Assembly (NCBI GenBank): GCA_902625325.1
Contig: CACOAW010000003.1
Location: 83,097-147,096 of the forward strand
Length of the DNA: 64,000 nt
From: an uncultured Candidatus Poseidoniales archaeon
GTDB taxonomy: Archaea > Thermoplasmatota > Poseidoniia > Poseidoniales > Thalassarchaeaceae
Direction: 5' to 3'
Made by a program: the position numbers and the translations under genes. The notes beneath the pieces were generated by a model. It did no database searches. It saw only the letters and a list, made by a program, of their open reading frames with translations, and was not told the DNA's origin. This document shows, piece after piece, positions 1-64,000 of the stretch (its first letter is position 1; each line of letters opens with the position of its first letter).

Positions 1-131
1 CTTTCTGCAGATTCCCCATGCCAATTAGCAGGCCTTCCGATATCTCCATTGATGTACAGAGCCCTATGGTAAGCCTCCCCGTCGGCAATTTCGTTCTCGC
101 TAATCCTGTCTGGCTCCCACCCAGTTGCCAC
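1..131 (-). CDS. Possible 5' end of a gene running off the left edge
   Basis: On the minus strand a frame is open from about position 146 to the window edge with a plausible amino-acid mix (ATGWEPDRISENEIADGEAY and onward). GTG at 131 or TTG at 146 could start it. An AT-rich TATA-like element (155-164, read on the minus strand) lies about 25 bases upstream of the GTG, which fits a nearly leaderless archaeal transcript. No family is recognisable from about 43 residues. It would be divergent from the EF-hand gene at 243. Confidence 0.35.
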   Translation of the reverse strand, partial: MATGWEPDRISENEIADGEAYHRALYINGDIGRPANWHGESAE

Positions 132-154
132 AAAAAGTAAACCCAAGAGGCGCC

Positions 155-164
155 AAATTATTTA
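155..164 (-). promoter_or_regulatory. TATA-like box for the left-edge gene
   Basis: Read on the minus strand this is taaataattt, an archaeal TATA-box-like sequence in an otherwise mixed-composition spacer. Its distance to the GTG at 131 is about the 25 bp expected between TATA centre and transcription start. Positions 165-242 between the two divergent genes show nothing else I can name. Confidence 0.3.
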
Positions 165-242
165 TTCGTAACGAACAGACAAAGAAATCGTGCAGCGACA
201 AGACTCATTTCTGAGTGCCCCTTAGGCGGCATTGGCGAGAGT

Positions 243-1694
243 ATGAGGACAAACATCGAGGCAATAGCAATCAAGAACCTGCAGGATATTCTCAGAGAGA
301 GGGGCTATACCGCTGAAACTCTCTTCTCGAAGTTCGACACAGATGGAAATGGGGTCCTCTCAAAGATGGAGTTCGAGGCTGCATTGCGCTCAATAACAGG
401 GCAAGTTGCTCCACAAGCGATTTTGAATGCCGTATTCGGGGCCCTTGATAGGGACTCGTCCGGCTCTCTGGAGTTGGCAGAACTACTTTCCATCGTAGAT
501 TCAGGCGTCACTCATAATTTCTCCGCGGGACAATCCATTGTTGTCGGAGACCACCCGCAGGATCGTTTCAATGGAACATACTCGCAGCAAGAGGGTACTA
601 TGAATGGAAAACCGTACTTCAAGAACCAATCAGGATGCCTCCTTTACGCTTTCTCATCTGGCTCTAGTGCCTCATCATGGAACCTCGATGATCGAGATCA
701 GAATGGTAGCAACGACTGGTATAGGGGAGGCTGGACTAGAGCACCGCCCGATGGTTCGGTACCTCTAGGAGTCAGGAGATGGGTGGGCGTCGGGAAATTG
801 TCCCTCTCTCCGGTCGATCAAGGTGCCGATGTTGATACAGGCTCTGTTGCGAACGAGACACCCGATCCAGTCGATGCCGAATTCCCGGAAAACAATCAAC
901 AATTGGCAGATCTGCTGTCTGAGTTCGACTCTGCACTGAACTATTTCGAGGGTAAAGTGACGAGCGGGGAGTTATCTGTAGATCAAGCCATGGAGATGGC
1001 TAATACGGCCTTCGAGAGGAAGAGCTCAGAACTTCCTCCCGTACTACGCTTCTCTGCTCAGAAGGTGTGGGAAAAGAAGGCGTCAGCTCTGGAAAACGTC
1101 CTAAGATCCAACGCCCCGAGCCCTTCTTCCATCGCAGTAGGAGCAGCAGCAATAGGGACAGCGGGGGCAATCGCAACTAGTGCTGCTCAAAATGTCCCTG
1201 CTCCGCTACCACCCCCTCCCATGCCAGCCGCACCAGAGCCTGGGCCGCCAGCCGCACCAGAGCCTGAGCCGCCAGCCGCACCAGAGCCTGGACCGCCAGC
1301 CGCACCAGAGCCTGAGCCGCCAGCCGCACCAGAGCCTGAGCTACCATCGGGTACCCGCTCCGATCAGTCTGAAATCGAATCTGCTATGTCTGCATTCCAG
1401 GATGCGAAGACGATTTCGGAACGCAATTCCGTCAAGGACTCGCTATCGGGAGTCTCTACCTCTGTGCAATTCCGGGTGAACGCCGTGGAGCGTACCTTTG
1501 GAATCGGACTCTCCGAAGCTGTTCGTGGAGGAAACACGATTATCGCCGATGTCGACGGAATCGGAGAGGTAGAAATCAGAATGGCTTCATCTGCAGACTT
1601 GAGCCACATCAAGTCAGGATATGAGGGCGAACTCTCATGCACTATAGCGGATTGGAACGCAGTTAGGCGCAGGCTGGTTATGGAGTCGATTTAA
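243..1694 (+). CDS. EF-hand protein with a protist-type 'NGRP' module, Pro-rich repeats and a C-terminal beta domain
   Basis: Two canonical EF-hand loops are visible: DTDGNGVLSKME at residues 32-43 and DRDSSGSLELAE at 69-80, both with Asp/Asn/Ser ligands and the closing Glu, so calcium binding is likely. Residues about 95-185 form a module with G-T-Y, NGKPYF, LLYAF, W and GW spacing. It resembles the module with 'NGRPVY...LYY...W' found in many algal and protist proteins (recalled, not searched). A helical, charged linker (about 215-285), an Ala-rich stretch (295-315), five PAAPEPGP-type repeats (about 328-367) and a final beta-rich domain (about 375-483) follow. There is no signal peptide, so it is probably cytoplasmic. 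Its stop overlaps the convergent SDR gene by 4 bp. Function unknown; calcium-responsive scaffolding is a guess. Confidence 0.85.
   Translation: MRTNIEAIAIKNLQDILRERGYTAETLFSKFDTDGNGVLSKMEFEAALRSITGQVAPQAILNAVFGALDRDSSGSLELAELLSIVDSGVTHNFSAGQSIVVGDHPQDRFNGTYSQQEGTMNGKPYFKNQSGCLLYAFSSGSSASSWNLDDRDQNGSNDWYRGGWTRAPPDGSVPLGVRRWVGVGKLSLSPVDQGADVDTGSVANETPDPVDAEFPENNQQLADLLSEFDSALNYFEGKVTSGELSVDQAMEMANTAFERKSSELPPVLRFSAQKVWEKKASALENVLRSNAPSPSSIAVGAAAIGTAGAIATSAAQNVPAPLPPPPMPAAPEPGPPAAPEPEPPAAPEPGPPAAPEPEPPAAPEPELPSGTRSDQSEIESAMSAFQDAKTISERNSVKDSLSGVSTSVQFRVNAVERTFGIGLSEAVRGGNTIIADVDGIGEVEIRMASSADLSHIKSGYEGELSCTIADWNAVRRRLVMESI
1224..1343 (+). repeat. Five tandem 24-bp repeats coding for Pro/Ala/Glu octapeptides
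   Basis: Five in-frame copies of a 24-bp unit (ccagccgcaccagagcctg plus a variable end) encode PAAPEPGP or PAAPEPEP. Copies differ at only a few bases, mainly switching Gly and Glu at one residue. This points to recent expansion by slippage or recombination. The repeats form a stiff linker between the Ala-rich segment and the C-terminal domain. Confidence 0.95.
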
Positions 1695-2539
1695 CCGGCG
1701 GCCTCGAAGGCTTCCCCAATCATCTCCTCCAGACTTATTGATGGTCTGAATCCACACCTGTCTTCCAGGAACCAAGCGTCAACTATCCCCCAGACCTCCT
1801 CCCTGTCGCTCTGGTTAAGCTCAATCTCGCATCCAGTCCTTTCACTGTACAATCCTGCAAGCTCTGACATCTGAATTGCCTTCCCAGATCCAACGGCGAA
1901 ACTCTCCCTAGTTGCTGGTGGTTCCCTTAGGACGGCATCGACTACTCTCACAAGGTCTTGGACGTGGACCATGTCCTTCACTTGGGTCCCATCCCCCGGT
2001 ACATTGATCCAACCCATCTGGCTCTCGAATGCCCATCTGTGGAGTATCCCATTCCCCGGGGGTCCAGATAGCGGCACGCCTTGCACATTAGATGCCCTGA
2101 TTACGCTTACTGGCCTCTCTGCCTCTGCTCTCTCCAGGGCATTCTCCTCGATCCACAACTGTCCCTCCGCTGCTACATCCCTGGGGGCCAAGGTGGAATC
2201 GTAGCCGTAGTATTCTTCTCCAGGCTCCCATTGCGGGTGCACTCTTAGGGTTCCAAGTATGATCATGTGGAGTGAGCCGTGCCTGTCTACGGCATCGAGT
2301 ATAGGACGAGCCTTCTCCCTCATTATGATGTAAGACTCCCTGTCATCTCTCGCTACGGAGGAATCAACCGGTCTTGAGTTGATGTGAATCAAGGTATTGC
2401 AAGGAGTTAGCAGAGCGTCCAGAGATGCTGGGTCGTCTAACTTATCATCCGGGATTTCCACCAGAGAGTCTCCTAGCATTTCCATGATGTACGGAGCGAC
2501 GAAACTATCCGCAGACGATAATGCGACCTTCACATTCAT
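1691..2539 (-). CDS. Atypical SDR-fold (NAD-dependent epimerase/dehydratase-like) protein
   Basis: The C-terminal half matches extended SDR sugar epimerases: an RASNVQG segment, then GDGTQVKDMVHVQDLVRVVD, where epimerases have GDGxQxRDFVHVxDV. The N-terminus (NVKVALSSADSFVAPYIM) occupies the Rossmann strand and loop but lacks the GxxGxxG dinucleotide motif. The expected catalytic YxxxK is not evident near YYGYDSTLAPRDVAAEG. The protein (282 aa) is near the family length of about 300. It may be a non-catalytic or altered-cofactor member. It is convergent with the EF-hand gene (4-bp overlap) and divergent from gcvPA. Confidence 0.75.
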   Translation of the reverse strand: MNVKVALSSADSFVAPYIMEMLGDSLVEIPDDKLDDPASLDALLTPCNTLIHINSRPVDSSVARDDRESYIIMREKARPILDAVDRHGSLHMIILGTLRVHPQWEPGEEYYGYDSTLAPRDVAAEGQLWIEENALERAEAERPVSVIRASNVQGVPLSGPPGNGILHRWAFESQMGWINVPGDGTQVKDMVHVQDLVRVVDAVLREPPATRESFAVGSGKAIQMSELAGLYSERTGCEIELNQSDREEVWGIVDAWFLEDRCGFRPSISLEEMIGEAFEAAG

Positions 2540-2640
2540 CCGTATCTCCTGACAGGTAATAATACTGTGTGATTGAGGGAGGGGCTTCTAGAGAAACTAT
2601 TGAATTCCTCCTGTCATGCAGTGGATTCACAGGTGAGCCG

Positions 2641-4008
2641 ATGGTAGACCAAATACCCAACCTTGGAAGAGAGTCGGAAATGCTATCAGAGATTGGATTG
2701 AAATCTATGTCTGATTTATTTTCCAACATCCCAGAGGGAGTCAGGAGGGAAGATTCTCTCCCACTTCCGCCACCACAATCGGAGGAGCAGATACTGGAAG
2801 ATGCACGTCGACTCCTAGGGGCAAACGTAGATCTTGACTCTCGACCGTCCTTCCTATCAGCTGGATTGGCAAGGAACTTCGTCCCGACCATGGTGCCGAT
2901 GCTCGCCACCAGGGGGGAATTCCTAACTTCTTACACTCCCTACCAACCAGAGGTTAGCCAAGGCATGCTTCAGGCTATGTGGGAGTTCCAGACCATGGTG
3001 TCGGAATTAGTCGGACTACCCATATCCAATGTGTCAATGTACGATGCCAGTACTGCAGCTGCAGAGGCCATAACATGCGCAGTTCGAGTCAAGTCCAAGA
3101 AGGCGACGAACCCCAATTCCGTATTCGTCTCAGGACTTGTCCCGCCCCACAGGCTCTCCGTCATTCGTAATTACACCCAAGGAGTGGGAATAGAGCTTCA
3201 CATTCTCCCTCATAATGATGATGGCTCACTGGATATGGAAATGGTCTCTTCGGCAGCCGGATCATCCGCGGTGTATGTGGAGCAACCGAACTCATTGGGA
3301 ATCTTGGATGAGGGACTAATAGGCCTAAAAGAAATAATTGGCGACTCAACGGCACTGATTGTCGGTGTTGATGCAGTTTCATTGGGACTGGTACAACCTC
3401 CCGGCCACTGGGGAGCCGATATCGTTGTCGGAGAAGGGCAGCCGTTCGGAATAGGACCAACTGGCGGGGGGCCGATTTACGGGATATTCGCCTGCACAAA
3501 GGAATTCCTAAGGCTTATGCCCGGCCGGATAGTGGGCCAAAGCATCGATACTGAGGGCAAGACGGCATACACGCTGACCCTGTCCACAAGGGAGCAGCAC
3601 ATACGCAGACACAGGGCTACATCTAATATCTGCTCAAATGAAACCCTGATAGCATTGATGGGTGCCATGCATATGTCGTTGTTAGGGCCAGAGGGGCTTG
3701 AGAAACTCGCAACCAGAATTTCCTCGGCCACATATGCAGTAATGGAAGCAGTGACCAACATTCCCGGGGTGGATCTGGTTAATCCCGGGGGGGCCTTCTT
3801 CAGGGAGTTTGCAATCAGGCTTCCGGGCCCCGCCAAGGAAGCACTCTCCAGCATGGACGCAGCAGGAGTTCTAGGAGGATTCGATTTGGGCAATTGGTGG
3901 GAAGACATGTCAGATTGCCTACTGATTGGGTGTGACGAGGGAATCACTGAGTCAGACATCTCTAGTCTAGTTGATGCTCTGGGGGCTTGGTCTGGAGGGG
4001 TTAAATGA
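2641..4008 (+). CDS. gcvPA: Glycine dehydrogenase (decarboxylating) subunit 1, P-protein alpha
   Basis: This is the N-terminal-type subunit of the two-part P-protein of the glycine cleavage system. With GcvPB it decarboxylates glycine and passes aminomethyl to the lipoyl H-protein. The block FLTSYTPYQPEVSQG (residues 94-108) is diagnostic of the family. The frame is open from a GTG at 2569, but ATG at 2641 is preferred: it follows an AGGTGA Shine-Dalgarno-like element and gives a 455-aa protein starting like known GcvPA proteins, whose N-terminal helix matches ESEMLSEIGLKSMSDLF. It ends in a 4-bp ATGA overlap with gcvPB. gcvT and gcvH are not in the window. Confidence 0.95.
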   Translation: MVDQIPNLGRESEMLSEIGLKSMSDLFSNIPEGVRREDSLPLPPPQSEEQILEDARRLLGANVDLDSRPSFLSAGLARNFVPTMVPMLATRGEFLTSYTPYQPEVSQGMLQAMWEFQTMVSELVGLPISNVSMYDASTAAAEAITCAVRVKSKKATNPNSVFVSGLVPPHRLSVIRNYTQGVGIELHILPHNDDGSLDMEMVSSAAGSSAVYVEQPNSLGILDEGLIGLKEIIGDSTALIVGVDAVSLGLVQPPGHWGADIVVGEGQPFGIGPTGGGPIYGIFACTKEFLRLMPGRIVGQSIDTEGKTAYTLTLSTREQHIRRHRATSNICSNETLIALMGAMHMSLLGPEGLEKLATRISSATYAVMEAVTNIPGVDLVNPGGAFFREFAIRLPGPAKEALSSMDAAGVLGGFDLGNWWEDMSDCLLIGCDEGITESDISSLVDALGAWSGGVK

Positions 4009-5513
4009 ACACGGTCTTCGATTTCAATGGGGCATCTGGTTCCGGTTGGTCGCAACCAGACTCAAACTTCCAAAACCCAGATGCCGTCCCAGATAGCCTC
4101 AGAAGGAAAAGACTCCCCGGATGGCCGAGAGCCAGCGAACCGGAACTAGTGAGGCACTACACGCTGCTCTCGCAGAAGACCTTCGGGATTGATACCGGTT
4201 TCTACCCGCTTGGGTCTTGCACTATGAAGCACAACCCAAGAGTCAACGAGAGGATAGTCCAGCTACCTGGGATAGACAGAATTCACCCACTGCAGGACTC
4301 GTCGCAGGTCCAAGGCCTGCTAGCGATCTACTACGAGATGCAGGAGATGCTGGCAATCTGCTCCGGAATGGACGCAGTCACGCTTCAACCGGTTGCCGGA
4401 GCCCAAGGAGAGTTCACAGCAATCCGGTGCATCCAGGAGTACCACAGGTCTAGAGGAGATGACCACAGGGACAAGGTGATTGTACCAGACTCTGCACATG
4501 GTACCAATCCGGCATCTGCCTCAATGTGCGGTTATCAGATCATTGAGATACCCAGCGCATCAGACGGGCGGTTGGACATCGATGCCCTAAGGGCGGCAGT
4601 CGGCGATGATACGGCAGCAATGATGATCACAAACCCATCAACCATGGGTCTGTTCGAAACGAACATAGCCGAGGCATCACAGATCGTCCATGAAGCAGGA
4701 GGGCAGATGTACTACGATGGTGCGAACTTCAATGCAATAATCGGAAAGACAGACCCCGGTAGGATGGGATTCGATGCAGTCCACTACAACCTCCACAAGA
4801 CCTTCAGCCAACCCCACGGCGGAGGCGGCCCTGGAAGCGGGCCAATCGGGGTAAAGGGTCATCTTTCGGAGTTCCTGCCCACGCCAATCGCATCCCGTAG
4901 GGAGTCTCAAGAAGGAGAACCAAACGGCGTTGGCGATGGATTCTACTACTTCTGGCAGGATGTAGGCGACAACAGCATAGGAAAGGTGCAGCAGTGGAAC
5001 GGAAATGCGGGAGCAGTTGTCAGGGCATGGGCATTCTACAGGAGGTACGGACGCGATTTAGAGAGGATGAGCGAGCACGCCGTCCTAAACTCCAACTACT
5101 TGAGACACAAAATCATGAATCCCGAACCAGATGTCGCTTCCAAAATCAATTGCATGCCTAGCGAGGGTTCAGAGGCTAGTCTGGTCATGCACGAATTCAC
5201 CCTTTCCATGAGTCCTGTCAAGGAAATAAACGGAGTGACTGGAAAGGACGTTGCAAAGCGTCTTCTGGACTATGGCTACATGTCCCCCACACTCTACTTC
5301 CCCCAAATAGTTCCGGAGTGCTTGATGATAGAACCAACAGAAACGGAATCCAAGGAAGTACTCGACAAATTCGCAGCGGACTTCCACGCAGTGCTGTCAG
5401 AAGATCCCGAAATTCTGACAACAGCACCCCATACGACTCCCGTCAAGAGGGTGGACGAGGTTTGGGCCGCTAGGAACCTCATACTCAGGCACCCGGGAAA
5501 TGACGAGGACTAG
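4005..5513 (+). CDS. gcvPB: Glycine dehydrogenase (decarboxylating) subunit 2, P-protein beta
   Basis: This is the PLP-binding partner of GcvPA. The pyridoxal-phosphate lysine is K265 in HYNLHKTFSQPHGGGGPGSG, followed by the Gly-rich loop typical of P-proteins. FYPLGSCTMKHNP near residues 67-79 is also characteristic. The length of 502 aa is normal. It is translationally coupled to gcvPA through the ATGA overlap. glyA lies 2.5 kb downstream, so glycine decarboxylation and serine/glycine interconversion are neighbours. Confidence 0.97.
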   Translation: MNTVFDFNGASGSGWSQPDSNFQNPDAVPDSLRRKRLPGWPRASEPELVRHYTLLSQKTFGIDTGFYPLGSCTMKHNPRVNERIVQLPGIDRIHPLQDSSQVQGLLAIYYEMQEMLAICSGMDAVTLQPVAGAQGEFTAIRCIQEYHRSRGDDHRDKVIVPDSAHGTNPASASMCGYQIIEIPSASDGRLDIDALRAAVGDDTAAMMITNPSTMGLFETNIAEASQIVHEAGGQMYYDGANFNAIIGKTDPGRMGFDAVHYNLHKTFSQPHGGGGPGSGPIGVKGHLSEFLPTPIASRRESQEGEPNGVGDGFYYFWQDVGDNSIGKVQQWNGNAGAVVRAWAFYRRYGRDLERMSEHAVLNSNYLRHKIMNPEPDVASKINCMPSEGSEASLVMHEFTLSMSPVKEINGVTGKDVAKRLLDYGYMSPTLYFPQIVPECLMIEPTETESKEVLDKFAADFHAVLSEDPEILTTAPHTTPVKRVDEVWAARNLILRHPGNDED

Positions 5514-6393
5514 CGAATTATACGGCATATCTTCTCCCAGCCTCATGGAGGCGAGCTCCGACCGCGATTGGCTCCTTGGGGAACCCGGGTGGTGGGGTAT
5601 AGTAGATGGGCCCGTTCCCGATTTCAGGCCGGGAGAGATTTCTCCCCCATTGGGATGGGTGAGCACGACCCCCAGTGTAGGAAATTTCGGCTGGTGCAGG
5701 CAACGGCTGCGACCTCTGGCATGGCCCCTATTGCGCCCTCTGGCATGGGCGCCATTTTTCCTACTTCTTTCGGCGATCCCAATGGCCATACCTGGACAGA
5801 CCCCCGACGATCAAGCCGTCTCAGCATCCTTCTTCCTGTTGGCTTGGGGGTTGGTGATACTTCCCATCCTGTTCTCAAGGAACTCACAGCCGATGTCGGG
5901 GAGGTCCGTTCTCTCTCTGCCTGTAGACTGGGCGTCATTGACCATCGCCTCCGCCCTGTTTGCACTCCATCTCGTTATCGATCCAAGGTTGGGTTGGCTT
6001 TCCTACGGGCTCTTCTGGCTGGCATACCTTCGGACAATCCAACTGGTGCAGACTTCGATGATGGCCCCTCCATCCCGCTTCCTACTTCCGATACGCCCCG
6101 AAGACTGGGAAGGAGGGCTCGATTATCCATGGACAGTGTCATCAGATAGGTGGTCCAGGAACCGAATAGCAAGCGCTAGCTTCCAGAATGGCGATCTTGT
6201 TCTTTGCGGTTCCTCCAGATCCGGACAAGACTTTCTCTCACTAGCATTTGTTCACAAGTCAGGATTCGTTCTCGATCCATTCCATGAGCGACTGTCCAAG
6301 GAACCCGGCCTCGTGGATCTGCTTTCCAAACCCCTGCCGGTAGTTGGTAGGGAGTGGCCAGCCAGATTCCTACAATTCTCCGAGGAGGAGTAG
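5500..6393 (+). CDS. Membrane protein of unknown function
   Basis: The frame starts 14 bp inside gcvPB, with an alternative ATG at 5545. The N-terminal 75 residues are Pro/Trp/Gly rich. About four hydrophobic segments follow between residues 83 and 185 (for example [42 protein letters not shown]). A soluble C-terminal part of about 110 residues then contains [19 protein letters not shown] and ends [12 protein letters not shown] recognise no family. Its position between gcvPB and purE with tight spacing suggests co-transcription, not function. Confidence 0.7.
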
Positions 6394-6440
6394 GGGCGAA
6401 TGAACGGCAGGCATTTGAACCGTCCACGGGCCGAAGTGGC

Positions 6441-6914
6441 ATGGACATATGCGTGATACTTGGTTCCAAGTCAGATTTGCCAATTGCCGACAAGTGCAGA
6501 GGGATACTAGAGAAGTTCGAGGTCTCCTTCGAAATCAGGGTCGCGTCTGCACATAGGGCCCCCAAATACCTAGAGGGCATAGTTGACAAGGCCGTGTCAG
6601 AAGGATGCAAGGTTTTCATCGGCATGGCAGGAGTAGCCGCCGCTCTGCCCGGTGTAATCGCATCAATGACCAGCAGACCCGTGATAGGAGTGCCAGTCGG
6701 GGGGAAGGTGCCATTGGACTCCCTTTTGTCCATAGTACAGATGCCCCCCGGGATGCCCGTAGCGACGGTGGGCGTAGATCGCGGGGACAACGCGGGAGCA
6801 CTCGCAATTCAGATTCTGGCTTGCTCCGACTCAAAACTTGCAGAGGCTTACTCCAATTTCCGAACTGAGATGACCGAGAAGGTGGTTTCCGATGACAATT
6901 CCATCCAGGGGTGA
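6441..6914 (+). CDS. purE: Phosphoribosylaminoimidazole carboxylase/mutase PurE
   Basis: PurE catalyses carboxylation of aminoimidazole ribotide to CAIR in purine synthesis (class I mutase acting on N5-CAIR, or class II using CO2 directly). The GSKSDLP phosphate loop is at residues 8-14, SAHRAP at 36-41, and [20 protein letters not shown] at about 95-114. The frame is open further upstream, but ATG at 6441 places the family-standard [14 protein letters not shown] at the N-terminus and gives 157 aa, the usual length. It lies 6 bp before guaAb, so two purine genes are coupled. Sequence alone does not settle class I versus II here. Confidence 0.95.
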
Positions 6915-6920
6915 AACCAG

Positions 6921-7865
6921 ATGCAGACACAGATGCTGGTCGATGAGGCCATTGGGGAGCTGAAATCCCGTATAGACGACACTGCCATCATTGCGTGCTC
7001 CGGTGGGATAGACAGCACAGTGGCAGCCGTCCTCGCCCACAAGGCGGTAGGCAGCCTCCTCCATTGCGTCTACGTCGATACCGGCCTGATGAGGAAGGGC
7101 GAAACGTCGGAGGTGTCCGAGATGTTCTCAGAAATGGGAATAAAACTCCAGGTCGTAGACGCGTCAGCCAGATTCTTCGAGAGCCTCTCCGGAGTAACAG
7201 ATCCTGAGGAGAAGCGCAAGATAATCGGAGAGCAGTTCATCAGGGTGTTCGAGGAGGAGAAGGGAACCTGCGCTGCCAAGTTCCTGGTTCAGGGGACCAT
7301 CGCCCCTGACTGGATTGAGTCAGGCGGAGGAGATAGGGACGTTATCAAGTCACACCACAACGTAGGGGGGCTCCCTGAGGACGTCGACATGACAATCGTA
7401 GAGCCATTAAGGGAGTTCTATAAGGACGAGGTTAGGGAGATTGCGAGGTCCCTCGGTATAAAATCCAGCGAGAGGCAACCATTCCCCGGTCCGGGACTAG
7501 CCGTCAGAGTACTCGGAGAAGTCACCCCAGAACGTGTAGATTCATGCAGGGAAGCGTGTCACATAGTGGAGAGTCGCATCAGAGAGTCAGCGGCCAGGGG
7601 GGAATGCGATTTGCCATGGCAGTACTTCGCGACGCTGCTGCCGGTCAAGAGCGTGGGAGTCCATGGGGACGTAAGGGTCCACGGGGAGACTGTCGTCGTC
7701 AGAGCAGTGGCAAGCCTAGATGGGATGAGCGCCCGCTACTCCCCGCTCCCGCACGGCCTTCTAGCCGAGATTAGCACTGAGATTACGAATTCACTGAAGG
7801 GCCATGTAAACCGTGTTGTTTACGATATCACTCACAAACCACCGGGCACGATAGAGTGGGAGTAA
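6921..7865 (+). CDS. guaAb: GMP synthase ATP-pyrophosphatase subunit (split archaeal type)
   Basis: This enzyme adenylates XMP and replaces the AMP with ammonia to make GMP. The PP-loop SGGIDST is at residues 27-33. PFPGPGLAVRVLGEVT and the C-terminal dimerisation region ending DITHKPPGTIEWE are present. There is no glutamine amidotransferase domain, as expected for archaea where subunit A (GuaAa) is a separate gene; that gene is not in the window. A strong GGGGTGA ribosome site sits just before the ATG. It is downstream of purE in the same unit. Confidence 0.97.
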   Translation: MQTQMLVDEAIGELKSRIDDTAIIACSGGIDSTVAAVLAHKAVGSLLHCVYVDTGLMRKGETSEVSEMFSEMGIKLQVVDASARFFESLSGVTDPEEKRKIIGEQFIRVFEEEKGTCAAKFLVQGTIAPDWIESGGGDRDVIKSHHNVGGLPEDVDMTIVEPLREFYKDEVREIARSLGIKSSERQPFPGPGLAVRVLGEVTPERVDSCREACHIVESRIRESAARGECDLPWQYFATLLPVKSVGVHGDVRVHGETVVVRAVASLDGMSARYSPLPHGLLAEISTEITNSLKGHVNRVVYDITHKPPGTIEWE

Positions 7866-7905
7866 TCCGATTCTTTGATGAATGAGGTGCCCTGCCCCGG
7901 GTCAG

Positions 7906-7978
7906 GCCGACATAGCTTAGTTGGTGGAGCGGTGGACTGTTAATCCACAGGTCGCAGGTTCGAGTCCTGCTGTCGGCG
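7906..7978 (+). tRNA. tRNA-Asn(GTT)
   Basis: The acceptor arms GCCGACA (7906-7912) and TGTCGGC (7971-7977) pair perfectly, with discriminator G and a genome-encoded CCA at 7979-7981. The anticodon arm GTGGA-CTGTTAA-TCCAC gives anticodon GTT (Asn). A T-loop (GGTTCGAGTCC) is present. There is no intron. Confidence 0.97.
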
Positions 7979-8018
7979 CCATCTATTATTCCCAACACTC
8001 ATTTGCCCCCTCCCTCCC

Positions 8019-9305
8019 ATGAGGCACATGAGCAACAGGAAGACGGCCGACAATGTGGTTGAAGCAATAAACGCCTCAGGTAGGCACTACCGAGATAGCC
8101 TACCTATGATTGCAAGCGAGAACATCCTCAGTCCGATGGTACGAAGAGCATGCGACTCAGACCTTCATGGAAGATATGCCGAAGGACTCCCAAGAAAGAG
8201 GTACTACCAGGGATGCGAAGACTTTGACACAATAGAGGAGATTGGAATTGACAGCGCCAAGCGTGTATTCAACTGCAGGTTCGCGAACATCCAATCAACA
8301 TCTGGCACCAACTCCAACATCGGCTCACTCAAGGCCCTGGCCAAGCCAGGGGACAAAATCACCGCCGTCTCAACAGCGGACGGCGGTCATATCTCCCATG
8401 CTAGGATGGGTGCAGTAGGCCTCCGGGGGCTGGACCTGATCACATATCCATGGGACGAGGAAAGAATGGAACCAGACATCGATGCAGCCGCATCAATGAT
8501 TCGCAAGGAAGAGCCTACAGTAGCCCTATTCGGACAATCCGTCTTCCTATTCCCAACTCCGTTGGAGGATCTGGCAGAAGCCGCTCATGAGGTCGGTGCG
8601 ACAGTGATGTACGACGCTGCACACGTGATGGGCCTAGTGGCTGGCGGACAGTTCCAAGACCCCCTCAGGGAAGGGGCAGACGTGATGACGGGGAGCAGTC
8701 ACAAGACATTCCCCGGACCGCAGGGAGGTTTCGTCATCTCGGACTCAGAGGACGAGAAGCTCCACCGCCGACTCAATAGCGGCATCTTCCCAGGGGTCTG
8801 CTCGTCTTACCACCTGCACCACGTTGCTGGCAAGGCAATCGCACTTTCGGAGTTCGAGGAGTTCGGAGACTCGTATGCCGCAGATATCGTCTCAAATGCA
8901 CAGGCACTAGGAGGGGCATTATCGTCGGAAGGGTTCGAAGTGATAGCAGAGGAGAGGGGGTTCACTGCCAGCCACCAAGTGGTAACAAGACACGGAGAGG
9001 TAGACTCGGGGGCTGGCAGAGATGCTGCGGCAACATTGGAAGAAGCCGGAATAATCACGAACATGAATATGTTACCAGGCGACACAAAGGCGCTCACCCC
9101 CAGCGGACTCAGGCTCGGGACTCCAGAGCTAACCCGAGTGGGGATGAAATCCGGGGAAATGGAGGATGTCGCACGCTTCTTCGCTAGGGCTCTCATTGAG
9201 GGTGAGGACCCGTCTTCAGTCAAGGCAGACGTCAGGGAGTTCAAGTCCCAGTTCCAGACCGTGCATTACTGCTTCGAACCAGGTCCGGCATACCCCGGAC
9301 TGTGA
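8019..9305 (+). CDS. glyA: Serine hydroxymethyltransferase
   Basis: GlyA interconverts serine and glycine with transfer of a one-carbon unit to a folate or archaeal pterin carrier. The PLP lysine is K229 in GSSHKTFPGPQGG. PMIASENILSP near the N-terminus and SGTNSN also match the family. Length 428 aa is normal. ATG at 8028 is an alternative start. It lies 40 bp after tRNA-Asn, and its stop overlaps the GTG start of the next gene (GTGA), so the lipoprotein gene is probably translated from the same message. With GcvPA/GcvPB it forms the glycine node of the window. Confidence 0.97.
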   Translation: MRHMSNRKTADNVVEAINASGRHYRDSLPMIASENILSPMVRRACDSDLHGRYAEGLPRKRYYQGCEDFDTIEEIGIDSAKRVFNCRFANIQSTSGTNSNIGSLKALAKPGDKITAVSTADGGHISHARMGAVGLRGLDLITYPWDEERMEPDIDAAASMIRKEEPTVALFGQSVFLFPTPLEDLAEAAHEVGATVMYDAAHVMGLVAGGQFQDPLREGADVMTGSSHKTFPGPQGGFVISDSEDEKLHRRLNSGIFPGVCSSYHLHHVAGKAIALSEFEEFGDSYAADIVSNAQALGGALSSEGFEVIAEERGFTASHQVVTRHGEVDSGAGRDAAATLEEAGIITNMNMLPGDTKALTPSGLRLGTPELTRVGMKSGEMEDVARFFARALIEGEDPSSVKADVREFKSQFQTVHYCFEPGPAYPGL

Positions 9306-12300
9306 CCAATCCACAACGTATTCAGTCGAAACCCCCTGTCCAATGCGTGCGAAGCGCCCGAACCCTGTCAGCAAGCCTGGCCCTCTTACTTCTGTTACCA
9401 GGATGTACAACCCCGCTGGGTGACGGTCAGGAAACCGAAGATATCGACTGCGAGATGAATCCGACCAAGGAGGGATGCTTCGAACCTGTGGTCACAGAGG
9501 ATGACTGCATGCCGACCCAAGTATTCACCGGGGAATCATGCAGGATTATGCTCAGGCCAGAGAAACTAGATTTCGGAACATCCGAGGCGACTCTGCAGAT
9601 TGGGACCGAGATGCAGCAACTGACACCCAGCTTCTTGGGGGACGCACCCAGGGAGTGGGCAGTAAATCCTCAGCTACCAGATGGGATAGAAATAGATCTA
9701 GAATCAGGTGTAATCTCGGGAACTCCCAACTATGATGAACCATCGAGGCATTATACGATTATCGCATCTAATGCGGCGGGAATTGCCTCTTTCAGGATCC
9801 AGATCACGGTACTACCCATTCCAGTCATTTCAGTACAACTCCAGTCGCCTGAAATGAATTGCACAATTGGTGAATCGTGCCACATGGAGACTCCATCTTT
9901 TTCGGGAGGAGAGCCAGACCAATGGGTATGCGAACCACCCCTGCCATCAGGACTTACACTCGGACAAGACGGCTCCATATCGGGGGTCCCCGACCAGGTT
10001 GGGAGTACAAACCACACCATCACGGGCTCAAACAATGGGGGTTCAGCATACGCCTCTCTGAAAATAACCACCATCCACGCTTCTCCAGACTCCATTGACT
10101 ACGGGGGAGAATCATTCACCTTCTCAATAGGTCAACCCGTCTCCCTGGCCCCTATCTCCTCAGGAGGGGAAATTACAGAATGGTCAGTCAATCCAGATCT
10201 ACTTTCGGGACTGTCAATCAGCCAATCGGGGGGGGTGATTTCTGGCATCCCCAGCGTCTTGCAACCGACAACAGAATACACGATAACTGCCGAGAACTCA
10301 GGAGGCTCAGTAAGCGTGTCAATCCTAATCGAAGTAATCGACCTGCCCATCTGGGATCTCGAATACACTCAACAATCATTCGACCTCTCTGTCGGAGACG
10401 TAGTACCAACAACCTCTCCTTCTTGGGGAGGTGGCAGTCCAACCTCCTGGCATGTCTCCCCCCAACTACCCCCTGGCTTCCAGATGGATCAGGGGACCGG
10501 AGAAATCTCGGGCATTGCAACTGATTTGCAGGAATGGTCTACTCACACGATATGGGCCAACAACACAGGAGGGGGGGACTTCACAGAAGTTTCCTTTAGG
10601 GTTATCGATCAACCTCCAAATCAGATCGCTTGGGAGAGCCAGGAAATCGCTCTAGCCTCCAATGAGAGCGCAATTATCAATCCATACTACTCCGGCCCTT
10701 CAATAGAAAAATGGGAGGTCTCGCCTGCTCTGCCATCGGGTCTTCAACTATCTGAGGATGGAACCATCGAAGGAATCCCGGATTCCAGAACTGACTGGTC
10801 TGAATACACCATTTGGGGAAATAACTCCGGTGGATCCTCGTCTAGCAGCATATGGATGGCCGTCCACGACCTCTCAGCTGATCAGGACGATCTTCTCAGG
10901 GGAATGGGGCAGACAAACTGGGGAGGTTGGCCATCTCCGATCCTCCCAATAGGGGAGTGGGCATTTCCCGTAGCCTTCTCTGAGGGGGGTTACTCATCGC
11001 AGATTCCCGTAATATCTGCCAGCCACGTCGGAAAGGGGAAGATGTTAGGATACGGTCACGAGAGCTGGGTATACGGCAGCGGCGGAGTCGAGGAGACTGC
11101 ATTCTCCCTCGGGGGCGTGGAGTGGGTATGTGGAAAAAACGCAGATGTCGGACTGGCTTACGGGGCCGGTTTCGAGGGATTCCGGGACGAGTTAGAATCA
11201 GAGGGTCACACGGTTCACCTTTCCGTGTCCCCCGACAATCTATCTGGTATCGATTGCCTTCTGGATGAGTTCTGGAACGGCCACGACGACGATGACAATT
11301 CAGCGATCGTCTCTTTCCTTCAAGATGGAGGTGGCTTGGTGATGGGAGGACATGCGTGGTATTGGTCATACACGAACACGGACGTCTCCCATAATTATCC
11401 CGGAAACAAGATCGCCAAGACCACTGGTCTGTTCGTCTCGAGTGCTTGGGGTTACAACGAGGTCGACATGACCGAATCGCCACACGAGCTTTCAAGGCCC
11501 AGAGCCGCGATAGAAGCGATCAGAGCCGATAGGATAGACGGAGAGTCACTCTCCATCGAGGATGCCACGATCGCTGACTCGACCCTCTCGATATGTACAG
11601 ATGTCGTTTCCCTAGACTTCCACAACTTCTGGTCATCCCTGAGGGAGGTGGTCAACCAGACGGGATGGACGGTTATCGAGTATGGTACATTGTGGGAGGA
11701 CGTCGGATACGATCTGGGCGAAGACCCCATCGCAGACACCCTCCTCCGTGTGGAGGCTGCCCTGACACAGGGGCTCCCTGCCAACGAACTGCCATCGCAC
11801 CCAAGCCACGTCGAGTTCCCGGGAGCGGTCCCCCCTGGCTCAGCCCGCATTACCAAGACGGTCTCGATAGACGGCAATCAGAGCGGACTACCCTCCAACT
11901 TCGGGTACTCCTCTGCTAGGGCTCACGTCAGGATGACAACAGGAGTATACGCTGCACCGGGCGAGGTCGTCTCGGTAACGGTCCCCAGTCATGTCGTGGA
12001 TTCCGGGGCCTACATCCTAGTCGGGGCTCATAGCGACAGCCTATGGGGCAAGGATCAGCTCCATCGGCATCCGGATATCGACCGCTGGTGGTTGGTGGAT
12101 GATGAATTAATGGAGGTGGGAAATGCATTCGGAGGATCCATCTATCTCGCAATAGAGCCAGGTTCGACGCTCGGAACCTTCGAAGTGACTCTATCGAACG
12201 CGGTAGAAGCGCCCACCTACGTCCACGGCGACACGGACGTCCAAGACTGGATAGACTTCGCCCGCCACTCCCCTGCTCCGTGGGCTGAGATAGCCAGCGA

Positions 12301-13360
12301 TCAGTTCATCCTTTCAGTACCTAGCCACGAAATCAGAGACCTCGACGATCCCGACGACCTGATGGACTGGTGGGACCAGGCTCTTTCGATGGAGCACGAA
12401 CTCTACGGCTTCCTACCTTGGCCACGAGTGGAGAGGGCGGTATTCGATGCTCAGATTTCCGCTGGGTGGATGCACTCCGGATACCCGTTCATGGCACACG
12501 ACCTGAGCGTCCCAGGGGTGGTCAACGTATCCCAAATGTCCGAGGAGGGGGATTGGGGCATGTTCCACGAGCTGGGGCACAACCACCAGTGGATGCCCTC
12601 CACCCTCCCGGGAACTACCGAGACCGGATGTAACTTCGCGAGCGTGCATCTAATGGAGGACCTAGTAGGGATCTCAGGGCATGGCGCGATTTCTCCGGAG
12701 CAGCGAGATTCTAGGACCAGGTCATACTTCGAAAACGGGGCTAACATATCTGACTGGTCCGTATGGGTCGCACTGGAGACCTTCCTGATGGTCAAGGAGG
12801 AGTGGTCATGGTCTGCGATCACAACTGCTCTTTCCGTCTACTACGACCTCCCTGCATCAGAGGTCCCATACACCGGAGAGGAGAAGTTCAATTCATGGGT
12901 CCTACACCTGTCTAACTCCACAGGAATGAACCTGGCTCCCTATCACGAGGCTTGGGGGTTCCCCCTCGACCAGTCGACATTCGACTCCTTGGATCACCTG
13001 CCCGTGTGGGTGGACGACCCATTGAGGGGTGACTACTTCGAGTACCCCGCTATCCTGAGGGGCCTCCACTCTCCCAGCATATCCGGGACCAACTCGACAA
13101 ACATCTCGTGGGAGACCTACGATAACGGCACCAACATCACACTGACAGTTTTCTATGGGGAGTCGGATGGCGGTTTGCAGCCATCGGCATGGTCCAATAG
13201 CATCGTCCACGGAAGTACGGATGTCGGTTACGACTACATCGAGATAGCCGGCCTCTCATGTTGTGGAACTGACTACTACGCGAGGATAAGGGCGTCTAAC
13301 GATGCAGGGGAGACATGGTTCGGACCCGTGATGTGGTCGACTGGCTACTCGGACGACTGA
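9302..13360 (+). CDS. Secreted lipoprotein: Ig-like repeats, GATase-like domain, M60 (enhancin/TCAF-like) zinc metallopeptidase
   Basis: A signal peptide ends in the lipobox LLPGC (Cys35), so it is probably a membrane-anchored surface lipoprotein. Residues about 70-525 hold five Ig-like repeats of He_PIG type, each with a W-x-V-x-P-x-LPxGL...G.ISG.P core. A GATase-1-like domain follows (about 545-720; DGGGLVMGGHAWYW near 673-686). The M60 peptidase domain (about 860-1240) contains DAQISAGWMHSGYPFMAH and the zinc site HELGHNHQW: H1089, E1090, H1093, with E1107 as likely third ligand. An FnIII-like end (about 1260-1350) closes it. The GATase-like plus M60 order is that of animal TCAF1/TCAF2. 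M60 enzymes attack glycoproteins or mucins. The GTG start overlaps glyA; an internal GTG at codon 16 is possible. Extracellular protease is a confident call; substrate unknown. Confidence 0.88.
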   Translation: MTNPQRIQSKPPVQCVRSARTLSASLALLLLLPGCTTPLGDGQETEDIDCEMNPTKEGCFEPVVTEDDCMPTQVFTGESCRIMLRPEKLDFGTSEATLQIGTEMQQLTPSFLGDAPREWAVNPQLPDGIEIDLESGVISGTPNYDEPSRHYTIIASNAAGIASFRIQITVLPIPVISVQLQSPEMNCTIGESCHMETPSFSGGEPDQWVCEPPLPSGLTLGQDGSISGVPDQVGSTNHTITGSNNGGSAYASLKITTIHASPDSIDYGGESFTFSIGQPVSLAPISSGGEITEWSVNPDLLSGLSISQSGGVISGIPSVLQPTTEYTITAENSGGSVSVSILIEVIDLPIWDLEYTQQSFDLSVGDVVPTTSPSWGGGSPTSWHVSPQLPPGFQMDQGTGEISGIATDLQEWSTHTIWANNTGGGDFTEVSFRVIDQPPNQIAWESQEIALASNESAIINPYYSGPSIEKWEVSPALPSGLQLSEDGTIEGIPDSRTDWSEYTIWGNNSGGSSSSSIWMAVHDLSADQDDLLRGMGQTNWGGWPSPILPIGEWAFPVAFSEGGYSSQIPVISASHVGKGKMLGYGHESWVYGSGGVEETAFSLGGVEWVCGKNADVGLAYGAGFEGFRDELESEGHTVHLSVSPDNLSGIDCLLDEFWNGHDDDDNSAIVSFLQDGGGLVMGGHAWYWSYTNTDVSHNYPGNKIAKTTGLFVSSAWGYNEVDMTESPHELSRPRAAIEAIRADRIDGESLSIEDATIADSTLSICTDVVSLDFHNFWSSLREVVNQTGWTVIEYGTLWEDVGYDLGEDPIADTLLRVEAALTQGLPANELPSHPSHVEFPGAVPPGSARITKTVSIDGNQSGLPSNFGYSSARAHVRMTTGVYAAPGEVVSVTVPSHVVDSGAYILVGAHSDSLWGKDQLHRHPDIDRWWLVDDELMEVGNAFGGSIYLAIEPGSTLGTFEVTLSNAVEAPTYVHGDTDVQDWIDFARHSPAPWAEIASDQFILSVPSHEIRDLDDPDDLMDWWDQALSMEHELYGFLPWPRVERAVFDAQISAGWMHSGYPFMAHDLSVPGVVNVSQMSEEGDWGMFHELGHNHQWMPSTLPGTTETGCNFASVHLMEDLVGISGHGAISPEQRDSRTRSYFENGANISDWSVWVALETFLMVKEEWSWSAITTALSVYYDLPASEVPYTGEEKFNSWVLHLSNSTGMNLAPYHEAWGFPLDQSTFDSLDHLPVWVDDPLRGDYFEYPAILRGLHSPSISGTNSTNISWETYDNGTNITLTVFYGESDGGLQPSAWSNSIVHGSTDVGYDYIEIAGLSCCGTDYYARIRASNDAGETWFGPVMWSTGYSDD

Positions 13361-14373
13361 CTCGCCCTGAGAAGTCCCTCCAAGGAGAACCATGGAATCG
13401 TCCTCTCGTGAAGGGCTGCCAGTGGGATCCATATTGCCGTGTGGATTATGGTAACCGCGAATGCAGGTACCAGGGACATCCTGGGTTCTCCCTCCATGGC
13501 CAAAGCCACCAGGCCCAGAATCGCGAAGTGAGCCACATAGATACTCAGAGAAAGCCTTCCCGCCGGTTCTAGGAATGAAAGCCTACTACCCATCAACGGA
13601 TTTCCTCCAGAAACTTCTCTTCCCTCGAGCAACCTCATCAAAAGCGCGACTACAGTCGCTGAAACTATCAGGAATGGCATACTAGCGGGGAAGAAGGTAA
13701 GGACAGCATCTCCAGAGGTTAGAGCCCATTCCACATCCTCGATTACGGATATCACGATTGTAGCCGACGTGGCAATGATTCCCAGAACTATGCCCCTCTC
13801 CCTGATTCTGGCCTCATGGGTGAGGTCGTGGAGAAATGTGCCAAGTATTACGAAGAACATCCAAGGAAAAACTGGGTATGTCCCATTCCAGAGAAGCCTG
13901 GCAAACCAATCCTCTACACTATCAGCATCGACCCGCTCGAACCAGCTTAGGCCCTGCCCTGCGTTCCCCCCAAGTATCAGGGGTGACGCACACAGAGTTA
14001 GCATCACCAGAGATCTAAGGAACTTACTGGTTCTGACAAATAATGGACATATCGCGGCTGAGATAGCCAACAGAGTGAGCACTCCTGGAGTGTGCCACTC
14101 GAACCTCCCGCCTCTGTCAACATTAAGGAGAACATTGACAGAGAGCTGGCAAAGGCATAGCAGGGCAACTCTAGGAATAATCCACCTTGCCCATTGGTAC
14201 GAGGTGTGTCCCTCTTCGGCTCTTCTGGACGCGCTCTTGTACATTCCCCACCCGGAAATGGTGACGAACAGAGGTGCGGCCATCCCTCCAAAAGCAGCGG
14301 CGACGAAAGCCGCTGGGTGACCCACCGTTATCCCTTGAGGGGGGACTATAGCAGCCGTGTGGACCTCTACCAT
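13345..14373 (-). CDS. Multi-pass membrane acyltransferase-like protein (DUF1624/DUF418-like)
   Basis: About nine hydrophobic segments, an N-terminal VEVHTAAI motif, MAAPLFVTISGWGMY and a C-terminal GRLSLSIYVAHFAILGL resemble the integral-membrane acyltransferase superfamily, where RG...HxxxxxAPLFLFLSG is conserved. The first ATG is at 14373, but the same frame continues upstream to 14439 with HIDRIRAIAVLC, which is just what the family has before this point, and no ATG, GTG or TTG is available there. A CTG at 14421 is the only near-cognate start. Either initiation is unusual or a one-base frameshift separates it from the ATG of the neighbouring frame. The 3' end overlaps the convergent M60 gene by 16 bp. 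Confidence 0.7.
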   Translation of the reverse strand: MVEVHTAAIVPPQGITVGHPAAFVAAAFGGMAAPLFVTISGWGMYKSASRRAEEGHTSYQWARWIIPRVALLCLCQLSVNVLLNVDRGGRFEWHTPGVLTLLAISAAICPLFVRTSKFLRSLVMLTLCASPLILGGNAGQGLSWFERVDADSVEDWFARLLWNGTYPVFPWMFFVILGTFLHDLTHEARIRERGIVLGIIATSATIVISVIEDVEWALTSGDAVLTFFPASMPFLIVSATVVALLMRLLEGREVSGGNPLMGSRLSFLEPAGRLSLSIYVAHFAILGLVALAMEGEPRMSLVPAFAVTIIHTAIWIPLAALHERTIPWFSLEGLLRASQSSE

Positions 14374-14492
14374 GCAGAGAACTGCAATCGCCCTAATCCT
14401 GTCTATGTGGCCTAGCCTCAGAACATCCCCTCGTACATCCTACTTCGGGGGGTATGGTTCAATGCTTCTGCGTGTGTAAGATAACTAGGATG

Positions 14493-17174
14493 TCAATCTT
14501 CTTCTAGGCTCATCATCGATCTTGCCCCGACTCCAATCGAGGCTATCGATGCCACATACAACGCTGCTATCGCCATGTGTACATAGCTTAGCGGTGCTCC
14601 GGCTTCCCCTCCGAAGTTCGTCCAACCAAACATGCCCATATTGTCGGTTACTTGGGCCCTGTAAGTTGCTGCATCATCGTCACTTATTTCGTTGAAAACG
14701 TGTATCTCGAAAACCGGCATCGATTCAGTACTGTTTTCAGATAGATCTGGATTAAGGTTGCCAGGGCCGCGGGTATCCAAGTGGAAGGTTACCTTCACTT
14801 TCCCGTACATGATCGCAGTTGTAATCGGTTCGACCTTCAGGTCTATGTCCGCGGCAAGGTAGACGGGAAGGGCTCCTGGCAATACATCAACGTAGGATCC
14901 CGCACCAAGCAACTTTCCTTGTATCTGGGAATTAGATGGATCCAATTGTACCTTGTGCTCGACCATATCGATTCCTTTGTACTCGCTTTCGCTACCAACT
15001 TCAGATGTAGCTATCGCATACCCTGCGACGTTGAAGTTGAATGGGTCATTGGGGGACGCCAGAGACCCAACAGTCCCCATCAATGAGGTGACATCATTAC
15101 CCGCATGGGAAGATAATAATCCATTTGCACCGGATTCCCTGTGGGGCGCTCTCCAGGTGAGGTGTTCGGTCATACCGTAAACCTGACCATCCTCGCAGGG
15201 TATGTCATACCCCATGAAATCCCCATTTGAGTCATAATCATAGTCACAAAGGCCGTTTCCGTCGGAGTTAATGTACCCCTGGGCCATCCTCTGACCCATG
15301 GTTTCTCCCTTTGTGCTCATCTTGTACACCGAGTAGTCTCCTGTGCTGATTCCCCCCGATCCGTAATAGGTTGCATTTGTCTCTAGGCTGGTCCAAGGGA
15401 AGATTCCGAAGAAATCACTTACAGCATCGTTCCAACCGTATAACCAACTGCTAATGGGCATGGAGTAATATGGTGTGTTTCCAGTTACGAAGTTTAGGAG
15501 GACGGGCATCACAGTGTCGAAGTAGAAATTTGACACCCAATCCCTCAAGGCTGCTGCCTCTTGAATTCTGATTCCGTAAAGATTTGCCACGTAACCGTCA
15601 TCCCACGTGTGTTGCACACCCTCGGAATCCGGTAATGTCATCCCAGAGAGTTCGCCGTACATGAACAGGCCGCTGAATGAAGTCTTAAGTCCGATTTCTG
15701 GATCGTTGAGGATGAAATCAGATTTTTCCATCGATAGGCCCGAATCTCCAACAAAACTGCCCCTGTTGAGTCCTATGGGGATGTAGATTCCACCCAGTGG
15801 GTCATAATCGCCGAACGCTGTCAGCCACCATTGGTCGGAAACCATCGTGCCGTTTCCTCCCGCGAGAATTAGCTCGAATTCAGTAGGCGATCCAGTAAGG
15901 CCGAGGCCCACCCAGGGCTCAACATAATTTGCGAGGCTTGAAATCTTGAGCAGATCTAGGTTGTAGGTCGTCATTGCTCCGAAGAAGTCAGAACTCTGAA
16001 GTGGCAGGAGGAGCCCCACGACCATCCCTGGCAGCGGAATCCCACCGACCTCGAATGACGTTAGAAGGCCAACGCTATCGTTGAACAGGAGATTTTCCAG
16101 AGTCCCTGGGTCTTGTATTAGCAACCCGCTGACTGCGTTTAACCTCTCCTTGAGTTGAGGTGTTTGTGGGCTTATCTCTGCACCGCCTCCATGCCCCACG
16201 AATTTCGGGACTACCATGGAATAGATTGCAGCGTCTATTTGGAGGAATTGGGCATTGTCCTTGAAACCGAGGAGATGTGCCCTAGAGGTAGAGTTCCCAA
16301 TGCACTCAGTAAATGGGGCTTCGTCCATACTCAAGCAGGGAGCGCCAAGGCCTGCAACCAAAACAGGGCCAATGTCACAAGTTATTCCGATGCAGTTTCC
16401 ATGGCCGTCATTGGCGTTATAGAATATACCCTTTATTTCCTCGGTGGTGATATTTCCAATTTCTAGCGGGTGGTCGTACAGTTCGTCTATACCTAGTGAT
16501 TGGTAGGTACTAACGATTAGGCCTTCCTCAGCGGACATATCGCCGAATCTGCCCCCGCCAGATGCAGCAGCAATGTCTGCAACTTCGTCTGATGCCCATA
16601 TGCTGGGAGCCCTGTTGGATAAATCGAACTCAATCATCTGGGCCGCGAACATCGCCTTGGCGAAGATCTCGCCGTATTCTATGCCCTGTCCCATGCCAGC
16701 GATTCTTTGAGTGTTCCAGAGGATGTTTATTTGATTGACTACTGTATCTCCTGAAACGGATTCCTCCCCCTCCCAAGTGCAATCCCCACACCATTCGAAG
16801 GTCTCGTATCCTGAATATGTGATTGAACCTTCCTCGTAGTCATATTCTAAGACTTCTCTTGTCGTGTTTTCGTAGTAAATAAAGGGACCAACTCTCTCGT
16901 AGGAGGGTTCCGCTGTCCCAGCGAGTACCTCATCCAGATTCGAAACTGAGTTCGCAAAGTACGCTTTGGTTCCTGAGGAATTAATCCAATCGTCGTCGAA
17001 ATCGGCGGTGTAATCCCGATTACCATCATCGTCTAAACCATCGTAACCGTCGTTTACCGTTTCTTCCACTGAATCCTTGATTACTCCGTCCAGGACCCCA
17101 GAGGCTCCGACTCCCACGTTCATCAATAGGAGAATTACTCCAACACTCAATGCAATATTCCCGTTGTTTGCCAT
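14493..17174 (-). CDS. CD36/LIMP-2-like two-TM surface protein
   Basis: Numbered from ATG 17174 (preceded by GAGTGA; ATG 17210 is less likely), this 893-aa protein has one TM at each end (about 7-27 and 866-884) and a large ectodomain, the CD36 topology. Residues 75-102 carry the CD36 signature: NSVSNLDEVLAG, then PSYERVGPFIYYE, where CD36 has NPxEVxxG...EVGPYxY. A beta-hairpin region SITYSGYETFEW follows, as in the family. Near the C-terminus, AGYAIATSEVG and KGIDMVEHKVQLDP align with the family's PHFLYA...GLxP...HxxYLDIEP block. It is about 400 aa longer than human CD36 (472 aa), with insertions. Eukaryotic CD36 proteins take up lipids or bind ligands; a lipid-uptake role here is inference. 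Confidence 0.65.
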   Translation of the reverse strand: MANNGNIALSVGVILLLMNVGVGASGVLDGVIKDSVEETVNDGYDGLDDDGNRDYTADFDDDWINSSGTKAYFANSVSNLDEVLAGTAEPSYERVGPFIYYENTTREVLEYDYEEGSITYSGYETFEWCGDCTWEGEESVSGDTVVNQINILWNTQRIAGMGQGIEYGEIFAKAMFAAQMIEFDLSNRAPSIWASDEVADIAAASGGGRFGDMSAEEGLIVSTYQSLGIDELYDHPLEIGNITTEEIKGIFYNANDGHGNCIGITCDIGPVLVAGLGAPCLSMDEAPFTECIGNSTSRAHLLGFKDNAQFLQIDAAIYSMVVPKFVGHGGGAEISPQTPQLKERLNAVSGLLIQDPGTLENLLFNDSVGLLTSFEVGGIPLPGMVVGLLLPLQSSDFFGAMTTYNLDLLKISSLANYVEPWVGLGLTGSPTEFELILAGGNGTMVSDQWWLTAFGDYDPLGGIYIPIGLNRGSFVGDSGLSMEKSDFILNDPEIGLKTSFSGLFMYGELSGMTLPDSEGVQHTWDDGYVANLYGIRIQEAAALRDWVSNFYFDTVMPVLLNFVTGNTPYYSMPISSWLYGWNDAVSDFFGIFPWTSLETNATYYGSGGISTGDYSVYKMSTKGETMGQRMAQGYINSDGNGLCDYDYDSNGDFMGYDIPCEDGQVYGMTEHLTWRAPHRESGANGLLSSHAGNDVTSLMGTVGSLASPNDPFNFNVAGYAIATSEVGSESEYKGIDMVEHKVQLDPSNSQIQGKLLGAGSYVDVLPGALPVYLAADIDLKVEPITTAIMYGKVKVTFHLDTRGPGNLNPDLSENSTESMPVFEIHVFNEISDDDAATYRAQVTDNMGMFGWTNFGGEAGAPLSYVHMAIAALYVASIASIGVGARSMMSLEED

Positions 17175-17313
17175 AGTTTCACTCGGCCCGCCGAAAAGGA
17201 ACACAGGCATAAAGCATTACACTAGGTTTAGTTTCGAACACCTGCTTCCTTCTGATTTACTAACATCGCATAGACAAGGTTCATTTCGACATTCGCGGAC
17301 GATAACCTCAGGG

Positions 17314-17386
17314 GACCCGTAGCTCAGTTGGTTAGAGCGCTCGGCTCATAACCGAGTGGTCATCGGTTCAAATCCGGTCGGGTCCA
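17314..17386 (+). tRNA. tRNA-Met(CAT), elongator type
   Basis: The acceptor pairs GGACCCG (17314-17320) with CGGGTCC (17379-17385); discriminator A is followed by an encoded CCA (17387-17389). The anticodon arm CTCGG-CTCATAA-CCGAG gives CAT. The stem lacks the three G-C pairs of initiator tRNA, so this is elongator Met or, less likely, an Ile tRNA whose C34 is modified to agmatidine. No intron. Confidence 0.93.
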
Positions 17387-17421
17387 CCATCAATTGCGAC
17401 CCCAGATAATGACGCATTTCG

Positions 17422-17457
17422 CGCCCGTCCCGGGCGAAGCCTCAAATATGGTTTGAG
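17422..17457 (+). promoter_or_regulatory. Two adjacent hairpins between tRNA-Met and the next gene
   Basis: CGCCCG-TCC-CGGGCG (17422-17436) and CTCAAA-TATGG-TTTGAG (17441-17457) are perfect six-bp inverted repeats in tandem, ending 14 bp before the ATG at 17472. They may process the tRNA transcript, terminate it, or shape the leader of the next gene. No family match is claimed. Confidence 0.35.
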
Positions 17458-17471
17458 CAGAGGATTTTGTG

Positions 17472-18407
17472 ATGAGTGCATCGATTAGAGTTCCATTGAT
17501 GATTATGGTCGTCTATTTCCTTAGTCTCTGGTCAGGAGTAGCAGCAGTCCAAGCCCAGACCTCGCCTGATGTTTCTCTTACCTGTGACCAACCAGCCCCG
17601 ATCGAGGTTTATCCTGGGGCTTTGAGGTCCACAATCATATACTGCACGCTCACAAACCCGACCACTTTCTCGGAGAAGGTCGATCTAACGTATCAACAGG
17701 GAATCATCTCAGTAGCGGGTCCTGGCTCAGCAACAGTACCCCCAGGGGACACATCCTTCCAAGTTGCTGCTAGGGCAGACCTGAGGCAACCGGAAGGCCA
17801 GCAAGTGGTAACGATAACCGCTACTGTGACCCAGTGGAATGGAGCTCCTGTTACTGCAGCTACCTCTCCAACAGAAGCCAAGGTGATGACCGTATTCAAG
17901 CAATTCAGCAGACTAAGAGTAGGAGCCGAATTGGCTTTCATCCAACTCAGGCCTAAGGTCGACTACACTTTAGTCTTCGATGTTTACAACGATGGAAACG
18001 CTAGGGACAAATTCAACGTTGAGATCCAGAATTACGACGAGATGATTGACGAGGGCTTCCAACTCAGTTTACCGCTGATTTCTCAGGAGATAGACTCCCT
18101 TGCTCCACCGGAGAAGTTCAGGGTGCAGATGAGGACGCCCAAGAACCAAGGATGGACTGACAAGTACTTCTCGTTACAGTTCAAGGCCACTTCCGAGTAC
18201 TCGGTCAGATCCGAAGGCGTCCCCAACTATCAGATTCAGGTTATGACCATCTACATCAGAGGCGTGTACCTGCCAGGATTCGAACTTGTGGGGACTGCAA
18301 TGATGGCGGCACTGGCAGGTGCGGCCATCGGCAGAAAGAACAGAGATAACCGGATTTCCGTGGATGAAGACGGGAAGGTCATCCCGGTGGACAACCGTCT
18401 TTTCTAG
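17472..18407 (+). CDS. Secreted, C-terminally anchored beta-sandwich protein, unknown
   Basis: A signal peptide (about residues 8-30, ending VQAQ) is followed by beta-rich sequence. The repeats of 'NPTTFSEKVDL' and 'NDGNARDKFNVEIQNYDE' resemble the NEW3/CARDB-like modules of archaeal surface proteins. A hydrophobic segment (LPGFELVGTAMMAALAGAAI) near the C-terminus precedes a basic KNRDNR tail, so the bulk is outside. ATG at 17472 directly follows a GTG in frame and is the likelier start. It sits with the following membrane protein, both on the plus strand with 74 bp between. Function not recognised. Confidence 0.8.
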   Translation: MSASIRVPLMIMVVYFLSLWSGVAAVQAQTSPDVSLTCDQPAPIEVYPGALRSTIIYCTLTNPTTFSEKVDLTYQQGIISVAGPGSATVPPGDTSFQVAARADLRQPEGQQVVTITATVTQWNGAPVTAATSPTEAKVMTVFKQFSRLRVGAELAFIQLRPKVDYTLVFDVYNDGNARDKFNVEIQNYDEMIDEGFQLSLPLISQEIDSLAPPEKFRVQMRTPKNQGWTDKYFSLQFKATSEYSVRSEGVPNYQIQVMTIYIRGVYLPGFELVGTAMMAALAGAAIGRKNRDNRISVDEDGKVIPVDNRLF

Positions 18408-18481
18408 ATACGCCCTTCCAAGAGCCATCAGGCAACGGATTGATAACCACCACTATGGCTAGAATGTAAGAGGGAGAATGC

Positions 18482-19729
18482 ATGAGTGAAGGTGGACTGC
18501 TAGAGAAGGCGGCTGAGCAGAACCCCAGCCAAACGGTTCTTTTAGCAGAGCATCACACTCCACAGACAAGCACCGTTGGAGTGGGAGAGGCCCTCAAGAC
18601 AGTTGCGCTGTTCGGGATTATTCCTGTCCTAATAGCACGAATTCTACTGGTCTATCTCCCTGGAGATGAACTAATTATCCCCATAATTGGGACTTCTTTG
18701 GTCATGGTCGTAGTGTTCCTGTCGTCCCTAGCCGTAGTTTTGTGGAGATTGGGTGTATTCTCCATTTCCAGTTCCGGTTTTTCCCTATCAGGAACCAGCG
18801 CTGCCGCATCCTCAGTAGTCGCAATCTCCTACATAATGATGCTAATTTTTCCGCTGATTTTAGGTGCCTTGCTAGAGGGCGAACTTTCGGTTGGGCAGGT
18901 TGAGTACAGCGAGGATGGCGAGTCAATCACCATCAAGGTCCTCCAGAACACTATCTCAGACAAGGACATGGAGGCTTCCATAATCATATTTCAGGCTGGG
19001 CAGCAAGTATGGTCCTCTACTGCAAACTTCTCCATAGACAGTGGAAAGGGAGAGGGCGAGATCACCATATTAGTCGACGATTTCTATTCCACTAATGCTC
19101 TTCCAGACTCCCCTTACACAATGGAACTGACCATAGATGGGGATAGTTCAACCAGAGATTTAACCTACAGCCAGATTACTTGGGATACAACCCAGTGGAC
19201 CGGAGCAGATGCCCTCTCAAGGGATATTACAGGCGTTGAAGGCCTGGCATCTGGAGTTGTAAAGGAGGATCCAGATCGGTGCAGTGGCGATGCAGATAAC
19301 TGTCTGGTTGGAGTAGTCATGTCAGCTTGGTCCGGACTTGACACCGGTGCAGATAAGCCCGCAAGGATGCCTTTCGCCGACTACACTGTAGAGGCCGTTC
19401 TCATGGAGGGGAATGACGTGGCGATAGCCTATCCTACAATCTCGGTGAGCAACACAGAAGCATCATGGGACTCCGAAGGAGGGATTTTTGGAACTGGATC
19501 AGGAACTTGGGGGGAATACGGATCAGAATTCGCGATGGAAGGATCTGTCTTTGATGCAACCTTCGGAAAGTACGTACCTCGTGACGAATTCGATTCCGCT
19601 GGTGACTATGGTTGCTACTCGTTCACAGTAACCGTCACACAAGGGGAATCGCAGATATCCGACACCTCGTACTACGATTACAGTACCAGCAATTCGAACG
19701 ACATATGGGAAGCTGTGTCAGTTTGCTAG
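18482..19729 (+). CDS. Membrane protein with three TM segments and a large extracellular domain, unknown
   Basis: A GAGGGA ribosome site precedes the ATG. Residues about 35-57, 62-88 and 98-126 are strong TM segments (for example LIIPIIGTSLVMVVVFL, VVAISYIMMLIFPLILG). The remaining 290 residues are acidic and beta-rich, with two Cys close together in DRCSGDADNCLVGV and two more near the C-terminus. No catalytic motif was seen. It ends 2 bp before the stop of the convergent ABC ATPase gene. Function unknown. Confidence 0.8.
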   Translation: MSEGGLLEKAAEQNPSQTVLLAEHHTPQTSTVGVGEALKTVALFGIIPVLIARILLVYLPGDELIIPIIGTSLVMVVVFLSSLAVVLWRLGVFSISSSGFSLSGTSAAASSVVAISYIMMLIFPLILGALLEGELSVGQVEYSEDGESITIKVLQNTISDKDMEASIIIFQAGQQVWSSTANFSIDSGKGEGEITILVDDFYSTNALPDSPYTMELTIDGDSSTRDLTYSQITWDTTQWTGADALSRDITGVEGLASGVVKEDPDRCSGDADNCLVGVVMSAWSGLDTGADKPARMPFADYTVEAVLMEGNDVAIAYPTISVSNTEASWDSEGGIFGTGSGTWGEYGSEFAMEGSVFDATFGKYVPRDEFDSAGDYGCYSFTVTVTQGESQISDTSYYDYSTSNSNDIWEAVSVC

Positions 19730-19731
19730 AC

Positions 19732-20469
19732 TCAGTCATTTATGCTGGAGAGGAAATCTCTCATCCTGTCCGTTTTCGGATTATCTATTATGGATGATTC
19801 ACCCTCCTCTGCAATAAGGCCCTGATCCATGTATATCACACGATCAGCAACGTCTCTGGCGAATCCTATCTCATGGGTGACCACTACCATGGTCATCCCT
19901 TCCTCAGCCAAACCCTGTATGGTCTCAAGAACGGAACCGATTAGTTCTGGGTCTAGGGCACTGGTGGGCTCGTCAAAGAGCATGACCTCTGGCTTCATCG
20001 CAAGTGCCCTTGCGATAGCCACCCTCTGCTTCTGGCCACCAGATAGGTTTCCGGGATAGGCATCAACCCTATCGAGCATATCGACCCTCTCAAGAACACT
20101 GCTGGCATGGACGATAGCGTCCTCCTTGCTCATCCCCCTTACATGAATTAGCCCAAGAGAAACATTGTCTATCACCCTCAAGTGAGAGAACAACTCGAAA
20201 GATTGGAAGACCATACCGATCCTAGAACGAACACCATTAACATCAGCAGCAGGGGTGTTGATTCTTTCTCCCTTCAAACTCACGATGCCTTGGGTGGGTT
20301 CGATCAGACGGTTGATACATCTAAGGACGGTAGATTTGCCACTTCCAGATGAGCCAATAATAGCCAATGACTCCCCTTCCTGTACTTCGAACGAGACTCC
20401 TCTGACCGCATGTACCCCTCCAACATACGTCTTCTCCATTTCTTCAACGCTGAGGATAATCTCTGACAA
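19732..20469 (-). CDS. Polar amino-acid ABC transporter ATP-binding protein (GlnQ/HisP type)
   Basis: This is the cytoplasmic ATPase of an amino-acid importer. Walker [10 protein letters not shown] is at residues 39-47, the signature [17 protein letters not shown], Walker [15 protein letters not shown] and the switch His in VVTHEIGFA are all present. Length (245 aa) is standard. The start is TTG, immediately after the TGA of the upstream permease gene. An in-frame ATG 10 codons later (MEKTYVGG) is less likely because the strand before it is conserved. It forms an operon with the permease; no substrate-binding protein gene is nearby. Confidence 0.96.
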
Positions 20470-22848
20470 TCAAGCACCTCCCGATATCCCTAAACCAGGA
20501 ATCCTAGTTCTTTCCTCAAGGTACCTGAGGAAGAGTGCTAGGGTCCATGTAATCAGGAAGTATGATATCAGCACCATGCCCCAAGTCCAGAAAACCTGGA
20601 AAGTAGTGGCGACAATTAACTTCCCCTGCCTTGTGATTTCAGCATAACCGATAATCATAGCTAGTGAAGAGTTCAGAACTAGGTTGACCATCTCGTTACC
20701 CAGAGGGGGTATGCAGATCCTGACAGCTTGGGGCATTACTACCAGCCTCATCGATTGCATGTAATTTAGCCCAATACTTCTACCAGCTTCCATCTGCCCC
20801 GAGGGGATTGCAGCGATAGCCCCTCTGATGGTCTCGCATTGGTATGCGCCCGAGTTCAAACCAAGAGCGAAAATCGCGCTGATGTATGCCCTATCCTCGA
20901 GAATCCCCCCAATCGGCCTACCATAGGCCAGCGATTCGGGATTCGTCTCGTATACAACGAAAATATCGGTGATGAAGTTGGAGTTGCCATTTAGGTATTC
21001 GAAGTCGAACAACATTAGCCCGGGGTCCTGCAATCTTCTCCCAAGCTCGAATCCGAAGTGTATGAACATGAACTGAACGAGCAATGGTGTGTTTCTGAAA
21101 ATGTCCGTGTATACCGTTGCAATCGTGTTCAATGGCCTGATGCTCCACGGATCGAGAGTGAAACTCACGTTGCTGAACTCAATTTCTCGTATGGAGAAGT
21201 CTCCATTGCATGAGAAAAATATGCTCCCCAATACGGCAATTCCAAGGCCCAGTAGAATCCAGAAAATTGCCCTAGGAGCCCCGATAGGAGAGTAGATGTG
21301 TTCCCAACCATCTAGGTTTAGGTCACTAATCTCGTTGAGATTATCGAGAATTCGATAAATCCCGATAAATATCAGAATTATCCCGATTGTACGAATAGCG
21401 ATAATGTTCAGTGGCTCACTGGCTGCAATTTGCAAGGACCTACCTCTACAGTAACCTAATGCGCCGCTGAAAGGATTGCCCAGATTCAATTTTCTACCAA
21501 ATCCAGTTGAGTTTATCGCTGAGATGGGAATTTGGAAAGCAAACCATAATGGCGAAACTACGAACATCAATAGAATCTGGAATCTATTGGTCTGAGCGAC
21601 ATTCTTGAGTGTAGTTGGGGATGTCTTTAACATTGAAAGGACTATTCCTAGGGAGAAACCCATTAGAATTCCAAAAATCACGATTTTAGCAGTCGCTACG
21701 AGTCCGTCCATCAATCTCTCTTTCGAGTAGTCGACGAATTGTCCGAAATCGTTGAAGTCAATCACCTCGAACCCGACGAACTCCTCTGATCCTGCGTTCT
21801 CTGTCCTGAGTACAACCCCTCCATCCCCCACGACAACCCCTCTGAAACCATCCAGCATAGCAAATCCATTGAACACCGTCTCATTCGAGACTGGAATCAT
21901 CTGCTGAGAGACTATATTCCCCCCGTCCAGACTGAGGGAGATGTAGCCTCCTGGACCATGTAGAATGAACTTAAATTGTCCAAGAACCTTCATACCAGAT
22001 ACTTCGAAGTCCAGATTCGAACCTCCAGATTCGAACTCATCCCCACCTCCCGGGGGGTATTCTCTTTCGATATCCACTGTACTCCAGACGAATCCTACGG
22101 GAACATTTCCTTCTCTTGACGACTTCAGAATGTGCCCTTCTTCTGAAATCGCGTATGCCCTAATCGTACTGAAGTATTCAACATCGATAATTGCCATCGT
22201 TGAAACCTCGCTAGGCGCATCTCTATACTCCCAGCTACTACCTCCGTCGGAGGTTGCAATTATTGCCCCGCTCTCTCCAGAAATAATTCCGTTTTCTGAA
22301 TCCAAAAATGATACACTGAGATAATTTCCCCCCTCTCCTTCGATTACTGAGTCGCATTCAGTGTCCCATTCCACTGTCATTGTGCAAGTCCAGACTTTAT
22401 TTCGCTCTATGACAACAAAACTATCATTCGCAGTGAGGGCAACGTCCTTGATATCGCCAAATATATCAGAACTTATATCCACCCAGAGGCCTTCTTTCAT
22501 CAGTAGGACAGTACCGCTATTTCCTGCTACGATTATTGATTCGTAACTAGAATCAGAAGAGGTTAGATCATGGCTAACTGACAATCCAGATTCAGACCAA
22601 GTTCTTCCTTCATCGATACTCCGGATCATTGTTCCTCCAGATCCGAATACCCAAATCTCGCCTCCTAGATACTCTGCGGTATACAGATTCTCCTCAGTCC
22701 CGCTGTCGACTACTTCCCACCCACTTCTGACCTCTTGAGCAGAAACTTCTCCAAATGAGAAAAGAAGGGCAATTAGTACGAGTGGGATTAGTAAATCTGC
22801 ACTACGCTTGCCCGTAGGGCCACTCCAGAGAGACGCTTCCGATGTCAC
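20470..22848 (-). CDS. Amino-acid ABC transporter permease fused to an extracellular Ycf48-like beta-propeller
   Basis: A GTG start leads into a signal-anchor (about residues 18-38), then about 330 residues of BNR/Ycf48-like propeller: IWVFGSGGTMIRSIDEGRTW, IIVAGNSGTVLLM, GIISGESGAIIATSDGGSSW, GVVVGDGGVVLRTENAG. From about residue 370 it is a HisM/AapQ-type permease with YTDIFRNTPLLVQFMFIHFG and the ATPase-contact EAA loop AGRSIGLNYMQSMRLVVMPQA. A long TM-containing insertion separates the first permease helix from the RNTPLLVQ helix, as in AapQ/BztB proteins. At 792 aa it is more than twice the usual permease length. It is followed directly by the ATPase gene. The import direction and amino-acid substrate are family knowledge; the propeller's role is unknown. 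Confidence 0.9.
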   Translation of the reverse strand: MTSEASLWSGPTGKRSADLLIPLVLIALLFSFGEVSAQEVRSGWEVVDSGTEENLYTAEYLGGEIWVFGSGGTMIRSIDEGRTWSESGLSVSHDLTSSDSSYESIIVAGNSGTVLLMKEGLWVDISSDIFGDIKDVALTANDSFVVIERNKVWTCTMTVEWDTECDSVIEGEGGNYLSVSFLDSENGIISGESGAIIATSDGGSSWEYRDAPSEVSTMAIIDVEYFSTIRAYAISEEGHILKSSREGNVPVGFVWSTVDIEREYPPGGGDEFESGGSNLDFEVSGMKVLGQFKFILHGPGGYISLSLDGGNIVSQQMIPVSNETVFNGFAMLDGFRGVVVGDGGVVLRTENAGSEEFVGFEVIDFNDFGQFVDYSKERLMDGLVATAKIVIFGILMGFSLGIVLSMLKTSPTTLKNVAQTNRFQILLMFVVSPLWFAFQIPISAINSTGFGRKLNLGNPFSGALGYCRGRSLQIAASEPLNIIAIRTIGIILIFIGIYRILDNLNEISDLNLDGWEHIYSPIGAPRAIFWILLGLGIAVLGSIFFSCNGDFSIREIEFSNVSFTLDPWSIRPLNTIATVYTDIFRNTPLLVQFMFIHFGFELGRRLQDPGLMLFDFEYLNGNSNFITDIFVVYETNPESLAYGRPIGGILEDRAYISAIFALGLNSGAYQCETIRGAIAAIPSGQMEAGRSIGLNYMQSMRLVVMPQAVRICIPPLGNEMVNLVLNSSLAMIIGYAEITRQGKLIVATTFQVFWTWGMVLISYFLITWTLALFLRYLEERTRIPGLGISGGA

Positions 22849-22959
22849 AATACCCGCCCTCTCGCTGGGCTGTAAGGATTTAGTCTAGTCTACTAGGAAA
22901 AATTTGACACAGAGACTCAATGGGCAATGTTGATGTCCGAACTTTGTTCGGGTTGGACC

Positions 22960-23871
22960 ATGACGGAATTATTGTACAGTGGCAAGGTAAAACAGGTTTG
23001 GAGCACGGATGATCCTGATATCATCGAGTTCAGGTACACGGATCAGATTTCAGTCTTCGACCAAGTCATTCCTAGTTTGATTCCGAGGAAGGGAGAGTCA
23101 TTGAATAGGGCATCTTGTCATTGGTTCGGTCTGATTGAGGATGAAGGAATTTGCAAGACTCACGTCATAGAGATGAATGCCCCAGACAGAGTTCTGGCGA
23201 GACGTTTTGATGTGATCAGAGAACCTGGTGCCATTCCCAGAGATGCAGAGAACTTCTTCGTCCCACTAGAAGTAATCTGTCGTCATTATCTGGCAGGTAC
23301 CGCATGGAGAAGATACCAGAGAGGAGAAGTAAAGTCTGAGGACTTCGGATTCGAAGCAGGAGAGGTGCTTGATGAGGGAGTCCGGCTTCCAGAGCCGTTC
23401 CTGGAAGTCTCCACTAAATTCGAAAAGTTCGATAGGAATCTGGATAGGGAGGAGGCATTGGAGATATCAAATTTGGATCCAGCAGAGCTTGACGCAATCC
23501 TAGCGATTGTCCTAGAGGTGGATTCGGTAATCGATAGAGAGACATCTAAGAGAGGACTTATCCATGTTGACGGTAAGAAGGAATTTGCTCTAGGAGAAGG
23601 TCGAGAGCCTATTCTGATAGACTCCTTTGGAACTCTCGATGAAGATCGATGGTGGGACGCCGATGCATATGAGGATGGAGAGATAGTACAGCTATCCAAG
23701 GAGTCTGTCAGAAAACACTACATCGAATCGGGGCACCATTCGGCACTATACGAAGCAAGACAATCTGGATCGCCCGAACCACCCATCCCCCCTCTGCCAG
23801 ATAGCATCATTGCCAGTACGGCTGAACTATACGCTAGTATGTTCCAGCGGCTTACTGGAGAGGCTCTTTGA
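22960..23871 (+). CDS. purC: SAICAR synthetase
   Basis: PurC joins CAIR and aspartate using ATP to form SAICAR in purine synthesis. The N-terminal strand LLYSGKVKQVW, KTHVIEMNAPDRVLARRFDVI, VPLEVICRHYLAGTAWRRY, STKFEKFDRNL and LIDSFGTLDEDRWW match the family in order. The frame opens at 22927, but ATG at 22960 (MTELLYSGKVK) gives the usual N-terminus. It is divergent from the ABC permease and coupled to the next gene by TGATG. Together with purE and guaAb the window holds scattered purine genes rather than one purine operon. Confidence 0.95.
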   Translation: MTELLYSGKVKQVWSTDDPDIIEFRYTDQISVFDQVIPSLIPRKGESLNRASCHWFGLIEDEGICKTHVIEMNAPDRVLARRFDVIREPGAIPRDAENFFVPLEVICRHYLAGTAWRRYQRGEVKSEDFGFEAGEVLDEGVRLPEPFLEVSTKFEKFDRNLDREEALEISNLDPAELDAILAIVLEVDSVIDRETSKRGLIHVDGKKEFALGEGREPILIDSFGTLDEDRWWDADAYEDGEIVQLSKESVRKHYIESGHHSALYEARQSGSPEPPIPPLPDSIIASTAELYASMFQRLTGEAL

Positions 23872-24767
23872 TGGGGACACATGAGTACGAGGAAGACCCT
23901 AGAAACGAGGATGTACTGATATCTGTTAATGGGGAACTATTCCCAAGGAAAGAAGCGAAGGTTTCGGTTTTCGACTCTGGATTCCTTTTGGGAGATGGCG
24001 TCTGGGAATCATTCAGGCTCCATAATGGGAAACTTGTGTTCGTCAAAGAACATTTGGACAGGCTTTTCCACGGAGCATCGGAAATTTCCCTTGACCCCGG
24101 GAGGTCTAGGGACGAGATTATGTCGGAGATACACAGGGTTATTTCGGCTAACGAAATGAATAACAATGTCCACCTCAGGTTGATTGTCTCAAGGGGCCTC
24201 AAACCAACTCCATACCAAGCACCTTGGGTAATTTCTTCTAAACCTACAATCGTCATTATCCCAGAGTTCAAGAAGGCCAATGAGAAAAGGTCAATTGATG
24301 GAATTAGGCTTGTCTCCGTAGATATCAGAAGAAGCGGCCCAGAGGTTCAGAATCCTAGGATTAACAGCCTCTCCAAGCACAACTGCATTGCGGCTTGTAT
24401 CGAGGCTCACAACAAAGGGGGAGAGGAGGGTTTGATGCTGGATCCACACGGGTTTGTATCAACCTGTAACTCGACTCACTTCTTCATGGTAAGGGATGGC
24501 GTAGTTTGGACCTCAACGGGGGAATACTGCTTAGATGGGATTACCAGGCGCAAGGTCCTGGAAATTTGCGATTCTCACGAAATCCCGTACACTCTGGGTA
24601 ACTTCACATTTGAGGACGTACATTTGGCAGACGAGGCTTTTGTGACCGGGACATTCGCAGGTTTAACTCCCGTAATTTCTTTTGATGGTACTATGATTGG
24701 ACAAGGATCAAGGGGAAGGATATGCGAAAGGATTCAACAACTGTATCAAGAACTCGTAATGAGGTAA
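23871..24767 (+). CDS. Class IV PLP aminotransferase (BCAT / D-amino acid transaminase / ADC lyase fold)
   Basis: Fold-type IV features: VFDSGFLLGDGVWESFRLHNG (positions about 34-53, with GDGVWE at 41-46), R103-L-I-V-SRG, and the PLP lysine K169 in NSLSKHNCI. The usual glutamate in GxVxExxxSNIF is replaced here: GFVSTCNSTHFF has Thr at the Glu position, so the usual contact to the PLP pyridine N is altered. That makes substrate assignment uncertain. ATG at 23871 overlaps the purC stop (TGATG) and is served by GGAGAGG. The next gene is a sulfotransferase-like P-loop protein, and this pair is repeatedly linked or fused in other genomes as far as I recall. Confidence 0.88.
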   Translation: MGTHEYEEDPRNEDVLISVNGELFPRKEAKVSVFDSGFLLGDGVWESFRLHNGKLVFVKEHLDRLFHGASEISLDPGRSRDEIMSEIHRVISANEMNNNVHLRLIVSRGLKPTPYQAPWVISSKPTIVIIPEFKKANEKRSIDGIRLVSVDIRRSGPEVQNPRINSLSKHNCIAACIEAHNKGGEEGLMLDPHGFVSTCNSTHFFMVRDGVVWTSTGEYCLDGITRRKVLEICDSHEIPYTLGNFTFEDVHLADEAFVTGTFAGLTPVISFDGTMIGQGSRGRICERIQQLYQELVMR

Positions 24768-24772
24768 CTCGC

Positions 24773-25504
24773 TTGGATAGAACTAGGATCGCGATGTGGT
24801 CTGGGCCCCGCAATATCTCAACTGCACTAATGTACTCATTCGAGAATAGAAAAGACTGCCATGCAACCGATGAACCTCTCTATGCATCATTCCTCCTAAA
24901 CAGCGGGACTCCCCATCCCGGAGCGGAAGAGGTAATTGAAAAAAATGAGACCGATGTGGAGAAGATAATCACGACACTCACTGGCCCCATTCCCGATGAA
25001 AAGCAAATTTGGTACCAGAAGCACATGTGTCACCACCTGCCCGAGGATTCTGACATATCTTGGATTGATGACTTCAATAACTGCTTCTTGATCAGGAACC
25101 CCCGGGACGTTCTTCTATCCCTTTCCAAGATTGCCGATTATATTGATCTGTTATCGACAGGTCTTCCACAGCAACTAACAATCTTCAGGCATGTAATGAA
25201 GAGTTCCGGGAAAATACCTCCTGTTATCGATTCGGAAGACGTCTTGGAAGATCCCGAATCAACTCTCTCAGCGCTGTGCGATTCTATTGGAATTCCATTC
25301 TCCAATAGAATGCTATCTTGGGATCCAGGACCAAGGAGTTGTGACGGATTATGGGGTAAATACTGGTATGATTCGGTATGGAAATCCTCAGGTTTTTTCC
25401 CGCCATCTGCAAAGGAAGGTGAGTTGAGCGAACACCTGCGTTCAGTCCTGGAAGAATCAACAATCATCTATCAAGAGCTCAGAGAGATGCGCATTAGGAC
25501 CTAA
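24773..25504 (+). CDS. Sulfotransferase-family P-loop protein
   Basis: The 5'-phosphosulfate-binding-loop region is MWSGPRNISTALMYSFENR-like, followed by DEPLYASFL and, mid-protein, CFLIRNPRDVLLSL, the 3'-phosphate-binding RxPRD region of PAPS-dependent sulfotransferases. Length 243 aa. The frame is open from ATG 24722 inside the previous gene, but TTG 24773 has a GAGGT element 7 bp upstream and puts the P-loop strand near the N-terminus. It is coupled to the class IV aminotransferase. Acceptor substrate unknown; an amino-acid- or hydroxy-acid-derived metabolite is a guess from context. The stop overlaps the convergent gene by 4 bp. Confidence 0.85.
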   Translation: MDRTRIAMWSGPRNISTALMYSFENRKDCHATDEPLYASFLLNSGTPHPGAEEVIEKNETDVEKIITTLTGPIPDEKQIWYQKHMCHHLPEDSDISWIDDFNNCFLIRNPRDVLLSLSKIADYIDLLSTGLPQQLTIFRHVMKSSGKIPPVIDSEDVLEDPESTLSALCDSIGIPFSNRMLSWDPGPRSCDGLWGKYWYDSVWKSSGFFPPSAKEGELSEHLRSVLEESTIIYQELREMRIRT

Positions 25505-26124
25505 GAATGCCTCCTCATCAGAATCCCGCATTTCCTTTTGACAGCCGCTCTGAGAAATACAAGAAGATGCCTGAATGCATCCTGCACTCCTCCATCTAGC
25601 GGCTCATCAGATCTGACTGACCAAGCTCCTTTCTCAATCTCCCTCCTAATTTTGGCGATATCTTCTCCATCAAGCCAGCCGAGCATCTCGATCCCTGTGG
25701 AGCCCTCATTGAATCCAGAATGTCCGAGTGAATCTTCATTCAGGCCCCTGCATAGCTTCTCCAATAGGCGGTGAAGATCAGACCCTTCTCCCTCTTTCGT
25801 GTAGCGGAGGAGATACTCTATAGCATTGCCATCATCACTGGGGAACCTCCCTAGCCTCTCTCTTGAGTGGCCTCCATCGAGGGATCGGGGGACGCTCCAG
25901 TCTTCTTGCCAGTCGAGAACAGAGATGAAAAGCAGTGTTGCTTTGTCAATCGGGGAGTCTTCCCCCTCCTTTAGGCCCGCCACCTCTCCTATTCCTGCTG
26001 CTGCGAGTAATAACTCTCCATGATCCCCAGACATGGATGAGATGATTCCGTTTACCATCGAATCAGGACTGTTCCTTATGGGATCGAAAGTATGGAAGGA
26101 AGAAGGCGGAATGTAACTCCCCAT
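25501..26124 (-). CDS. Hypothetical protein, mostly helical and acidic
   Basis: Start ATG 26124 (MGSYIPPSSF) or 26133. The 207-aa product has no signal peptide or TM and is predicted soluble. It contains acidic loops (LKEGEDSPIDKA) and helical C-terminal segments (DIAKIRREIEKGAW, FRHLLVFLRAAVKRKCGILM). I recognise no family. It shares a CTAA stop overlap with the sulfotransferase gene and follows the giant surface-protein gene by 15 bp on the same strand, so it may be expressed with it. Confidence 0.7.
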   Translation of the reverse strand: MGSYIPPSSFHTFDPIRNSPDSMVNGIISSMSGDHGELLLAAAGIGEVAGLKEGEDSPIDKATLLFISVLDWQEDWSVPRSLDGGHSRERLGRFPSDDGNAIEYLLRYTKEGEGSDLHRLLEKLCRGLNEDSLGHSGFNEGSTGIEMLGWLDGEDIAKIRREIEKGAWSVRSDEPLDGGVQDAFRHLLVFLRAAVKRKCGILMRRHS

Positions 26125-26139
26125 GGTACACACTGTTGC

Positions 26140-29100
26140 CTATCTGTCAAGAAGCCTTCTGAGCCTCTCGTCGTACTCGTCCCCCTCTTCTGTTTTGCTC
26201 TGAACGACTTCTACCTCGTCATCATCATTTGATTCGGGCTCTACAACTCCTTCGGGCTCATTTTCCTCAATCAAGGGCGCGGATCGCTTCTCAGCAATCT
26301 TCTCGTCTATTGCGGCCTGGGCCATCTGCATCATCCTCTCAGACTCCCGGCGGTTGCTCAATATCCAAGACAAACCTAGGTAAGTGCCAACTACAAGAAT
26401 AGCAGCAAGGAGTCCCGTCCCCAGCTCGTCGACTCTGTCCTCTAGGGAAGAGCCTCCACTGAGTACTATTGTTTTCTGATCATCACTTGGATCTGAATCG
26501 ATATCCCATGGGAATGAGCAGCGAATGGTTATGACAAGTTCTGTTGAGTCCTCTACATCGGGCCGATCGAATTTGGGAGCGGGCACGAAGGCCTGGGTCA
26601 TATCGACAATATGCTCAGAATAGTGGCTCCCAGAACTTCCTTCAGCACTAAGGGAGATTATACAATCTGCATCGGATAGTAGATTTTCGTTGAGTCTCTT
26701 TGTAGGGACGCTGACCTGCTGCCCTGCACCCTCTCCGACCAATTCAACTGCTCCGATTCCCACGTTCCAGTCGTTCCTCCTAACATCAAACTCTCTCTCA
26801 AAATCTCCAATCAACACTCCCTTCTCGTTTAGAATCCTGATTACCACGCTCCTTTCCCCTGGTAGGGGTTTCCATTCGGATCCACTCAGGTTTATGTCCT
26901 GAGCAGACTCATTTGACTCGAGACTACCGTAGAAGTAATCTAGGACAGAACCCTCATCCGAAATCAGTAGTATCTGGAAATCAAAGCCCATGGTTCCGTT
27001 CCCTACAGAGCACGTAGCCCCGATGTCGTCGAAATCCCCTGTTATGGAACATAAGACCACTCTGGATTCGGAATACTCTGAGGATAGGAAATAACCCAGT
27101 TCCTCCCCTTCTATGGACAGCGTTCCATTGGTTGACTCATCAATTGGCAGCAACCAACCCATCTCGCTCCACTCTAGTCTATTGCCACCGTCAAGAACTT
27201 CGGTACTTTCGAAAGTTCCATGGATGTTTATGATGGCGTCATCCCCCCTCTGAGCAAATATGTAGGGCGAGCTAGCCCAGGAGAACTCGGAATAGTGTAC
27301 CTCAAGCACGATTTCTCTTTCATTACCACTCGCATCTTCTGCTACTATCCTAACTGTCTCGGAGGGTCCAGTCCAACCTTCTTGAGGAACCAGATTAACT
27401 GGAATCCCTCTTTGTTCCCCCAGTGCGAGTACAATTTGCGTACTCTCACTAGCATCCCATCCATCTGGGACTCCTTCTATGCGGAAGTCGATGGTCGTAG
27501 GTGAATTTCCTGTGTTTGATACCATAACGGGAGGTCGACCCCCATGACTGGAAACCGCCCAAGAACCATGAGACTCGATAGAGAAGTTCTGGACCGCAGA
27601 TACTCTAAGTGGCATGGTAATCTCTGTCAAACCAGCAGAATCGCCATCTCTAACTCTCACATGTAACTCCACAGATCTTCCAGGGCTAGCGGTTTTTGAT
27701 GGTGTTACGTTGATTTCCAGAGTTGTAGAATCTCCTGGAACCACTTCGGGAAGTTGGGGTAAATCTTCGATTAGCCATCCTTTTTGTCCGGTGATGTAAG
27801 TTGAAACGAATGGTGTGCTAGGATTGTTCCCCATCTGCATAATCTCTAATTGGATGGTAGATCCCCCGGAATCTATCTCCAAATCAGATATTGAAGAAGA
27901 CACCCCCCAACCCGGAACTCTGGTAACCTCGACCATGAAATGGAACTCCAAAATCGCCTCATCTCTAGCCATACCAGTAACATCTACTCTCATAATAGAG
28001 CCATTCCACGAATCCTCGGGTGCCTCAAGATGTATTTCCAGAGATACAGATTCGTTAACTTCCACTCCCTCAATCGAGCTCCCGTTGGCAATCCATCCTT
28101 CTGATGAATCCGAACCCAACGGGAAAATCTGAGTGCCCAAATCTAGAGATATGTCATCAACTAGGTTCCCTGTGTTTGTTGCATTAATCGATATAGCCCT
28201 CTCTTCTCCGGGTTCTAGGAATATTCTCGTTCCGTTGATATCTTCTCCGTCACGAATCAAGTCGAAGCCCCACCTATGGTCTTGCCTTACTTCGAAAACA
28301 ATCACCTCATGGGAGTTAACTGACATGTTCCCCTGTGAAGTCATGGTGAAAGATACCGCAATTGGCACCCTAGCGGGGGTGCTCTCTGGCAGCGTGACGC
28401 TAAGTGGGACGGTTCTAAGACTCCCTGCTCCGAGGAGAACTGGGTTGCTGGAAAATGATACAATAATACCAGGGTCAGAAGTCATATTCTCGTCGAGTAA
28501 GATTTCGTGAGAAAGGATGTATGAGTCATCTCCGTTACCCAGATTTTCGAGCTTCAGCACCACTAGGTTGGACTCTTCCACCTCAACGACGTAAGGTTGC
28601 ATTGTAGGGGAGTTGACATCCATTCCCGCCCTATGGATTTGCAATACCTCTATGGAAATAGACAATGGCGACTCAGACACTCCCGAACCATCGTCTTCGA
28701 AGAGATGGAAAGACGGCCTGGCATCATCTGGAAGGTCCAATGTGAGTGAACCAATTGCCCTGGTCCCGGAATCTCCGGTGATAGATATTACGTCGCCCGA
28801 GACCGATACTTGCCCGGACCCGCTCCAATCCCACCCTTGGATTGACATTCCGGAATCGGATAAAGACCAATTCATGCCCCCAACTCCCTCTGGGATGTCG
28901 GCTGAGATTTCCCAGGTTAGCCCTTGTTCAGGTACCGATCTTATGTGGCTGGGATTCATTACTGATCTGGAAGAGATAAATTCCAACTGAACTTGACTGC
29001 ACTCCTGCTCTTCCCCCGATCCAACACACATGCTCAGAGGGGTGGTTACGGACTCTCCGGGTGCTGTTCCGGATGGTACTGGGAGTCTGGCAGTCACCTC

Positions 29101-31770
29101 CCTCTCCTCTCCCGGGCCGAGAGTCAGGGCACTTATCTCATATCCAGAGGAATCGAAAATTCTCAGATCTGAGCCCCATTCGGTTCCGTCCCAGGATATG
29201 GCGATCTGATTCTCCTCAGCGTTCCCGACATTCTCTATCAGTAACCACGCCCTGGCATCTTCTGATACAAGTCCAAAACCAGTACTCTGTGTAGTCCCGT
29301 CTGGACCTCTTATCGATAGGCCTCTGGTTCTGTTAGCCTCTATTGGGAGATTTGCATAAATCTCCTCTTCGCCTCCATCACGCGTAAGGGTTAGTCCTAG
29401 GAAACCTGCATCTGAACCCAGTGCTTCCGAGGGGGCGATAATTCTCAGCGAGGGGGTCCAGACCTGTCCGACACCAATTTCGATAGAACGAATCCCGCCA
29501 GGTGTTTCGTCTTCCCAAGTCCATCCATTAGGTAACGAGGTACTATCAACATCAAGCGTCCAAGTCCCCGCCAACCTTCCCGTCGACCGGACTCCGAATC
29601 GCGCATCTCTATCCCCTCCCGGATCGACTCTGATTGGTTCGGTGGGAATCTCGAAAGTCGCATTGAATGTTGGGATTATCGAAAGAGTCCTAACCTGTTT
29701 GTCGTTGTCGAACCTTGTTTGACTCAAGTTACGATATTGGTCAACAATCAATTCGAAGGTATGCTCGCCAAGATCACCGCTCCACTCTACATTGAAGGAG
29801 GCGAATGAACCTGAACCTGTTGGATCTACTGGATTTAGAACTTCAATGCCCTCTCCGCCAATCTTTTCTCCATTGGCAAATATTGCAACATCCACTACCT
29901 CTTCAGTATCTGCAGTTCCAGCATTTTCGATGTAAACAGTGACAGTTACTTCTTCACCGGGATCGGGAGAACTGGGATTGAACTCTATCCCCCTTCCATC
30001 GGTTATCGGCCTAACGTCGGGCATTGCCATAGATACTACCATGCTGCCCAATACAATGTCCGCCGTGGCATCGCCATCTACATCGGCGATGGCAGGAGAG
30101 GACCATGTCCTGTGCGACAACTCGACATCATCTGACCATTCAGAATTAATACCCGCTGAAGAACCACTTGATCCATCGAATGCCCAAAGCGATCTGCCAT
30201 AAGAGACTAGGAGCTCTGGCTCGTCTTCTAAATCTATATTCATCCAAATAGGGGCCGCAACTGCAATCTCGTCATTGGGATTGCCGCTGCTTTGCTCTAG
30301 GTCCTGAACCCACTCCTGATTTGGCACAGTCCCGCCTACGTCATGACACCCTGCTGCACCTTGTCTATCTGTTGTAGTCTGCCACCATGTGTTCCAACAC
30401 ACTCTGTCATGCATCCCATCTCCATCTGTGTCAATAGCCGTAGGGGGGGCATCGGCAAATCCATTTGATGCCTCGAATTCCCATAATTGCGACCCATCTG
30501 AAATTTCTATTCCTCTGAATTCAGCTCCATCTACAGCACTTGAACCATCTGCGTCACTGGGTATTGTGATTATAATCTCAGGATCGGAATCAGAGTCAAG
30601 ATTAGCTATGATGGGGCCTGGCAATCTTACATGAGGTGAATTTGTATCCCCATCCAGGTTGTTCAATGATAAACCGCCTTGCCAAATCGAACTACCGGTT
30701 TCAGAGTCTATCTTCCAAACCCACATCCCTCCATTGTTCGCCTCGATGGTCGTCAGTAGAACATATCCGGTGTCATCATCAACCTGTGCGAAGGCGGGGT
30801 CAGATGGGTGGCTTCCTTTAGTTAGAGAAACTTGCCATAGAGTGTTCGGTGATCCGCTGGTTTGCAACGGTAGAGCGAGTACTACGGGATCCTCGGATAT
30901 CTCGTCTAGAGCAGCGATTACCAATTCCGCATTACCGTCAAGGTCTAGATCAGCAAGAAGGGGCTGGGTTGTCGGCTTGTGGCCCCCTAAAATTCCACTT
31001 GTATACGGTCCTTCTTCACTGCTAATCATCAAAGACTCGTCACTCCAGGTCCAAAGCAGGTCTTCTGAGTGGCCCGAGTGATCCCATCCAGTTACCGAGC
31101 AGAACATTCTAGGGGACCAGACATCCACATACAACGATCCCCCTGCATCATAAGCTACTACTATCTCAGGACTACCGTCTTCATCGATGTCTACCACGAC
31201 TGGGGAAGCCTTGACTTTCTCAGTTACTCCAAGATCTACCTGCCAAGCTAGTTCGGCGTCCTCTCCTTCTATCAGTCTTAGCATGCTGTGCTCGGATCCA
31301 GAAACGTCTACGCTTTGAACTAAAATGGTGAACAGCGATCTGCCTCCGCACCTCTCCTCCGCACCTGGACCAATCTCTATTGAACCACTCATTTCTGCAA
31401 TTGGAGTAGCCAGTGAGTCTGTACCGATTGAGTATGAACCAAATTCCCAGTTAATCGCTGGCTTAACCACTGACATAAGTGAACTGGAATTAATGGGATC
31501 TCCATATCCGGCACCGCCATCTGGGGAATGATTCGGGACATCCGCTATCCTAGTTGCTGTTCTACCCGACTGAGGCCAGGGCTGGCCTCCATCTATCCAG
31601 GTCGAATCCAACTCTTCCTGCGTGTTCATCTTGATATCAATGCCATCTCTCAAGGAATGTATCTCCATACCCATGTCAATAGACGCGAGCGGAACGGATA
31701 TCATCATAGCAATTACAAGCCCCGATGTAATTCCTCGCCGGGAAGGCCTGTTCAAGCTAGCCGCTGTCAT
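26140..31770 (-). CDS. Giant surface protein: FG-GAP propeller, CARDB and NEW3-like domains, C-terminal TM and acidic tail
   Basis: From ATG 31770 (31824 is an alternative with an unlikely Cys-rich lead) the product is about 1876 aa. A signal-anchor (GLVIAMMISVPLAS) is followed by an FG-GAP/VCBS propeller with Asp-rich loops DIDEDGSPEIVVAYD, DLDLDGNAELVIAALDE, NLDSDSDPEIIITIP and DVDGDATADIVLGS (about residues 150-590). A CARDB-type domain (EEVTVTVYIENAGTADTEEV) follows, then repeated NEW3-like modules marked by 'NxGN' (LENLGNGDDSYIL, NTGNLVDDISLDL, NTGNSPTTIDFRI). A TM (LGTGLLAAILVVGTYLGLSW) and a charged cytoplasmic tail of about 80 residues end it. Likely adhesion or substrate capture at the cell surface; exact ligand unknown. 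Confidence 0.9.
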   Translation of the reverse strand: MTAASLNRPSRRGITSGLVIAMMISVPLASIDMGMEIHSLRDGIDIKMNTQEELDSTWIDGGQPWPQSGRTATRIADVPNHSPDGGAGYGDPINSSSLMSVVKPAINWEFGSYSIGTDSLATPIAEMSGSIEIGPGAEERCGGRSLFTILVQSVDVSGSEHSMLRLIEGEDAELAWQVDLGVTEKVKASPVVVDIDEDGSPEIVVAYDAGGSLYVDVWSPRMFCSVTGWDHSGHSEDLLWTWSDESLMISSEEGPYTSGILGGHKPTTQPLLADLDLDGNAELVIAALDEISEDPVVLALPLQTSGSPNTLWQVSLTKGSHPSDPAFAQVDDDTGYVLLTTIEANNGGMWVWKIDSETGSSIWQGGLSLNNLDGDTNSPHVRLPGPIIANLDSDSDPEIIITIPSDADGSSAVDGAEFRGIEISDGSQLWEFEASNGFADAPPTAIDTDGDGMHDRVCWNTWWQTTTDRQGAAGCHDVGGTVPNQEWVQDLEQSSGNPNDEIAVAAPIWMNIDLEDEPELLVSYGRSLWAFDGSSGSSAGINSEWSDDVELSHRTWSSPAIADVDGDATADIVLGSMVVSMAMPDVRPITDGRGIEFNPSSPDPGEEVTVTVYIENAGTADTEEVVDVAIFANGEKIGGEGIEVLNPVDPTGSGSFASFNVEWSGDLGEHTFELIVDQYRNLSQTRFDNDKQVRTLSIIPTFNATFEIPTEPIRVDPGGDRDARFGVRSTGRLAGTWTLDVDSTSLPNGWTWEDETPGGIRSIEIGVGQVWTPSLRIIAPSEALGSDAGFLGLTLTRDGGEEEIYANLPIEANRTRGLSIRGPDGTTQSTGFGLVSEDARAWLLIENVGNAEENQIAISWDGTEWGSDLRIFDSSGYEISALTLGPGEEREVTARLPVPSGTAPGESVTTPLSMCVGSGEEQECSQVQLEFISSRSVMNPSHIRSVPEQGLTWEISADIPEGVGGMNWSLSDSGMSIQGWDWSGSGQVSVSGDVISITGDSGTRAIGSLTLDLPDDARPSFHLFEDDGSGVSESPLSISIEVLQIHRAGMDVNSPTMQPYVVEVEESNLVVLKLENLGNGDDSYILSHEILLDENMTSDPGIIVSFSSNPVLLGAGSLRTVPLSVTLPESTPARVPIAVSFTMTSQGNMSVNSHEVIVFEVRQDHRWGFDLIRDGEDINGTRIFLEPGEERAISINATNTGNLVDDISLDLGTQIFPLGSDSSEGWIANGSSIEGVEVNESVSLEIHLEAPEDSWNGSIMRVDVTGMARDEAILEFHFMVEVTRVPGWGVSSSISDLEIDSGGSTIQLEIMQMGNNPSTPFVSTYITGQKGWLIEDLPQLPEVVPGDSTTLEINVTPSKTASPGRSVELHVRVRDGDSAGLTEITMPLRVSAVQNFSIESHGSWAVSSHGGRPPVMVSNTGNSPTTIDFRIEGVPDGWDASESTQIVLALGEQRGIPVNLVPQEGWTGPSETVRIVAEDASGNEREIVLEVHYSEFSWASSPYIFAQRGDDAIINIHGTFESTEVLDGGNRLEWSEMGWLLPIDESTNGTLSIEGEELGYFLSSEYSESRVVLCSITGDFDDIGATCSVGNGTMGFDFQILLISDEGSVLDYFYGSLESNESAQDINLSGSEWKPLPGERSVVIRILNEKGVLIGDFEREFDVRRNDWNVGIGAVELVGEGAGQQVSVPTKRLNENLLSDADCIISLSAEGSSGSHYSEHIVDMTQAFVPAPKFDRPDVEDSTELVITIRCSFPWDIDSDPSDDQKTIVLSGGSSLEDRVDELGTGLLAAILVVGTYLGLSWILSNRRESERMMQMAQAAIDEKIAEKRSAPLIEENEPEGVVEPESNDDDEVEVVQSKTEEGDEYDERLRRLLDR

Positions 31771-31882
31771 CAGAATCGGATATGCGTTTCCGAATCCACT
31801 TGAACATTCGCACAAAACGCACATTCAGACCTACGGTCTGATGATTAATCGAGGTAGCCGAACTCCCAAACCAATCCGTTGT

Positions 31883-31890
31883 GCTTATAC
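31883..31890 (+). promoter_or_regulatory. TATA-like box upstream of the rpo7 operon
   Basis: gcttatac sits about 25 bp before 31912, where a predicted structured leader begins, and 119 bp before the rpo7 ATG. The spacing suits an archaeal promoter with a leadered transcript. The divergent giant-gene promoter would lie on the other side. Confidence 0.4.
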
Positions 31891-31911
31891 AGGAGGGGTC
31901 GGTCGCCGGGT

Positions 31912-32008
31912 CGCACGGACCTCTCCTCCAGAGGCATGGCCGATGAGGGACGGGAGGCGACTCCCCCCTCCGTCCGGCTTCGGGAAGGTCCGCGTTGGTG
32001 GAAAAGAA
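31912..32008 (+). ncRNA. Predicted structured leader RNA of the rpo7-spt4-rps24e-rps27ae operon
   Basis: A perfect 7-bp long-range stem (CGGACCT 31916-31922 with AGGTCCG 31986-31992) encloses a 9-bp inner stem with one bulged G (GGACGGGAGG 31948-31957 with CCTCCGTCC 31967-31975) and a small CCG-GCTT-CGG hairpin (31974-31983). The segment is GC-rich compared with its surroundings, lies directly downstream of a TATA-like box, and ends at a GGTGG ribosome site 7 bp before ATG 32009. It could be a regulatory leader or a separate small RNA. This is by-eye folding. Confidence 0.35.
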
Positions 32009-32563
32009 ATGTATACCCTTGAGACAAGAGAGTCAACTATCAGAATCCCTGCTGAATATATCAGAAAGGGCAGGAGGCTTGAGGATCACATAGACGAGTT
32101 GGCTCATGACGCATTTGAGTGTAGATTTGACGAGGATGAGGATTTCACCCTACTGACGTTCGATCACGAAGCAGTCGGCAGGGGTAAGATAATTCACGGT
32201 GACGGTGCGATTTATCAGAATGTCCGTTTCAAGGCTCTAGTTTTCACAATGGACAACAATGAGGTAATCGACGGGGCTGTTTCCGAGGTGTCAGAGTACG
32301 GTGCCTTCGTGAGGATTGGCCCAATGGAGGCACTCCTTCACAAGTCACAGATTCTTGATGAACCCGTACAGGTTAATCTAGGCGGCGATGCGGCTAGAAT
32401 TGAGGGGCAACAGAGTGGCCGGTCTCTGGTCATGGGATCATCTGTTCGGGCCAGAATTGTTTCTAAGTCGATCAATCATAACGACCCCCGTTCTAGCAAG
32501 ATTGGATTGAATTGCAAAATGGACGGCCTGGGGGGATTCGATTGGCCCAAGGGAGATGAATAA
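32009..32563 (+). CDS. rpoE1: DNA-directed RNA polymerase subunit E' (Rpo7/RPB7)
   Basis: Rpo7 forms the polymerase stalk with Rpo4 and helps open-complex formation. The start MYTLETRESTIRIP matches RPB7 proteins, with the tip domain followed by an S1/OB domain (DGAVSEVSEYGAFVRIGPME). The length of 184 aa is standard. The frame is open for 387 bp upstream, but those codons match nothing in RPB7 and cross the leader RNA; ATG 32009 with GGTGG is the right start. It heads a conserved archaeal cluster with spt4 and two ribosomal protein genes. Confidence 0.97.
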   Translation: MYTLETRESTIRIPAEYIRKGRRLEDHIDELAHDAFECRFDEDEDFTLLTFDHEAVGRGKIIHGDGAIYQNVRFKALVFTMDNNEVIDGAVSEVSEYGAFVRIGPMEALLHKSQILDEPVQVNLGGDAARIEGQQSGRSLVMGSSVRARIVSKSINHNDPRSSKIGLNCKMDGLGGFDWPKGDE

Positions 32564-32564
32564 A

Positions 32565-32783
32565 ATGGCGAAGCAACCATTTGCATGTGGGGAGTGCAAT
32601 ATGATTCTACCAGATCCTGAGAAGAAGTCAGATCCACCACAATGTAGCCATTGCCCTAGCGCGCCAGTTACAACAGACTGGCAAGGCTTTGTCGTAATTA
32701 TGCATCCAGACAGGTCCGAGGTCGCAAAGAGATTGCAAATAGAGAGGCCTGGAAGCTATGCACTCAAGGTAAATATCAGGTAG
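32565..32783 (+). CDS. spt4: Transcription elongation factor Spt4 (RpoE'')
   Basis: Spt4 pairs with Spt5 on elongating RNA polymerase. Four Cys make a zinc ribbon: CGEC near the N-terminus and CSHC about 20 residues later. It ends in the family's SEVAKRLQIERPGSYALKV. ATG 32565 is chosen over 32556 because GGGAGATGA precedes it and rpo7 ends at 32563. Length 72 aa is typical. It is the second gene of the rpo7 operon. Confidence 0.96.
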   Translation: MAKQPFACGECNMILPDPEKKSDPPQCSHCPSAPVTTDWQGFVVIMHPDRSEVAKRLQIERPGSYALKVNIR

Positions 32784-32791
32784 GTGGGATG

Positions 32792-33166
32792 ATGGACATA
32801 ATCAACAGGAAGGAGAACCCGGCCCTCGATCGGGTCGAACTACAATTTCAATGGGATCATTCCAACGAAGCCACTCCATCTCTTTCTCAAATGGTAGAGG
32901 CGGCTGCTAAGGCTGAGCCTGGAGCAGATAGGGACATGGTTGTAGTAAAGAACGTGAATACAAGATTTGGAATGTCCAGAACTACAGGGACAGCATTGAT
33001 TTACGGCTCGGCGGAATCAAAATCAATTGAGCCAAAGTACGTAATAGAGAGGCACAGCGCTAGGGCAGATTCCACGACTAAGGAAAACACTACTTCCGAC
33101 GAAGAGGACTCCCAACCAGAAGAGTCAGAGGGCCAACCAGAAGAGTCCGAGGAAGGTGATACTTGA
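32792..33166 (+). CDS. rps24e: Ribosomal protein S24e with an extra acidic tail
   Basis: The core (residues 1-90) matches S24e: [36 protein letters not shown], then IYGS. ATG 32792 is preferred over 32789 from its spacing to GGTGG. The C-terminal 25-30 residues are an acidic tail ([20 protein letters not shown]), an unusual addition for an rRNA-binding protein, containing a duplicated QPEESE unit. The stop overlaps the rps27ae start (TGATG). Confidence 0.95.
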
Positions 33167-33351
33167 TGGCTGGATCAGGAGAGAAGTGGAAGAAATCCAA
33201 GCCATCAAAATACGAAATAGTAGACGGAGAACTGGTCAGGAAGGGAATCCCCTGTCCCCAACCTGAATGCGGTGCTGGGGTTTTTCTCGGTGAACACAGC
33301 GACAGGAAAGTATGCGGCAAGTGCGGCTACACGATCAAGTCTGACGAGTAG
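33166..33351 (+). CDS. rps27ae: Ribosomal protein S27ae
   Basis: A short zinc-ribbon 30S protein (61 aa). CPQPEC and CGKCGY supply four Cys around [11 protein letters not shown], as in archaeal S27ae. The basic N-terminus ([11 protein letters not shown]) is typical. ATG 33166 has GGTGAT upstream and overlaps the rps24e stop. The 3' end overlaps the convergent propeller gene by 17 bp. Confidence 0.95.
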
Positions 33352-34312
33352 CCCCCAACTCGCTCCATGAGCCATCGTTCGTCAGAACACTCCCATCTAT
33401 GATGGACACGCCGACGCTGTCGCGTTCGAAAATATCCACTACTTGCCCTGTAAGACTTCCATCATGCCGCCATCCAGTCCATCTCCATGAGCCTTCAATG
33501 AACTGAGCGTCCAAGACAGGAGAACCTGTCTTGTAGGTGCTGAAATCACCCTCAATTTTGTCCATCACTGCTATTGACCCCTCATGCAACATAACAAACC
33601 AACCCCCTTCTTCGGAGTAAGAAACTCCTGATATCTTATCTCCGAATTGAATTGTCCTTGAGAAAATTTCCATTCCATTGAAGGGGTCAATAACCGAGAC
33701 CCCCCCTGCTCTGGACCAAATGGATAAACCTCCAGGAAACTCTTCTATCCCTACAATCTGGTCGAATGCGAATAGGCTCGAGATATCAGGCCATCTGGGT
33801 AACATCCCCCTCCATATCTCATTAGCATCCGGGTCTATCATATACACTCCAGTTACTGTCGTGAAGACTATGTTTTCTCCCGAAACCCCTATTTTCATGG
33901 GCTCTGAATCTAGAATCCGATGCCAAATCGACATTGCAGGCTTCAAGAAATCACCATTTATTGAGCGGGTGGAGATTCTCAATTGCTCCCTGCTGGGGCC
34001 ATCCGCCCAGTCTTCGTTTAGTGGGATTGCCGCCATCCTTGCCTGCCTCAACTCTCGATCCATCCACATTCCGCACCATCTGTCTCCCACTATTGTAGAG
34101 TCGACAATGGGGGATGGAAATGGGGATACTACGGGACCAATTATCACGCCCTCTCTATCGATTTTAACCACTTCACCTCGTGTACCAGTAAGGACGTGAA
34201 AATCATCTCCTCTAGCAACTCCAGACGGTGAAAATCCTATATCTCCCGTTTCCATTGGCCTAGTTATCCAATCTCTGAATCTCCAGGCTTGCCTACTTTC
34301 CCCATCGACCAT
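33335..34312 (-). CDS. Beta-propeller-like soluble protein, unknown
   Basis: The sequence is a run of 4-strand blade-like units with D-x-x-G-x-x-x turns ([72 protein letters not shown]). There is no signal peptide or TM, so it is probably cytoplasmic. The frame opens at 34462, but its first 50 residues are antisense to the conserved N-terminus of dtdA; ATG 34312 ([10 protein letters not shown]) avoids this and gives 325 aa. The call rests on pattern; no named family is recognised. Confidence 0.75.
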
Positions 34313-34394
34313 TGGTACCTCGGAGAGTACTATGGGACAAGTAACTATTGAATTTGAACCCGAGAGTTTTGAACTATCCCCCTTTCCCACATCC

Positions 34395-35330
34395 GTGGGT
34401 ACCCTACTCTTATCATCAACAAAGGATATTGCTTCGATGAACATTTTATCCGAGGTGCTCAAGATTGAGGGATGGGGCGAGGAACGGGATTTTCCGCATG
34501 GTTTAGTAACTATTCATGAAGAATTCGAAGTGCAGATTCTCCTTATTGACAATCTGCATATTCTGGCGGATGGAATAGACAAAGAACACAGAGAAAGTAC
34601 GGGTTTCCCCGTCAACGAGGTCCTTGTTCTCTCCAAGCACGCCTCTGCATCCGAAGTCCCGGCACTTACTCTACACGCAATTGGAGTTCCAGGGGAAACT
34701 CCACACGGCGAGAGGGGCCGATCCGGGGGGGTCAAGGGCAAAGCGGTCCCCCCATCAACAAAATTCGGGGACATGTTCAGGATTATGAGGAAGATTGCCA
34801 TAGAAGCAAGTCTTGACAAAGAATATGATATTACGCTAGAGGCAACACACCACGGTCCGCTCTTGGATAGTCCGACCTTGTATCTTGAAATAGGATCTGA
34901 CGAGGAAAGATGGACTGACTTAAGAGCTGCGCGAGTTTGGGCACAGGCGATTTCAATCTGCTTAGGGATGTCCGAGGATGCCCAACAAAGAGAATGGCCG
35001 GGAGAGGGAGATGTCATGATAGGGCTAGGGGGCGGTCACTATGCGCCTAGGCACAAAGCAATCATTTCCGAGACAGAAGTTTGGGTAGGACATATCTTGG
35101 CGAACTATGCTATAGTCTTCGAGGACCAGGAGGGAGGCTCTCCCTCCGGCCCCTGGGAGCACTCTGTTCGCACTGCGGTGGATTCTACTAGGGCGGCATA
35201 CCCCGGAGGGAATATCTTCGCTCACCTAGACAGGAAATCCTTCAAGGGGTGGCAAAGACAAGCATTATCCTCCCTCCTTTCGGAACTAGACGTCCCGGTG
35301 AGAAGGGGAAGGGAAATCCTCCTCCCGTAA
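34395..35330 (+). CDS. dtdA: D-aminoacyl-tRNA deacylase DtdA (DTD2, archaeal type)
   Basis: DtdA hydrolyses D-amino acids mischarged on tRNA. The N-terminal strand GTLLLSSTKDIASMNIL matches the family's S-x-x-D-x-AS-x-NI, and GVPGETPHG, ATHHGPLLDSPTLYLEIGS and GLGGGHYAPRHK are diagnostic. GTG 34395 is chosen: the 21 earlier codons from 34332 have no family counterpart. It is divergent from the propeller gene with 82 bp between. The length of 311 aa is slightly long for the family. Confidence 0.93.
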   Translation: MGTLLLSSTKDIASMNILSEVLKIEGWGEERDFPHGLVTIHEEFEVQILLIDNLHILADGIDKEHRESTGFPVNEVLVLSKHASASEVPALTLHAIGVPGETPHGERGRSGGVKGKAVPPSTKFGDMFRIMRKIAIEASLDKEYDITLEATHHGPLLDSPTLYLEIGSDEERWTDLRAARVWAQAISICLGMSEDAQQREWPGEGDVMIGLGGGHYAPRHKAIISETEVWVGHILANYAIVFEDQEGGSPSGPWEHSVRTAVDSTRAAYPGGNIFAHLDRKSFKGWQRQALSSLLSELDVPVRRGREILLP

Positions 35331-35361
35331 TTGTCAAGTCTCTGGTCTACTTGAGGAGGCT

Positions 35362-36339
35362 ATGGGTATCTTCGGAAGGACTATTGTTGCACTCTTGCCT
35401 TTCGCACCACGCTTTGTCGTCGGATGGGTGGCAAAGAGGTACATGGCAGGAGAGAGCCTGGAGCAGGCTCTCGAATTGATGACAAAATTGTCGAGTGAAG
35501 AAGCCTGCTTCACAGTAGATGTTCTGGGTGAGGAGATTAACACCATCGAGGAGTCGTCATGGTTCATTGATGAGTATGAGAGAGTACTGGACTCAATCGT
35601 AGAAAGTGGAATAGACGCCAACATCTCTATCAAGCCGACAGCATTAGGGCTGCTGATAGATCAAAAATCAGCTTACAAAAACATCGAGCGAATTGTACGC
35701 AAGGCATCCGAGAATGGAATTTTCGTAAGATTGGATATGGAAGACAGTAGAGCCACACAAGCTACAATTGATGCTACTCTCGACATGCAAGCCCGTGGAC
35801 TAGAGAATATCGGCTTGGTTCTTCAAGGAAGGCTGTTCAGAACCCCATCCGATATTTCCCATGTGTGTGAAACCCTAGGTCCGAAGGCAGATTTCAGAAT
35901 TTGTAAGGGGATCTACTTGGAACCTAGTGAAATTGCCCATACTTCATATCAAGACATCGTTGAAGGGACGAATAAAGCGCTAGATATGATGCTAGAATCC
36001 GGAGCATACACTGCAATCGCATCTCATGATTTGCCAGTAATTGATCATGCTCTAAGGTCCTTGGAGTCGAGAGGTTTAGGTCCAAATAAGGATGACCCTC
36101 GCCATGATAATACCGCGTCAAGGGCCAAAGGAAAAGGACCCGGATATGAGTTTCAATTTCTTTTGGGGGTAAGAGGCAACGTTCGTAGATCACTGGCAGA
36201 AAAGGGACATAGGACGAGAATTTACCTGCCATACGGAACAAAGTGGTACGAGTATGGGATGAGAAGACTCAGAGAGAATCCAGACGTAGCTGTCCACGTT
36301 ACTAAGTCTCTGTTATTTCCTTGGACAAATAGAAGGTAA
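35362..36339 (+). CDS. putA: Proline dehydrogenase
   Basis: This FAD enzyme oxidises proline to pyrroline-5-carboxylate, the first step of proline use as carbon and nitrogen source. The barrel motifs VDVLGEE, IKPTALGL, VRLDMEDS, LVLQGRLFRT, FRICKGIY, ASHD and FLLGVRGN are in family order, ending with YLPYGTKWYEYGMRRLREN, the conserved substrate-binding YxPxGxxWxxYxxRRxxE helix. It is a stand-alone enzyme of 325 aa, not fused to P5C dehydrogenase, which is not in the window. GGAGG is adjacent to the ATG. Confidence 0.95.
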   Translation: MGIFGRTIVALLPFAPRFVVGWVAKRYMAGESLEQALELMTKLSSEEACFTVDVLGEEINTIEESSWFIDEYERVLDSIVESGIDANISIKPTALGLLIDQKSAYKNIERIVRKASENGIFVRLDMEDSRATQATIDATLDMQARGLENIGLVLQGRLFRTPSDISHVCETLGPKADFRICKGIYLEPSEIAHTSYQDIVEGTNKALDMMLESGAYTAIASHDLPVIDHALRSLESRGLGPNKDDPRHDNTASRAKGKGPGYEFQFLLGVRGNVRRSLAEKGHRTRIYLPYGTKWYEYGMRRLRENPDVAVHVTKSLLFPWTNRR

Positions 36340-36377
36340 TAACAGCGTTCTTACCCTAAATAGACCTCCCTGACAGA

Positions 36378-37205
36378 GTGAGCGGAGAGATACTGAATAT
36401 TGCTGGCTATCGTTTCATCGACCTGCCAGATAGAGACGAGCTCCGAGAATCATTCCTTGAGTTCTGTACTAATCTGGAGCTAAGGGGGACAGTACTCCTG
36501 AGTCCAAACGGAATAAATTTCTTCCTCGCTGGTCCCGAGAATAACGTCCGCGATTTCATCGATTTCCTTCAGTCAGACATTCGTTTCACTGGCATTCCAA
36601 TAAAGTCCAGCTATACAGATTACCAGCCTTTCAGGAGAATGCTGGTGAAGAGAAAGAATGAGATAATTTCTCTTGGTTTGCAAGAAATCAAACCCTCTAT
36701 ATTCACAGGGCCTCACATCAAACCAAACGACCTGAAACAACTATTAGATGAAAGACAAGACATTTTGTTACTGGATACAAGGAACGATTACGAGGTCAGA
36801 ATCGGCTCATTCGAAGGAGCGATAGACCTCGGAATCTCTTCATTCAGGGAGTTTCCAGCGGCTATCAACTCTCTTCCAGATGAGTATAAATCCAAGCAGG
36901 TGGTTATGTATTGCACTGGAGGGATAAGATGTGAGAAAGCCTCTGCAGTAATGCTGAATGCAGGATTTTCTGACGTTAAGCAACTTGAAGGAGGCGTTCT
37001 TGGATACTTCGAAGAGTGCGGTGGCTCACATTGGAACGGGGACTGCTTCGTCTTCGATCAGCGTGTAGCAATCGATCACAATCTTACAGAGACTACTATC
37101 GAGATGTGCTTCAAATGTAGGGAACCACTATCCGTGGAAGAGCAGAAATCGGACAATTATCTCATTGGCGAGTATTGTCCCTATTGCTTCCCGGACCACG
37201 CCTGA
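36378..37205 (+). CDS. trhO: tRNA uridine 34 hydroxylase TrhO (rhodanese-like, YceA family)
   Basis: TrhO makes 5-hydroxyuridine at the wobble position of tRNA using O2. An N-terminal ferredoxin-like domain (GTVLLSPNGINFFLAG) is followed by a rhodanese domain with LLDTRNDYEVRIGSFEGA and the active-site CTGGIRCEKAS loop (C179, C185). A Cys-rich end (MCFKCREPL...EYCPYC) is typical of longer members. GTG start at 36378. The family is mainly bacterial and eukaryotic, so transfer into this lineage is likely. Hydroxylase function is family knowledge. Confidence 0.92.
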   Translation: MSGEILNIAGYRFIDLPDRDELRESFLEFCTNLELRGTVLLSPNGINFFLAGPENNVRDFIDFLQSDIRFTGIPIKSSYTDYQPFRRMLVKRKNEIISLGLQEIKPSIFTGPHIKPNDLKQLLDERQDILLLDTRNDYEVRIGSFEGAIDLGISSFREFPAAINSLPDEYKSKQVVMYCTGGIRCEKASAVMLNAGFSDVKQLEGGVLGYFEECGGSHWNGDCFVFDQRVAIDHNLTETTIEMCFKCREPLSVEEQKSDNYLIGEYCPYCFPDHA

Positions 37206-37269
37206 TTGTATGACAAATCCTTGCACGGTTGACCGTCTGATTGAAGTCTTGATGCTCCACCAAAGTGAT

Positions 37270-39156
37270 ATGAGGACAGCGGCGATTGCAGTTCTGGCTA
37301 TCTTGGCCTTCGCACCTCTTTCTTCGTCTAGTATGGGGACAGGTGAGTATCAAGAGTCACCATGGTGGGAATCAACTTCTTTGGATAGGGATGGTGACAA
37401 GATACATGATGCCATCTGGTTGGCAATTGACAGTGAGTTGTATGATTGGGTGGACGAAGAAAATACCATCAGTGTGATTGTAGACTTTGATCATACTCCC
37501 ACATCTCAGGATCAAGAAATGTTGGAGAGGGAGTTAGATTTCCAGACTCAGTTCCGCTATCATCTGATAGATAGCATAGCAGGAAGGATAGGAGTGGAAG
37601 ATTTGATCGAAGCCTCTCATCTTCCCGGGGTAGTACTCATCGAGTTAGATGGGATTCTAACCACGCAGATGAGCGATGTGAATGACGTACATGGAATACC
37701 AATGATTTGGGAGGACACAGGTTACACCGGAGAGGGGAGTGTGGTTTCTATCATCGATACCGGAATAGACTCAAATCATGTAGGACTCGATGATATGGAT
37801 GATGACAATTCCACCAATGACTCAAAGGTCATCGCATTCTATGATGCAGTAAACAATCCCGATAAGACGAACGGAACCGAAATCAAGGCATATGACGACC
37901 AAGGCCATGGTACGCACTGTGCTGGAATTACCGCAGGAACCGGTGCACCAGATTTCGTTAACATCGGAGTGGCTCCACAGGCTCAACTGGTAGGGGTCAA
38001 GGTCTTGGATGAGGGCGGCTCAGGATCCTTCGCCACCGTGATGGCAGGTATGGAGTGGACGGTAGATAAGAGGCATGACTTCAACATTAGAGCAGCTAGT
38101 ATGAGCCTTGGGGGATTTGGCCTAATAGAATGGACATCCAGCGAGGAAGAAAGCGTTAATAGAATGGCAAATGAGATGGTTAGGTCAGGCGTAGCACTAT
38201 TCATTGCAGCTGGAAACAGCGCAATTAGCGCCCAAATCGGCACTCCAGGCTCTGCAGAGGACGTCATAACCGTAGGAGCATTGGACAAGGACACTTCGAT
38301 CGCGGTTTATTCCAGTCAAGGCCCTACCGAAGAGGGAAGGGTGAAACCGAATATCGCATTTGTTGGGTCCAGCGTCATGGCTCCTGAGGCAAATTCAGGG
38401 GATGGCTACGTAGCTTACTCAGGAACCAGCATGGCTACCCCGGGGGCAGCAGGACTAGCGGCACTAATGTATCAGGCCAACCCTGACCTTTCACCGTTTG
38501 ATATCAGGAATATAATGCAGGAAACCTCGACCTACAGGCAATGCCACTACCTGCTTGCTAATGAGCCGTGCCCGGAAGACCTGATTCCTAAAAATAGGCA
38601 GAACAATGTCTATGGCCATGGGCATGTCGAGGGGCTCCCAGCTCTTTTAGAGGCTGCAAGCTATGTCTATGGCCTAAATACCGATATCAACCTGAGCGTC
38701 GACTCCGACCTCTCAGAAGAGAACAGGATAAACCTACATCCGGGCGAGTCATTCGCTGTGTCGGTACAAGGGTCTCCCATGGAGGTCCAATGGAGAACTT
38801 GGGATATGAGGGACAATTGGATGAGTCACCCAAATTTCCTAGAAGGCGAAACAAACTTTGAGATTAGCCACACTATGTTGGTCGACCGGCTCCAATATCT
38901 TCCTGGTAATCAAATCGAAGGAAATCAGACTGTAATAATGCGCGCCATTCTTGGTGATGACGCATCAACAAACTTAGTTGCTCAGGTCTTCGTTGTTGGT
39001 TCTGAACCAGTATTTACAAGTGGCTCCGGTGATTCAGTAAATTCAGCTCTAGTGCCGGTTTTATCCATAATCGTGGTTGTTCTAGTTGGGATGCTTACTG
39101 TTTCCTTGATTCGACTAAGATCCGTGAACTTTACCGAACTTGAAAATGAAGAATAA
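37270..39156 (+). CDS. Secreted subtilisin-like serine protease (S8) with C-terminal anchor
   Basis: ATG 37270 gives a clean signal peptide (MRTAAIAVLAILAFAPLSSS); the longer frame from 37165 overlaps trhO. An I9-like prodomain (about residues 60-130) precedes the catalytic triad: D163 in IIDTGIDSNH, H213 in QGHGTHCAG, S387 in SGTSMATPGAAG, with the oxyanion Asn in AAGNSA. A beta domain follows, and a TM near the C-terminus (VPVLSIIVVVLVGMLTVSLI) anchors it at the surface. 628 aa. Likely degrades extracellular protein, consistent with the transporter and amino-acid-degrading genes nearby. Confidence 0.95.
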   Translation: MRTAAIAVLAILAFAPLSSSSMGTGEYQESPWWESTSLDRDGDKIHDAIWLAIDSELYDWVDEENTISVIVDFDHTPTSQDQEMLERELDFQTQFRYHLIDSIAGRIGVEDLIEASHLPGVVLIELDGILTTQMSDVNDVHGIPMIWEDTGYTGEGSVVSIIDTGIDSNHVGLDDMDDDNSTNDSKVIAFYDAVNNPDKTNGTEIKAYDDQGHGTHCAGITAGTGAPDFVNIGVAPQAQLVGVKVLDEGGSGSFATVMAGMEWTVDKRHDFNIRAASMSLGGFGLIEWTSSEEESVNRMANEMVRSGVALFIAAGNSAISAQIGTPGSAEDVITVGALDKDTSIAVYSSQGPTEEGRVKPNIAFVGSSVMAPEANSGDGYVAYSGTSMATPGAAGLAALMYQANPDLSPFDIRNIMQETSTYRQCHYLLANEPCPEDLIPKNRQNNVYGHGHVEGLPALLEAASYVYGLNTDINLSVDSDLSEENRINLHPGESFAVSVQGSPMEVQWRTWDMRDNWMSHPNFLEGETNFEISHTMLVDRLQYLPGNQIEGNQTVIMRAILGDDASTNLVAQVFVVGSEPVFTSGSGDSVNSALVPVLSIIVVVLVGMLTVSLIRLRSVNFTELENEE

Positions 39157-39183
39157 AAATAATCTCCTTTAGTGGGTTCGATT

Positions 39184-39783
39184 TCACCTTCTCACATTTT
39201 CTTGGGGGTGTAGGTATATTCTGCGTATCTCATAGGCCATCCTACTTCCATTGAGCGTTCTTCCTTTTCCTGTGTGAATAGCCCTTACTCTCCATTTTGA
39301 ATCTGCGAATTTGATAATCGAACCACATGAGAAAACTCGATCAGGTTCACATTCTATTTTCCCAGACTCACTAATCTCTCCATCGGTCATTGTCACTCCA
39401 ACAATGGTTCTGTCAGATCTTGTAGCCCACATAGACGATATCTCACTCGCCGGTAGAATTTCTTGGGGTCGAGATTGAGAATTATCAATTCTAGTTACCC
39501 TCCATGTGATTTCATTGTGCTCGAACATGTCTCCCACAGAAATCTCTTCATCCTTATCAACCTCAATTTCTTCATTGAAACTCTCCCTTCCGTCAGATAA
39601 TGTGGTATTGATAGAACTCGCCTTAGGCGGTCTGATTATTATCGTATGAACAGCTTGACATCCTAAACACTTCACCAATATATCTTCGCCCAAGCCAATT
39701 TTTTTTCTTTTGATGATAGTATGGTCTACAACTTCGTGGCATTGTGGACATTCTGCGAGTGGGGTGCCTCCGTCAGCCTCCAT
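39184..39783 (-). CDS. HVO_0476-family zinc finger protein
   Basis: An N-terminal zinc ribbon CPQCHEV...CLGCQAVH (C-x2-C pairs about 27 residues apart) is followed by a beta-rich domain with GDMFEHNEITWRVTRID and SCGSIIKFADSKWRVRAI, a duplicated 'W-R-V' unit. The arrangement matches archaeal HVO_0476-type proteins of unknown function, as I recall. 199 aa, no TM. Nucleic-acid binding is plausible from the ribbon. Confidence 0.75.
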   Translation of the reverse strand: MEADGGTPLAECPQCHEVVDHTIIKRKKIGLGEDILVKCLGCQAVHTIIIRPPKASSINTTLSDGRESFNEEIEVDKDEEISVGDMFEHNEITWRVTRIDNSQSRPQEILPASEISSMWATRSDRTIVGVTMTDGEISESGKIECEPDRVFSCGSIIKFADSKWRVRAIHTGKGRTLNGSRMAYEIRRIYLHPQENVRR

Positions 39784-39858
39784 AATGGATGGCGAGGTTG
39801 CATAGTCTTCAAATCATCCTAGAGCATTATTGAAGAGTAGTGGTTGCCAGAGTGACTC

Positions 39859-40653
39859 GTGGAGGCAGGCGAAAGAAGTCCAAGTTTGCCAATGAGATCA
39901 GATTCTGATATCATGGGCATTCTTCTTTCAGAGGACGAAGAGAGGGATCAGTCTGAACCAGAGGTGGCATCAAGCATTGGAGAGCAAATGCTGCACATGG
40001 ACATTCCACTGCTCCCTCGCTCAATAAGGGCTAGAATCAGAGACGTGTGCTCGAGAATAAGTCCGAAGAATGCCGTTATCATAGGGGGGGGCATAGGCCA
40101 CCTATCTGCATGGCTTTTCGATCTATGGTCTCCCATCAGTTCGGAGAATGAGAAAATACAAACAAATCGTCCAGAATCTCTTAGGATTATTGAGCCAGGA
40201 AAAAGGTTCTGTGTCATCATTGAACGACTAATAAGGAGGTACGAAGCAGGAGATTGGGCACAGGTAGTTTCAATGAGTTGGCAAGAAGTGATTGCTGAGA
40301 CAATTTCTTCCAGGGCTTCCAACGTCTCTATTGACGAATCAGCATTGAATTCTGATTTACCCATGCCTGTAGACTTGGTAGTCGTCGATTTACCAGAAGA
40401 TGACCGTGCTGATGCAGCGAAATCTGTCTTTGAGTTGGTTTCCCCTGGAGGGCTAGTTCTTCTCCTAGAGCCAACCGTTCCCACGGGCGACGTGGGAGAA
40501 ATTGTTTCCGGTGCCGATCTCACACCCGCTCAGATGAAGGTTCGATCATTTAACAGGTGGATTGAGCTAGTGAGGGAGGTCAACGAAGAGCACCTGGTAG
40601 GTTTTACTGACTTGACGGGAGGCACTCTCGTCGCTTTACTAAAAAAATTCTAA
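39859..40653 (+). CDS. SAM-dependent methyltransferase-like protein (spermidine-synthase-like Rossmann)
   Basis: GTG start; ATG 39892 is an alternative. The Rossmann motif I is VIIGGGIGHLSAWLFDLW, followed by motif II RIIEPGKRFCVIIERLIRR and an acidic strand end VDLVVVDLPEDD, then FELVSPGGLVLLLEP. This arrangement is that of spermidine synthase and class I methyltransferases. Catalytic residues that would separate the two are not visible. Substrate unknown. It is 2 bp from the stop of the convergent subtilase. Confidence 0.7.
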   Translation: MEAGERSPSLPMRSDSDIMGILLSEDEERDQSEPEVASSIGEQMLHMDIPLLPRSIRARIRDVCSRISPKNAVIIGGGIGHLSAWLFDLWSPISSENEKIQTNRPESLRIIEPGKRFCVIIERLIRRYEAGDWAQVVSMSWQEVIAETISSRASNVSIDESALNSDLPMPVDLVVVDLPEDDRADAAKSVFELVSPGGLVLLLEPTVPTGDVGEIVSGADLTPAQMKVRSFNRWIELVREVNEEHLVGFTDLTGGTLVALLKKF

Positions 40654-40655
40654 CC

Positions 40656-41810
40656 TCAATCATCAAAATATGAGATTAGCAAATCAATCCTTAGGTGGCC
40701 ATAACCATAGTGATTATCATGACTCTCCTGCCCTTCCTTCCTTTGTGAAGACTGAGCGATAGCATCCTTCACTCCTTCTATTGCCTGCCTTCCGGTAGAA
40801 TTCTCTCTCTGGAGATCCGGATTCTCCTGCAACAAAAGTGCGAGAGAACCACTCACCCAGGCAGTTGCTGCTGATGTTCCGCTGGACCAACCCCACCATT
40901 CAGAGTTGGTCACTCCCGAAGCCATTAGGACGGGTACTTCGTGTCCCGGACCTACAATCTCTGGCTTCTTGTCCGGATCGCTTCTTGGTAAAATCGGGTT
41001 TGGCCACAGTCTGCCATCATTATCTCCTTCGGAGCTTCCCGACCAGATACTTCCAGAACGCGTAATTCCACCAACGCAAATCACGTCCTCGACCGAACCC
41101 GGAGAGCCTACATCCCCATCGTCATCTTCTCCATCATTACCGGCAGAAGAAACCACGAATACTCCACTATCCAGAGCCTCGTCAACTGATTGCCCCAACT
41201 CATCTATGGTAAAGAAGTCGGAACCAAAACTCTGACTTCCGCCCAAACTTAGAGAGATGATGTCCGCACCTTGCTGCACGCACCAGTCAACAGAATCAGC
41301 GACGGTTCCATCGGTCCCCTGTCCCTCATCATCTATCGCCTTTGCAACCAGTAAATCCACTCCCTTTGCGATACCATCCAAACCTCCGTCGGAGACAATT
41401 ATTCCCGTCATCGCAGTGCCATGTCCCTCGTCATCATATGGCTCTTCAATTCCATTGATTGAGTCTCTCCAGCCTCTCAACTCAACTCCTCGTAAATCGG
41501 GATGGTCTAGATCGACACCTGAATCCACCACACAAACAACTACTCCCTCTCCGTCTAGTTCAGCTAGTGAATCATTGTTCGCTCCGATTAGGTCCATGTA
41601 TTCCATTTGCCAAGATAGCAATGCCGATGATGGCCTTTCAATCACGAAACCATCTTCTCCCTTCCAGAGGTAAATTATTGTAATTGAGGATGCGAAAATT
41701 ACAATCAACGACATGCTAACCGCAATCACGGACGAGATCGCATCTTTTCCCGATGACTCAACTGACTCCTCGTCATGACCGGCACCCACTAAGGAGGAGG
41801 ATTCCTTCAC
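40656..41810 (-). CDS. Membrane-anchored subtilisin-like serine protease with a pilin-like N-terminus
   Basis: GTG 41810 overlaps the previous stop (GTGA) and is preferred to TTG 41813. Residues about 23-50 (GKDAISSVIAVSMSLIVIF and on) look like the class III signal of archaeal pilins and DUF1628 proteins (AVSPVIAVILMVAITV-type). The S8 triad is D96 in VVDSGVDLDHP, H130 in DEGHGTAMTG and S313 in SSGTSAATAW, with the oxyanion Asn in SSAGNDGE. There is no C-terminal anchor and no obvious I9 prodomain. It ends as LRIDLLISYF. It is coupled to the zinc-ribbon membrane protein upstream. Confidence 0.92.
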   Translation of the reverse strand: MKESSSLVGAGHDEESVESSGKDAISSVIAVSMSLIVIFASSITIIYLWKGEDGFVIERPSSALLSWQMEYMDLIGANNDSLAELDGEGVVVCVVDSGVDLDHPDLRGVELRGWRDSINGIEEPYDDEGHGTAMTGIIVSDGGLDGIAKGVDLLVAKAIDDEGQGTDGTVADSVDWCVQQGADIISLSLGGSQSFGSDFFTIDELGQSVDEALDSGVFVVSSAGNDGEDDDGDVGSPGSVEDVICVGGITRSGSIWSGSSEGDNDGRLWPNPILPRSDPDKKPEIVGPGHEVPVLMASGVTNSEWWGWSSGTSAATAWVSGSLALLLQENPDLQRENSTGRQAIEGVKDAIAQSSQRKEGQESHDNHYGYGHLRIDLLISYFDD

Positions 41811-42961
41811 CAAGCTTCAACCCTTCCAAAATGACCCCCTACGGGTGTGTTCGATCCGCAGCTAACGCAAACTAGTCTAGTCGGTATCTTACTGTTGCAT
41901 TCCTTACAGTCCGAACCCACTGTCCCCTTGCCGCTACATCCTTCAATCTTGCACGGGATCGTGATATTCCCTTCCTCGTCCATAGTAGCGCTAGTGCTCT
42001 GATTGCACACGGGACACTTCCCCTGCTCGACCTTCTTAGCCCGGACTTCTTCTCCCGAGACCTCTCGCGCTCTAGATGACTGAATTCTGGCTTCTGTTGC
42101 ACCTAGCATGAACTCGGGAAACCAGACTATAGTCAACAAAAGAAATGTAGCAACTATTCCAGTGAAAACATGAATCATTACAAGCGAGAAACTGAAGTCT
42201 AGATTTCCTGGACTGGGTGCGATTGAGTGGGCGCTACTCCAGAAACTGATATTCAAGAAAACAATCCATACTGCGATAGCAATGTTCCATGAAAATAGGC
42301 TATGATCTTTCCATGCTCGATCAACCAGCCTAGGATCCGGGTGTGCATGCTTTCTTTGGACATGAATGTCCCGGGTCTCTACAACAGCGCGTCTAACTAC
42401 GAAAGAGGACAGGAATAGCATTATGAGATTTGCAATTATTACCCAAGTCCAACTGCTTAACCCTGCTTCCGTGGGAAAATCCGGGTTCTCTGCATGTGCT
42501 CTGATGAAACCGAATAGTATGAACCCCATTCCAATCAAAAGATAAAGCATATTTTCCCTCATTATAGGATAACTATTCCAGAGCATTACCACGAAACCCA
42601 ACCAACAAATCAAGGAAAGTAGTGACACAATTAGAGCTAGATCTTTCATGTGCAAGAATCCACTTTCATCCCCCATGATTCCCCAACGATCGTAATCTCC
42701 ACCACTCGAAATTTCTCCAATTCCGATGTCCCATGTACCTAGGATGAAACCAGAGACGCAAAAAGCCATCATTACCAGTTCCTTGCCTCCCCAGTATTTC
42801 TTGATTAGACTTAAGCTGTAGCTAATCTCTGAAAACACATCATCTAGAATTTGCAAACGAGTGTCGAAATCCGAGAAGATACTTCCCGATTGGTGATCGC
42901 TCAGCCTTTCCATCAGAGTCACCCCCTCAGCTTCCGAATTACCGTCACTCCGCAACCCCAT
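41807..42961 (-). CDS. Polytopic membrane protein with C-terminal zinc ribbons, unknown
   Basis: About six TM segments lie between residues 60 and 300 (for example VMMAFCVSGFILGTW, LALIVSLLSLICWLGFVVML, WVIIANLIMLFLSSFVV). The cytoplasmic end has two or three zinc-ribbon-like Cys pairs: CPVCNQS, CKIEGCSG, CKECNSK, CVSCGSN. This resembles membrane proteins with 'double zinc ribbon' tails common in archaea, of unknown function. It is coupled with the downstream subtilase by the GTGA overlap, so they may act together. No enzymatic motif seen. Confidence 0.8.
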   Translation of the reverse strand: MGLRSDGNSEAEGVTLMERLSDHQSGSIFSDFDTRLQILDDVFSEISYSLSLIKKYWGGKELVMMAFCVSGFILGTWDIGIGEISSGGDYDRWGIMGDESGFLHMKDLALIVSLLSLICWLGFVVMLWNSYPIMRENMLYLLIGMGFILFGFIRAHAENPDFPTEAGLSSWTWVIIANLIMLFLSSFVVRRAVVETRDIHVQRKHAHPDPRLVDRAWKDHSLFSWNIAIAVWIVFLNISFWSSAHSIAPSPGNLDFSFSLVMIHVFTGIVATFLLLTIVWFPEFMLGATEARIQSSRAREVSGEEVRAKKVEQGKCPVCNQSTSATMDEEGNITIPCKIEGCSGKGTVGSDCKECNSKIPTRLVCVSCGSNTPVGGHFGRVEAW

Positions 42962-43040
42962 GATATTCTTAGGCTAGTGGCATTGAATAAGAATTCCATC
43001 CTTCAGACACGTCGAAAGGAGTTAGTTATGCATATTTTGG

Positions 43041-43124
43041 CGCCGAGGGCGAGATTTGAACTCGCGAGGGAAAAATCCCACGGGCTTTCCAGGCCCGCGC
43101 AATACCGGGCTATGCGACCTCGGC
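43041..43124 (-). tRNA. tRNA-Ser(GGA)
   Basis: The acceptor GCCGAGG pairs with CCTCGGC, discriminator G, and encoded CCA (plus-strand 43038-43040). The anticodon arm GCGGG... CTGGAAA ...CCCGT gives GGA (Ser). A long variable arm (GGGATTTTTCCC) is present as in type II tRNAs. No intron. Confidence 0.95.
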
Positions 43125-43226
43125 TAGTCAAGCCCACAGGCACTCAGGTTTTCACAATGACGTTTCAAAAAATCTCCACCCCCTAGTCGCCACGATTAAA
43201 CCAACCACTTCGGTCGTTGTTGCACT

Positions 43227-43298
43227 GCCACTGTGGCTTAGAGGTATAGCGTCGCCTTGGTAAGGCGAAGGTCGGGGGTTCAATTCCCCCCAGTGGCT
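43227..43298 (+). tRNA. tRNA-Thr(GGT)
   Basis: GCCACTG (43227-43233) pairs with CAGTGGC (43291-43297), discriminator T, encoded CCA (43299-43301). The anticodon arm TCGCC-TTGGTAA-GGCGA gives GGT (Thr). It is divergent from tRNA-Ser in a 405-bp stretch (42962-43367) that holds only these two tRNAs; nothing else was recognised there. Confidence 0.95.
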
Positions 43299-43367
43299 CC
43301 AGTCGAAATGCCACAACATGTCTTTGGCGTAGATTGATTCATAACTAACATAAGCCACAGCCAAAGC

Positions 43368-46300
43368 ATGCCCAGCGAACGCGCAAGACTAGCAATAGCG
43401 GTGACCCTACTAATGGTGCTATCCCCCGTATCATATGCAGGGGTTTCCAATTGGTCTGGTCCATCGATAATTAACAGCGACGGAACCCCTACGGTAGTGG
43501 ATGGATTCACCGTGCCCACGAATGCTACTGTCATGGACGGATGGGTACATGTGACCAACTCCCCACTGCCTTCATCCTCAGATTCTGGTATCGTTTGGGA
43601 CGAGGATAGTTTCGACTCTGGAAACATGTTTGGTGTCGAGATGAATGATGATGGGGAATTGGTGCTAAAGGACGACGGGACCCGTTCAAATGTCAGTACA
43701 TTCGACGTCGGGGAAATCGAAGTTACTCTGAATTCTGACTACACCTACTCCCCCGGCTGGAGGCGGGTCTTCGTAAAATCCTCCTCAACAAACCTCTCAG
43801 GATGCTCTGGTTCTGCTGGAGAATACATTCAACACGGTTTGGATAATAATTTCAACCAAGTTCTAGACTCCGATGAGTTGATTGATACTCTAGTATTCTG
43901 TGAGTCATTCGCAAATGACGATGTCATCACTTCGCTTTCAATAGATGATTCCGGAACGGGGTACTCAACAGGCAACCTAACTGCTACTGGGGGAGGGGGG
44001 TCTGGATTCTCTGGAACATACACCGTAAGCTCAGGAATTGAGAGCATCACAATCAATAACGGTGGTTCCGGTTTTGACATCACTGATCAGGTTCTGATCC
44101 AATGTCAATGCGACGGCACAGGGGCGCAGGCATCAGTAGGGTCAGTAGATTCTAATGGAGTAATCACCTCGATAAATATTGATTCTGCGGGTTCGGGTTA
44201 TCAGTCAACAGATGTTATCGCGGTGGGCGTCGCAAACGGTACTGGCGAGTCTCTGACAGCAAATGTCTACTCCACCGGAGTAATCCACTCCGCGATAGTG
44301 ACAGATGGCGGTTCGAACTACACTTCTTCTCCGACAATTGTAATCAGTGACACCGACGGTGTCGATGGAGATATTTCAGCAGTTCTGGGTGACTATTACG
44401 AATATGAAGTGGACATTTTGCCAGAATCTAGCGGGGCCAACTGTACCCACTCTGGTTTCAAAATACTAGCCGGCCTAGACTTGAATAAGAACAGAAACCT
44501 TGACTCTACGGAGATATCGGAAACAGCCTTTATTTGTCACGAGAGCAAACTCTGGAGGGCTACTACTTTCTTTGATCTGAACGGGACAATTTTCGGACAG
44601 GAGCAGACCCTCGCCCACGGGATTGTCCCATCATCCTCCCCCCAGGGTCTGGTTTCAGCCGGGACCATGCCTGGTGAACCGGTGCCTGCAGGAACATTCG
44701 GGCATCTAGTCGTTCCAGCACAAACAGTGCCAAATAGTCAGTATATCAGTTCATACTATCTGACCTTTGATCATTGGTACCACCTAGATAGCACAGCATC
44801 TGGTGGAGGGGATGGAACCTGGGTCGAATACAGGCTCCAGTCCGACTCAAATTGGGGCAATTGGTCGTACATAGAGCCACAAGGGGGGTACCCCAGCACT
44901 CTATCGACCGATGCTCCCGTTCCTAACGGGGCCTCATCACCTGTGCCGGTATTTGCTTCCGACTCTCATAGTGGATGGGTTACGAGTAACTTCTCACTAT
45001 CCTCTCTTTCTGGAATTGACCAGGCGGATAATATCCAATTCCGATTCGTAATCTGGACCCATCCAGATTCAACAAATGAGAGGCCGGGATGGTTCATAGA
45101 TAAAATCGAGACCACCAATGAGGGCGTGGATTTGGATGTCTGGCACCACGGATGCTACACCACGACCGCTTCTTCTTGCACTTACAACTCAAATGCCTAC
45201 GGAGTGCTCGAGAGGAACATCGACCTGAGTGGCACGAACTCCTCGTCAAAGATTGAGTTCAACATGGAGTGGGATTTAGAGGGTGGTTCCAGCGACAATG
45301 CTTGCATAGAACTTTCATTGAACGGCAATACATGGGCAGATATCTCATCAAGCACTAGCAGCACTTCATCGGATTGTTCGGCTAGATCCGGACCTATTCC
45401 CGGAAATGGCTACACAGACGACAATGGTCAAACATACGGGGATCAAAGCGGCGAATTTAGATTGGTCTCATTCGACATCCCTTCCGGTTTCCAGGATCAG
45501 TCCAGCGTTGATATCAGAATAGTCGTTGATACCAGCTCTTCATTCAATTACGGGGGAGGGACTCCTGATGCAAGGGAGGGACTAACCATATCCCAGTTCA
45601 GAGTGGTGGATTACGATGGAAGTACTATGTTCATCGATGACTTCTCCTCATCCTCAACTATGTCCCATTATGGGATGCCGGATTCTCAAGGAAACTCCGC
45701 TCCAGATGATTGGATTTACACTCTCGTAACCAAGGGGGTCCAATCCGAAATGATTGGATTCGAAGACTCGACTGCTAACTCCCCGACAGTCTCCGAAGCG
45801 CCAGGATGGACGCGATCGACATCTGGCACATGTAGCAGTGACGCGTGCAAATTTACACTGAACAAGCTTTCATCAAACTCTGGACCCCCGATAACCGCCT
45901 CTTTCCCCTATGCGTACGGAGTAGGTTTCTCAGGAAATTATGAGAACGGAATTGATGAGGCACGACTGATTTCTCCCAGCTATGAAATTCCTCTCAATGG
46001 AACCTCATATCTGACGTTTGACCATTGGTCATGTTCAGAGGCAGGATGGGACGGTGGCGCGGTATTCATCAAAGTGAACAATGGGGCATGGCAATACTTT
46101 GACCCAGGATGGTATTCTGGAACTGCCTCTTCTTTCGCAGGCCACAATCTACAGGGAATGGGTATTTTTACGATGGATCACTGTACTGGTACTTCTTGGT
46201 CTGGGGCATGGTCTTCGACCAGTCAGATGACTAATCTCAGGGCAAACCTAGATGCCTACAAGGGAGACTCTGTAAAATTCAAATTCGCATTTGGATCCGA

Positions 46301-49300
46301 TGGCTACTACAACCTCGCTGGATGGTTCATAGACAACGCAGGAGTCCAAATCTCAAACTTCGGCATCCCAGGAAACTGGCTAAGCCCCCCCATCTCGTTG
46401 GACTCCGACAGAAAATTCAACCTAGGTTTTGTCGACATCGAGGGCCATGCAGGGGAGGATGGTTGGATTCGAGGTTCGCTATTGGAGGCTAGCACTGGGG
46501 CACAGGTCCCAGGTTTCTCCAACATCTCATTCCCATTCAGCCTTGCAGGGGTAGACGCCGAACAGTACCCGCAGGTCAGACTTCAAGTCCATATGGGCAC
46601 GGATGACTTCGAGCAGACTCCAAGCTTGGAAAAAGTGCACATCGGTGGAAAGAGAGTACTAAACGCAGACTCGGGGCAAAATGGCTGGGAGTACAGCGCC
46701 GGAATTGAAGTCGTAGACGGGTTGCTTAACGCCACTGCCATTACTGGGACGATATCGTCTGAGTTCGTCTTCTCTCCCCGTCCCATCAACAGCGTAACAA
46801 TCAATGGAAACATTTCCAGCACGGTTTCTGTTACAATTTACGATAAGTTGGGCAATTCTCTCGGCACCGCAAGCAAGGGAGGGACCATACAGTTCCCATC
46901 CCAGCAAGTGGGTTTCTCCACATCGGTAACCCTTCCCACTAACGGGTGGATAGACGTTCTGAGAATTGCCTCATCGTTCTCCAACCCGCCTTCAAACCCT
47001 CATCTGGATGTCCTGGATGATGGCTCTGATGACTGGGAATTCCCGATGATTGATGATTCGGGGGAGATGGCGTACGGAAACCTGGGATGGCAGTCATGGA
47101 TGACTCTCGATGACTCATACTCCCGAAGCGCCTCTCTTGATCTGGATGGTACTAATCCCCAGACTCTTACCGTACTGATTCCCGAATCTGCAACAGTCAA
47201 CTCTGGATTCGTGAGCATTTCTCCAGACGATGACGGCTTCGAATCCCCAGTTACTGTCTCAGTAGCAGGCTCCTCGATTTCAGGCGGATCTGGGAACTCG
47301 GCCTTCACAAGCATCCTCAGCCAAGCACAGATTTCTGGAATAGGGTATCTCAACCCCACCCACTCTGACTCTCAGAACGGCAGGGATTGGCTCGAGGTAC
47401 CAATATCCGTATCATCCAACTCTGCCCAGACAGTACATATCTCTTCAATGGGTATTGGATACCTATTCTTTGAGAACGTGTCCGGCCTGGGGCCAGGAAT
47501 CGAAGGATACCTGGACGGGATATCCGATGTCGACTTTGAAGACGAGACTGACATCCCACTGAGTTATACCTCGGACTATGGGGCACTCTCCTTGGATGGT
47601 TCCATAGTTTACGACTTCATGTTCGTAAACAGGGATTTCTCGGTCCCTAATACGTTCTACCCAGACGGTGAGATAATCGAAATAGTCACAAGTCACCATC
47701 ATCTCTATGACAATTCTCAACTCGCAGAAATCACCTTAGTTGGAACATCCTCGGACGGACAATCTATCAGCTTCCGGGTTGAAAACAGTATCGACGGGCT
47801 CTGGGGGGCAGGTTCGGGAGACGTGCAATTCTCACAGAACTCAGGAAACAGCATAGCTCCTCTGAGCGTGGGCGCGAGCTATGTCACGGAGTCTCTGCAT
47901 AGCGACGGTTACGTCGATATCGAAGTTCATTGGAAGTTCGAAGTTGATTGGAACTGGGACGATGTAGACAGCATAGAGTGGGAGGCCCGAGCAAACGATG
48001 TAGACGGGGAAACCATTTGGCCTGCTATGTCCGAGAGCGGTCGGTCTGGCGAAAATGCCGTAGAGAACGATCTACAGATAGACTACTTCGAGATTAGAGA
48101 CCAGTTTGACAGGGTAATTTCCAACACCTATGACACCCTATTCTATCCGTTCCCCATCCAAGAAGGAGGGCCCCTGAATGTATCGGGAACAGTTAGATTC
48201 CAGGACAATGAGAATCGGAGGCCTCAAGCAAGCGATTTTTCCGTAGCATTGAACCTCTCGGGCTCTATATACCCTCTACAGGTAGGAGATCAGGGGTCCT
48301 TCTCAGGCGTGATTCAATCCCCCACTGGGTTGTCTTCCATGACTCTCTCCCCCATAATGTTGAGAGTAGGTCCGTCATCCTCAATTAGCGGAGCAGAAGA
48401 TACTACTGGAGTGCCACCAATGGTGGACATTGTAGTAGACAATAGCCCCCCTGTGGCGAGTAGGATGCAAGTACAGACTCCTGTCGGGCTTCAGTTTGTT
48501 GACGGCATGGTGGTCCCCCCGACAACTTTCTCCCCCTACATAACAATCACTGAAGACCAGGCCAGAGGGGAGTCTCTCACTCTGAGATACTGGAGGGAGG
48601 GTATAGATGACCAGAATTCTGACGGAATTGCCGATGAATCAGAGTACCAGTCCCAGAACAGGGAGCTAAGCGTCGGACTAACAGGGGAGCAGCAAGTTCA
48701 GTTCATGGGGATAGACGTCTCCTCGATGGATAACGAGCTTATCCACCTCTACGTCGAGGGTACGGATTGGGTTGGCCTTAGCTACCAGGATGGCTCCACT
48801 GGAGGAGGTCCTGGTGCTACCAACTCATGGGCATCAGTAGTCGTGGCGGAGGACGTGATGGTCGAATTCGCAGGCGGAGGTCTTGGGACCGGTTCCGGAG
48901 GTGGCTCAACGTTCTCACTGGACAGGCTTACACAAGACAGTATCGACTACTTCTTGGTACCGGGAATTGAGCACACATTCAAGGTGAGGCTGAACGAACC
49001 GAACGGATTCAAAACTATTGACAACATTTCTGTATTCCTCTGCGGCTACGGAAGCGAATACGGGGTATTCTCTTACGAGCCATTCACCTCCACCCTGCTA
49101 AGCCCTGACAGTAGCATGTTGGAGGTAATTGGTGCCAGCACTGAGGCCATCACTTCCACTGTAACCGAGTTGAGTGTCAGGTTCAAGATTTCATGGGACA
49201 TGCCATTCACAGAGCAAGACTTCGACTGCAAGCCCAGAGTATTGGTGGAGGACGGACTGGATCAGATAGAGTCAGAAGTCCTCAGCTCTCTTTCTTGGCG

Positions 49301-50588
49301 CCTAGACAACAGGATTTCTGCTATTCCAAATGCAGCAGAGGACCTTTCGGAGCCGATAATTCCAGCCTTAGGGACATCTCTCTACCTCGGACAGGGAGAC
49401 ACCTTCTCAGTAAGCGGTTCTGTACACCACGAAGGATCTGGGATTAGGATCTCTGAGGTAAACCAGGATTTAACCGCGGTGCTTTCGATGACGTATGGGA
49501 GCGGGAACTACGAGTCCTTGGGTGCTGTGGACGCCAATGGCAACTTCACAGTAGAGATGACCCTGCCGAATTTCCAACCCATAGAGCCGACGACAGTTCT
49601 TACGACCTCATTAATCGGATTATCGGGCAACGCTCACTCGGTTGAGGACTCACGAGCCTCCGTAACAGTGGATACGAAGCCGCCGACGGCATTATTCAAC
49701 GTTGAAGCATATCCGGACTCTTCACTTACAGTGATTGAGACCAACAACATGGACTCAGTCACCGTCACGATCACCATCATGGAGGAGATAGGGATGAACT
49801 TCGGACCTCTCCAGGTCTCATGGGCATTCCAGAGGAACGGCCAGATTATCCCAGGAACTGAGGACAGCGGCGAAATTCCTTGGTTCTCAAGTGTAGAAGA
49901 CGTTCACGTATATCGGGGGGAGTTAGACTTCTCACCATCCTTGGAATTTGAAATAAGTGACGGAGATAAGGTCTCGTTCTGGATAACCTCCACAGACAAG
50001 GCAGGAAACCAGGTAGCAGGTCTAGGTGGCCCCGACTCACCGAGGACTCCCACGATTAGGCTAGTTGAGTTCGACGGCCAATATACCCGCTCCGTGGTAA
50101 CTCCCACAAAGAATCCTTTAGTTGGTGACAAGATTACGGTAGTAACCTACTGGGAGAACCCAGGCAAGAACGAGGGTACGATAAGCGTAGGCCTCTACGA
50201 GCAGAGGATAGACGGTACCTTCCAACCATCGATATCCACACTTATCAACGGTCCAGTAGAGTTGTATCTTCCTCCTGGAAGCTCCAGTGTCAAGGCCGAG
50301 TTTGAATACAGCCCCTCAGAAGCCGGACAGCCTTTGCTAGTACTGGTAGTAGATGGGGACTATGGCAATGATAATTACATGAACGTCGAGATCAGCGACA
50401 TACAGGTCTCATCATTATCCGAAGGCGCCCAGTCAGGGGGCGAGTTTGTCTTGATTGCAGGGTCCCTTCTAATTCTGGTTTCCCTGATGGGTGCCGCATT
50501 CTACGTAGTCCGAAAGTCTGCGGGAGATAGCGAATATTATGACGAGGAGTACGAGGAGTACGAGGAACACGACGAACACGAGGAGTAG
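43368..50588 (+). CDS. Giant surface protein with split DUF7151-like module, GSGY repeats, beta-sandwich domains and anchored acidic tail
   Basis: 2406 aa with a signal peptide (LAIAVTLLMVLSPVSYA). Residues about 140-185 and 345-392 each carry Cys...GLDxNxNxxLDSxE...C, a DUF7151-like Ca-loop unit, separated by four repeats built on GTGY/GSGF/GSGY/GSNY. Several jelly-roll or MAM-like modules follow (SYYLTFDHWYHLDS, SYLTFDHWSCSEAGWDGGA, GWFIDKIETTNEG, GWFIDNAGVQISN). Ig-like units occur to about 2350. A TM (EFVLIAGSLLILVSLMGAA) and a tail of mostly Asp, Glu and Tyr end the protein. It is probably a large adhesin or receptor. Confidence 0.88.
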   Translation: MPSERARLAIAVTLLMVLSPVSYAGVSNWSGPSIINSDGTPTVVDGFTVPTNATVMDGWVHVTNSPLPSSSDSGIVWDEDSFDSGNMFGVEMNDDGELVLKDDGTRSNVSTFDVGEIEVTLNSDYTYSPGWRRVFVKSSSTNLSGCSGSAGEYIQHGLDNNFNQVLDSDELIDTLVFCESFANDDVITSLSIDDSGTGYSTGNLTATGGGGSGFSGTYTVSSGIESITINNGGSGFDITDQVLIQCQCDGTGAQASVGSVDSNGVITSINIDSAGSGYQSTDVIAVGVANGTGESLTANVYSTGVIHSAIVTDGGSNYTSSPTIVISDTDGVDGDISAVLGDYYEYEVDILPESSGANCTHSGFKILAGLDLNKNRNLDSTEISETAFICHESKLWRATTFFDLNGTIFGQEQTLAHGIVPSSSPQGLVSAGTMPGEPVPAGTFGHLVVPAQTVPNSQYISSYYLTFDHWYHLDSTASGGGDGTWVEYRLQSDSNWGNWSYIEPQGGYPSTLSTDAPVPNGASSPVPVFASDSHSGWVTSNFSLSSLSGIDQADNIQFRFVIWTHPDSTNERPGWFIDKIETTNEGVDLDVWHHGCYTTTASSCTYNSNAYGVLERNIDLSGTNSSSKIEFNMEWDLEGGSSDNACIELSLNGNTWADISSSTSSTSSDCSARSGPIPGNGYTDDNGQTYGDQSGEFRLVSFDIPSGFQDQSSVDIRIVVDTSSSFNYGGGTPDAREGLTISQFRVVDYDGSTMFIDDFSSSSTMSHYGMPDSQGNSAPDDWIYTLVTKGVQSEMIGFEDSTANSPTVSEAPGWTRSTSGTCSSDACKFTLNKLSSNSGPPITASFPYAYGVGFSGNYENGIDEARLISPSYEIPLNGTSYLTFDHWSCSEAGWDGGAVFIKVNNGAWQYFDPGWYSGTASSFAGHNLQGMGIFTMDHCTGTSWSGAWSSTSQMTNLRANLDAYKGDSVKFKFAFGSDGYYNLAGWFIDNAGVQISNFGIPGNWLSPPISLDSDRKFNLGFVDIEGHAGEDGWIRGSLLEASTGAQVPGFSNISFPFSLAGVDAEQYPQVRLQVHMGTDDFEQTPSLEKVHIGGKRVLNADSGQNGWEYSAGIEVVDGLLNATAITGTISSEFVFSPRPINSVTINGNISSTVSVTIYDKLGNSLGTASKGGTIQFPSQQVGFSTSVTLPTNGWIDVLRIASSFSNPPSNPHLDVLDDGSDDWEFPMIDDSGEMAYGNLGWQSWMTLDDSYSRSASLDLDGTNPQTLTVLIPESATVNSGFVSISPDDDGFESPVTVSVAGSSISGGSGNSAFTSILSQAQISGIGYLNPTHSDSQNGRDWLEVPISVSSNSAQTVHISSMGIGYLFFENVSGLGPGIEGYLDGISDVDFEDETDIPLSYTSDYGALSLDGSIVYDFMFVNRDFSVPNTFYPDGEIIEIVTSHHHLYDNSQLAEITLVGTSSDGQSISFRVENSIDGLWGAGSGDVQFSQNSGNSIAPLSVGASYVTESLHSDGYVDIEVHWKFEVDWNWDDVDSIEWEARANDVDGETIWPAMSESGRSGENAVENDLQIDYFEIRDQFDRVISNTYDTLFYPFPIQEGGPLNVSGTVRFQDNENRRPQASDFSVALNLSGSIYPLQVGDQGSFSGVIQSPTGLSSMTLSPIMLRVGPSSSISGAEDTTGVPPMVDIVVDNSPPVASRMQVQTPVGLQFVDGMVVPPTTFSPYITITEDQARGESLTLRYWREGIDDQNSDGIADESEYQSQNRELSVGLTGEQQVQFMGIDVSSMDNELIHLYVEGTDWVGLSYQDGSTGGGPGATNSWASVVVAEDVMVEFAGGGLGTGSGGGSTFSLDRLTQDSIDYFLVPGIEHTFKVRLNEPNGFKTIDNISVFLCGYGSEYGVFSYEPFTSTLLSPDSSMLEVIGASTEAITSTVTELSVRFKISWDMPFTEQDFDCKPRVLVEDGLDQIESEVLSSLSWRLDNRISAIPNAAEDLSEPIIPALGTSLYLGQGDTFSVSGSVHHEGSGIRISEVNQDLTAVLSMTYGSGNYESLGAVDANGNFTVEMTLPNFQPIEPTTVLTTSLIGLSGNAHSVEDSRASVTVDTKPPTALFNVEAYPDSSLTVIETNNMDSVTVTITIMEEIGMNFGPLQVSWAFQRNGQIIPGTEDSGEIPWFSSVEDVHVYRGELDFSPSLEFEISDGDKVSFWITSTDKAGNQVAGLGGPDSPRTPTIRLVEFDGQYTRSVVTPTKNPLVGDKITVVTYWENPGKNEGTISVGLYEQRIDGTFQPSISTLINGPVELYLPPGSSSVKAEFEYSPSEAGQPLLVLVVDGDYGNDNYMNVEISDIQVSSLSEGAQSGGEFVLIAGSLLILVSLMGAAFYVVRKSAGDSEYYDEEYEEYEEHDEHEE

Positions 50589-50647
50589 GGTCGACGAAAT
50601 TCCAGGGGTACCGCAAAGTATCTACTTCGTAGGAAACGAGCTATCTT

Positions 50648-50655
50648 GTTTATAT
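50648..50655 (+). promoter_or_regulatory. TATA-like box for the small coiled-coil gene
   Basis: gtttatat at 50648-50655 lies about 25 bp before the expected start of transcription and 56 bp before ATG 50711. It overlaps the more upstream ATG at 50654, arguing against that ATG as the translation start. Confidence 0.35.
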
Positions 50656-50710
50656 GCCGTACTTATCAACTCTAGATGAGAGGGAGAAATCCCTCGGATG
50701 GGATGCCAAT

Positions 50711-50872
50711 ATGACAGAGATAGCCAGAATGGATGAATTGAAGCAGGAACTCGAGGAGCTAAGAGCGCTAGTGAACACACTACTGACCATAATTATGGAG
50801 GAGGCGGATGGGGTCCAATCGGGCTCAGCCCAGCCGATTACCCCTCTTCCAAGCCTTGGTTACTCGATGTAG
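50711..50872 (+). CDS. Small coiled-coil protein
   Basis: From ATG 50711 this is 53 aa: an amphipathic heptad-like helix (MDELKQELEELRALVNTLLT) and a Pro/Ser-rich end. An open frame continues up to ATG 50654, but the TATA-like sequence covers that ATG. No family is recognised. The small size means coding status is moderately uncertain. It lies between the giant gene and the anchored HxH protein. Confidence 0.45.
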   Translation: MTEIARMDELKQELEELRALVNTLLTIIMEEADGVQSGSAQPITPLPSLGYSM

Positions 50873-50922
50873 GAAACTCGCCCCCCCCATAGTTCAAGAG
50901 AAATGCCTAACTCCGCACCCTC

Positions 50923-51486
50923 ATGCAAATCCCTTCCTTGAACCCCGAGCAATGGCTAATTTCGATTGCAGCCGTCTTTACCATTGGCTTTTTCGCCGTG
51001 GCAATATACCAGCCAGAGGTCTTCGATCCCGAACCTGATTGGGATGTTTCGGACGGTTGCTTGGGAGGGTTGGATCACGCAGATGTGGGGATTTCCGAAC
51101 ACTATCACCCGAATCTGAAGGTAATCGTCGATGGCCAGCAGATTCCAATTGAGCCCAACACGGGGATCGATCAGACCGGTTGCAGAGAGGGAATGAGGTG
51201 GATCCACGTCCACGATGCGTCTGATTCTGGATTCACGAAGCTCCACATCGAGACTCCGTCGAAAATGAACGTCCCACTGGGTGCTTTCTTTGAGATCTGG
51301 GATAGGGAGGGGGGGCCAAAACTTATTGGTCCCGATGATAAGGAGTTCGATATCAATAGGAACGGAGTCTCAGACTGGGAAGAATTTGACATATCCCTCA
51401 CTGTCAACGGAGAAAGCAATGACAAGTTCGAAGAGTACATCATGGAAGACTATGACGACATCGAGTTGATTTTCGTTTCGAAGTAG
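50923..51486 (+). CDS. Membrane-anchored extracellular protein with conserved HxH / HxHD motifs
   Basis: An N-terminal anchor (LISIAAVFTIGFFAVAIYQ) is followed by an exported domain of about 150 residues. The domain has HYHPNLKVIVDGQQIPIEPN, RWIHVHDASDSG, KLHIETP and PLGAFFEIWDREG in order. I recall proteins with the same H-x-H, L-x-I-x-x-x-G-x-x-x-x-IP, H-x-H-D, H-x-E/D order in bacteria and other archaea, function unclear. The histidines suggest metal binding. It ends 1 bp from the rtcB stop on the other strand. Confidence 0.75.
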   Translation: MQIPSLNPEQWLISIAAVFTIGFFAVAIYQPEVFDPEPDWDVSDGCLGGLDHADVGISEHYHPNLKVIVDGQQIPIEPNTGIDQTGCREGMRWIHVHDASDSGFTKLHIETPSKMNVPLGAFFEIWDREGGPKLIGPDDKEFDINRNGVSDWEEFDISLTVNGESNDKFEEYIMEDYDDIELIFVSK

Positions 51487-51487
51487 A

Positions 51488-52975
51488 CTATCCCTTGATC
51501 ACAATCAAGGGCCTGAGTCTGGCAACTGGGCGTGCGAGACCGGCCCTATCGGTAAGTCTGATGACATCGTCGATGTCCTTGTACGCATCTGGGGCTTCTT
51601 CTGATAGGTACTTCTCATGAGTCTCATAAATCGCAATGCCCTTCTCGCTTAATTCCCTCTTCACCTTTGCACCATCTATTTCCTCTCTGGCCTGTGTTCT
51701 GGACATCGCCCTCCCAGCCCCATGACAAGATGAACCAAATGCCTGATTAGTTCCCTTTTTCGGACCTGACATTACGAAAGAAGACGTCCCCATATCACCT
51801 GGAACTAGAACAGGTTGCCCGATTCCTCCGAACTCTTCGGATAGCTCGTCACTATCCCCTCCGAAAGATCTAGTCGCCCCCTTTCTGTGGACACAGCAAT
51901 TGCAGTTTGAACCATGAACAACGTGCTCCTCAACCCTGGCAATGTTGTGACAAACGTCGTATATCACTTCAACATCAACTTCTGTGCCCATATGTGCCTT
52001 TAGTGCCCCTCTTAGGCTATGAGTCACACAGTTCCTATTCGCAAATGCATAATTTCCAGCGGACCTCATCGCTTCGAAGTAAGACTCTCCCTCCCGTGAG
52101 AAGAACGGTGCGGAAGCCAACTGTGGGTCAGAAATGGATATCCCCCAATCCTCTGATTCCCAAACACCGCCATGGTGCCTGTAACGTCCCTCCAGCTCTT
52201 TTACGTGCTCAGAGCAGACCTGGTAACCAAGGCCTCTGGATCCGGTGTGGACCATCGCTGTCAACCTCCCTTCTTCAAGGCCAAATGCCCTTGCAGCCCT
52301 TTCATCTATGATTTCGTCTACCACTTGAATCTCCAGGAAGTGGTTCCCCCTGCCGATGGAACCCAGTGCAGACAACCCCCTTCTTTTGGCAATCTCAGAA
52401 ATACTACTGGCATCTCCATCCAAATTACCCTTCATCTCCATCCTCGAAAGATCATCGTCGTGGCCTATTCCAATTTCTGCCGCACCCTTTGCTCCTCCAG
52501 CTAGGATATCATCTAGATCATGGGGACTCAAATGGAAACCGCCCTTCCCAGACTCTCCAGCAGGAATCCTCGCCTTTAGCCGATTTCCAAACTCCTTACT
52601 CCCGCTCCCAGACTTCTTTCTAGTCAGATATACTAGGTCTTCTAAACCCAGATCAATAGAGCATAGACGAACTCCACAGTTGATGTCGAAACCAACACCG
52701 CCCGGCGATATCACTCCGCCATTTTCTATGTCTGTCGCAACAACTCCTCCTATTGGAAATCCATAGCCTTGATGGAAGTCTGCCATCCCCCAGGCTTCAC
52801 CAACTACCCCCGGCAGCGATGCGGCATTGGTCAATTGCTCGAGAGATCTGTCATTGCTCTTCCCAACGTGTTCTAAATCAGAGACAATCACTGCATCGAC
52901 AAGCATCCCTTTCCTCTTTTTTATCCTCATTAGAGAATCCCCGTCGGGCTTGAGATAATTCCTCCAGTCTTCCAT
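51488..52975 (-). CDS. rtcB: RNA-splicing ligase RtcB
   Basis: RtcB joins 2',3'-cyclic-phosphate and 5'-OH RNA ends, as in tRNA splicing, through a GMP-histidine intermediate. GGVGFDINCGVRL (with D97, C100) is the Mn-binding motif; HGSNCNC and HGAGRAMSRTQAR (the latter with the guanylylated His) are also present. Length 495 aa agrees with archaeal RtcB. No intein is visible. The five tRNA genes in this window lack introns, so its substrates lie elsewhere. Confidence 0.97.
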   Translation of the reverse strand: MEDWRNYLKPDGDSLMRIKKRKGMLVDAVIVSDLEHVGKSNDRSLEQLTNAASLPGVVGEAWGMADFHQGYGFPIGGVVATDIENGGVISPGGVGFDINCGVRLCSIDLGLEDLVYLTRKKSGSGSKEFGNRLKARIPAGESGKGGFHLSPHDLDDILAGGAKGAAEIGIGHDDDLSRMEMKGNLDGDASSISEIAKRRGLSALGSIGRGNHFLEIQVVDEIIDERAARAFGLEEGRLTAMVHTGSRGLGYQVCSEHVKELEGRYRHHGGVWESEDWGISISDPQLASAPFFSREGESYFEAMRSAGNYAFANRNCVTHSLRGALKAHMGTEVDVEVIYDVCHNIARVEEHVVHGSNCNCCVHRKGATRSFGGDSDELSEEFGGIGQPVLVPGDMGTSSFVMSGPKKGTNQAFGSSCHGAGRAMSRTQAREEIDGAKVKRELSEKGIAIYETHEKYLSEEAPDAYKDIDDVIRLTDRAGLARPVARLRPLIVIKG

Positions 52976-53073
52976 CAGCCTTTCTGAGAGCCCTTATCCT
53001 TTCAACACACCGGGGGTAATTCTCGCATTGACTTCAAGACCCGGTATCCAATGGGCTAGCCGAGGGAGACACA

Positions 53074-55935
53074 GTGACCTTCGGAGAAGTAAAAATTCCC
53101 TTCTGGGAAGAATCGGGCCACGTTTGTAAGACCTGCACAATAACTGGCTCCAGATTCTGGACTAGAGATCAGAGTAGGGAAACCTGTGGAGATAGCACAG
53201 AGGATCCCTACACATTCATTGGAGAACCAATCATCGACGGATTTCAAATCCTTGGAAAGGAACTTAAGGACGCAATGAGGGAAAGATTTCAGGACTTCTT
53301 CGAAAAGAAAGGGCACTCCAGGGTTTCTCCATATCCAGTAGTTGCGAGATGGAGGGACGATATCCATCTGACTATAGCCAGTATAGCAGACTTCCAACCC
53401 CACGTGACTAGTGGCCTAGTTCCACCTCCAGCAAATCCTTTGGTAATCAGCCAGCCATGTATAAGGCTCACAGACGTTGCCGCAGTTGGAAGATCTGGAA
53501 GACACCTGTCTACATTCGAGATGATGGCCCACCATGCATTCAACAAGTCCAGTGAAGGTAGCGTAGTGTACTGGATTGACCAGTGCGTCAGATATTGCGA
53601 TGAGATGCTTGTCGAGTCGTTCGGAATTGACCCAAACGAGCTAACCTATGTGGAGAATCCGTGGTCTGGAGGAGGGAACGCAGGACCTGCACTAGAAGTT
53701 ATTGTGGGAGGCCTAGAACTGGCTACACTCGTCTTCATGAATCTGGAAGAGCACGAAGATGGGGATATAGAGATTAAGGGACTAAATTACAGGGAGATGG
53801 ACTTGCAGATAATCGATACAGGATACGGGCTCGAGAGGTTCTGCTGGGCTGCTGCTGGAACCCCGACGATTTACGACGCAATATATCCCGAATCTGTGAC
53901 GTGGCTGAAGAAACTAGCGAGTTTCGAAAAAATCGTGGAAGACCTAGGTATTTCTGTAGATACGGAGGATCTCCTAGGAGAAATTTCCAGACTGGCAGGA
54001 ATTCTGAATATTGATGTGGGGACAGACGTCGAGTCCCTCTTCGTAAAACTTTCAACCAGGCTTGGGGAATCCGGATTGGATGTATCTGTTGAGGACCTCA
54101 AACTACTCACTGAGCCGCTCTCAAGCATTTATGCAATTCCCGATCACATGCATGCAATATGCAACATGCTCGGCGATGGGCTTGTCCCAAGTAATTCTAA
54201 GGCCGGGTACTTGGTTAGAATGCTGGCCAGGAGAGTTTGCAGGATGAAGGACGATCTCGATCTTGGAGTCTCGCTATCCGAACTAGGATCCCATCACATA
54301 GATTCTCACCTAGACTTCTCTGGATTCACACAATCCAGACAGGGAGTTCTAGATATCCTAGATATCGAGGAGAGGAGGTACTACGTAATGCTGAGAAAGG
54401 GAGAATCAGCGGTTAGAACGGCGCTTCGTGACCTCCCTAAGGACTCAGGCGAGGTACCGGATGAGATACTATTCCGCCTTTCTGAGGAACGTGGATTGAA
54501 TCCGGAAATGGCCATCTCTATAGCCAATTTATCAGGATGGCCCAAACTAGAGGTCAGAGTCGGTTTCGCTGCAGATATGGCTGCAAGAAACGCTGAGCGT
54601 ACCAAAGCTGCAGCGAAGGAGAAATCTAAAATTGGCATGTTCCCATCAAAAGATTTTCCAGAAACCTCCAGGGATTATTACGATGATACCAGTAAGACCT
54701 CATTTGAGGCAACGGCAGTTGCCTGCAATCAGCTCAGCGATTCTGAGATAAATTTGCTAGAACTTTCTACGGAGGTGAGGGTAACGCCGACTCACTATGT
54801 AGTTTTAGACAGGACCATGTTTTATCCGGAGGGTGGCGGTCAATTGGGAGACCAAGGACAGATCGGCAAATCAAGGGTAGTGGACACAAGAATTGAAGGA
54901 GGCGTGATTTTCCATCTTACAGACTCTGAAGTACCGCTCGGAAAAGTATCTGCAGAGGTTTCGCGGGAGAGGCGTAGCCAACTCATGGATCATCACACTG
55001 CAGTGCACATCGTAGGGGGGAGCTCAAGAGCACTTCTCGGCCCACACATCTGGCAGGCAGGGTCAAGCAAAGGATTCAGATATGCTAGGATAGACCTCAC
55101 TCACCACTCCAGACTATCAAGGAAGGAGTTGGACAGGATTGAGGACCACGCCAATTCAATCATCGAGGCAAATATCCCTGTCGAGAAACTAGTGATGCAT
55201 AGGGCCGAGGCAGATGAGAAATTCGGTTTTGAGATATACCAAGGGGGTCCTCCAAAGCAAGCTGAGATTCGAGTGATAAGAATAGGGAATCACGATACAC
55301 AGGCCTGCGGAGGGACGCATCACGACTCGACTGGACAAATTGGTGAATTACGCATCATTCGCTCCAGTCAAGTCCAAGACGGGGTGGAGCGTCTGCAAAT
55401 CGTGGCAGGGGACACGGCACGCGAACACGCGAGGGAGCAGGAGCGTCTGCTGAACGAGTCCAGCGAGGTTCTGGGAGTTTCCCCCGAGGACCTTCCCAAT
55501 GCAGTAACCAGGTTCTTTGAACAGTGGAAATCTCAGAAAAAGAGAATCGAGTCTTTGGAGGCCGAGATTGTCAGATTAAGAACCGATGGAAGTGGGCAAG
55601 ACTCCGTGGATAAGGATGGTGTTCGCTATGTCGTTATGGAAGTTGAGGCCGAAATGAAGGCACTGATGTCCATGCTTGGAGAGCTGACACGCGATCCATC
55701 CAATCCAACCCTGGCCGTCCTTGGAACTAGGGAAGGAGGAGGGAGGATCATAGTCGCCAGTACGGAAGGCTCTATGGCCGAAGAGAGGCACAATGCAGTA
55801 GAAATTCTGAACTCTATTTCCGTACACATCAAAGGTGGAGGAGGAGGGAGCAGAACGATGGCTCAGGGCGGGGGGTCGAATCCCGATGGAATCCCTCAGG
55901 CTCTCGATTCGGCGCGTGAAATTTTTGGACTGTGA
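53074..55935 (+). CDS. alaS: Alanyl-tRNA synthetase, archaeal type
   Basis: GTG start with GAGGGA 7 bp upstream. An N-terminal Cys-x2-Cys element (HVCKTCTITG) and a start region ahead of the class II core mark the archaeal form. Class II core motifs are followed by the editing domain (DHHTAVHIVGGSSRALLG and CGGTHHDSTG, with zinc-binding His and Cys) and the C-Ala oligomerisation domain ending with a Gly-rich GGGGGSRTMAQGGG. Length 953 aa is usual for archaeal AlaRS. Followed at 4 bp by an aminotransferase gene. Confidence 0.97.
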   Translation: MTFGEVKIPFWEESGHVCKTCTITGSRFWTRDQSRETCGDSTEDPYTFIGEPIIDGFQILGKELKDAMRERFQDFFEKKGHSRVSPYPVVARWRDDIHLTIASIADFQPHVTSGLVPPPANPLVISQPCIRLTDVAAVGRSGRHLSTFEMMAHHAFNKSSEGSVVYWIDQCVRYCDEMLVESFGIDPNELTYVENPWSGGGNAGPALEVIVGGLELATLVFMNLEEHEDGDIEIKGLNYREMDLQIIDTGYGLERFCWAAAGTPTIYDAIYPESVTWLKKLASFEKIVEDLGISVDTEDLLGEISRLAGILNIDVGTDVESLFVKLSTRLGESGLDVSVEDLKLLTEPLSSIYAIPDHMHAICNMLGDGLVPSNSKAGYLVRMLARRVCRMKDDLDLGVSLSELGSHHIDSHLDFSGFTQSRQGVLDILDIEERRYYVMLRKGESAVRTALRDLPKDSGEVPDEILFRLSEERGLNPEMAISIANLSGWPKLEVRVGFAADMAARNAERTKAAAKEKSKIGMFPSKDFPETSRDYYDDTSKTSFEATAVACNQLSDSEINLLELSTEVRVTPTHYVVLDRTMFYPEGGGQLGDQGQIGKSRVVDTRIEGGVIFHLTDSEVPLGKVSAEVSRERRSQLMDHHTAVHIVGGSSRALLGPHIWQAGSSKGFRYARIDLTHHSRLSRKELDRIEDHANSIIEANIPVEKLVMHRAEADEKFGFEIYQGGPPKQAEIRVIRIGNHDTQACGGTHHDSTGQIGELRIIRSSQVQDGVERLQIVAGDTAREHAREQERLLNESSEVLGVSPEDLPNAVTRFFEQWKSQKKRIESLEAEIVRLRTDGSGQDSVDKDGVRYVVMEVEAEMKALMSMLGELTRDPSNPTLAVLGTREGGGRIIVASTEGSMAEERHNAVEILNSISVHIKGGGGGSRTMAQGGGSNPDGIPQALDSAREIFGL

Positions 55936-55939
55936 GAAT

Positions 55940-57145
55940 GTGTTTAATCCGATCGAAGTCTCTAAACGCGCAGCAGCCATAGAATATGCAATTCGAGATG
56001 TAGTTGTCCCTGCGATTGAACTCGAGAAACAAGGTCACGAAATAATCCGCCTAAATATCGGAGATCCCCTTGCGTACGAAGGACTACACACCCCGAGTCA
56101 CATGATAGAGGCTTACAAAAGCGCGCTTGACTCACAAGACAATGGTTACGGCCCCTCCTACGGCATTTCCCAGCTAAGGAGAGCAATCGCCTCTGCAGAG
56201 AAAAAGAAGGGTTGGAAATGCTCAGAAGACGATGTGTACGTGACACACGGCGTTACCGAGGCACTGCAAATTATTTTCGCTGCATTTCTCGAGCCGGGTG
56301 ACACCGTATTGGCACCAGGCCCTCACTACCCCCCATACATGGCATATCCACAGATGTATGGTGCGAAGACCATAGAGTACAAGTTGAATTCAAAGGATGG
56401 TTGGAAGATTGACATCAACGATATCCGCTCCAAGATGGACGAATCTGTCAGACTCCTGGTCCTCATAAATCCGAACAATCCAACTGGAAACGTCCCGACA
56501 AAGCAGGAGATTGATGACTTTATTTCTCTGGCTCGTGACTTTCCAAGGTGCACCATCATCTCCGACGAGATTTACGATGGCCTTGACTTCTCAGGCAACT
56601 TCGTCTCTTTGGCATCGCGATCGCAGGATGTACCAGTGATTGTCCTTAATGGCGTCTCGAAGGTATATTTTGCGCCCGGATGGAGAATCGGATACATGGC
56701 ATGGCACGATCCCTCGGGAGTCCTTTCCAATGTTAGGGATGGGGCTGAGAGACTTCTCAGGAGTCGCCTTTGCGCGTCCACTCCGGCACAGTACGGATAT
56801 CTCGCAGGACTATCGGAGGGATCAGATTGGATGGATGGACATCGTGAAAAAATAAGAAGGAGGCTAGAGTACTCCCTAGAGAGGATAAAATCCATTCAGG
56901 GACTCGAATGCCAAGCTCCTGGAGCGGCATTCTACCTATTCGTGAAAATCACCGATCCCGTGCATTCTGCAGACGACAAGAGATTCGTATTGGACCTGCT
57001 TCACGAGAAGCACGTCCTTCTGGTCCACGGGTCCGGATTCTCTCCAGAAATGGGCAAGGGACACTTCAGAATGGTCTGTCTCCCCGAAATAGAATTGCTT
57101 TCAGAGGCCTTTGATCGAATCGAGTCTTTTCTGAACGGCTCATGA
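55940..57145 (+). CDS. Class I/II PLP aminotransferase (alanine/aspartate aminotransferase-like)
   Basis: GTG 55940 is the best start: it lies 4 bp after alaS and gives MFNPIEVSKRAAAIEYAIRD. The sequence has the archaeal form YAIRDVVVPAIELEKQGHEI, LNIGDPL, and NPNNPTG. The PLP lysine is in NGVSKVYFAPGWRIGY. The 401-aa length fits fold-type I transaminases such as AlaA/AspC relatives. The frame extends upstream into alaS only as noise. Pairing with alaS hints at alanine, but substrate cannot be fixed from sequence. A T-rich run follows at 57168. Confidence 0.93.
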   Translation: MFNPIEVSKRAAAIEYAIRDVVVPAIELEKQGHEIIRLNIGDPLAYEGLHTPSHMIEAYKSALDSQDNGYGPSYGISQLRRAIASAEKKKGWKCSEDDVYVTHGVTEALQIIFAAFLEPGDTVLAPGPHYPPYMAYPQMYGAKTIEYKLNSKDGWKIDINDIRSKMDESVRLLVLINPNNPTGNVPTKQEIDDFISLARDFPRCTIISDEIYDGLDFSGNFVSLASRSQDVPVIVLNGVSKVYFAPGWRIGYMAWHDPSGVLSNVRDGAERLLRSRLCASTPAQYGYLAGLSEGSDWMDGHREKIRRRLEYSLERIKSIQGLECQAPGAAFYLFVKITDPVHSADDKRFVLDLLHEKHVLLVHGSGFSPEMGKGHFRMVCLPEIELLSEAFDRIESFLNGS

Positions 57146-57167
57146 GCCCTACTCGCTCAATGCAGCC

Positions 57168-57186
57168 TTTTCTGTTATTTTTTCTT
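57168..57186 (+). terminator. T-rich archaeal terminator
   Basis: A T-rich run (14 of 19 bases T, including six in a row) just after the aminotransferase stop and before the next promoter is typical of archaeal intrinsic termination, which does not need a hairpin. It is the clearest such tract in the window. Confidence 0.5.
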
Positions 57187-57201
57187 AGGTCAAACCCCGT
57201 C

Positions 57202-57211
57202 AATAATTATA
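57202..57211 (+). promoter_or_regulatory. TATA-like box for the thrombospondin-repeat gene
   Basis: aataattata is an archaeal TATA-like element. A transcription start about 25 bp downstream would fall near 57233, after ATG 57228 begins, so ATG 57261 is the likelier start codon. Confidence 0.4.
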
Positions 57212-57233
57212 GCCGAACGCAATTTGCATGAAT

Positions 57234-57250
57234 CGCCCTCTACGAGGGCG
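57234..57250 (+). repeat. Perfect inverted repeat in the leader of the thrombospondin-repeat gene
   Basis: CGCCCTC-TAC-GAGGGCG is a 7-bp perfect stem with a 3-nt loop, 10 bp before ATG 57261. In the transcript it would form right at the 5' end. It could be an operator palindrome or a leader hairpin. Confidence 0.5.
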
Positions 57251-57260
57251 GGGCATTCTA

Positions 57261-60200
57261 ATGGCTTTGACACACAACCAATATGCCGTTGCTGCGATTA
57301 CCGCAACTCTCTGTTTAGCGGGCCTATACACGGTTGTAGGGGCTGGTCTTTCCAGTACCGATAGGGGGGGCTTTGAATCAGCGGTGGAAGACTTGGAACT
57401 AAAGGAGGGGAACCAGAGAGTATGTCCCCCGGATATCCCAACTATTGGATGTGACTGGGACGGCGATGGAATCGCAGATAGGATGGAGAGCACCTTATAC
57501 GGCACTAATTGGCAAGAGGCAGATACGGATGGGGACGGGCTCGATGACGGCTGGGAAATAGAGAACGGACTAGATCCATTGGATACGGGGGAACCTTGTA
57601 TTACCATAGGGGAAGGACTTACCGAAGTAGAGTGCGAGGACATCCCAGTTGCGACGGTAGACACCGAGAGGGAAACAGGGGAGCAGAATGAGACATTCCC
57701 AAACCCAGACAACGGTCCACTGGGCGACCCAGACCGGGATGGCCTCACCAATCTAGACGAGGCCGAGTTAGGGACGAACCCCCGCCTGAAGGATACCGAT
57801 GGGGACGGCCTAAATGACCGATGGGAGTCAGAGCATACGCACGAAGTTACTACTCCCTCTGGAATTGTCCTTTTACTGGACCCACTGGATGGGAACTGGG
57901 ACTGCCCTCTACTGACCCCTTCTGTCAAAGCTGAGATTAAGTTGGACATTGGGGATGATTTGTGGGAGGAGATGGGTTCTCAGTTCGGACACTCCTGCGA
58001 CGCTATCCTGGATTTGGAGCAACCAGAGCCTGACACTCTCAGGAACTTCGTAGAGGAAAAATATGACACAAACCCCCGCGCCGCTGACAGCGATGGAGAT
58101 CTTATTGACGACTTGGTCGAGATATCCACTCACCTTGTCGACCTGAAGTCCTTCTGCGGTAGGCCTACCTTCGGAACTCTTACACTTCCAGCCCCTCACC
58201 TGAGGGCGTTCGCCTCGGATATCGTTTTTACAGCCTTAGAGCTACCAAATGGAGGAGTTCAAACAACACTCCAGAAGAAGAACCCTCTGGATAATCCGAA
58301 CTGGTTCAATGAGGATATGGATGGGGACGGCAAGCTGAATGGTCCAGGGGACTGGGATACGGACGGGGATGGTATGCCGGACGGATTCGAATTCTGTTAT
58401 TCCTTCAACTCTGACTACAATTGGTTCCTGAACCCCGCAAACGCTACCGACGCATATGGCGATAACGATGGAGACGGACTGAACAACGTCGAGGAATTTT
58501 CCGTTTCTTACGACTGGGGACCATCCAACTTCACTAACCCACTAGATCCGGATACAGATCAAGACGGCATGCCTGATGGGTGGGAGTTCCAAAGTGGGAT
58601 TCACCCCAACGATGGAAGCAACGCCGATGAGGATCCAGATTTCGATGGTTACGATGCTGATGGGGACGGCGCGGTTACCTACAAGGACATGATAGGGGCC
58701 ACTACCATAGAGAGGATCGATGTAGTGCCCGGGCAGTACGTACAAGCCAACAACACAATTCTGTGGGTACGAACGGTCGTTGACAGCAACTATGTCAACA
58801 TACCAGTGAAGACCGATACTCCAGGATGGGTCTACCATATCCATGTAGAGGTTGACGACGAAGTCAGAAGCAGGCTACAGGAACTTGTTACCATCGTGGA
58901 ACAGCATGAGAGGTTCACCAACCTAGACGAGTACAATGCTAGGGATAGAGACGGGGACGGGGTGGTCGATGGCAGGTCCACCGACCCACTCGATTCGGAT
59001 ACTGACGCCGACGGTCTAATCGACGGAATCGAGGTGATTGGCTGGAAGATTCGAATCGTAGACTTCGGTGTCCGTGAAGTCATAGTGAGATCAGATCCGG
59101 GTGTTTTCGACACAGACCGAGACGGGCTTTCCGACTCGGTAGAATACTACGAGACATTCACCAATGCCACGGATAAGGATACCGACAATGATGGCCTAGA
59201 GGACTACAGAGAAGCCGTGGATGGACACCCTTGGTACGATAATGGAACCCTAGTCTACTACTTCACGAACGCATCCGCTTTTGACACCGACAACGACGGA
59301 TTGGAGGACGGAGAAGAGGTCGTCGACGGACAGGACCTGTACATCACCCATGGGAATAATGCAGATACCGATAACGATGGTCTGAACGATGGAGACGAAG
59401 TCCTTTTCGTTCCACGACCGTGGCAGACCGCCACAAATCCACTACTAAACGACACCGACGGCGATGGTCAGCCAGATGGCTGGGAGATGCAGGTTTTCTC
59501 TGTTCAAGAGAATACCAACAGTCACAGCCTCTGGATATCCAAGACCAACTGGCTCCCGCCAGGATGTGATTCAATGATGGAGTGCGGAAAGGGACCAGGA
59601 GGCTGGATATGGGTGAACTATGTCTCCGGATTCGCCTCATCAGGCGATAGAAATGATGACGGAATCCTGGATCCCCACTACTTCCTGTATGAGATGAATC
59701 TTTCTGGGTTCAACATTCCAGATGAAGGACGGTGGGCTCTGGACCCTTCCTTCGGTTCACCGGTGGACTCTATCTATGATATCGACAATGACACCCTACA
59801 AAACTCACTTGAGGCTCCTGATAGGTGGGACACCAATCCCGTTGACCATGACTCGGATGGGGACAAGCTTCCCGACGGTTGGGAGGTTAGGTTCTCAGAG
59901 GAGGCAATAGAACTGGGCCTCGTAGATAACAACACCCTCGACGCACTCGGATCACGTGGTCCAATGGATCCAAGAATGCCCGACTCAGACTTGGATGGAA
60001 TCAGCGATGGGAACGAGGATATGGACAATGACGGGTTGAACCGAACAATTCTGATGTACCGATACTGTCCCGGATGGGATAATCCTCAGGACTTCGAGTG
60101 CCATATAGACCCGTACGGTCCGGGGTCGGCATTCTACGATGACTTGGAGAACTACACCAACTTCGAAGAGTACGAGAATGGAACCAGCCCGATAAACAAT

Positions 60201-60440
60201 GATACAGACGGCGATAAATGGAACGACGGGTCCGAGGTCTACCATCAGGACCAAGATGACGACGACATGTGGTCTGGATGGGAATACTACTTCGGTTACG
60301 ATCCAATGGATTCTTCCGACTCAATGATAGACTCTGACGGTGATGGATTCGTGAACAAGTGCGAGAGCAGGTGGAATACCAATCCTAAGGATCCGAACAG
60401 CTTCCCCTCACAGGGAGAGCTGTGCAATAACTACGAATGA
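57261..60440 (+). CDS. Secreted calcium-binding protein with thrombospondin type 3-like Asp-rich repeats
   Basis: ATG 57261 (MALTHNQYAVAAITATLCLAG) gives a signal-anchor at the N-terminus; ATG 57228 is upstream of it but inside the presumed promoter/leader. The body (1059 aa) consists of many DxDxDGLxDGWE-type loops: DTDGDGLDDGWE, DTDGDGLNDRWE, DTDQDGMPDGWE, DTDNDGLEDGEE, DTDGDGQPDGWE, DSDGDKLPDGWE. These are TSP3-like calcium-binding repeats. There is no C-terminal TM, so it is held by the N-terminal segment or released. It ends one base from the convergent guaC stop. Likely adhesion or structure at the cell surface. Confidence 0.9.
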   Translation: MALTHNQYAVAAITATLCLAGLYTVVGAGLSSTDRGGFESAVEDLELKEGNQRVCPPDIPTIGCDWDGDGIADRMESTLYGTNWQEADTDGDGLDDGWEIENGLDPLDTGEPCITIGEGLTEVECEDIPVATVDTERETGEQNETFPNPDNGPLGDPDRDGLTNLDEAELGTNPRLKDTDGDGLNDRWESEHTHEVTTPSGIVLLLDPLDGNWDCPLLTPSVKAEIKLDIGDDLWEEMGSQFGHSCDAILDLEQPEPDTLRNFVEEKYDTNPRAADSDGDLIDDLVEISTHLVDLKSFCGRPTFGTLTLPAPHLRAFASDIVFTALELPNGGVQTTLQKKNPLDNPNWFNEDMDGDGKLNGPGDWDTDGDGMPDGFEFCYSFNSDYNWFLNPANATDAYGDNDGDGLNNVEEFSVSYDWGPSNFTNPLDPDTDQDGMPDGWEFQSGIHPNDGSNADEDPDFDGYDADGDGAVTYKDMIGATTIERIDVVPGQYVQANNTILWVRTVVDSNYVNIPVKTDTPGWVYHIHVEVDDEVRSRLQELVTIVEQHERFTNLDEYNARDRDGDGVVDGRSTDPLDSDTDADGLIDGIEVIGWKIRIVDFGVREVIVRSDPGVFDTDRDGLSDSVEYYETFTNATDKDTDNDGLEDYREAVDGHPWYDNGTLVYYFTNASAFDTDNDGLEDGEEVVDGQDLYITHGNNADTDNDGLNDGDEVLFVPRPWQTATNPLLNDTDGDGQPDGWEMQVFSVQENTNSHSLWISKTNWLPPGCDSMMECGKGPGGWIWVNYVSGFASSGDRNDDGILDPHYFLYEMNLSGFNIPDEGRWALDPSFGSPVDSIYDIDNDTLQNSLEAPDRWDTNPVDHDSDGDKLPDGWEVRFSEEAIELGLVDNNTLDALGSRGPMDPRMPDSDLDGISDGNEDMDNDGLNRTILMYRYCPGWDNPQDFECHIDPYGPGSAFYDDLENYTNFEEYENGTSPINNDTDGDKWNDGSEVYHQDQDDDDMWSGWEYYFGYDPMDSSDSMIDSDGDGFVNKCESRWNTNPKDPNSFPSQGELCNNYE

Positions 60441-60441
60441 A

Positions 60442-61488
60442 CTAGTCTACGTTGAATTTCTGAAAGACCTCATTCGTAGTCATACTCACTCTGATGAAGG
60501 TCGTGCACTTTGGCAGGTCCTTTATCCTCCTAGCACCAACATAGGAACAAGCAGACCTCAACCCTCCTAGAATGGATTGAACAGTTACCTCCAATGGTCC
60601 TCGATAGGGGACTCTGACCTCTTTCCCCTCAGGAGCTCTGTGGTCGGCTATTTCCCCATAGTGTGTCTCCATTGCCTTTGCCGAGGACATCCCGTAGAAC
60701 GACTTATACGAACCCCCACTATCTTCAATCAATTCCCCGCCCGACTCATCGTGACCCGCTAACATTCCTCCGAGCATGACAAAATCGGCCCCTGCAGCGA
60801 AAGCCTTTGCAACGTCTCCCGGTGAAGAGCAACCTCCATCTGACATGACGTGACCATTCAGGCCATGAGCAGCATCAGCACACTCCGAAATAGCAGAAAG
60901 TTGCGGGTATCCCACTCCGGCCACCTTTCTAGTCGTGCAAACCGACCCAGGCCCGATTCCAATCTTGACAATATCTGCACCAGCTAGAATTAGAGCTTCC
61001 GTCATCTCTCTAGTAGCAACGTTGCCGGCAATGATTATCTTTTCTGGAAATTCTCCCCTAACCTTCTTGACGAAGTTAAGGAAGACTTCTCGATATCCAT
61101 TTGCTACATCTATGCATATCATCTTCAGGCCCTTATTGGTGGCCATTTTCCGCTTCAATAGTTCAAAACTCTCATCTGTGGATCCGCAGGTCACTGCAAC
61201 GAACTCAGAATTAACTCCGTTCTCCCAAGCATCGGAGAACTCCTTTGTAGAGTAGAACTTCTGGGTGCAGGTCAGCATTTTGTGTCCCTGTAGAATCTCT
61301 GCAATTGAAAACAGCCCAGTTGTATCCATGTTTGCAGCAACTATTGGCACTCCACCCCAGGTTTCTTCGGTATGCCTGAAAGTGAACTCTCTAACCAGGT
61401 TTACATCAGACCTAGAAATCAAGGTACTCCTCTTCGGCCTAATCAATACATCATCGAATGTAAGCTTCAGATCACGCTCGATTCGCAT
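60442..61488 (-). CDS. guaC: GMP reductase
   Basis: GuaC reductively deaminates GMP to IMP using NADPH. The sequence has the GuaC form throughout: [15 protein letters not shown], the catalytic C184 in [72 protein letters not shown]. It lacks CBS domains and at 348 aa has the length of E. coli and animal GuaC rather than IMP dehydrogenase (about 490 aa). In archaea this enzyme is uncommon to my knowledge, suggesting transfer. It complements purE, purC and guaAb by returning GMP to IMP. Confidence 0.95.
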
Positions 61489-61551
61489 ATGACCTTAATG
61501 CTCCAACGAAGGTGGACTTATGACTGTAATGCGTCAGTTGGAAGATTTTGG

Positions 61552-61626
61552 TGCTCGTGCCGGGATTTGAACCCGGGTCGACGGATCGAGAGTCCGACAT
61601 GATGGACCGAACTACACCACACGAGC
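61552..61626 (-). tRNA. tRNA-Glu(CTC)
   Basis: GCTCGTG pairs with CACGAGC, discriminator A, encoded CCA (plus-strand 61549-61551). The anticodon loop CTCTCGA gives CTC (Glu). A T-arm CCGGGTTCAAATCCCGG is present. It sits between guaC and a small unknown gene on opposite strands. Confidence 0.95.
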
Positions 61627-61766
61627 GGCATTCCATCGAAAGGCGACCTCTTTTCAAAAGGTTGCATACTGGAGATAAGTAAAATTTCACTTTCACTTTC
61701 ACTATCACCCCTTTTCCCTCAGTTAATATCCAAATGAACCGACATCCCTTCATGATGAATAGGAAA

Positions 61767-62027
61767 ATGGCGCGTACTGTGCTGAGATACAGGAAGAGGC
61801 CGGAACCGCATCGAGTGGTTCCACTAGCCAGTTTGAATCGTACAGAGAGCAAATCTGAGATGGTAAACATGACGTCGATTGTCGACAATTCCGGGAACAT
61901 GGCCGATAATCGAACATGGAAGCCCCTTAGGGCAAAAACAGCCCCAATAGAGATCAGCCCTAGCAGTTGGGAAGGACTGCACAGTAGGATGATGGCCACA
62001 ATGCCCCTGAAAGCGGAGGTATCGTGA
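61767..62027 (+). CDS. Small basic protein of unknown function
   Basis: From ATG 61767 this is 86 aa, basic N-terminus (MARTVLRYRKRPEPHRVV), then polar sequence with several Met and Trp. ATG 61734 is an alternative; a TATA-like sequence near 61720 favours the downstream start. It ends by overlapping the next gene's start (TGATG), which supports it being a real gene. No domain is recognised; the region upstream has three TTTCAC repeats (61685-61702) of unknown meaning. Confidence 0.5.
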   Translation: MARTVLRYRKRPEPHRVVPLASLNRTESKSEMVNMTSIVDNSGNMADNRTWKPLRAKTAPIEISPSSWEGLHSRMMATMPLKAEVS

Positions 62028-62284
62028 TGTCCAGGACTCGCAGACTAAGGGAGGAAGTAATTTGCCTACTAGAGGAAAAGGAAACGGCGAACACGGTCGA
62101 GATATTCGATCATCTAAATGAGAGATTTAGGTGGGGTGCAACCATGAACCAAGTCGGGAACATAATGGCTAAGGATTCCCGATTTTCCAAAATCGGGCAT
62201 ATCAGAGGCCCATTCAGAGGTAGTGTATACACCGTCTGTGTGTGGGGTCTTTCCCATGATGAAATTGCCGTGGCTCAACATTAG
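62027..62284 (+). CDS. Small winged-helix DNA-binding-like protein
   Basis: ATG 62027 follows a strong GGAGGT at a good distance. The 85-aa product has an LREEVICLLEEKETANTVEI helix, a second helix (DHLNERFRWG), a recognition-helix-like NQVGNIMAKDSRFSKI and a beta-wing (GSVYTVCVWGL), the order of winged-helix transcription regulators. It is coupled to the small basic protein gene before it. The regulated target is unknown; ubiA starts 40 bp downstream. Confidence 0.65.
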   Translation: MSRTRRLREEVICLLEEKETANTVEIFDHLNERFRWGATMNQVGNIMAKDSRFSKIGHIRGPFRGSVYTVCVWGLSHDEIAVAQH

Positions 62285-62324
62285 CCGGGGAAGCAATGAA
62301 GTCTTGGCGCCTTGACAATGACGT

Positions 62325-63239
62325 GTGAATGTGTACCGGACTATTGTCCCATGGGCAGAATTGTTCAGATCTGGCAACTCGGTAACGGGGATATTCGGGG
62401 TAGCATTGGGATCAATTTTAGCCTCTCAGGGACTTCCTAGCGGAGACTTCGCTATCATTACGGCCTTGCATTGCCTCTCTGTGATGACGTTCATGTTCTC
62501 TTGGAACGCATTGAACGACTACATGGATATCGAGATAGATCGAATCAACAGGCCAGATAGGCCACTCCCCTCGGGGGAGATTTCTGAGGTTGCAGCTAGT
62601 AGGGGGATTCTATTCACTGCAGTGCTCTCGGCCTTCTTTCTGATAGTCGCTGCCTACGTCTCTCATAGTGGAGAAATAGGTCTAGATGGGTGGCTTCCAT
62701 CGCTTGCAATCTGGGTGATGGCGCTTCTTCTTCTATTCAACTATGAATCTCCATCAAAACTAAGTTTTAGGATGAAGGATAGAGGCCTGCCTGGAAATTT
62801 GGCTATCAGCATGTCCGTGGGCCTGGTAATTATTTTCGGTGCGGCTAGCGTTTCCGATCCTCTGAATCAGAGAGCGTGGTCAGTTTTTATTGTGGGATTT
62901 CTGTTTAATTTTTCTCGGGAGATCGTAAAGGACATTGAAGATATGGGAGGGGATAAAGGAAGAGACACCTTCGCAATGAGAGTAGGAGAAGAAAGAGCGA
63001 GTTCGTTAGCCGCTCTAGTTCTTATCACCGCTCTAGCCGCAATGTTGGCCCCCTTCTCACCCATATTGCAGATTTTTACTGATTGGCACGTAGCGTTCGT
63101 CATACCCTCTGTAGTTACGCTAATGATGGTCAAACCAAAGCTTCTCGCGTCGGAGCATCGTAACGCCCAGAAACTAATCAAGACCTCAATGCAACTCTGT
63201 TTGATCGCTTTCTTGGTTATATCGCTAATTCCAAGCTAG
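62325..63239 (+). CDS. UbiA-family prenyltransferase, probable digeranylgeranylglyceryl phosphate synthase
   Basis: UbiA enzymes attach prenyl chains; the archaeal lipid member makes the second ether link of the core lipid. Motif 1 is NDYMDIEIDRINRPDRPL (N64, D65, D68, D72) and motif 2 REIVKDIEDMGGDKGRDT, both Asp-rich, with about eight or nine TM segments. The GTG start at 62325 gives 304 aa. Assignment to the lipid enzyme is inferred from the archaeal context and from the motif-2 form, and a quinone prenyltransferase role is possible. Its stop overlaps the argF stop in CTAG. Confidence 0.82.
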   Translation: MNVYRTIVPWAELFRSGNSVTGIFGVALGSILASQGLPSGDFAIITALHCLSVMTFMFSWNALNDYMDIEIDRINRPDRPLPSGEISEVAASRGILFTAVLSAFFLIVAAYVSHSGEIGLDGWLPSLAIWVMALLLLFNYESPSKLSFRMKDRGLPGNLAISMSVGLVIIFGAASVSDPLNQRAWSVFIVGFLFNFSREIVKDIEDMGGDKGRDTFAMRVGEERASSLAALVLITALAAMLAPFSPILQIFTDWHVAFVIPSVVTLMMVKPKLLASEHRNAQKLIKTSMQLCLIAFLVISLIPS

Positions 63240-64000
63240 CGTAATTCCCAATAGGTTTGCCAAGCGACTTCGTTACACAGAAGAGTAAGTATGGACATTT
63301 GTGCCCACATTCTGTTTTCGGCTTGATCAAAAACTACACTATTAGGCGAGTCCATCACTCCGTCAGTTACCTCTTCTCCCCTGTGTGCCGGAAGGCAGTG
63401 CATGAAGATGTAATCATCATCAGCTTCCGAGGCCAATTCTTCGTTTACCTGAAAACCATCGAATGCCCCCATCTTTCCATCCATATGCTCTTCTCCCATG
63501 GAAACAAAAACGTCCGTGTATATCGCTCCTGCTCCCTCAACAGCCTCTCTGGGATCATTAACTCCTTCAATTTTGGACCCTGTCTTCTTAGCTATTTCTA
63601 AAGCCCTTGAAATCACAGATTCGTCTGGCTCAAAACCTTCTGGCGTCGCGAAAACGATATCATATCCTAGAGTTGCACATCCAAGAACCAAATCATGAAG
63701 CACATTGTTCCCGTCACCAACCCAAGCAACATGGCCATTCATTTTATCCGAGTTTTCTACTAAGGTCATCATATCAGCCGCAGCCTGACATGGGTGATGC
63801 ATATCAGAGAGGGCGTTGATTACTGGAACCGTTGAATGTTTAGCTAGTTCAGCAACGTCGTCATGGCCGAAACACCTGTAGGTAATGCAGTCCATGTACC
63901 TAGATAGGACAGCAGCAGTATCTGCTATGGTCTCACTAGTTCCTAGTTGGATGTCTCCAGCCAACAGTGTGAGGGGCTGGCCGCCTAGCCTACTAACACC
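63236..64000 (-). CDS. argF: Ornithine carbamoyltransferase, 5' part cut by the window edge
   Basis: OTC makes citrulline from ornithine and carbamoyl phosphate in arginine synthesis. HPCQAAADMMT, VGDGNNVLHDL, HCLPAHRGEEVTDGV and VFDQAENRMWAQ are the family's carbamoyl-phosphate and ornithine-binding motifs. The reading frame is open to the right edge (LGGQPLTLLAGDIQLG continues upstream of the TTG at 63964), so the N-terminal third lies beyond the window; the first ATG-like start inside is not real. Confidence 0.95.
   Translation of the reverse strand, partial: GVSRLGGQPLTLLAGDIQLGTSETIADTAAVLSRYMDCITYRCFGHDDVAELAKHSTVPVINALSDMHHPCQAAADMMTLVENSDKMNGHVAWVGDGNNVLHDLVLGCATLGYDIVFATPEGFEPDESVISRALEIAKKTGSKIEGVNDPREAVEGAGAIYTDVFVSMGEEHMDGKMGAFDGFQVNEELASEADDDYIFMHCLPAHRGEEVTDGVMDSPNSVVFDQAENRMWAQMSILTLLCNEVAWQTYWELR

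Follow-up and report, generated by a model that had tools for sequence, protein, structure and literature searches.

CD36-family proteins have until now been described as fat-binding receptors of eukaryotes, and a gene that resembles them in a marine archaeon raises the question of whether the family extends into archaea and, if so, what such a protein would do at the surface of these cells. The window analyzed here, a stretch of 64,000 nucleotides from an uncultured Candidatus Poseidoniales archaeon (a 1.42-Mb draft genome, 79% complete), carries such a gene on its minus strand at 14493..17174, where a preliminary description had claimed an archaeal CD36/LIMP-2-like protein. We propose, with a probability of roughly 55%, that the gene encodes a CD36-superfamily surface protein whose apex captures lipids and whose barrel passes acyl lipids inward. 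If so, this order-wide protein would be a concrete, testable candidate that may show how abundant archaea of the surface ocean take up lipids.

The gene and the topology of its product

The open frame comprises 893 codons, encoding 893 amino acids, from the conserved start at 17174. The frame itself opens 12 codons further upstream, up to 17210, but the methionine at 17210 has no counterpart in relatives, whereas that at 17174 is the start common to them. The product is acidic (122 D/E versus 35 K/R) and presumably resides in the plasma membrane. Hydropathy gave windows resembling membrane helices at residues ~4-32 and ~862-884, and the AlphaFold model places helices at residues 4-24 (17103..17165; this and all further features of the gene lie on the minus strand) and 860-884 (14523..14597). 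The N-terminal window recurs in 49 of 49 family members and the C-terminal window in 47 of them, bearing out the membrane helix that had been described near each end; the ectodomain between the two helices, put at 840 residues in the preliminary description, measures ~830. A surface-exposed hairpin topology is predicted with high confidence.

Sequence evidence for membership in the CD36 superfamily

An HMM search against Pfam CD36 (PF01130), suggested earlier as a check, returned the window protein at 30.2 bits (E 2.2e-7), above the curated cut-off of 26.5. The single-protein match spans only residues 72-160, or 89 of 893 residues; across the family, 49 of 49 members match PF01130 and no other Pfam family, with a best E of 2.2e-20. 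The DUF3068/PorA family gave no Pfam match in the window protein or in the 49 members. Given that automatic annotation by Pfam would label the protein CD36, the family name is probably attached to it in databases already. Searching the PDB by phmmer with the window protein (P0001) alone yielded one chance match and no CD36 chain, so that a family profile was needed. Such a profile (A2) placed LIMP-2 (E 8.6e-5) and CD36 (6e-3) on top, with a second collinear LIMP-2 stretch resuming after a gap of ~400 residues, and a profile weighted toward Poseidoniaceae (A5) recovered the same two proteins (5e-5 and 5e-4). A PDB search with the C-terminal profile alone did not recover CD36; the match at that end rests instead on a shuffle-tested profile comparison, on collinearity and on the fold.

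For the profile comparison, an alignment profile of CD36 and LIMP-2 with 401 positions served as template, its CD36 sequence being identical to PDB 5lgd chain A over all 472 residues, and column-shuffled profiles served as controls. The N-terminal, middle and C-terminal blocks of the archaeal family scored 53.2, 25.3 and 22.9, compared with maxima of 22.6, 21.0 and 20.1 among 200 shuffles, none of which reached the real score for any block. The matching blocks fall at template positions 30-105, 108-183, 245-257 and 377-401, collinear from N to C terminus; blocks 1, 2 and 4 each withstood all 200 shuffles, and block 3, a hairpin, is weak.

On the protein, the first of these regions is an N-terminal beta-barrel block at residues 63-150 (16725..16988), which overlaps the Pfam match and corresponds to LIMP-2 38-104. 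It holds the motifs NLDEVLAG (residues 79-86) and YERVGPFIYYE (92-102), located exactly where they had been described (16869..16940), which align with NPEEIL...VEEVGPYTYRE of LIMP-2. A post-apex block at residues 531-690 (15105..15584) corresponds to LIMP-2 130-215, and within it WLYGWNDAV (577-585) aligns with LLWGYKDEI. The C-terminal barrel block at residues 691-858 (14601..15104) contains EPIT (782-785), matching EPIT of CD36, and EISDDDAATYRAQV (829-842), matching TIGDEKANMFRSQV of CD36. The preliminary description had further claimed a C-terminal block in the order of CD36 proteins. The sequences it named, YAIATSEVG (719-727) and KGIDMVEHKVQLDP (733-746), are present at 14937..15020, where the AlphaFold model has strands at 720-732 and 735-744, and they match the CD36 hairpin ...NLKGIPV...; among all 401 template positions, the best place for this 'KGI' block is the expected one (244/245-257). 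Taken alone, however, the hairpin is weak, since 2-10 of 100 shuffles scored as high.

Predicted fold and comparison with known systems

AlphaFold models were made for one protein from each archaeal family, namely the window protein (pLDDT 83.7, pTM 0.75) and a relative of Poseidoniaceae type that is about 29% identical to it (pLDDT 79.5, pTM 0.65). For both, the top 13 Foldseek matches in the PDB were all LIMP-2 or CD36 at probability 1.00, with best E values of 1.2e-5 and 2.5e-6. TM-scores normalized to LIMP-2/CD36 were just 0.34-0.42 and rmsd mostly 5.6-10 A, as expected for the TM-scores at 9-15% identity with a large insertion, meaning that the barrel is not closely superimposed and its geometry not proven in detail. 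The models thus suggest an asymmetric CD36-type beta-barrel as a topology rather than as a close superposition. The comparison with LIMP-2 envisaged in the preliminary description agreed as to the nearest structures and differed at the apex, where a mostly helical region of ~370 residues stands in place of the three-helix bundle. A search of a viral structure library with the archaeal model gave no match below E 0.3.

These results leave little room for a protein without kinship to CD36 that bears a short chance or convergent match. The brevity of the Pfam match, the phmmer result and TM-scores below 0.5 are what such a protein might give, but all 49 family members tested match CD36, and the two models and the three blocks show the same order, which makes this reading very improbable. 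Taking the curated Pfam match, the PDB profile matches, the two models and the collinear blocks together, we conclude that the window protein is almost certainly a member of the CD36 superfamily, as had been claimed.

LIMP-2/SCARB2 (4f7b, 4q4b, 5uph) and CD36/SCARB3 (5lgd), both of PF01130, are its best structural matches and share with it a helix at each end and the same order of blocks (NP/LxEVL...GPYxY, WGYRD/WLYGWND, EPIT and a GDEKA-type motif). CD36 has 472 residues compared with 893 in the archaeal protein, which carries the ~370-residue apex insertion. The CD36 disulphide pair was not recognized among the eight cysteines of the window protein, of which 132, 643 and 660 are strongly conserved where an alignment column exists; such pairs are absent from nonmetazoan members of the family (PMC10715195), and their absence would not exclude membership. 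The next Foldseek match in both models, weaker than LIMP-2/CD36 (E 8e-3, probability 1.00, for the window protein), was LmcA (MSMEG_0317/Rv0227c, DUF3068/PorA; 7n3v, 7shw), a prokaryotic CD36-like barrel with cavities and a putative lipid carrier (PMC8972800). LmcA is smaller (the crystallized part comprises residues 30-323), has been reported from actinobacteria only, and has no sequence-level match to the archaeal protein; judged by fold, it is a bacterial relative.

An outsized apex

The insertion at residues ~161-530 (15585..16694) begins at the point where the apex bundle of LIMP-2 starts (LIMP-2 104 to 130) and is modeled as mostly helical, including one helix of 44 residues. It is present in all 49 members, in which the stretch from the column of residue 150 to that of residue 600 holds 428-522 residues. 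By sequence, the insertion alone found no relative in Pfam or the PDB, and sequence comparison revealed neither internal repeats nor resemblance to the barrel parts; against the CD36 profile, 8 of 200 shuffles were as good as the real alignment, which lay off the diagonal. Among 279 eukaryotic CD36 ectodomains, lineage-specific expansions are always found at the apex position, are built from several helices and contain no known domain (PMC10715195, whose text makes no mention of archaea). The archaeal insertion, being helical, domainless and located at the apex, follows this rule, and eukaryotic members with ectodomains of >500 amino acids also deviate from the three-helix bundle, which consequently does not define the whole family. 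The expanded-apex SR-Bs of Dictyostelium (LmpA), Phytophthora, Tetrahymena and Aurelia, enlarged at alpha4/alpha5, are eukaryotic, and their likeness to the archaeal apex is one of position and helical make-up. The same evolutionary hot spot would thus have been enlarged in archaea as in protists, either independently or by descent.

Proposed function

CD36 and LIMP-2 have an internal cavity, running through the barrel, in which they bind fatty acids, cholesterol and phospholipid (PMC6684646, PMC5712522), and they take part in the movement of fatty acids, cholesterol or phospholipid; palmitate has been reported in CD36 (PMC8972800). Every Poseidoniales genus has genes for fatty-acid degradation (PMC6461757), and in coastal waters transcription of Poseidoniales beta-oxidation genes is high (PMC9723583); the genome that holds the window encodes five acyl-CoA dehydrogenases, two AMP-binding proteins of the acyl-CoA ligase type and three 3-hydroxyacyl-CoA dehydrogenases. 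On the basis of the fold, the topology and these degradation genes, we consider it an even bet that the protein captures lipids and passes acyl lipids inward to the membrane for beta-oxidation. A CD36-superfamily protein in the plasma membrane of the archaeon would have both termini in the cytoplasm and hold its ~830-residue domain outside the cell, where the large apex may capture lipid-rich ligands such as phospholipid or fatty-acid particles, detritus or vesicles. Acyl lipids would then descend through the barrel by a putative hydrophobic tunnel, reach the membrane, be activated there, and enter beta-oxidation. A few genera lack the gene in an order that degrades fatty acids, an absence to be read in light of the incompleteness of the MAGs.

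A CD36 fold could also serve as an adhesin or particle receptor, the apex binding proteins, glycans or particle surfaces and anchoring the cell while no lipid passes through the barrel. In size the apex equals the barrel part, and no ectodomain region varies more between the two archaeal families than its first half (residues 151-380 are about 20-25% identical, residues 63-150 32-40%); eukaryotic relatives also recognize non-lipid ligands via the apex (PMC10715195), and adhesion to particles has been inferred for Poseidoniales (PMC6461757). On the other hand, superfamily members of known mechanism carry lipid in the barrel, and conservation is higher in the barrel-forming segments than in the first part of the apex, so we regard pure adhesion as rather unlikely.

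Gene neighborhood

The gene is flanked in the window by a membrane acyltransferase (Acyl_transf_3/HGSNAT-like; 13345..14373, minus strand) and a divergently transcribed gene for a choice-of-anchor T family protein (17469..18407, plus strand), with a tRNA-Met between. Close relatives keep this gene order; in other Thalassarchaeaceae both neighbors lie several kilobases off, with other genes inserted. Over the 79 loci compared, the choice-of-anchor gene adjoins or lies near the CD36 gene in 44 and the acyltransferase in 35; neither was seen in Poseidoniaceae loci, where the neighbors differ, and no lipid gene was consistently linked. No neighbor gives the function of the archaeal protein.

The acyltransferase, together with the rank of LmcA directly behind LIMP-2/CD36 among structural matches, is what would be expected of an LmcA-like carrier of lipids or lipoglycans that builds the archaeon's own surface with the help of the neighboring enzyme. 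We consider this improbable: the acyltransferase link does not extend to Poseidoniaceae, LmcA lacks the helical apex (PMC8972800) that is outsized in the archaeal protein, and sequence profiles recover LIMP-2/CD36 rather than LmcA.

Three other genes attracted our attention. At 9302-13360 (plus strand), the window encodes a putative lipoprotein of 1352 amino acids that combines Ig-like domains with a peptidase M60 domain (HELGH) of a mucin-peptidase-like family. An amino-acid-type ABC permease at 20470-22848 (minus strand) has an N-terminal half matching the beta-propeller family of the photosystem II assembly factor YCF48 (PSII_BNR), an unusual propeller-permease fusion that adjoins the same ABC gene in close relatives. 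In one relative (L046, 7732-10752), a protein with lamin-tail and phospholipase-D-like domains is encoded directly downstream of the CD36 gene.

Distribution and history in Ca. Poseidoniales

Relatives up to 96% identical come from Ca. Poseidoniales, Ca. Thalassarchaeaceae and Marine Group II. Of 146 genomes of the class, 113 contain the family by profile search. These include members of both Ca. Poseidoniales families; the listed genomes of the remaining family of the class, presumably Marine Group III, gave no match. When 293 genomes of the phylum were searched with Pfam CD36, 65 matched, every one of them from the two Poseidoniales families. No relatives were found on viral contigs or plasmids. 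A candidate bacterial member in a 'Pedosphaera' MAG (L078) was rejected as probably mis-binned, because its contig also carries the Poseidoniales choice-of-anchor neighbor gene (59% identity) and the other 194 genomes in the sample of that MAG's phylum gave no CD36-family match. In the gene tree of the 49 members, strong support divides a Poseidoniaceae group from the main group of Thalassarchaeaceae, and there are divergent extra lineages besides (midpoint root, some long branches). The simplest reading is that the gene was present in the ancestor of the order and that duplication and losses followed, perhaps with exchange among its members. Since occurrence in both families points to presence in the ancestor of Poseidoniales, any transfer would be ancient and a recent gain from a eukaryote is unlikely; the gene may derive from an ancient transfer in either direction or from common descent.

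In a search of the open-access literature (subscription papers and preprints lay outside its scope), no publication linked CD36 or scavenger receptors to Poseidoniales, Marine Group II or archaeal homologues. We tentatively suggest, at somewhat less than even confidence, that Marine Group II possesses a CD36-type receptor dedicated to lipids or lipid-rich particles, the first to be described from archaea, present in the ancestor of the order and equipped with its own giant apex. Archaeal members bear on the origin of eukaryotic SR-B proteins: together with LmcA in bacteria, the superfamily would span all three domains, and there may have been prokaryotic relatives of the SR-B protein that the last eukaryotic common ancestor is inferred to have carried; alternatively, Poseidoniales may have gained the gene by ancient inter-domain transfer.

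Some genomes carry more than one copy. In some of them two divergent paralogues lie head to head (L081, L082, L108 and L109), one of the Poseidoniaceae type and the other of a separate divergent lineage. At a further locus (L025; G025 C1:1135627-1138220), a second copy appears to be interrupted into open frames of 581 and 346 amino acids, in a single-contig genome that also carries an intact copy of the family.

Follow-up and report, generated by a model that had tools for sequence, protein, structure and literature searches.

The polar amino acid ABC importers of the PAAT/HAA type, among them GlnPQ, HisQMP and ArtQN, encode their permease beside their ATPase, and Ycf48 is a seven-bladed assembly factor of photosystem II (PSII). 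The locus described here shares the permease core family, the ATPase family and the gene pairing with these importers, but its permease carries an N-terminal beta-propeller instead of, or besides, substrate-binding domains (SBDs), together with a hydrophobic insert between the transmembrane segments TM1 and TM2. With Ycf48/HCF136, its best match in both sequence and structure, it has in common the propeller fold and Asp-box-like motifs, although it is archaeal, is fused to an ABC permease, shows about 16% identity in the structural comparison and lies far below the equivalog cut-off. GlnP-type permeases also bear an extracytoplasmic domain, and GlnPQ has tandem fused SBDs (accessible text of PMC8025302); here, in contrast, the fused domain is a propeller rather than a two-lobed SBD, and the solute-binding protein (SBP) is likely to be separate and circularly permuted. 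A circularly permuted, membrane-tethered SBP, as we propose for the partner of the fusion, has been described in TpMglB-2 (Tp0684), whose authors regarded the topology as a possible adaptation to anchoring. TpMglB-2 binds glucose and was proposed as 'Type Ic' or 'Cluster Bc', whereas the SBP considered here is of family 3 (SBP_bac_3) and its likely partner is a permease that bears a propeller (accessible text of PMC4990184).

Within the literature searched we found no propeller-permease fusion in print, nor any report of a Ycf48-type propeller that is archaeal or is combined with an ABC permease. The words 'propeller' and 'permease' are absent from the main text of PMC11237513 and from the accessible part of the main text of PMC6461757, and 'propeller' is absent from the accessible part of the main text of PMC9723583.

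The window, by which we mean the whole 64,000-nucleotide stretch of DNA that was analysed, carries the features collected in Table 1. An earlier note on this DNA had read a beta-propeller and a permease in one protein, followed directly by an ATPase. Pfam, NCBIfam and AlphaFold2 confirm this arrangement on the minus strand, and the PF14870 and PF00528 matches share one reading frame. The N-terminus, which the note had called a signal-anchor, is better read as a signal peptide that is probably cleavable, given a hydrophobic run that is followed by VSAQ.

Table 1. Coordinates of the propeller-permease locus in the window (aa, residues of the fusion protein).
Feature	Position	Strand	Evidence
ABC ATPase, GlnQ-like, TTG start	19732..20469	-	Pfam/NCBIfam; begins on the base after the fusion stop
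Propeller-permease fusion gene, 792 aa, GTG start	20470..22848	-	ORF (GTG at 22848, stop codon 20472-20470), Pfam and NCBIfam; matches in genomes of the order
Permease core, polar amino acid family, aa 566-792	20473..21153	-	PF00528, identity to relatives, PDB 4yms
Extra hydrophobic insert between permease TM1 and TM2, about aa 413-565	21154..21612	-	Occupancy and length in relatives
Extracytoplasmic Ycf48-like beta-propeller, seven strand groups	21769..22737	-	PF14870, AlphaFold2 model, Foldseek
Probable signal peptide region, aa 1-37, ending ...VSAQ	22738..22848	-	Sequence, model helix 17-31, hydrophobic N-terminus of relatives
Divergent intergenic region, 78 bp	22849..22926		Putatively permuted SBP gene here in 17/79 fetched relatives (fusion-purC gap)
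purC, divergent landmark outside the transporter	22927..23871	+	Conserved in 67/79 loci

The stretch of about 330 Ycf48/BNR-like residues that the note had described is borne out as a propeller at about residues 38-360 by PF14870, AlphaFold2 and Foldseek. The PSII_BNR/YCF48 profile (PF14870) matches residues 161-242 only, with 43.7 bits against a gathering cut-off of 27, and the Ycf48 equivalog NF010237 gives 48.8 of the 326 bits required. In the AlphaFold2 model, built with 60 sequences, 10-residue blocks have pLDDT values of 79-91 over residues 41-350, with the exception of residues 261-280 (68-70), and the strands form seven groups as judged by eye. The 12 best PDB rows in a Foldseek search with the fusion model are all Ycf48-type chains (best E 9.6e-14, 16% identity), one of them within a photosystem assembly complex. 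Ycf48 is not among the 50 rows listed by VIA-align, a method that does not discriminate between propeller families. Pfam finds no SBP_bac_3 domain in the fusion, and both the model and the fold search give a propeller over this region rather than a two-lobed SBD. The fusion is the sole PF14870 match in the window genome, the assembly of which is 79% complete, with no free-standing Ycf48-like protein and no propeller on any other permease detected by this profile. No photosystem is expected in these archaea.

The permease, assigned by the note to a HisM/AapQ type, is recovered by PF00528 and NCBIfam as GlnP/HisM-type. BPD_transp_1 (PF00528) matches residues 572-782 (E 9.7e-15) and TIGR01726 scores 53.8 bits against a cut-off of 42.2. 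The best NCBIfam permease model is GlnP, at 126 bits against an equivalog cut-off of 303, and the named equivalogs (GlnP, HisM and ArtQ) all stay below their cut-offs. The permease chain of PDB 4yms, which we take to be ArtQN, matches with an E value of 3e-28. For the ATPase, GlnQ is the best NCBIfam model, followed by its relatives, with 283 bits and an equivalog cut-off of 379. The note had also proposed a structure prediction of the propeller placed over the permease; AlphaFold2 gave a good propeller and a permease part of low confidence.

Of the 318 genomes of the order, 86 carry the fusion (E <= 1e-30); they all belong to family f1 (Ca. Thalassarchaeaceae, MGIIb) and represent six genera. 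Members of this family are marine heterotrophs that have not been cultured. Outside the order, a shorter fusion of 606-619 aa, lacking the extra membrane insert, is encoded in four genomes of f3, another family of the same class; judged from its class, f3 would be Marine Group III. The search for the same fusion elsewhere, which the note had suggested, was thus productive. In the matches listed, another 42 genomes from the phylum align with the permease part alone, mostly in frames of 150-275 aa.

The best 80 of 94 relatives were kept, and 79 loci were fetched. The fusion is a single ORF of 682-863 aa in 70/70 relatives examined. Seven of the nine loci outside this count are cut by a contig end; the others are L135, which is uncut and 692 aa long, and L070, whose frame is broken, as in no other copy seen. 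The relatives include AG- isolates, unlabelled as MAGs, that are presumably single-cell genomes. An ATPase follows the fusion in 78 of the 79 fetched loci, and the contig ends there in the remaining one. Eight of the 12 loci without purC are likewise truncated by a contig end. The fusion is real, conserved and unusual.

Its parts diverge at different rates. In an alignment of 59 loci with the window (A3; six of the 70 were dropped for unread letters, X, and five as near-duplicates by eye), mean identity to the window is 77% for the permease core and 46% for the propeller, and the corresponding values for the four f3 fusions are 63% and 28%. Divergence is therefore faster in the propeller than in the permease core. 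Across 64 fusions 18 propeller residues are invariant, of which 11 are Gly and four are Trp, and Arg230 and Arg209 are kept in 62 and 60, respectively. The insert varies in length within the family, with a mean identity there of 38%, and its occupancy in the four f3 fusions is 10%.

We then consider the binding proteins. SBP_bac_3 matches in the window genome are confined to contigs C2 and C6, whereas the window belongs to C3, so the genome-wide search for a lone binding protein gene proposed by the note located candidates away from the locus. As the genome is 79% complete, an SBP unseen in it is possible. Contig C6 carries an Aap-like ('Aap-type') operon with an AapJ-type SBP, two permeases and an ATPase. 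On contig C2 (L149:956-4099) a 1047-aa lipoprotein has an N-terminal SBP_bac_3 domain and then two LivJ-type domains; downstream of it come genes for a LivMH-like permease of 1380 aa and for two ATPases (named LivG and LivF by eye). In its SBP_bac_3 domain the profile halves occur in reversed order. A reading of the C2 protein as a lone SBP was dropped in view of the LIV operon to which its gene belongs.

All four fetched f3 fusion loci encode, divergently from the fusion, an SBP of 319-331 aa that Pfam assigns to SBP_bac_3, with the profile starting at about residue 177 (this reading of neighbourhoods covered f3, L158, L160, G016 and G161 and left out L159, in G470). Among family relatives, a divergent gene of 325-331 aa lies between the fusion and purC in 7 of 20 fetched neighbourhoods. 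All seven products are SBP_bac_3 proteins, in which the end of the profile matches residues 60-147 in two and its start matches residues 181-287 in five; across the set these positions therefore indicate a permuted order. A profile built from these neighbour SBPs gave 17 strong matches in 148 genomes of the family (E 1e-115 or better; next best 3e-20). All 17 adjoin a fusion gene, in genera g12, g14 and g17, and none of the strong matches is in the window genus. The statement in the note that no binding protein is nearby thus holds for the window genome and fails for the system generally, in which an SBP adjoins the fusion in f3 and in 17 genomes of the family.

Circular permutation was examined by aligning each query to a doubled canonical SBP (that of L160, and also the L158 domain) and to a single copy. 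With L160 doubled, each of the five queries (the four f3 SBPs and the LIV receptor domain) gives an uninterrupted alignment that spans the junction and scores more bits than any single-copy piece. L154 scores 79.7 bits against the doubled sequence, with single-copy pieces of 53.5 and 48.1, and the LIV domain scores 84.0, with pieces of 72.8 and 33.5. The doubled L158 domain gave a junction-crossing match for only two of the five queries. Three neighbour SBPs of the family were tried and matched neither the L160 nor the L158 canonical SBP, so that the evidence for their putative permutation is the order of the Pfam matches. The f3 SBPs also align with the doubled LIV domain in one piece that crosses the junction (39-42% identity over 279-295 columns), and hence the f3 SBPs and the LIV domain are permuted relative to each other as well. 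Among the window-genome SBPs compared, this LIV N-terminal domain is the best homologue of the f3 SBPs; the three neighbour SBPs reach only 27-30% identity to it, over parts of their length.

The YPPFE, TxTxxR and GTTS motifs and the lobe-2 Asp of the canonical L160 SBP, which have ligand-binding roles, are kept in three LIV rows and in the three readable f3 rows (L156, rotated at the wrong place, is excluded from this comparison); f3 row L155 also reads YPPFE. In the five neighbour SBPs examined TxTxxR and YPPFE are gone, and the lobe-2 Asp is gone in four. Because most ligand motifs are lost in these five, the family neighbour SBPs may no longer bind amino acids. A fold search with a neighbour-SBP model gave, among the 50 rows listed, TM-scores of at most 0.48 by target length and 0.33 by query length; the rows included HisG and several SBPs and no clear match, the method being uninformative for a permuted chain. 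Separately, L129:4904-5884 and 16 similar loci represent an SBP beside the fusion whose function may have changed, to judge from the motifs of five rows.

The fusion and the permuted LIV domain occur together. In the 318 genomes of the order, 71 have both, 15 the fusion only, seven the domain only and 225 neither, counts that are uncorrected for shared ancestry. Since presence of the LIV operon itself needed controlling, we repeated the count in the 110 genomes with a LIV receptor, where the domain accompanies the fusion in 66 of 68 genomes and is present in 7 of the 42 that lack the fusion, again uncorrected for shared ancestry. The cut-offs were E 1e-40 for the permuted domain and the LIV receptor and E 1e-30 for the fusion. 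We excluded nine genomes whose LIV matches were weaker (1e-20 to 1e-40); eight of them lack both fusion and domain and one (G159) has both. In the two misses, G006 and G024, the receptor matches lack the N-terminal part, and that of G006 begins at base 1 of its contig. Among genomes with the domain and no detected fusion, five (G018, G020, G080, G100 and G101) belong to fusion-bearing genera and are 45-81% complete, and two (G056 and G144) belong to genera otherwise without both. The association of the fusion with the permuted LIV domain is strong.

Receptors that lack the domain differ in build. Two members of the window genus (G016 and G161) have no fusion, and their LIV receptor stands at the same purM-adjacent place without the permuted domain, in frames of 801 and 803 aa. 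Genus g9 has a single LivJ in frames of about 394 aa, and in genera g2 and g3 of family f2 the frames are mostly near 750-768 aa, with other lengths too. A purine-linked function, considered in view of the neighbouring purC and purM, was rejected, as purM adjoins the LIV operon in G016 and G161 even without the permuted domain.

On a tree of 64 fusion proteins, in which 16 of the 17 SBP-flanked family fusions are represented, the presence of an adjacent SBP needs four changes of state (20 labelled rows, with a long-branch warning). One reading of these data is an ancestral SBP-fusion-ATPase unit, from which the adjacent SBP was lost in several lineages, with a homologous permuted domain grafted onto the LIV receptor, the order of these events being presumed. 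In the lineage of the window the receptor appears to have moved into the LIV receptor.

We give about even credence to a model in which the locus encodes an SBP-dependent PAAT importer whose permease-borne propeller most likely docks a tethered, permuted SBP, located in the window genome within the LIV receptor. The transporter would be a type I polar amino acid importer with an extra extracytoplasmic domain, energised by the ATPase of the adjacent gene. As there is a single permease gene, the fusion permease is expected to form a homodimer, and each transporter would then bear two propellers. A circularly permuted family-3 SBP would deliver the substrate, presumably amino acids. In f3 this SBP would still be encoded divergently beside the fusion, with a diverged homologue likewise placed in 17 Thalassarchaeaceae genomes, whereas in the window genome it would have become the N-terminal domain of the 1047-aa LIV-operon lipoprotein receptor. 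Synteny, homology and co-occurrence suggest that the permuted domain feeds the propeller-permease. The propeller would serve as a platform on which the permuted, membrane-tethered SBP docks and is kept above the translocation path. A more specific version, which we put forward tentatively, is that the composite LIV lipoprotein serves two transporters, its LivJ domains supplying LivMH with branched-chain ligands and its permuted family-3 domain supplying the propeller-permease with polar amino acids, with the propeller as a dedicated docking tower.

The note had suggested three possible roles for the propeller: substrate capture, docking of a binding protein and ligand sensing. That the propeller is itself the substrate receptor, replacing the SBP in this lineage, is to us decidedly improbable. 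It does sit where GlnP-type permeases bear fused substrate-binding domains (accessible text of PMC8025302), an SBD-permease fusion is seen in L158, and the window genus has no SBP gene adjacent to the fusion. However, an SBP adjoins the propeller fusion in 4/4 f3 loci and in 17 genomes of the family, the window genome retains a homologous SBP domain with the canonical motifs, and the propeller is less conserved than the permease core, its invariant residues being mostly Gly and Trp. We prefer a docking or scaffold role to that of a receptor, because a receptor should keep a conserved pocket and because SBPs coexist with the propeller. Of the roles suggested in the note, the comparative evidence thus favours docking and argues against substrate capture. 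An origin of the propeller as a substitute for a missing SBP is unlikely, since the f3 propeller coexists with an SBP and the homologous domain persists in the window genome. The propeller could instead be an assembly or stability domain outside transport, as Ycf48 is for photosystem II, which we regard as unlikely while noting that Ycf48 is the best fold and sequence match, that structures bound to a D1 peptide are among the PDB matches and that the low constraint on the propeller is compatible with a structural role. Against this, all 70 family fusions examined retain the propeller, as do those of f3, and most of the genomes concerned encode a permuted SBP too; in the window genome PF14870 occurs on the fusion and on no other permease.

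It is also rather unlikely, in our estimate, that the relocated permuted domain serves the LIV transporter alone and that the fusion uses either the C6 AapJ-type SBP or no SBP at all. The permuted domain does form part of a LIV operon that has its own permease, an AapJ-type SBP is present in the window genome, and seven genomes have the permuted domain and no detected fusion, but AapJ has its own permeases and ATPase alongside, a closer homologue of the permuted domain adjoins the fusion in f3, and in genomes without the fusion the domain is missing from 35 of 42 LIV receptors. Lastly, a propeller-permease fusion is unusual and the frame of L070 is broken, as might be expected of an assembly chimera or annotation artefact, but this carries a negligible probability: the relatives examined (70/70) have single ORFs in many independent assemblies and a diverged fusion occurs in another family, a conservation by which the chimera was ruled out. 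The chimera that the note had named as a way for its reading to fail is likewise at odds with these conserved single ORFs.

Ca. Thalassarchaeum betae is the type of family Ca. Thalassarchaeaceae, and a gain of an amino acid transporter was inferred for the ancestor that genera N1 and O share (accessible text of PMC6461757). The genes livK and aapJ are among the most highly transcribed in Thalassarchaeaceae (accessible text of PMC9723583). If the transcribed livK is the composite receptor and also serves the propeller-capped importer, the annotation of amino acid uptake would be incomplete, in a way that can be tested. The system offers a natural test of what circular permutation and tethering of an SBP do to its docking on a permease, and of the reason for which an ABC importer would gain a propeller. 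If true, the pairing of a relocated capture protein with a propeller-capped pump suggests a new way of coupling SBPs and permeases.

Some further observations concern neighbouring and related genes. In G356 a PAAT-like permease (L160:2528-3829) carries PKD domains at its N-terminus, with a canonical lipoprotein SBP encoded separately. It resembles the fusion in having a non-SBD N-terminal addition and a separate SBP, but the addition is PKD rather than a propeller and the SBP is canonical. The Aap-like permeases of the window genome (L031:4898-8904) contain additional hydrophobic segments and, at 774 and 561 aa, are unusually long. Downstream of the ATPase in the window lie genes at 14493-17210 (905 aa), 17469-18407 (a choice-of-anchor T protein) and 18482-19729 (415 aa), and these three recur beside the fusion in only part of the relatives. 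In L048 and L049 a gene convergent with the ATPase (L048:8840-10207 and L049:8718-10172) resembles glutamate dehydrogenase by eye. These two loci, together with L110, L124, L137 and L142, have a longer fusion of 863 aa with more insert, and no purC was seen at the locus.
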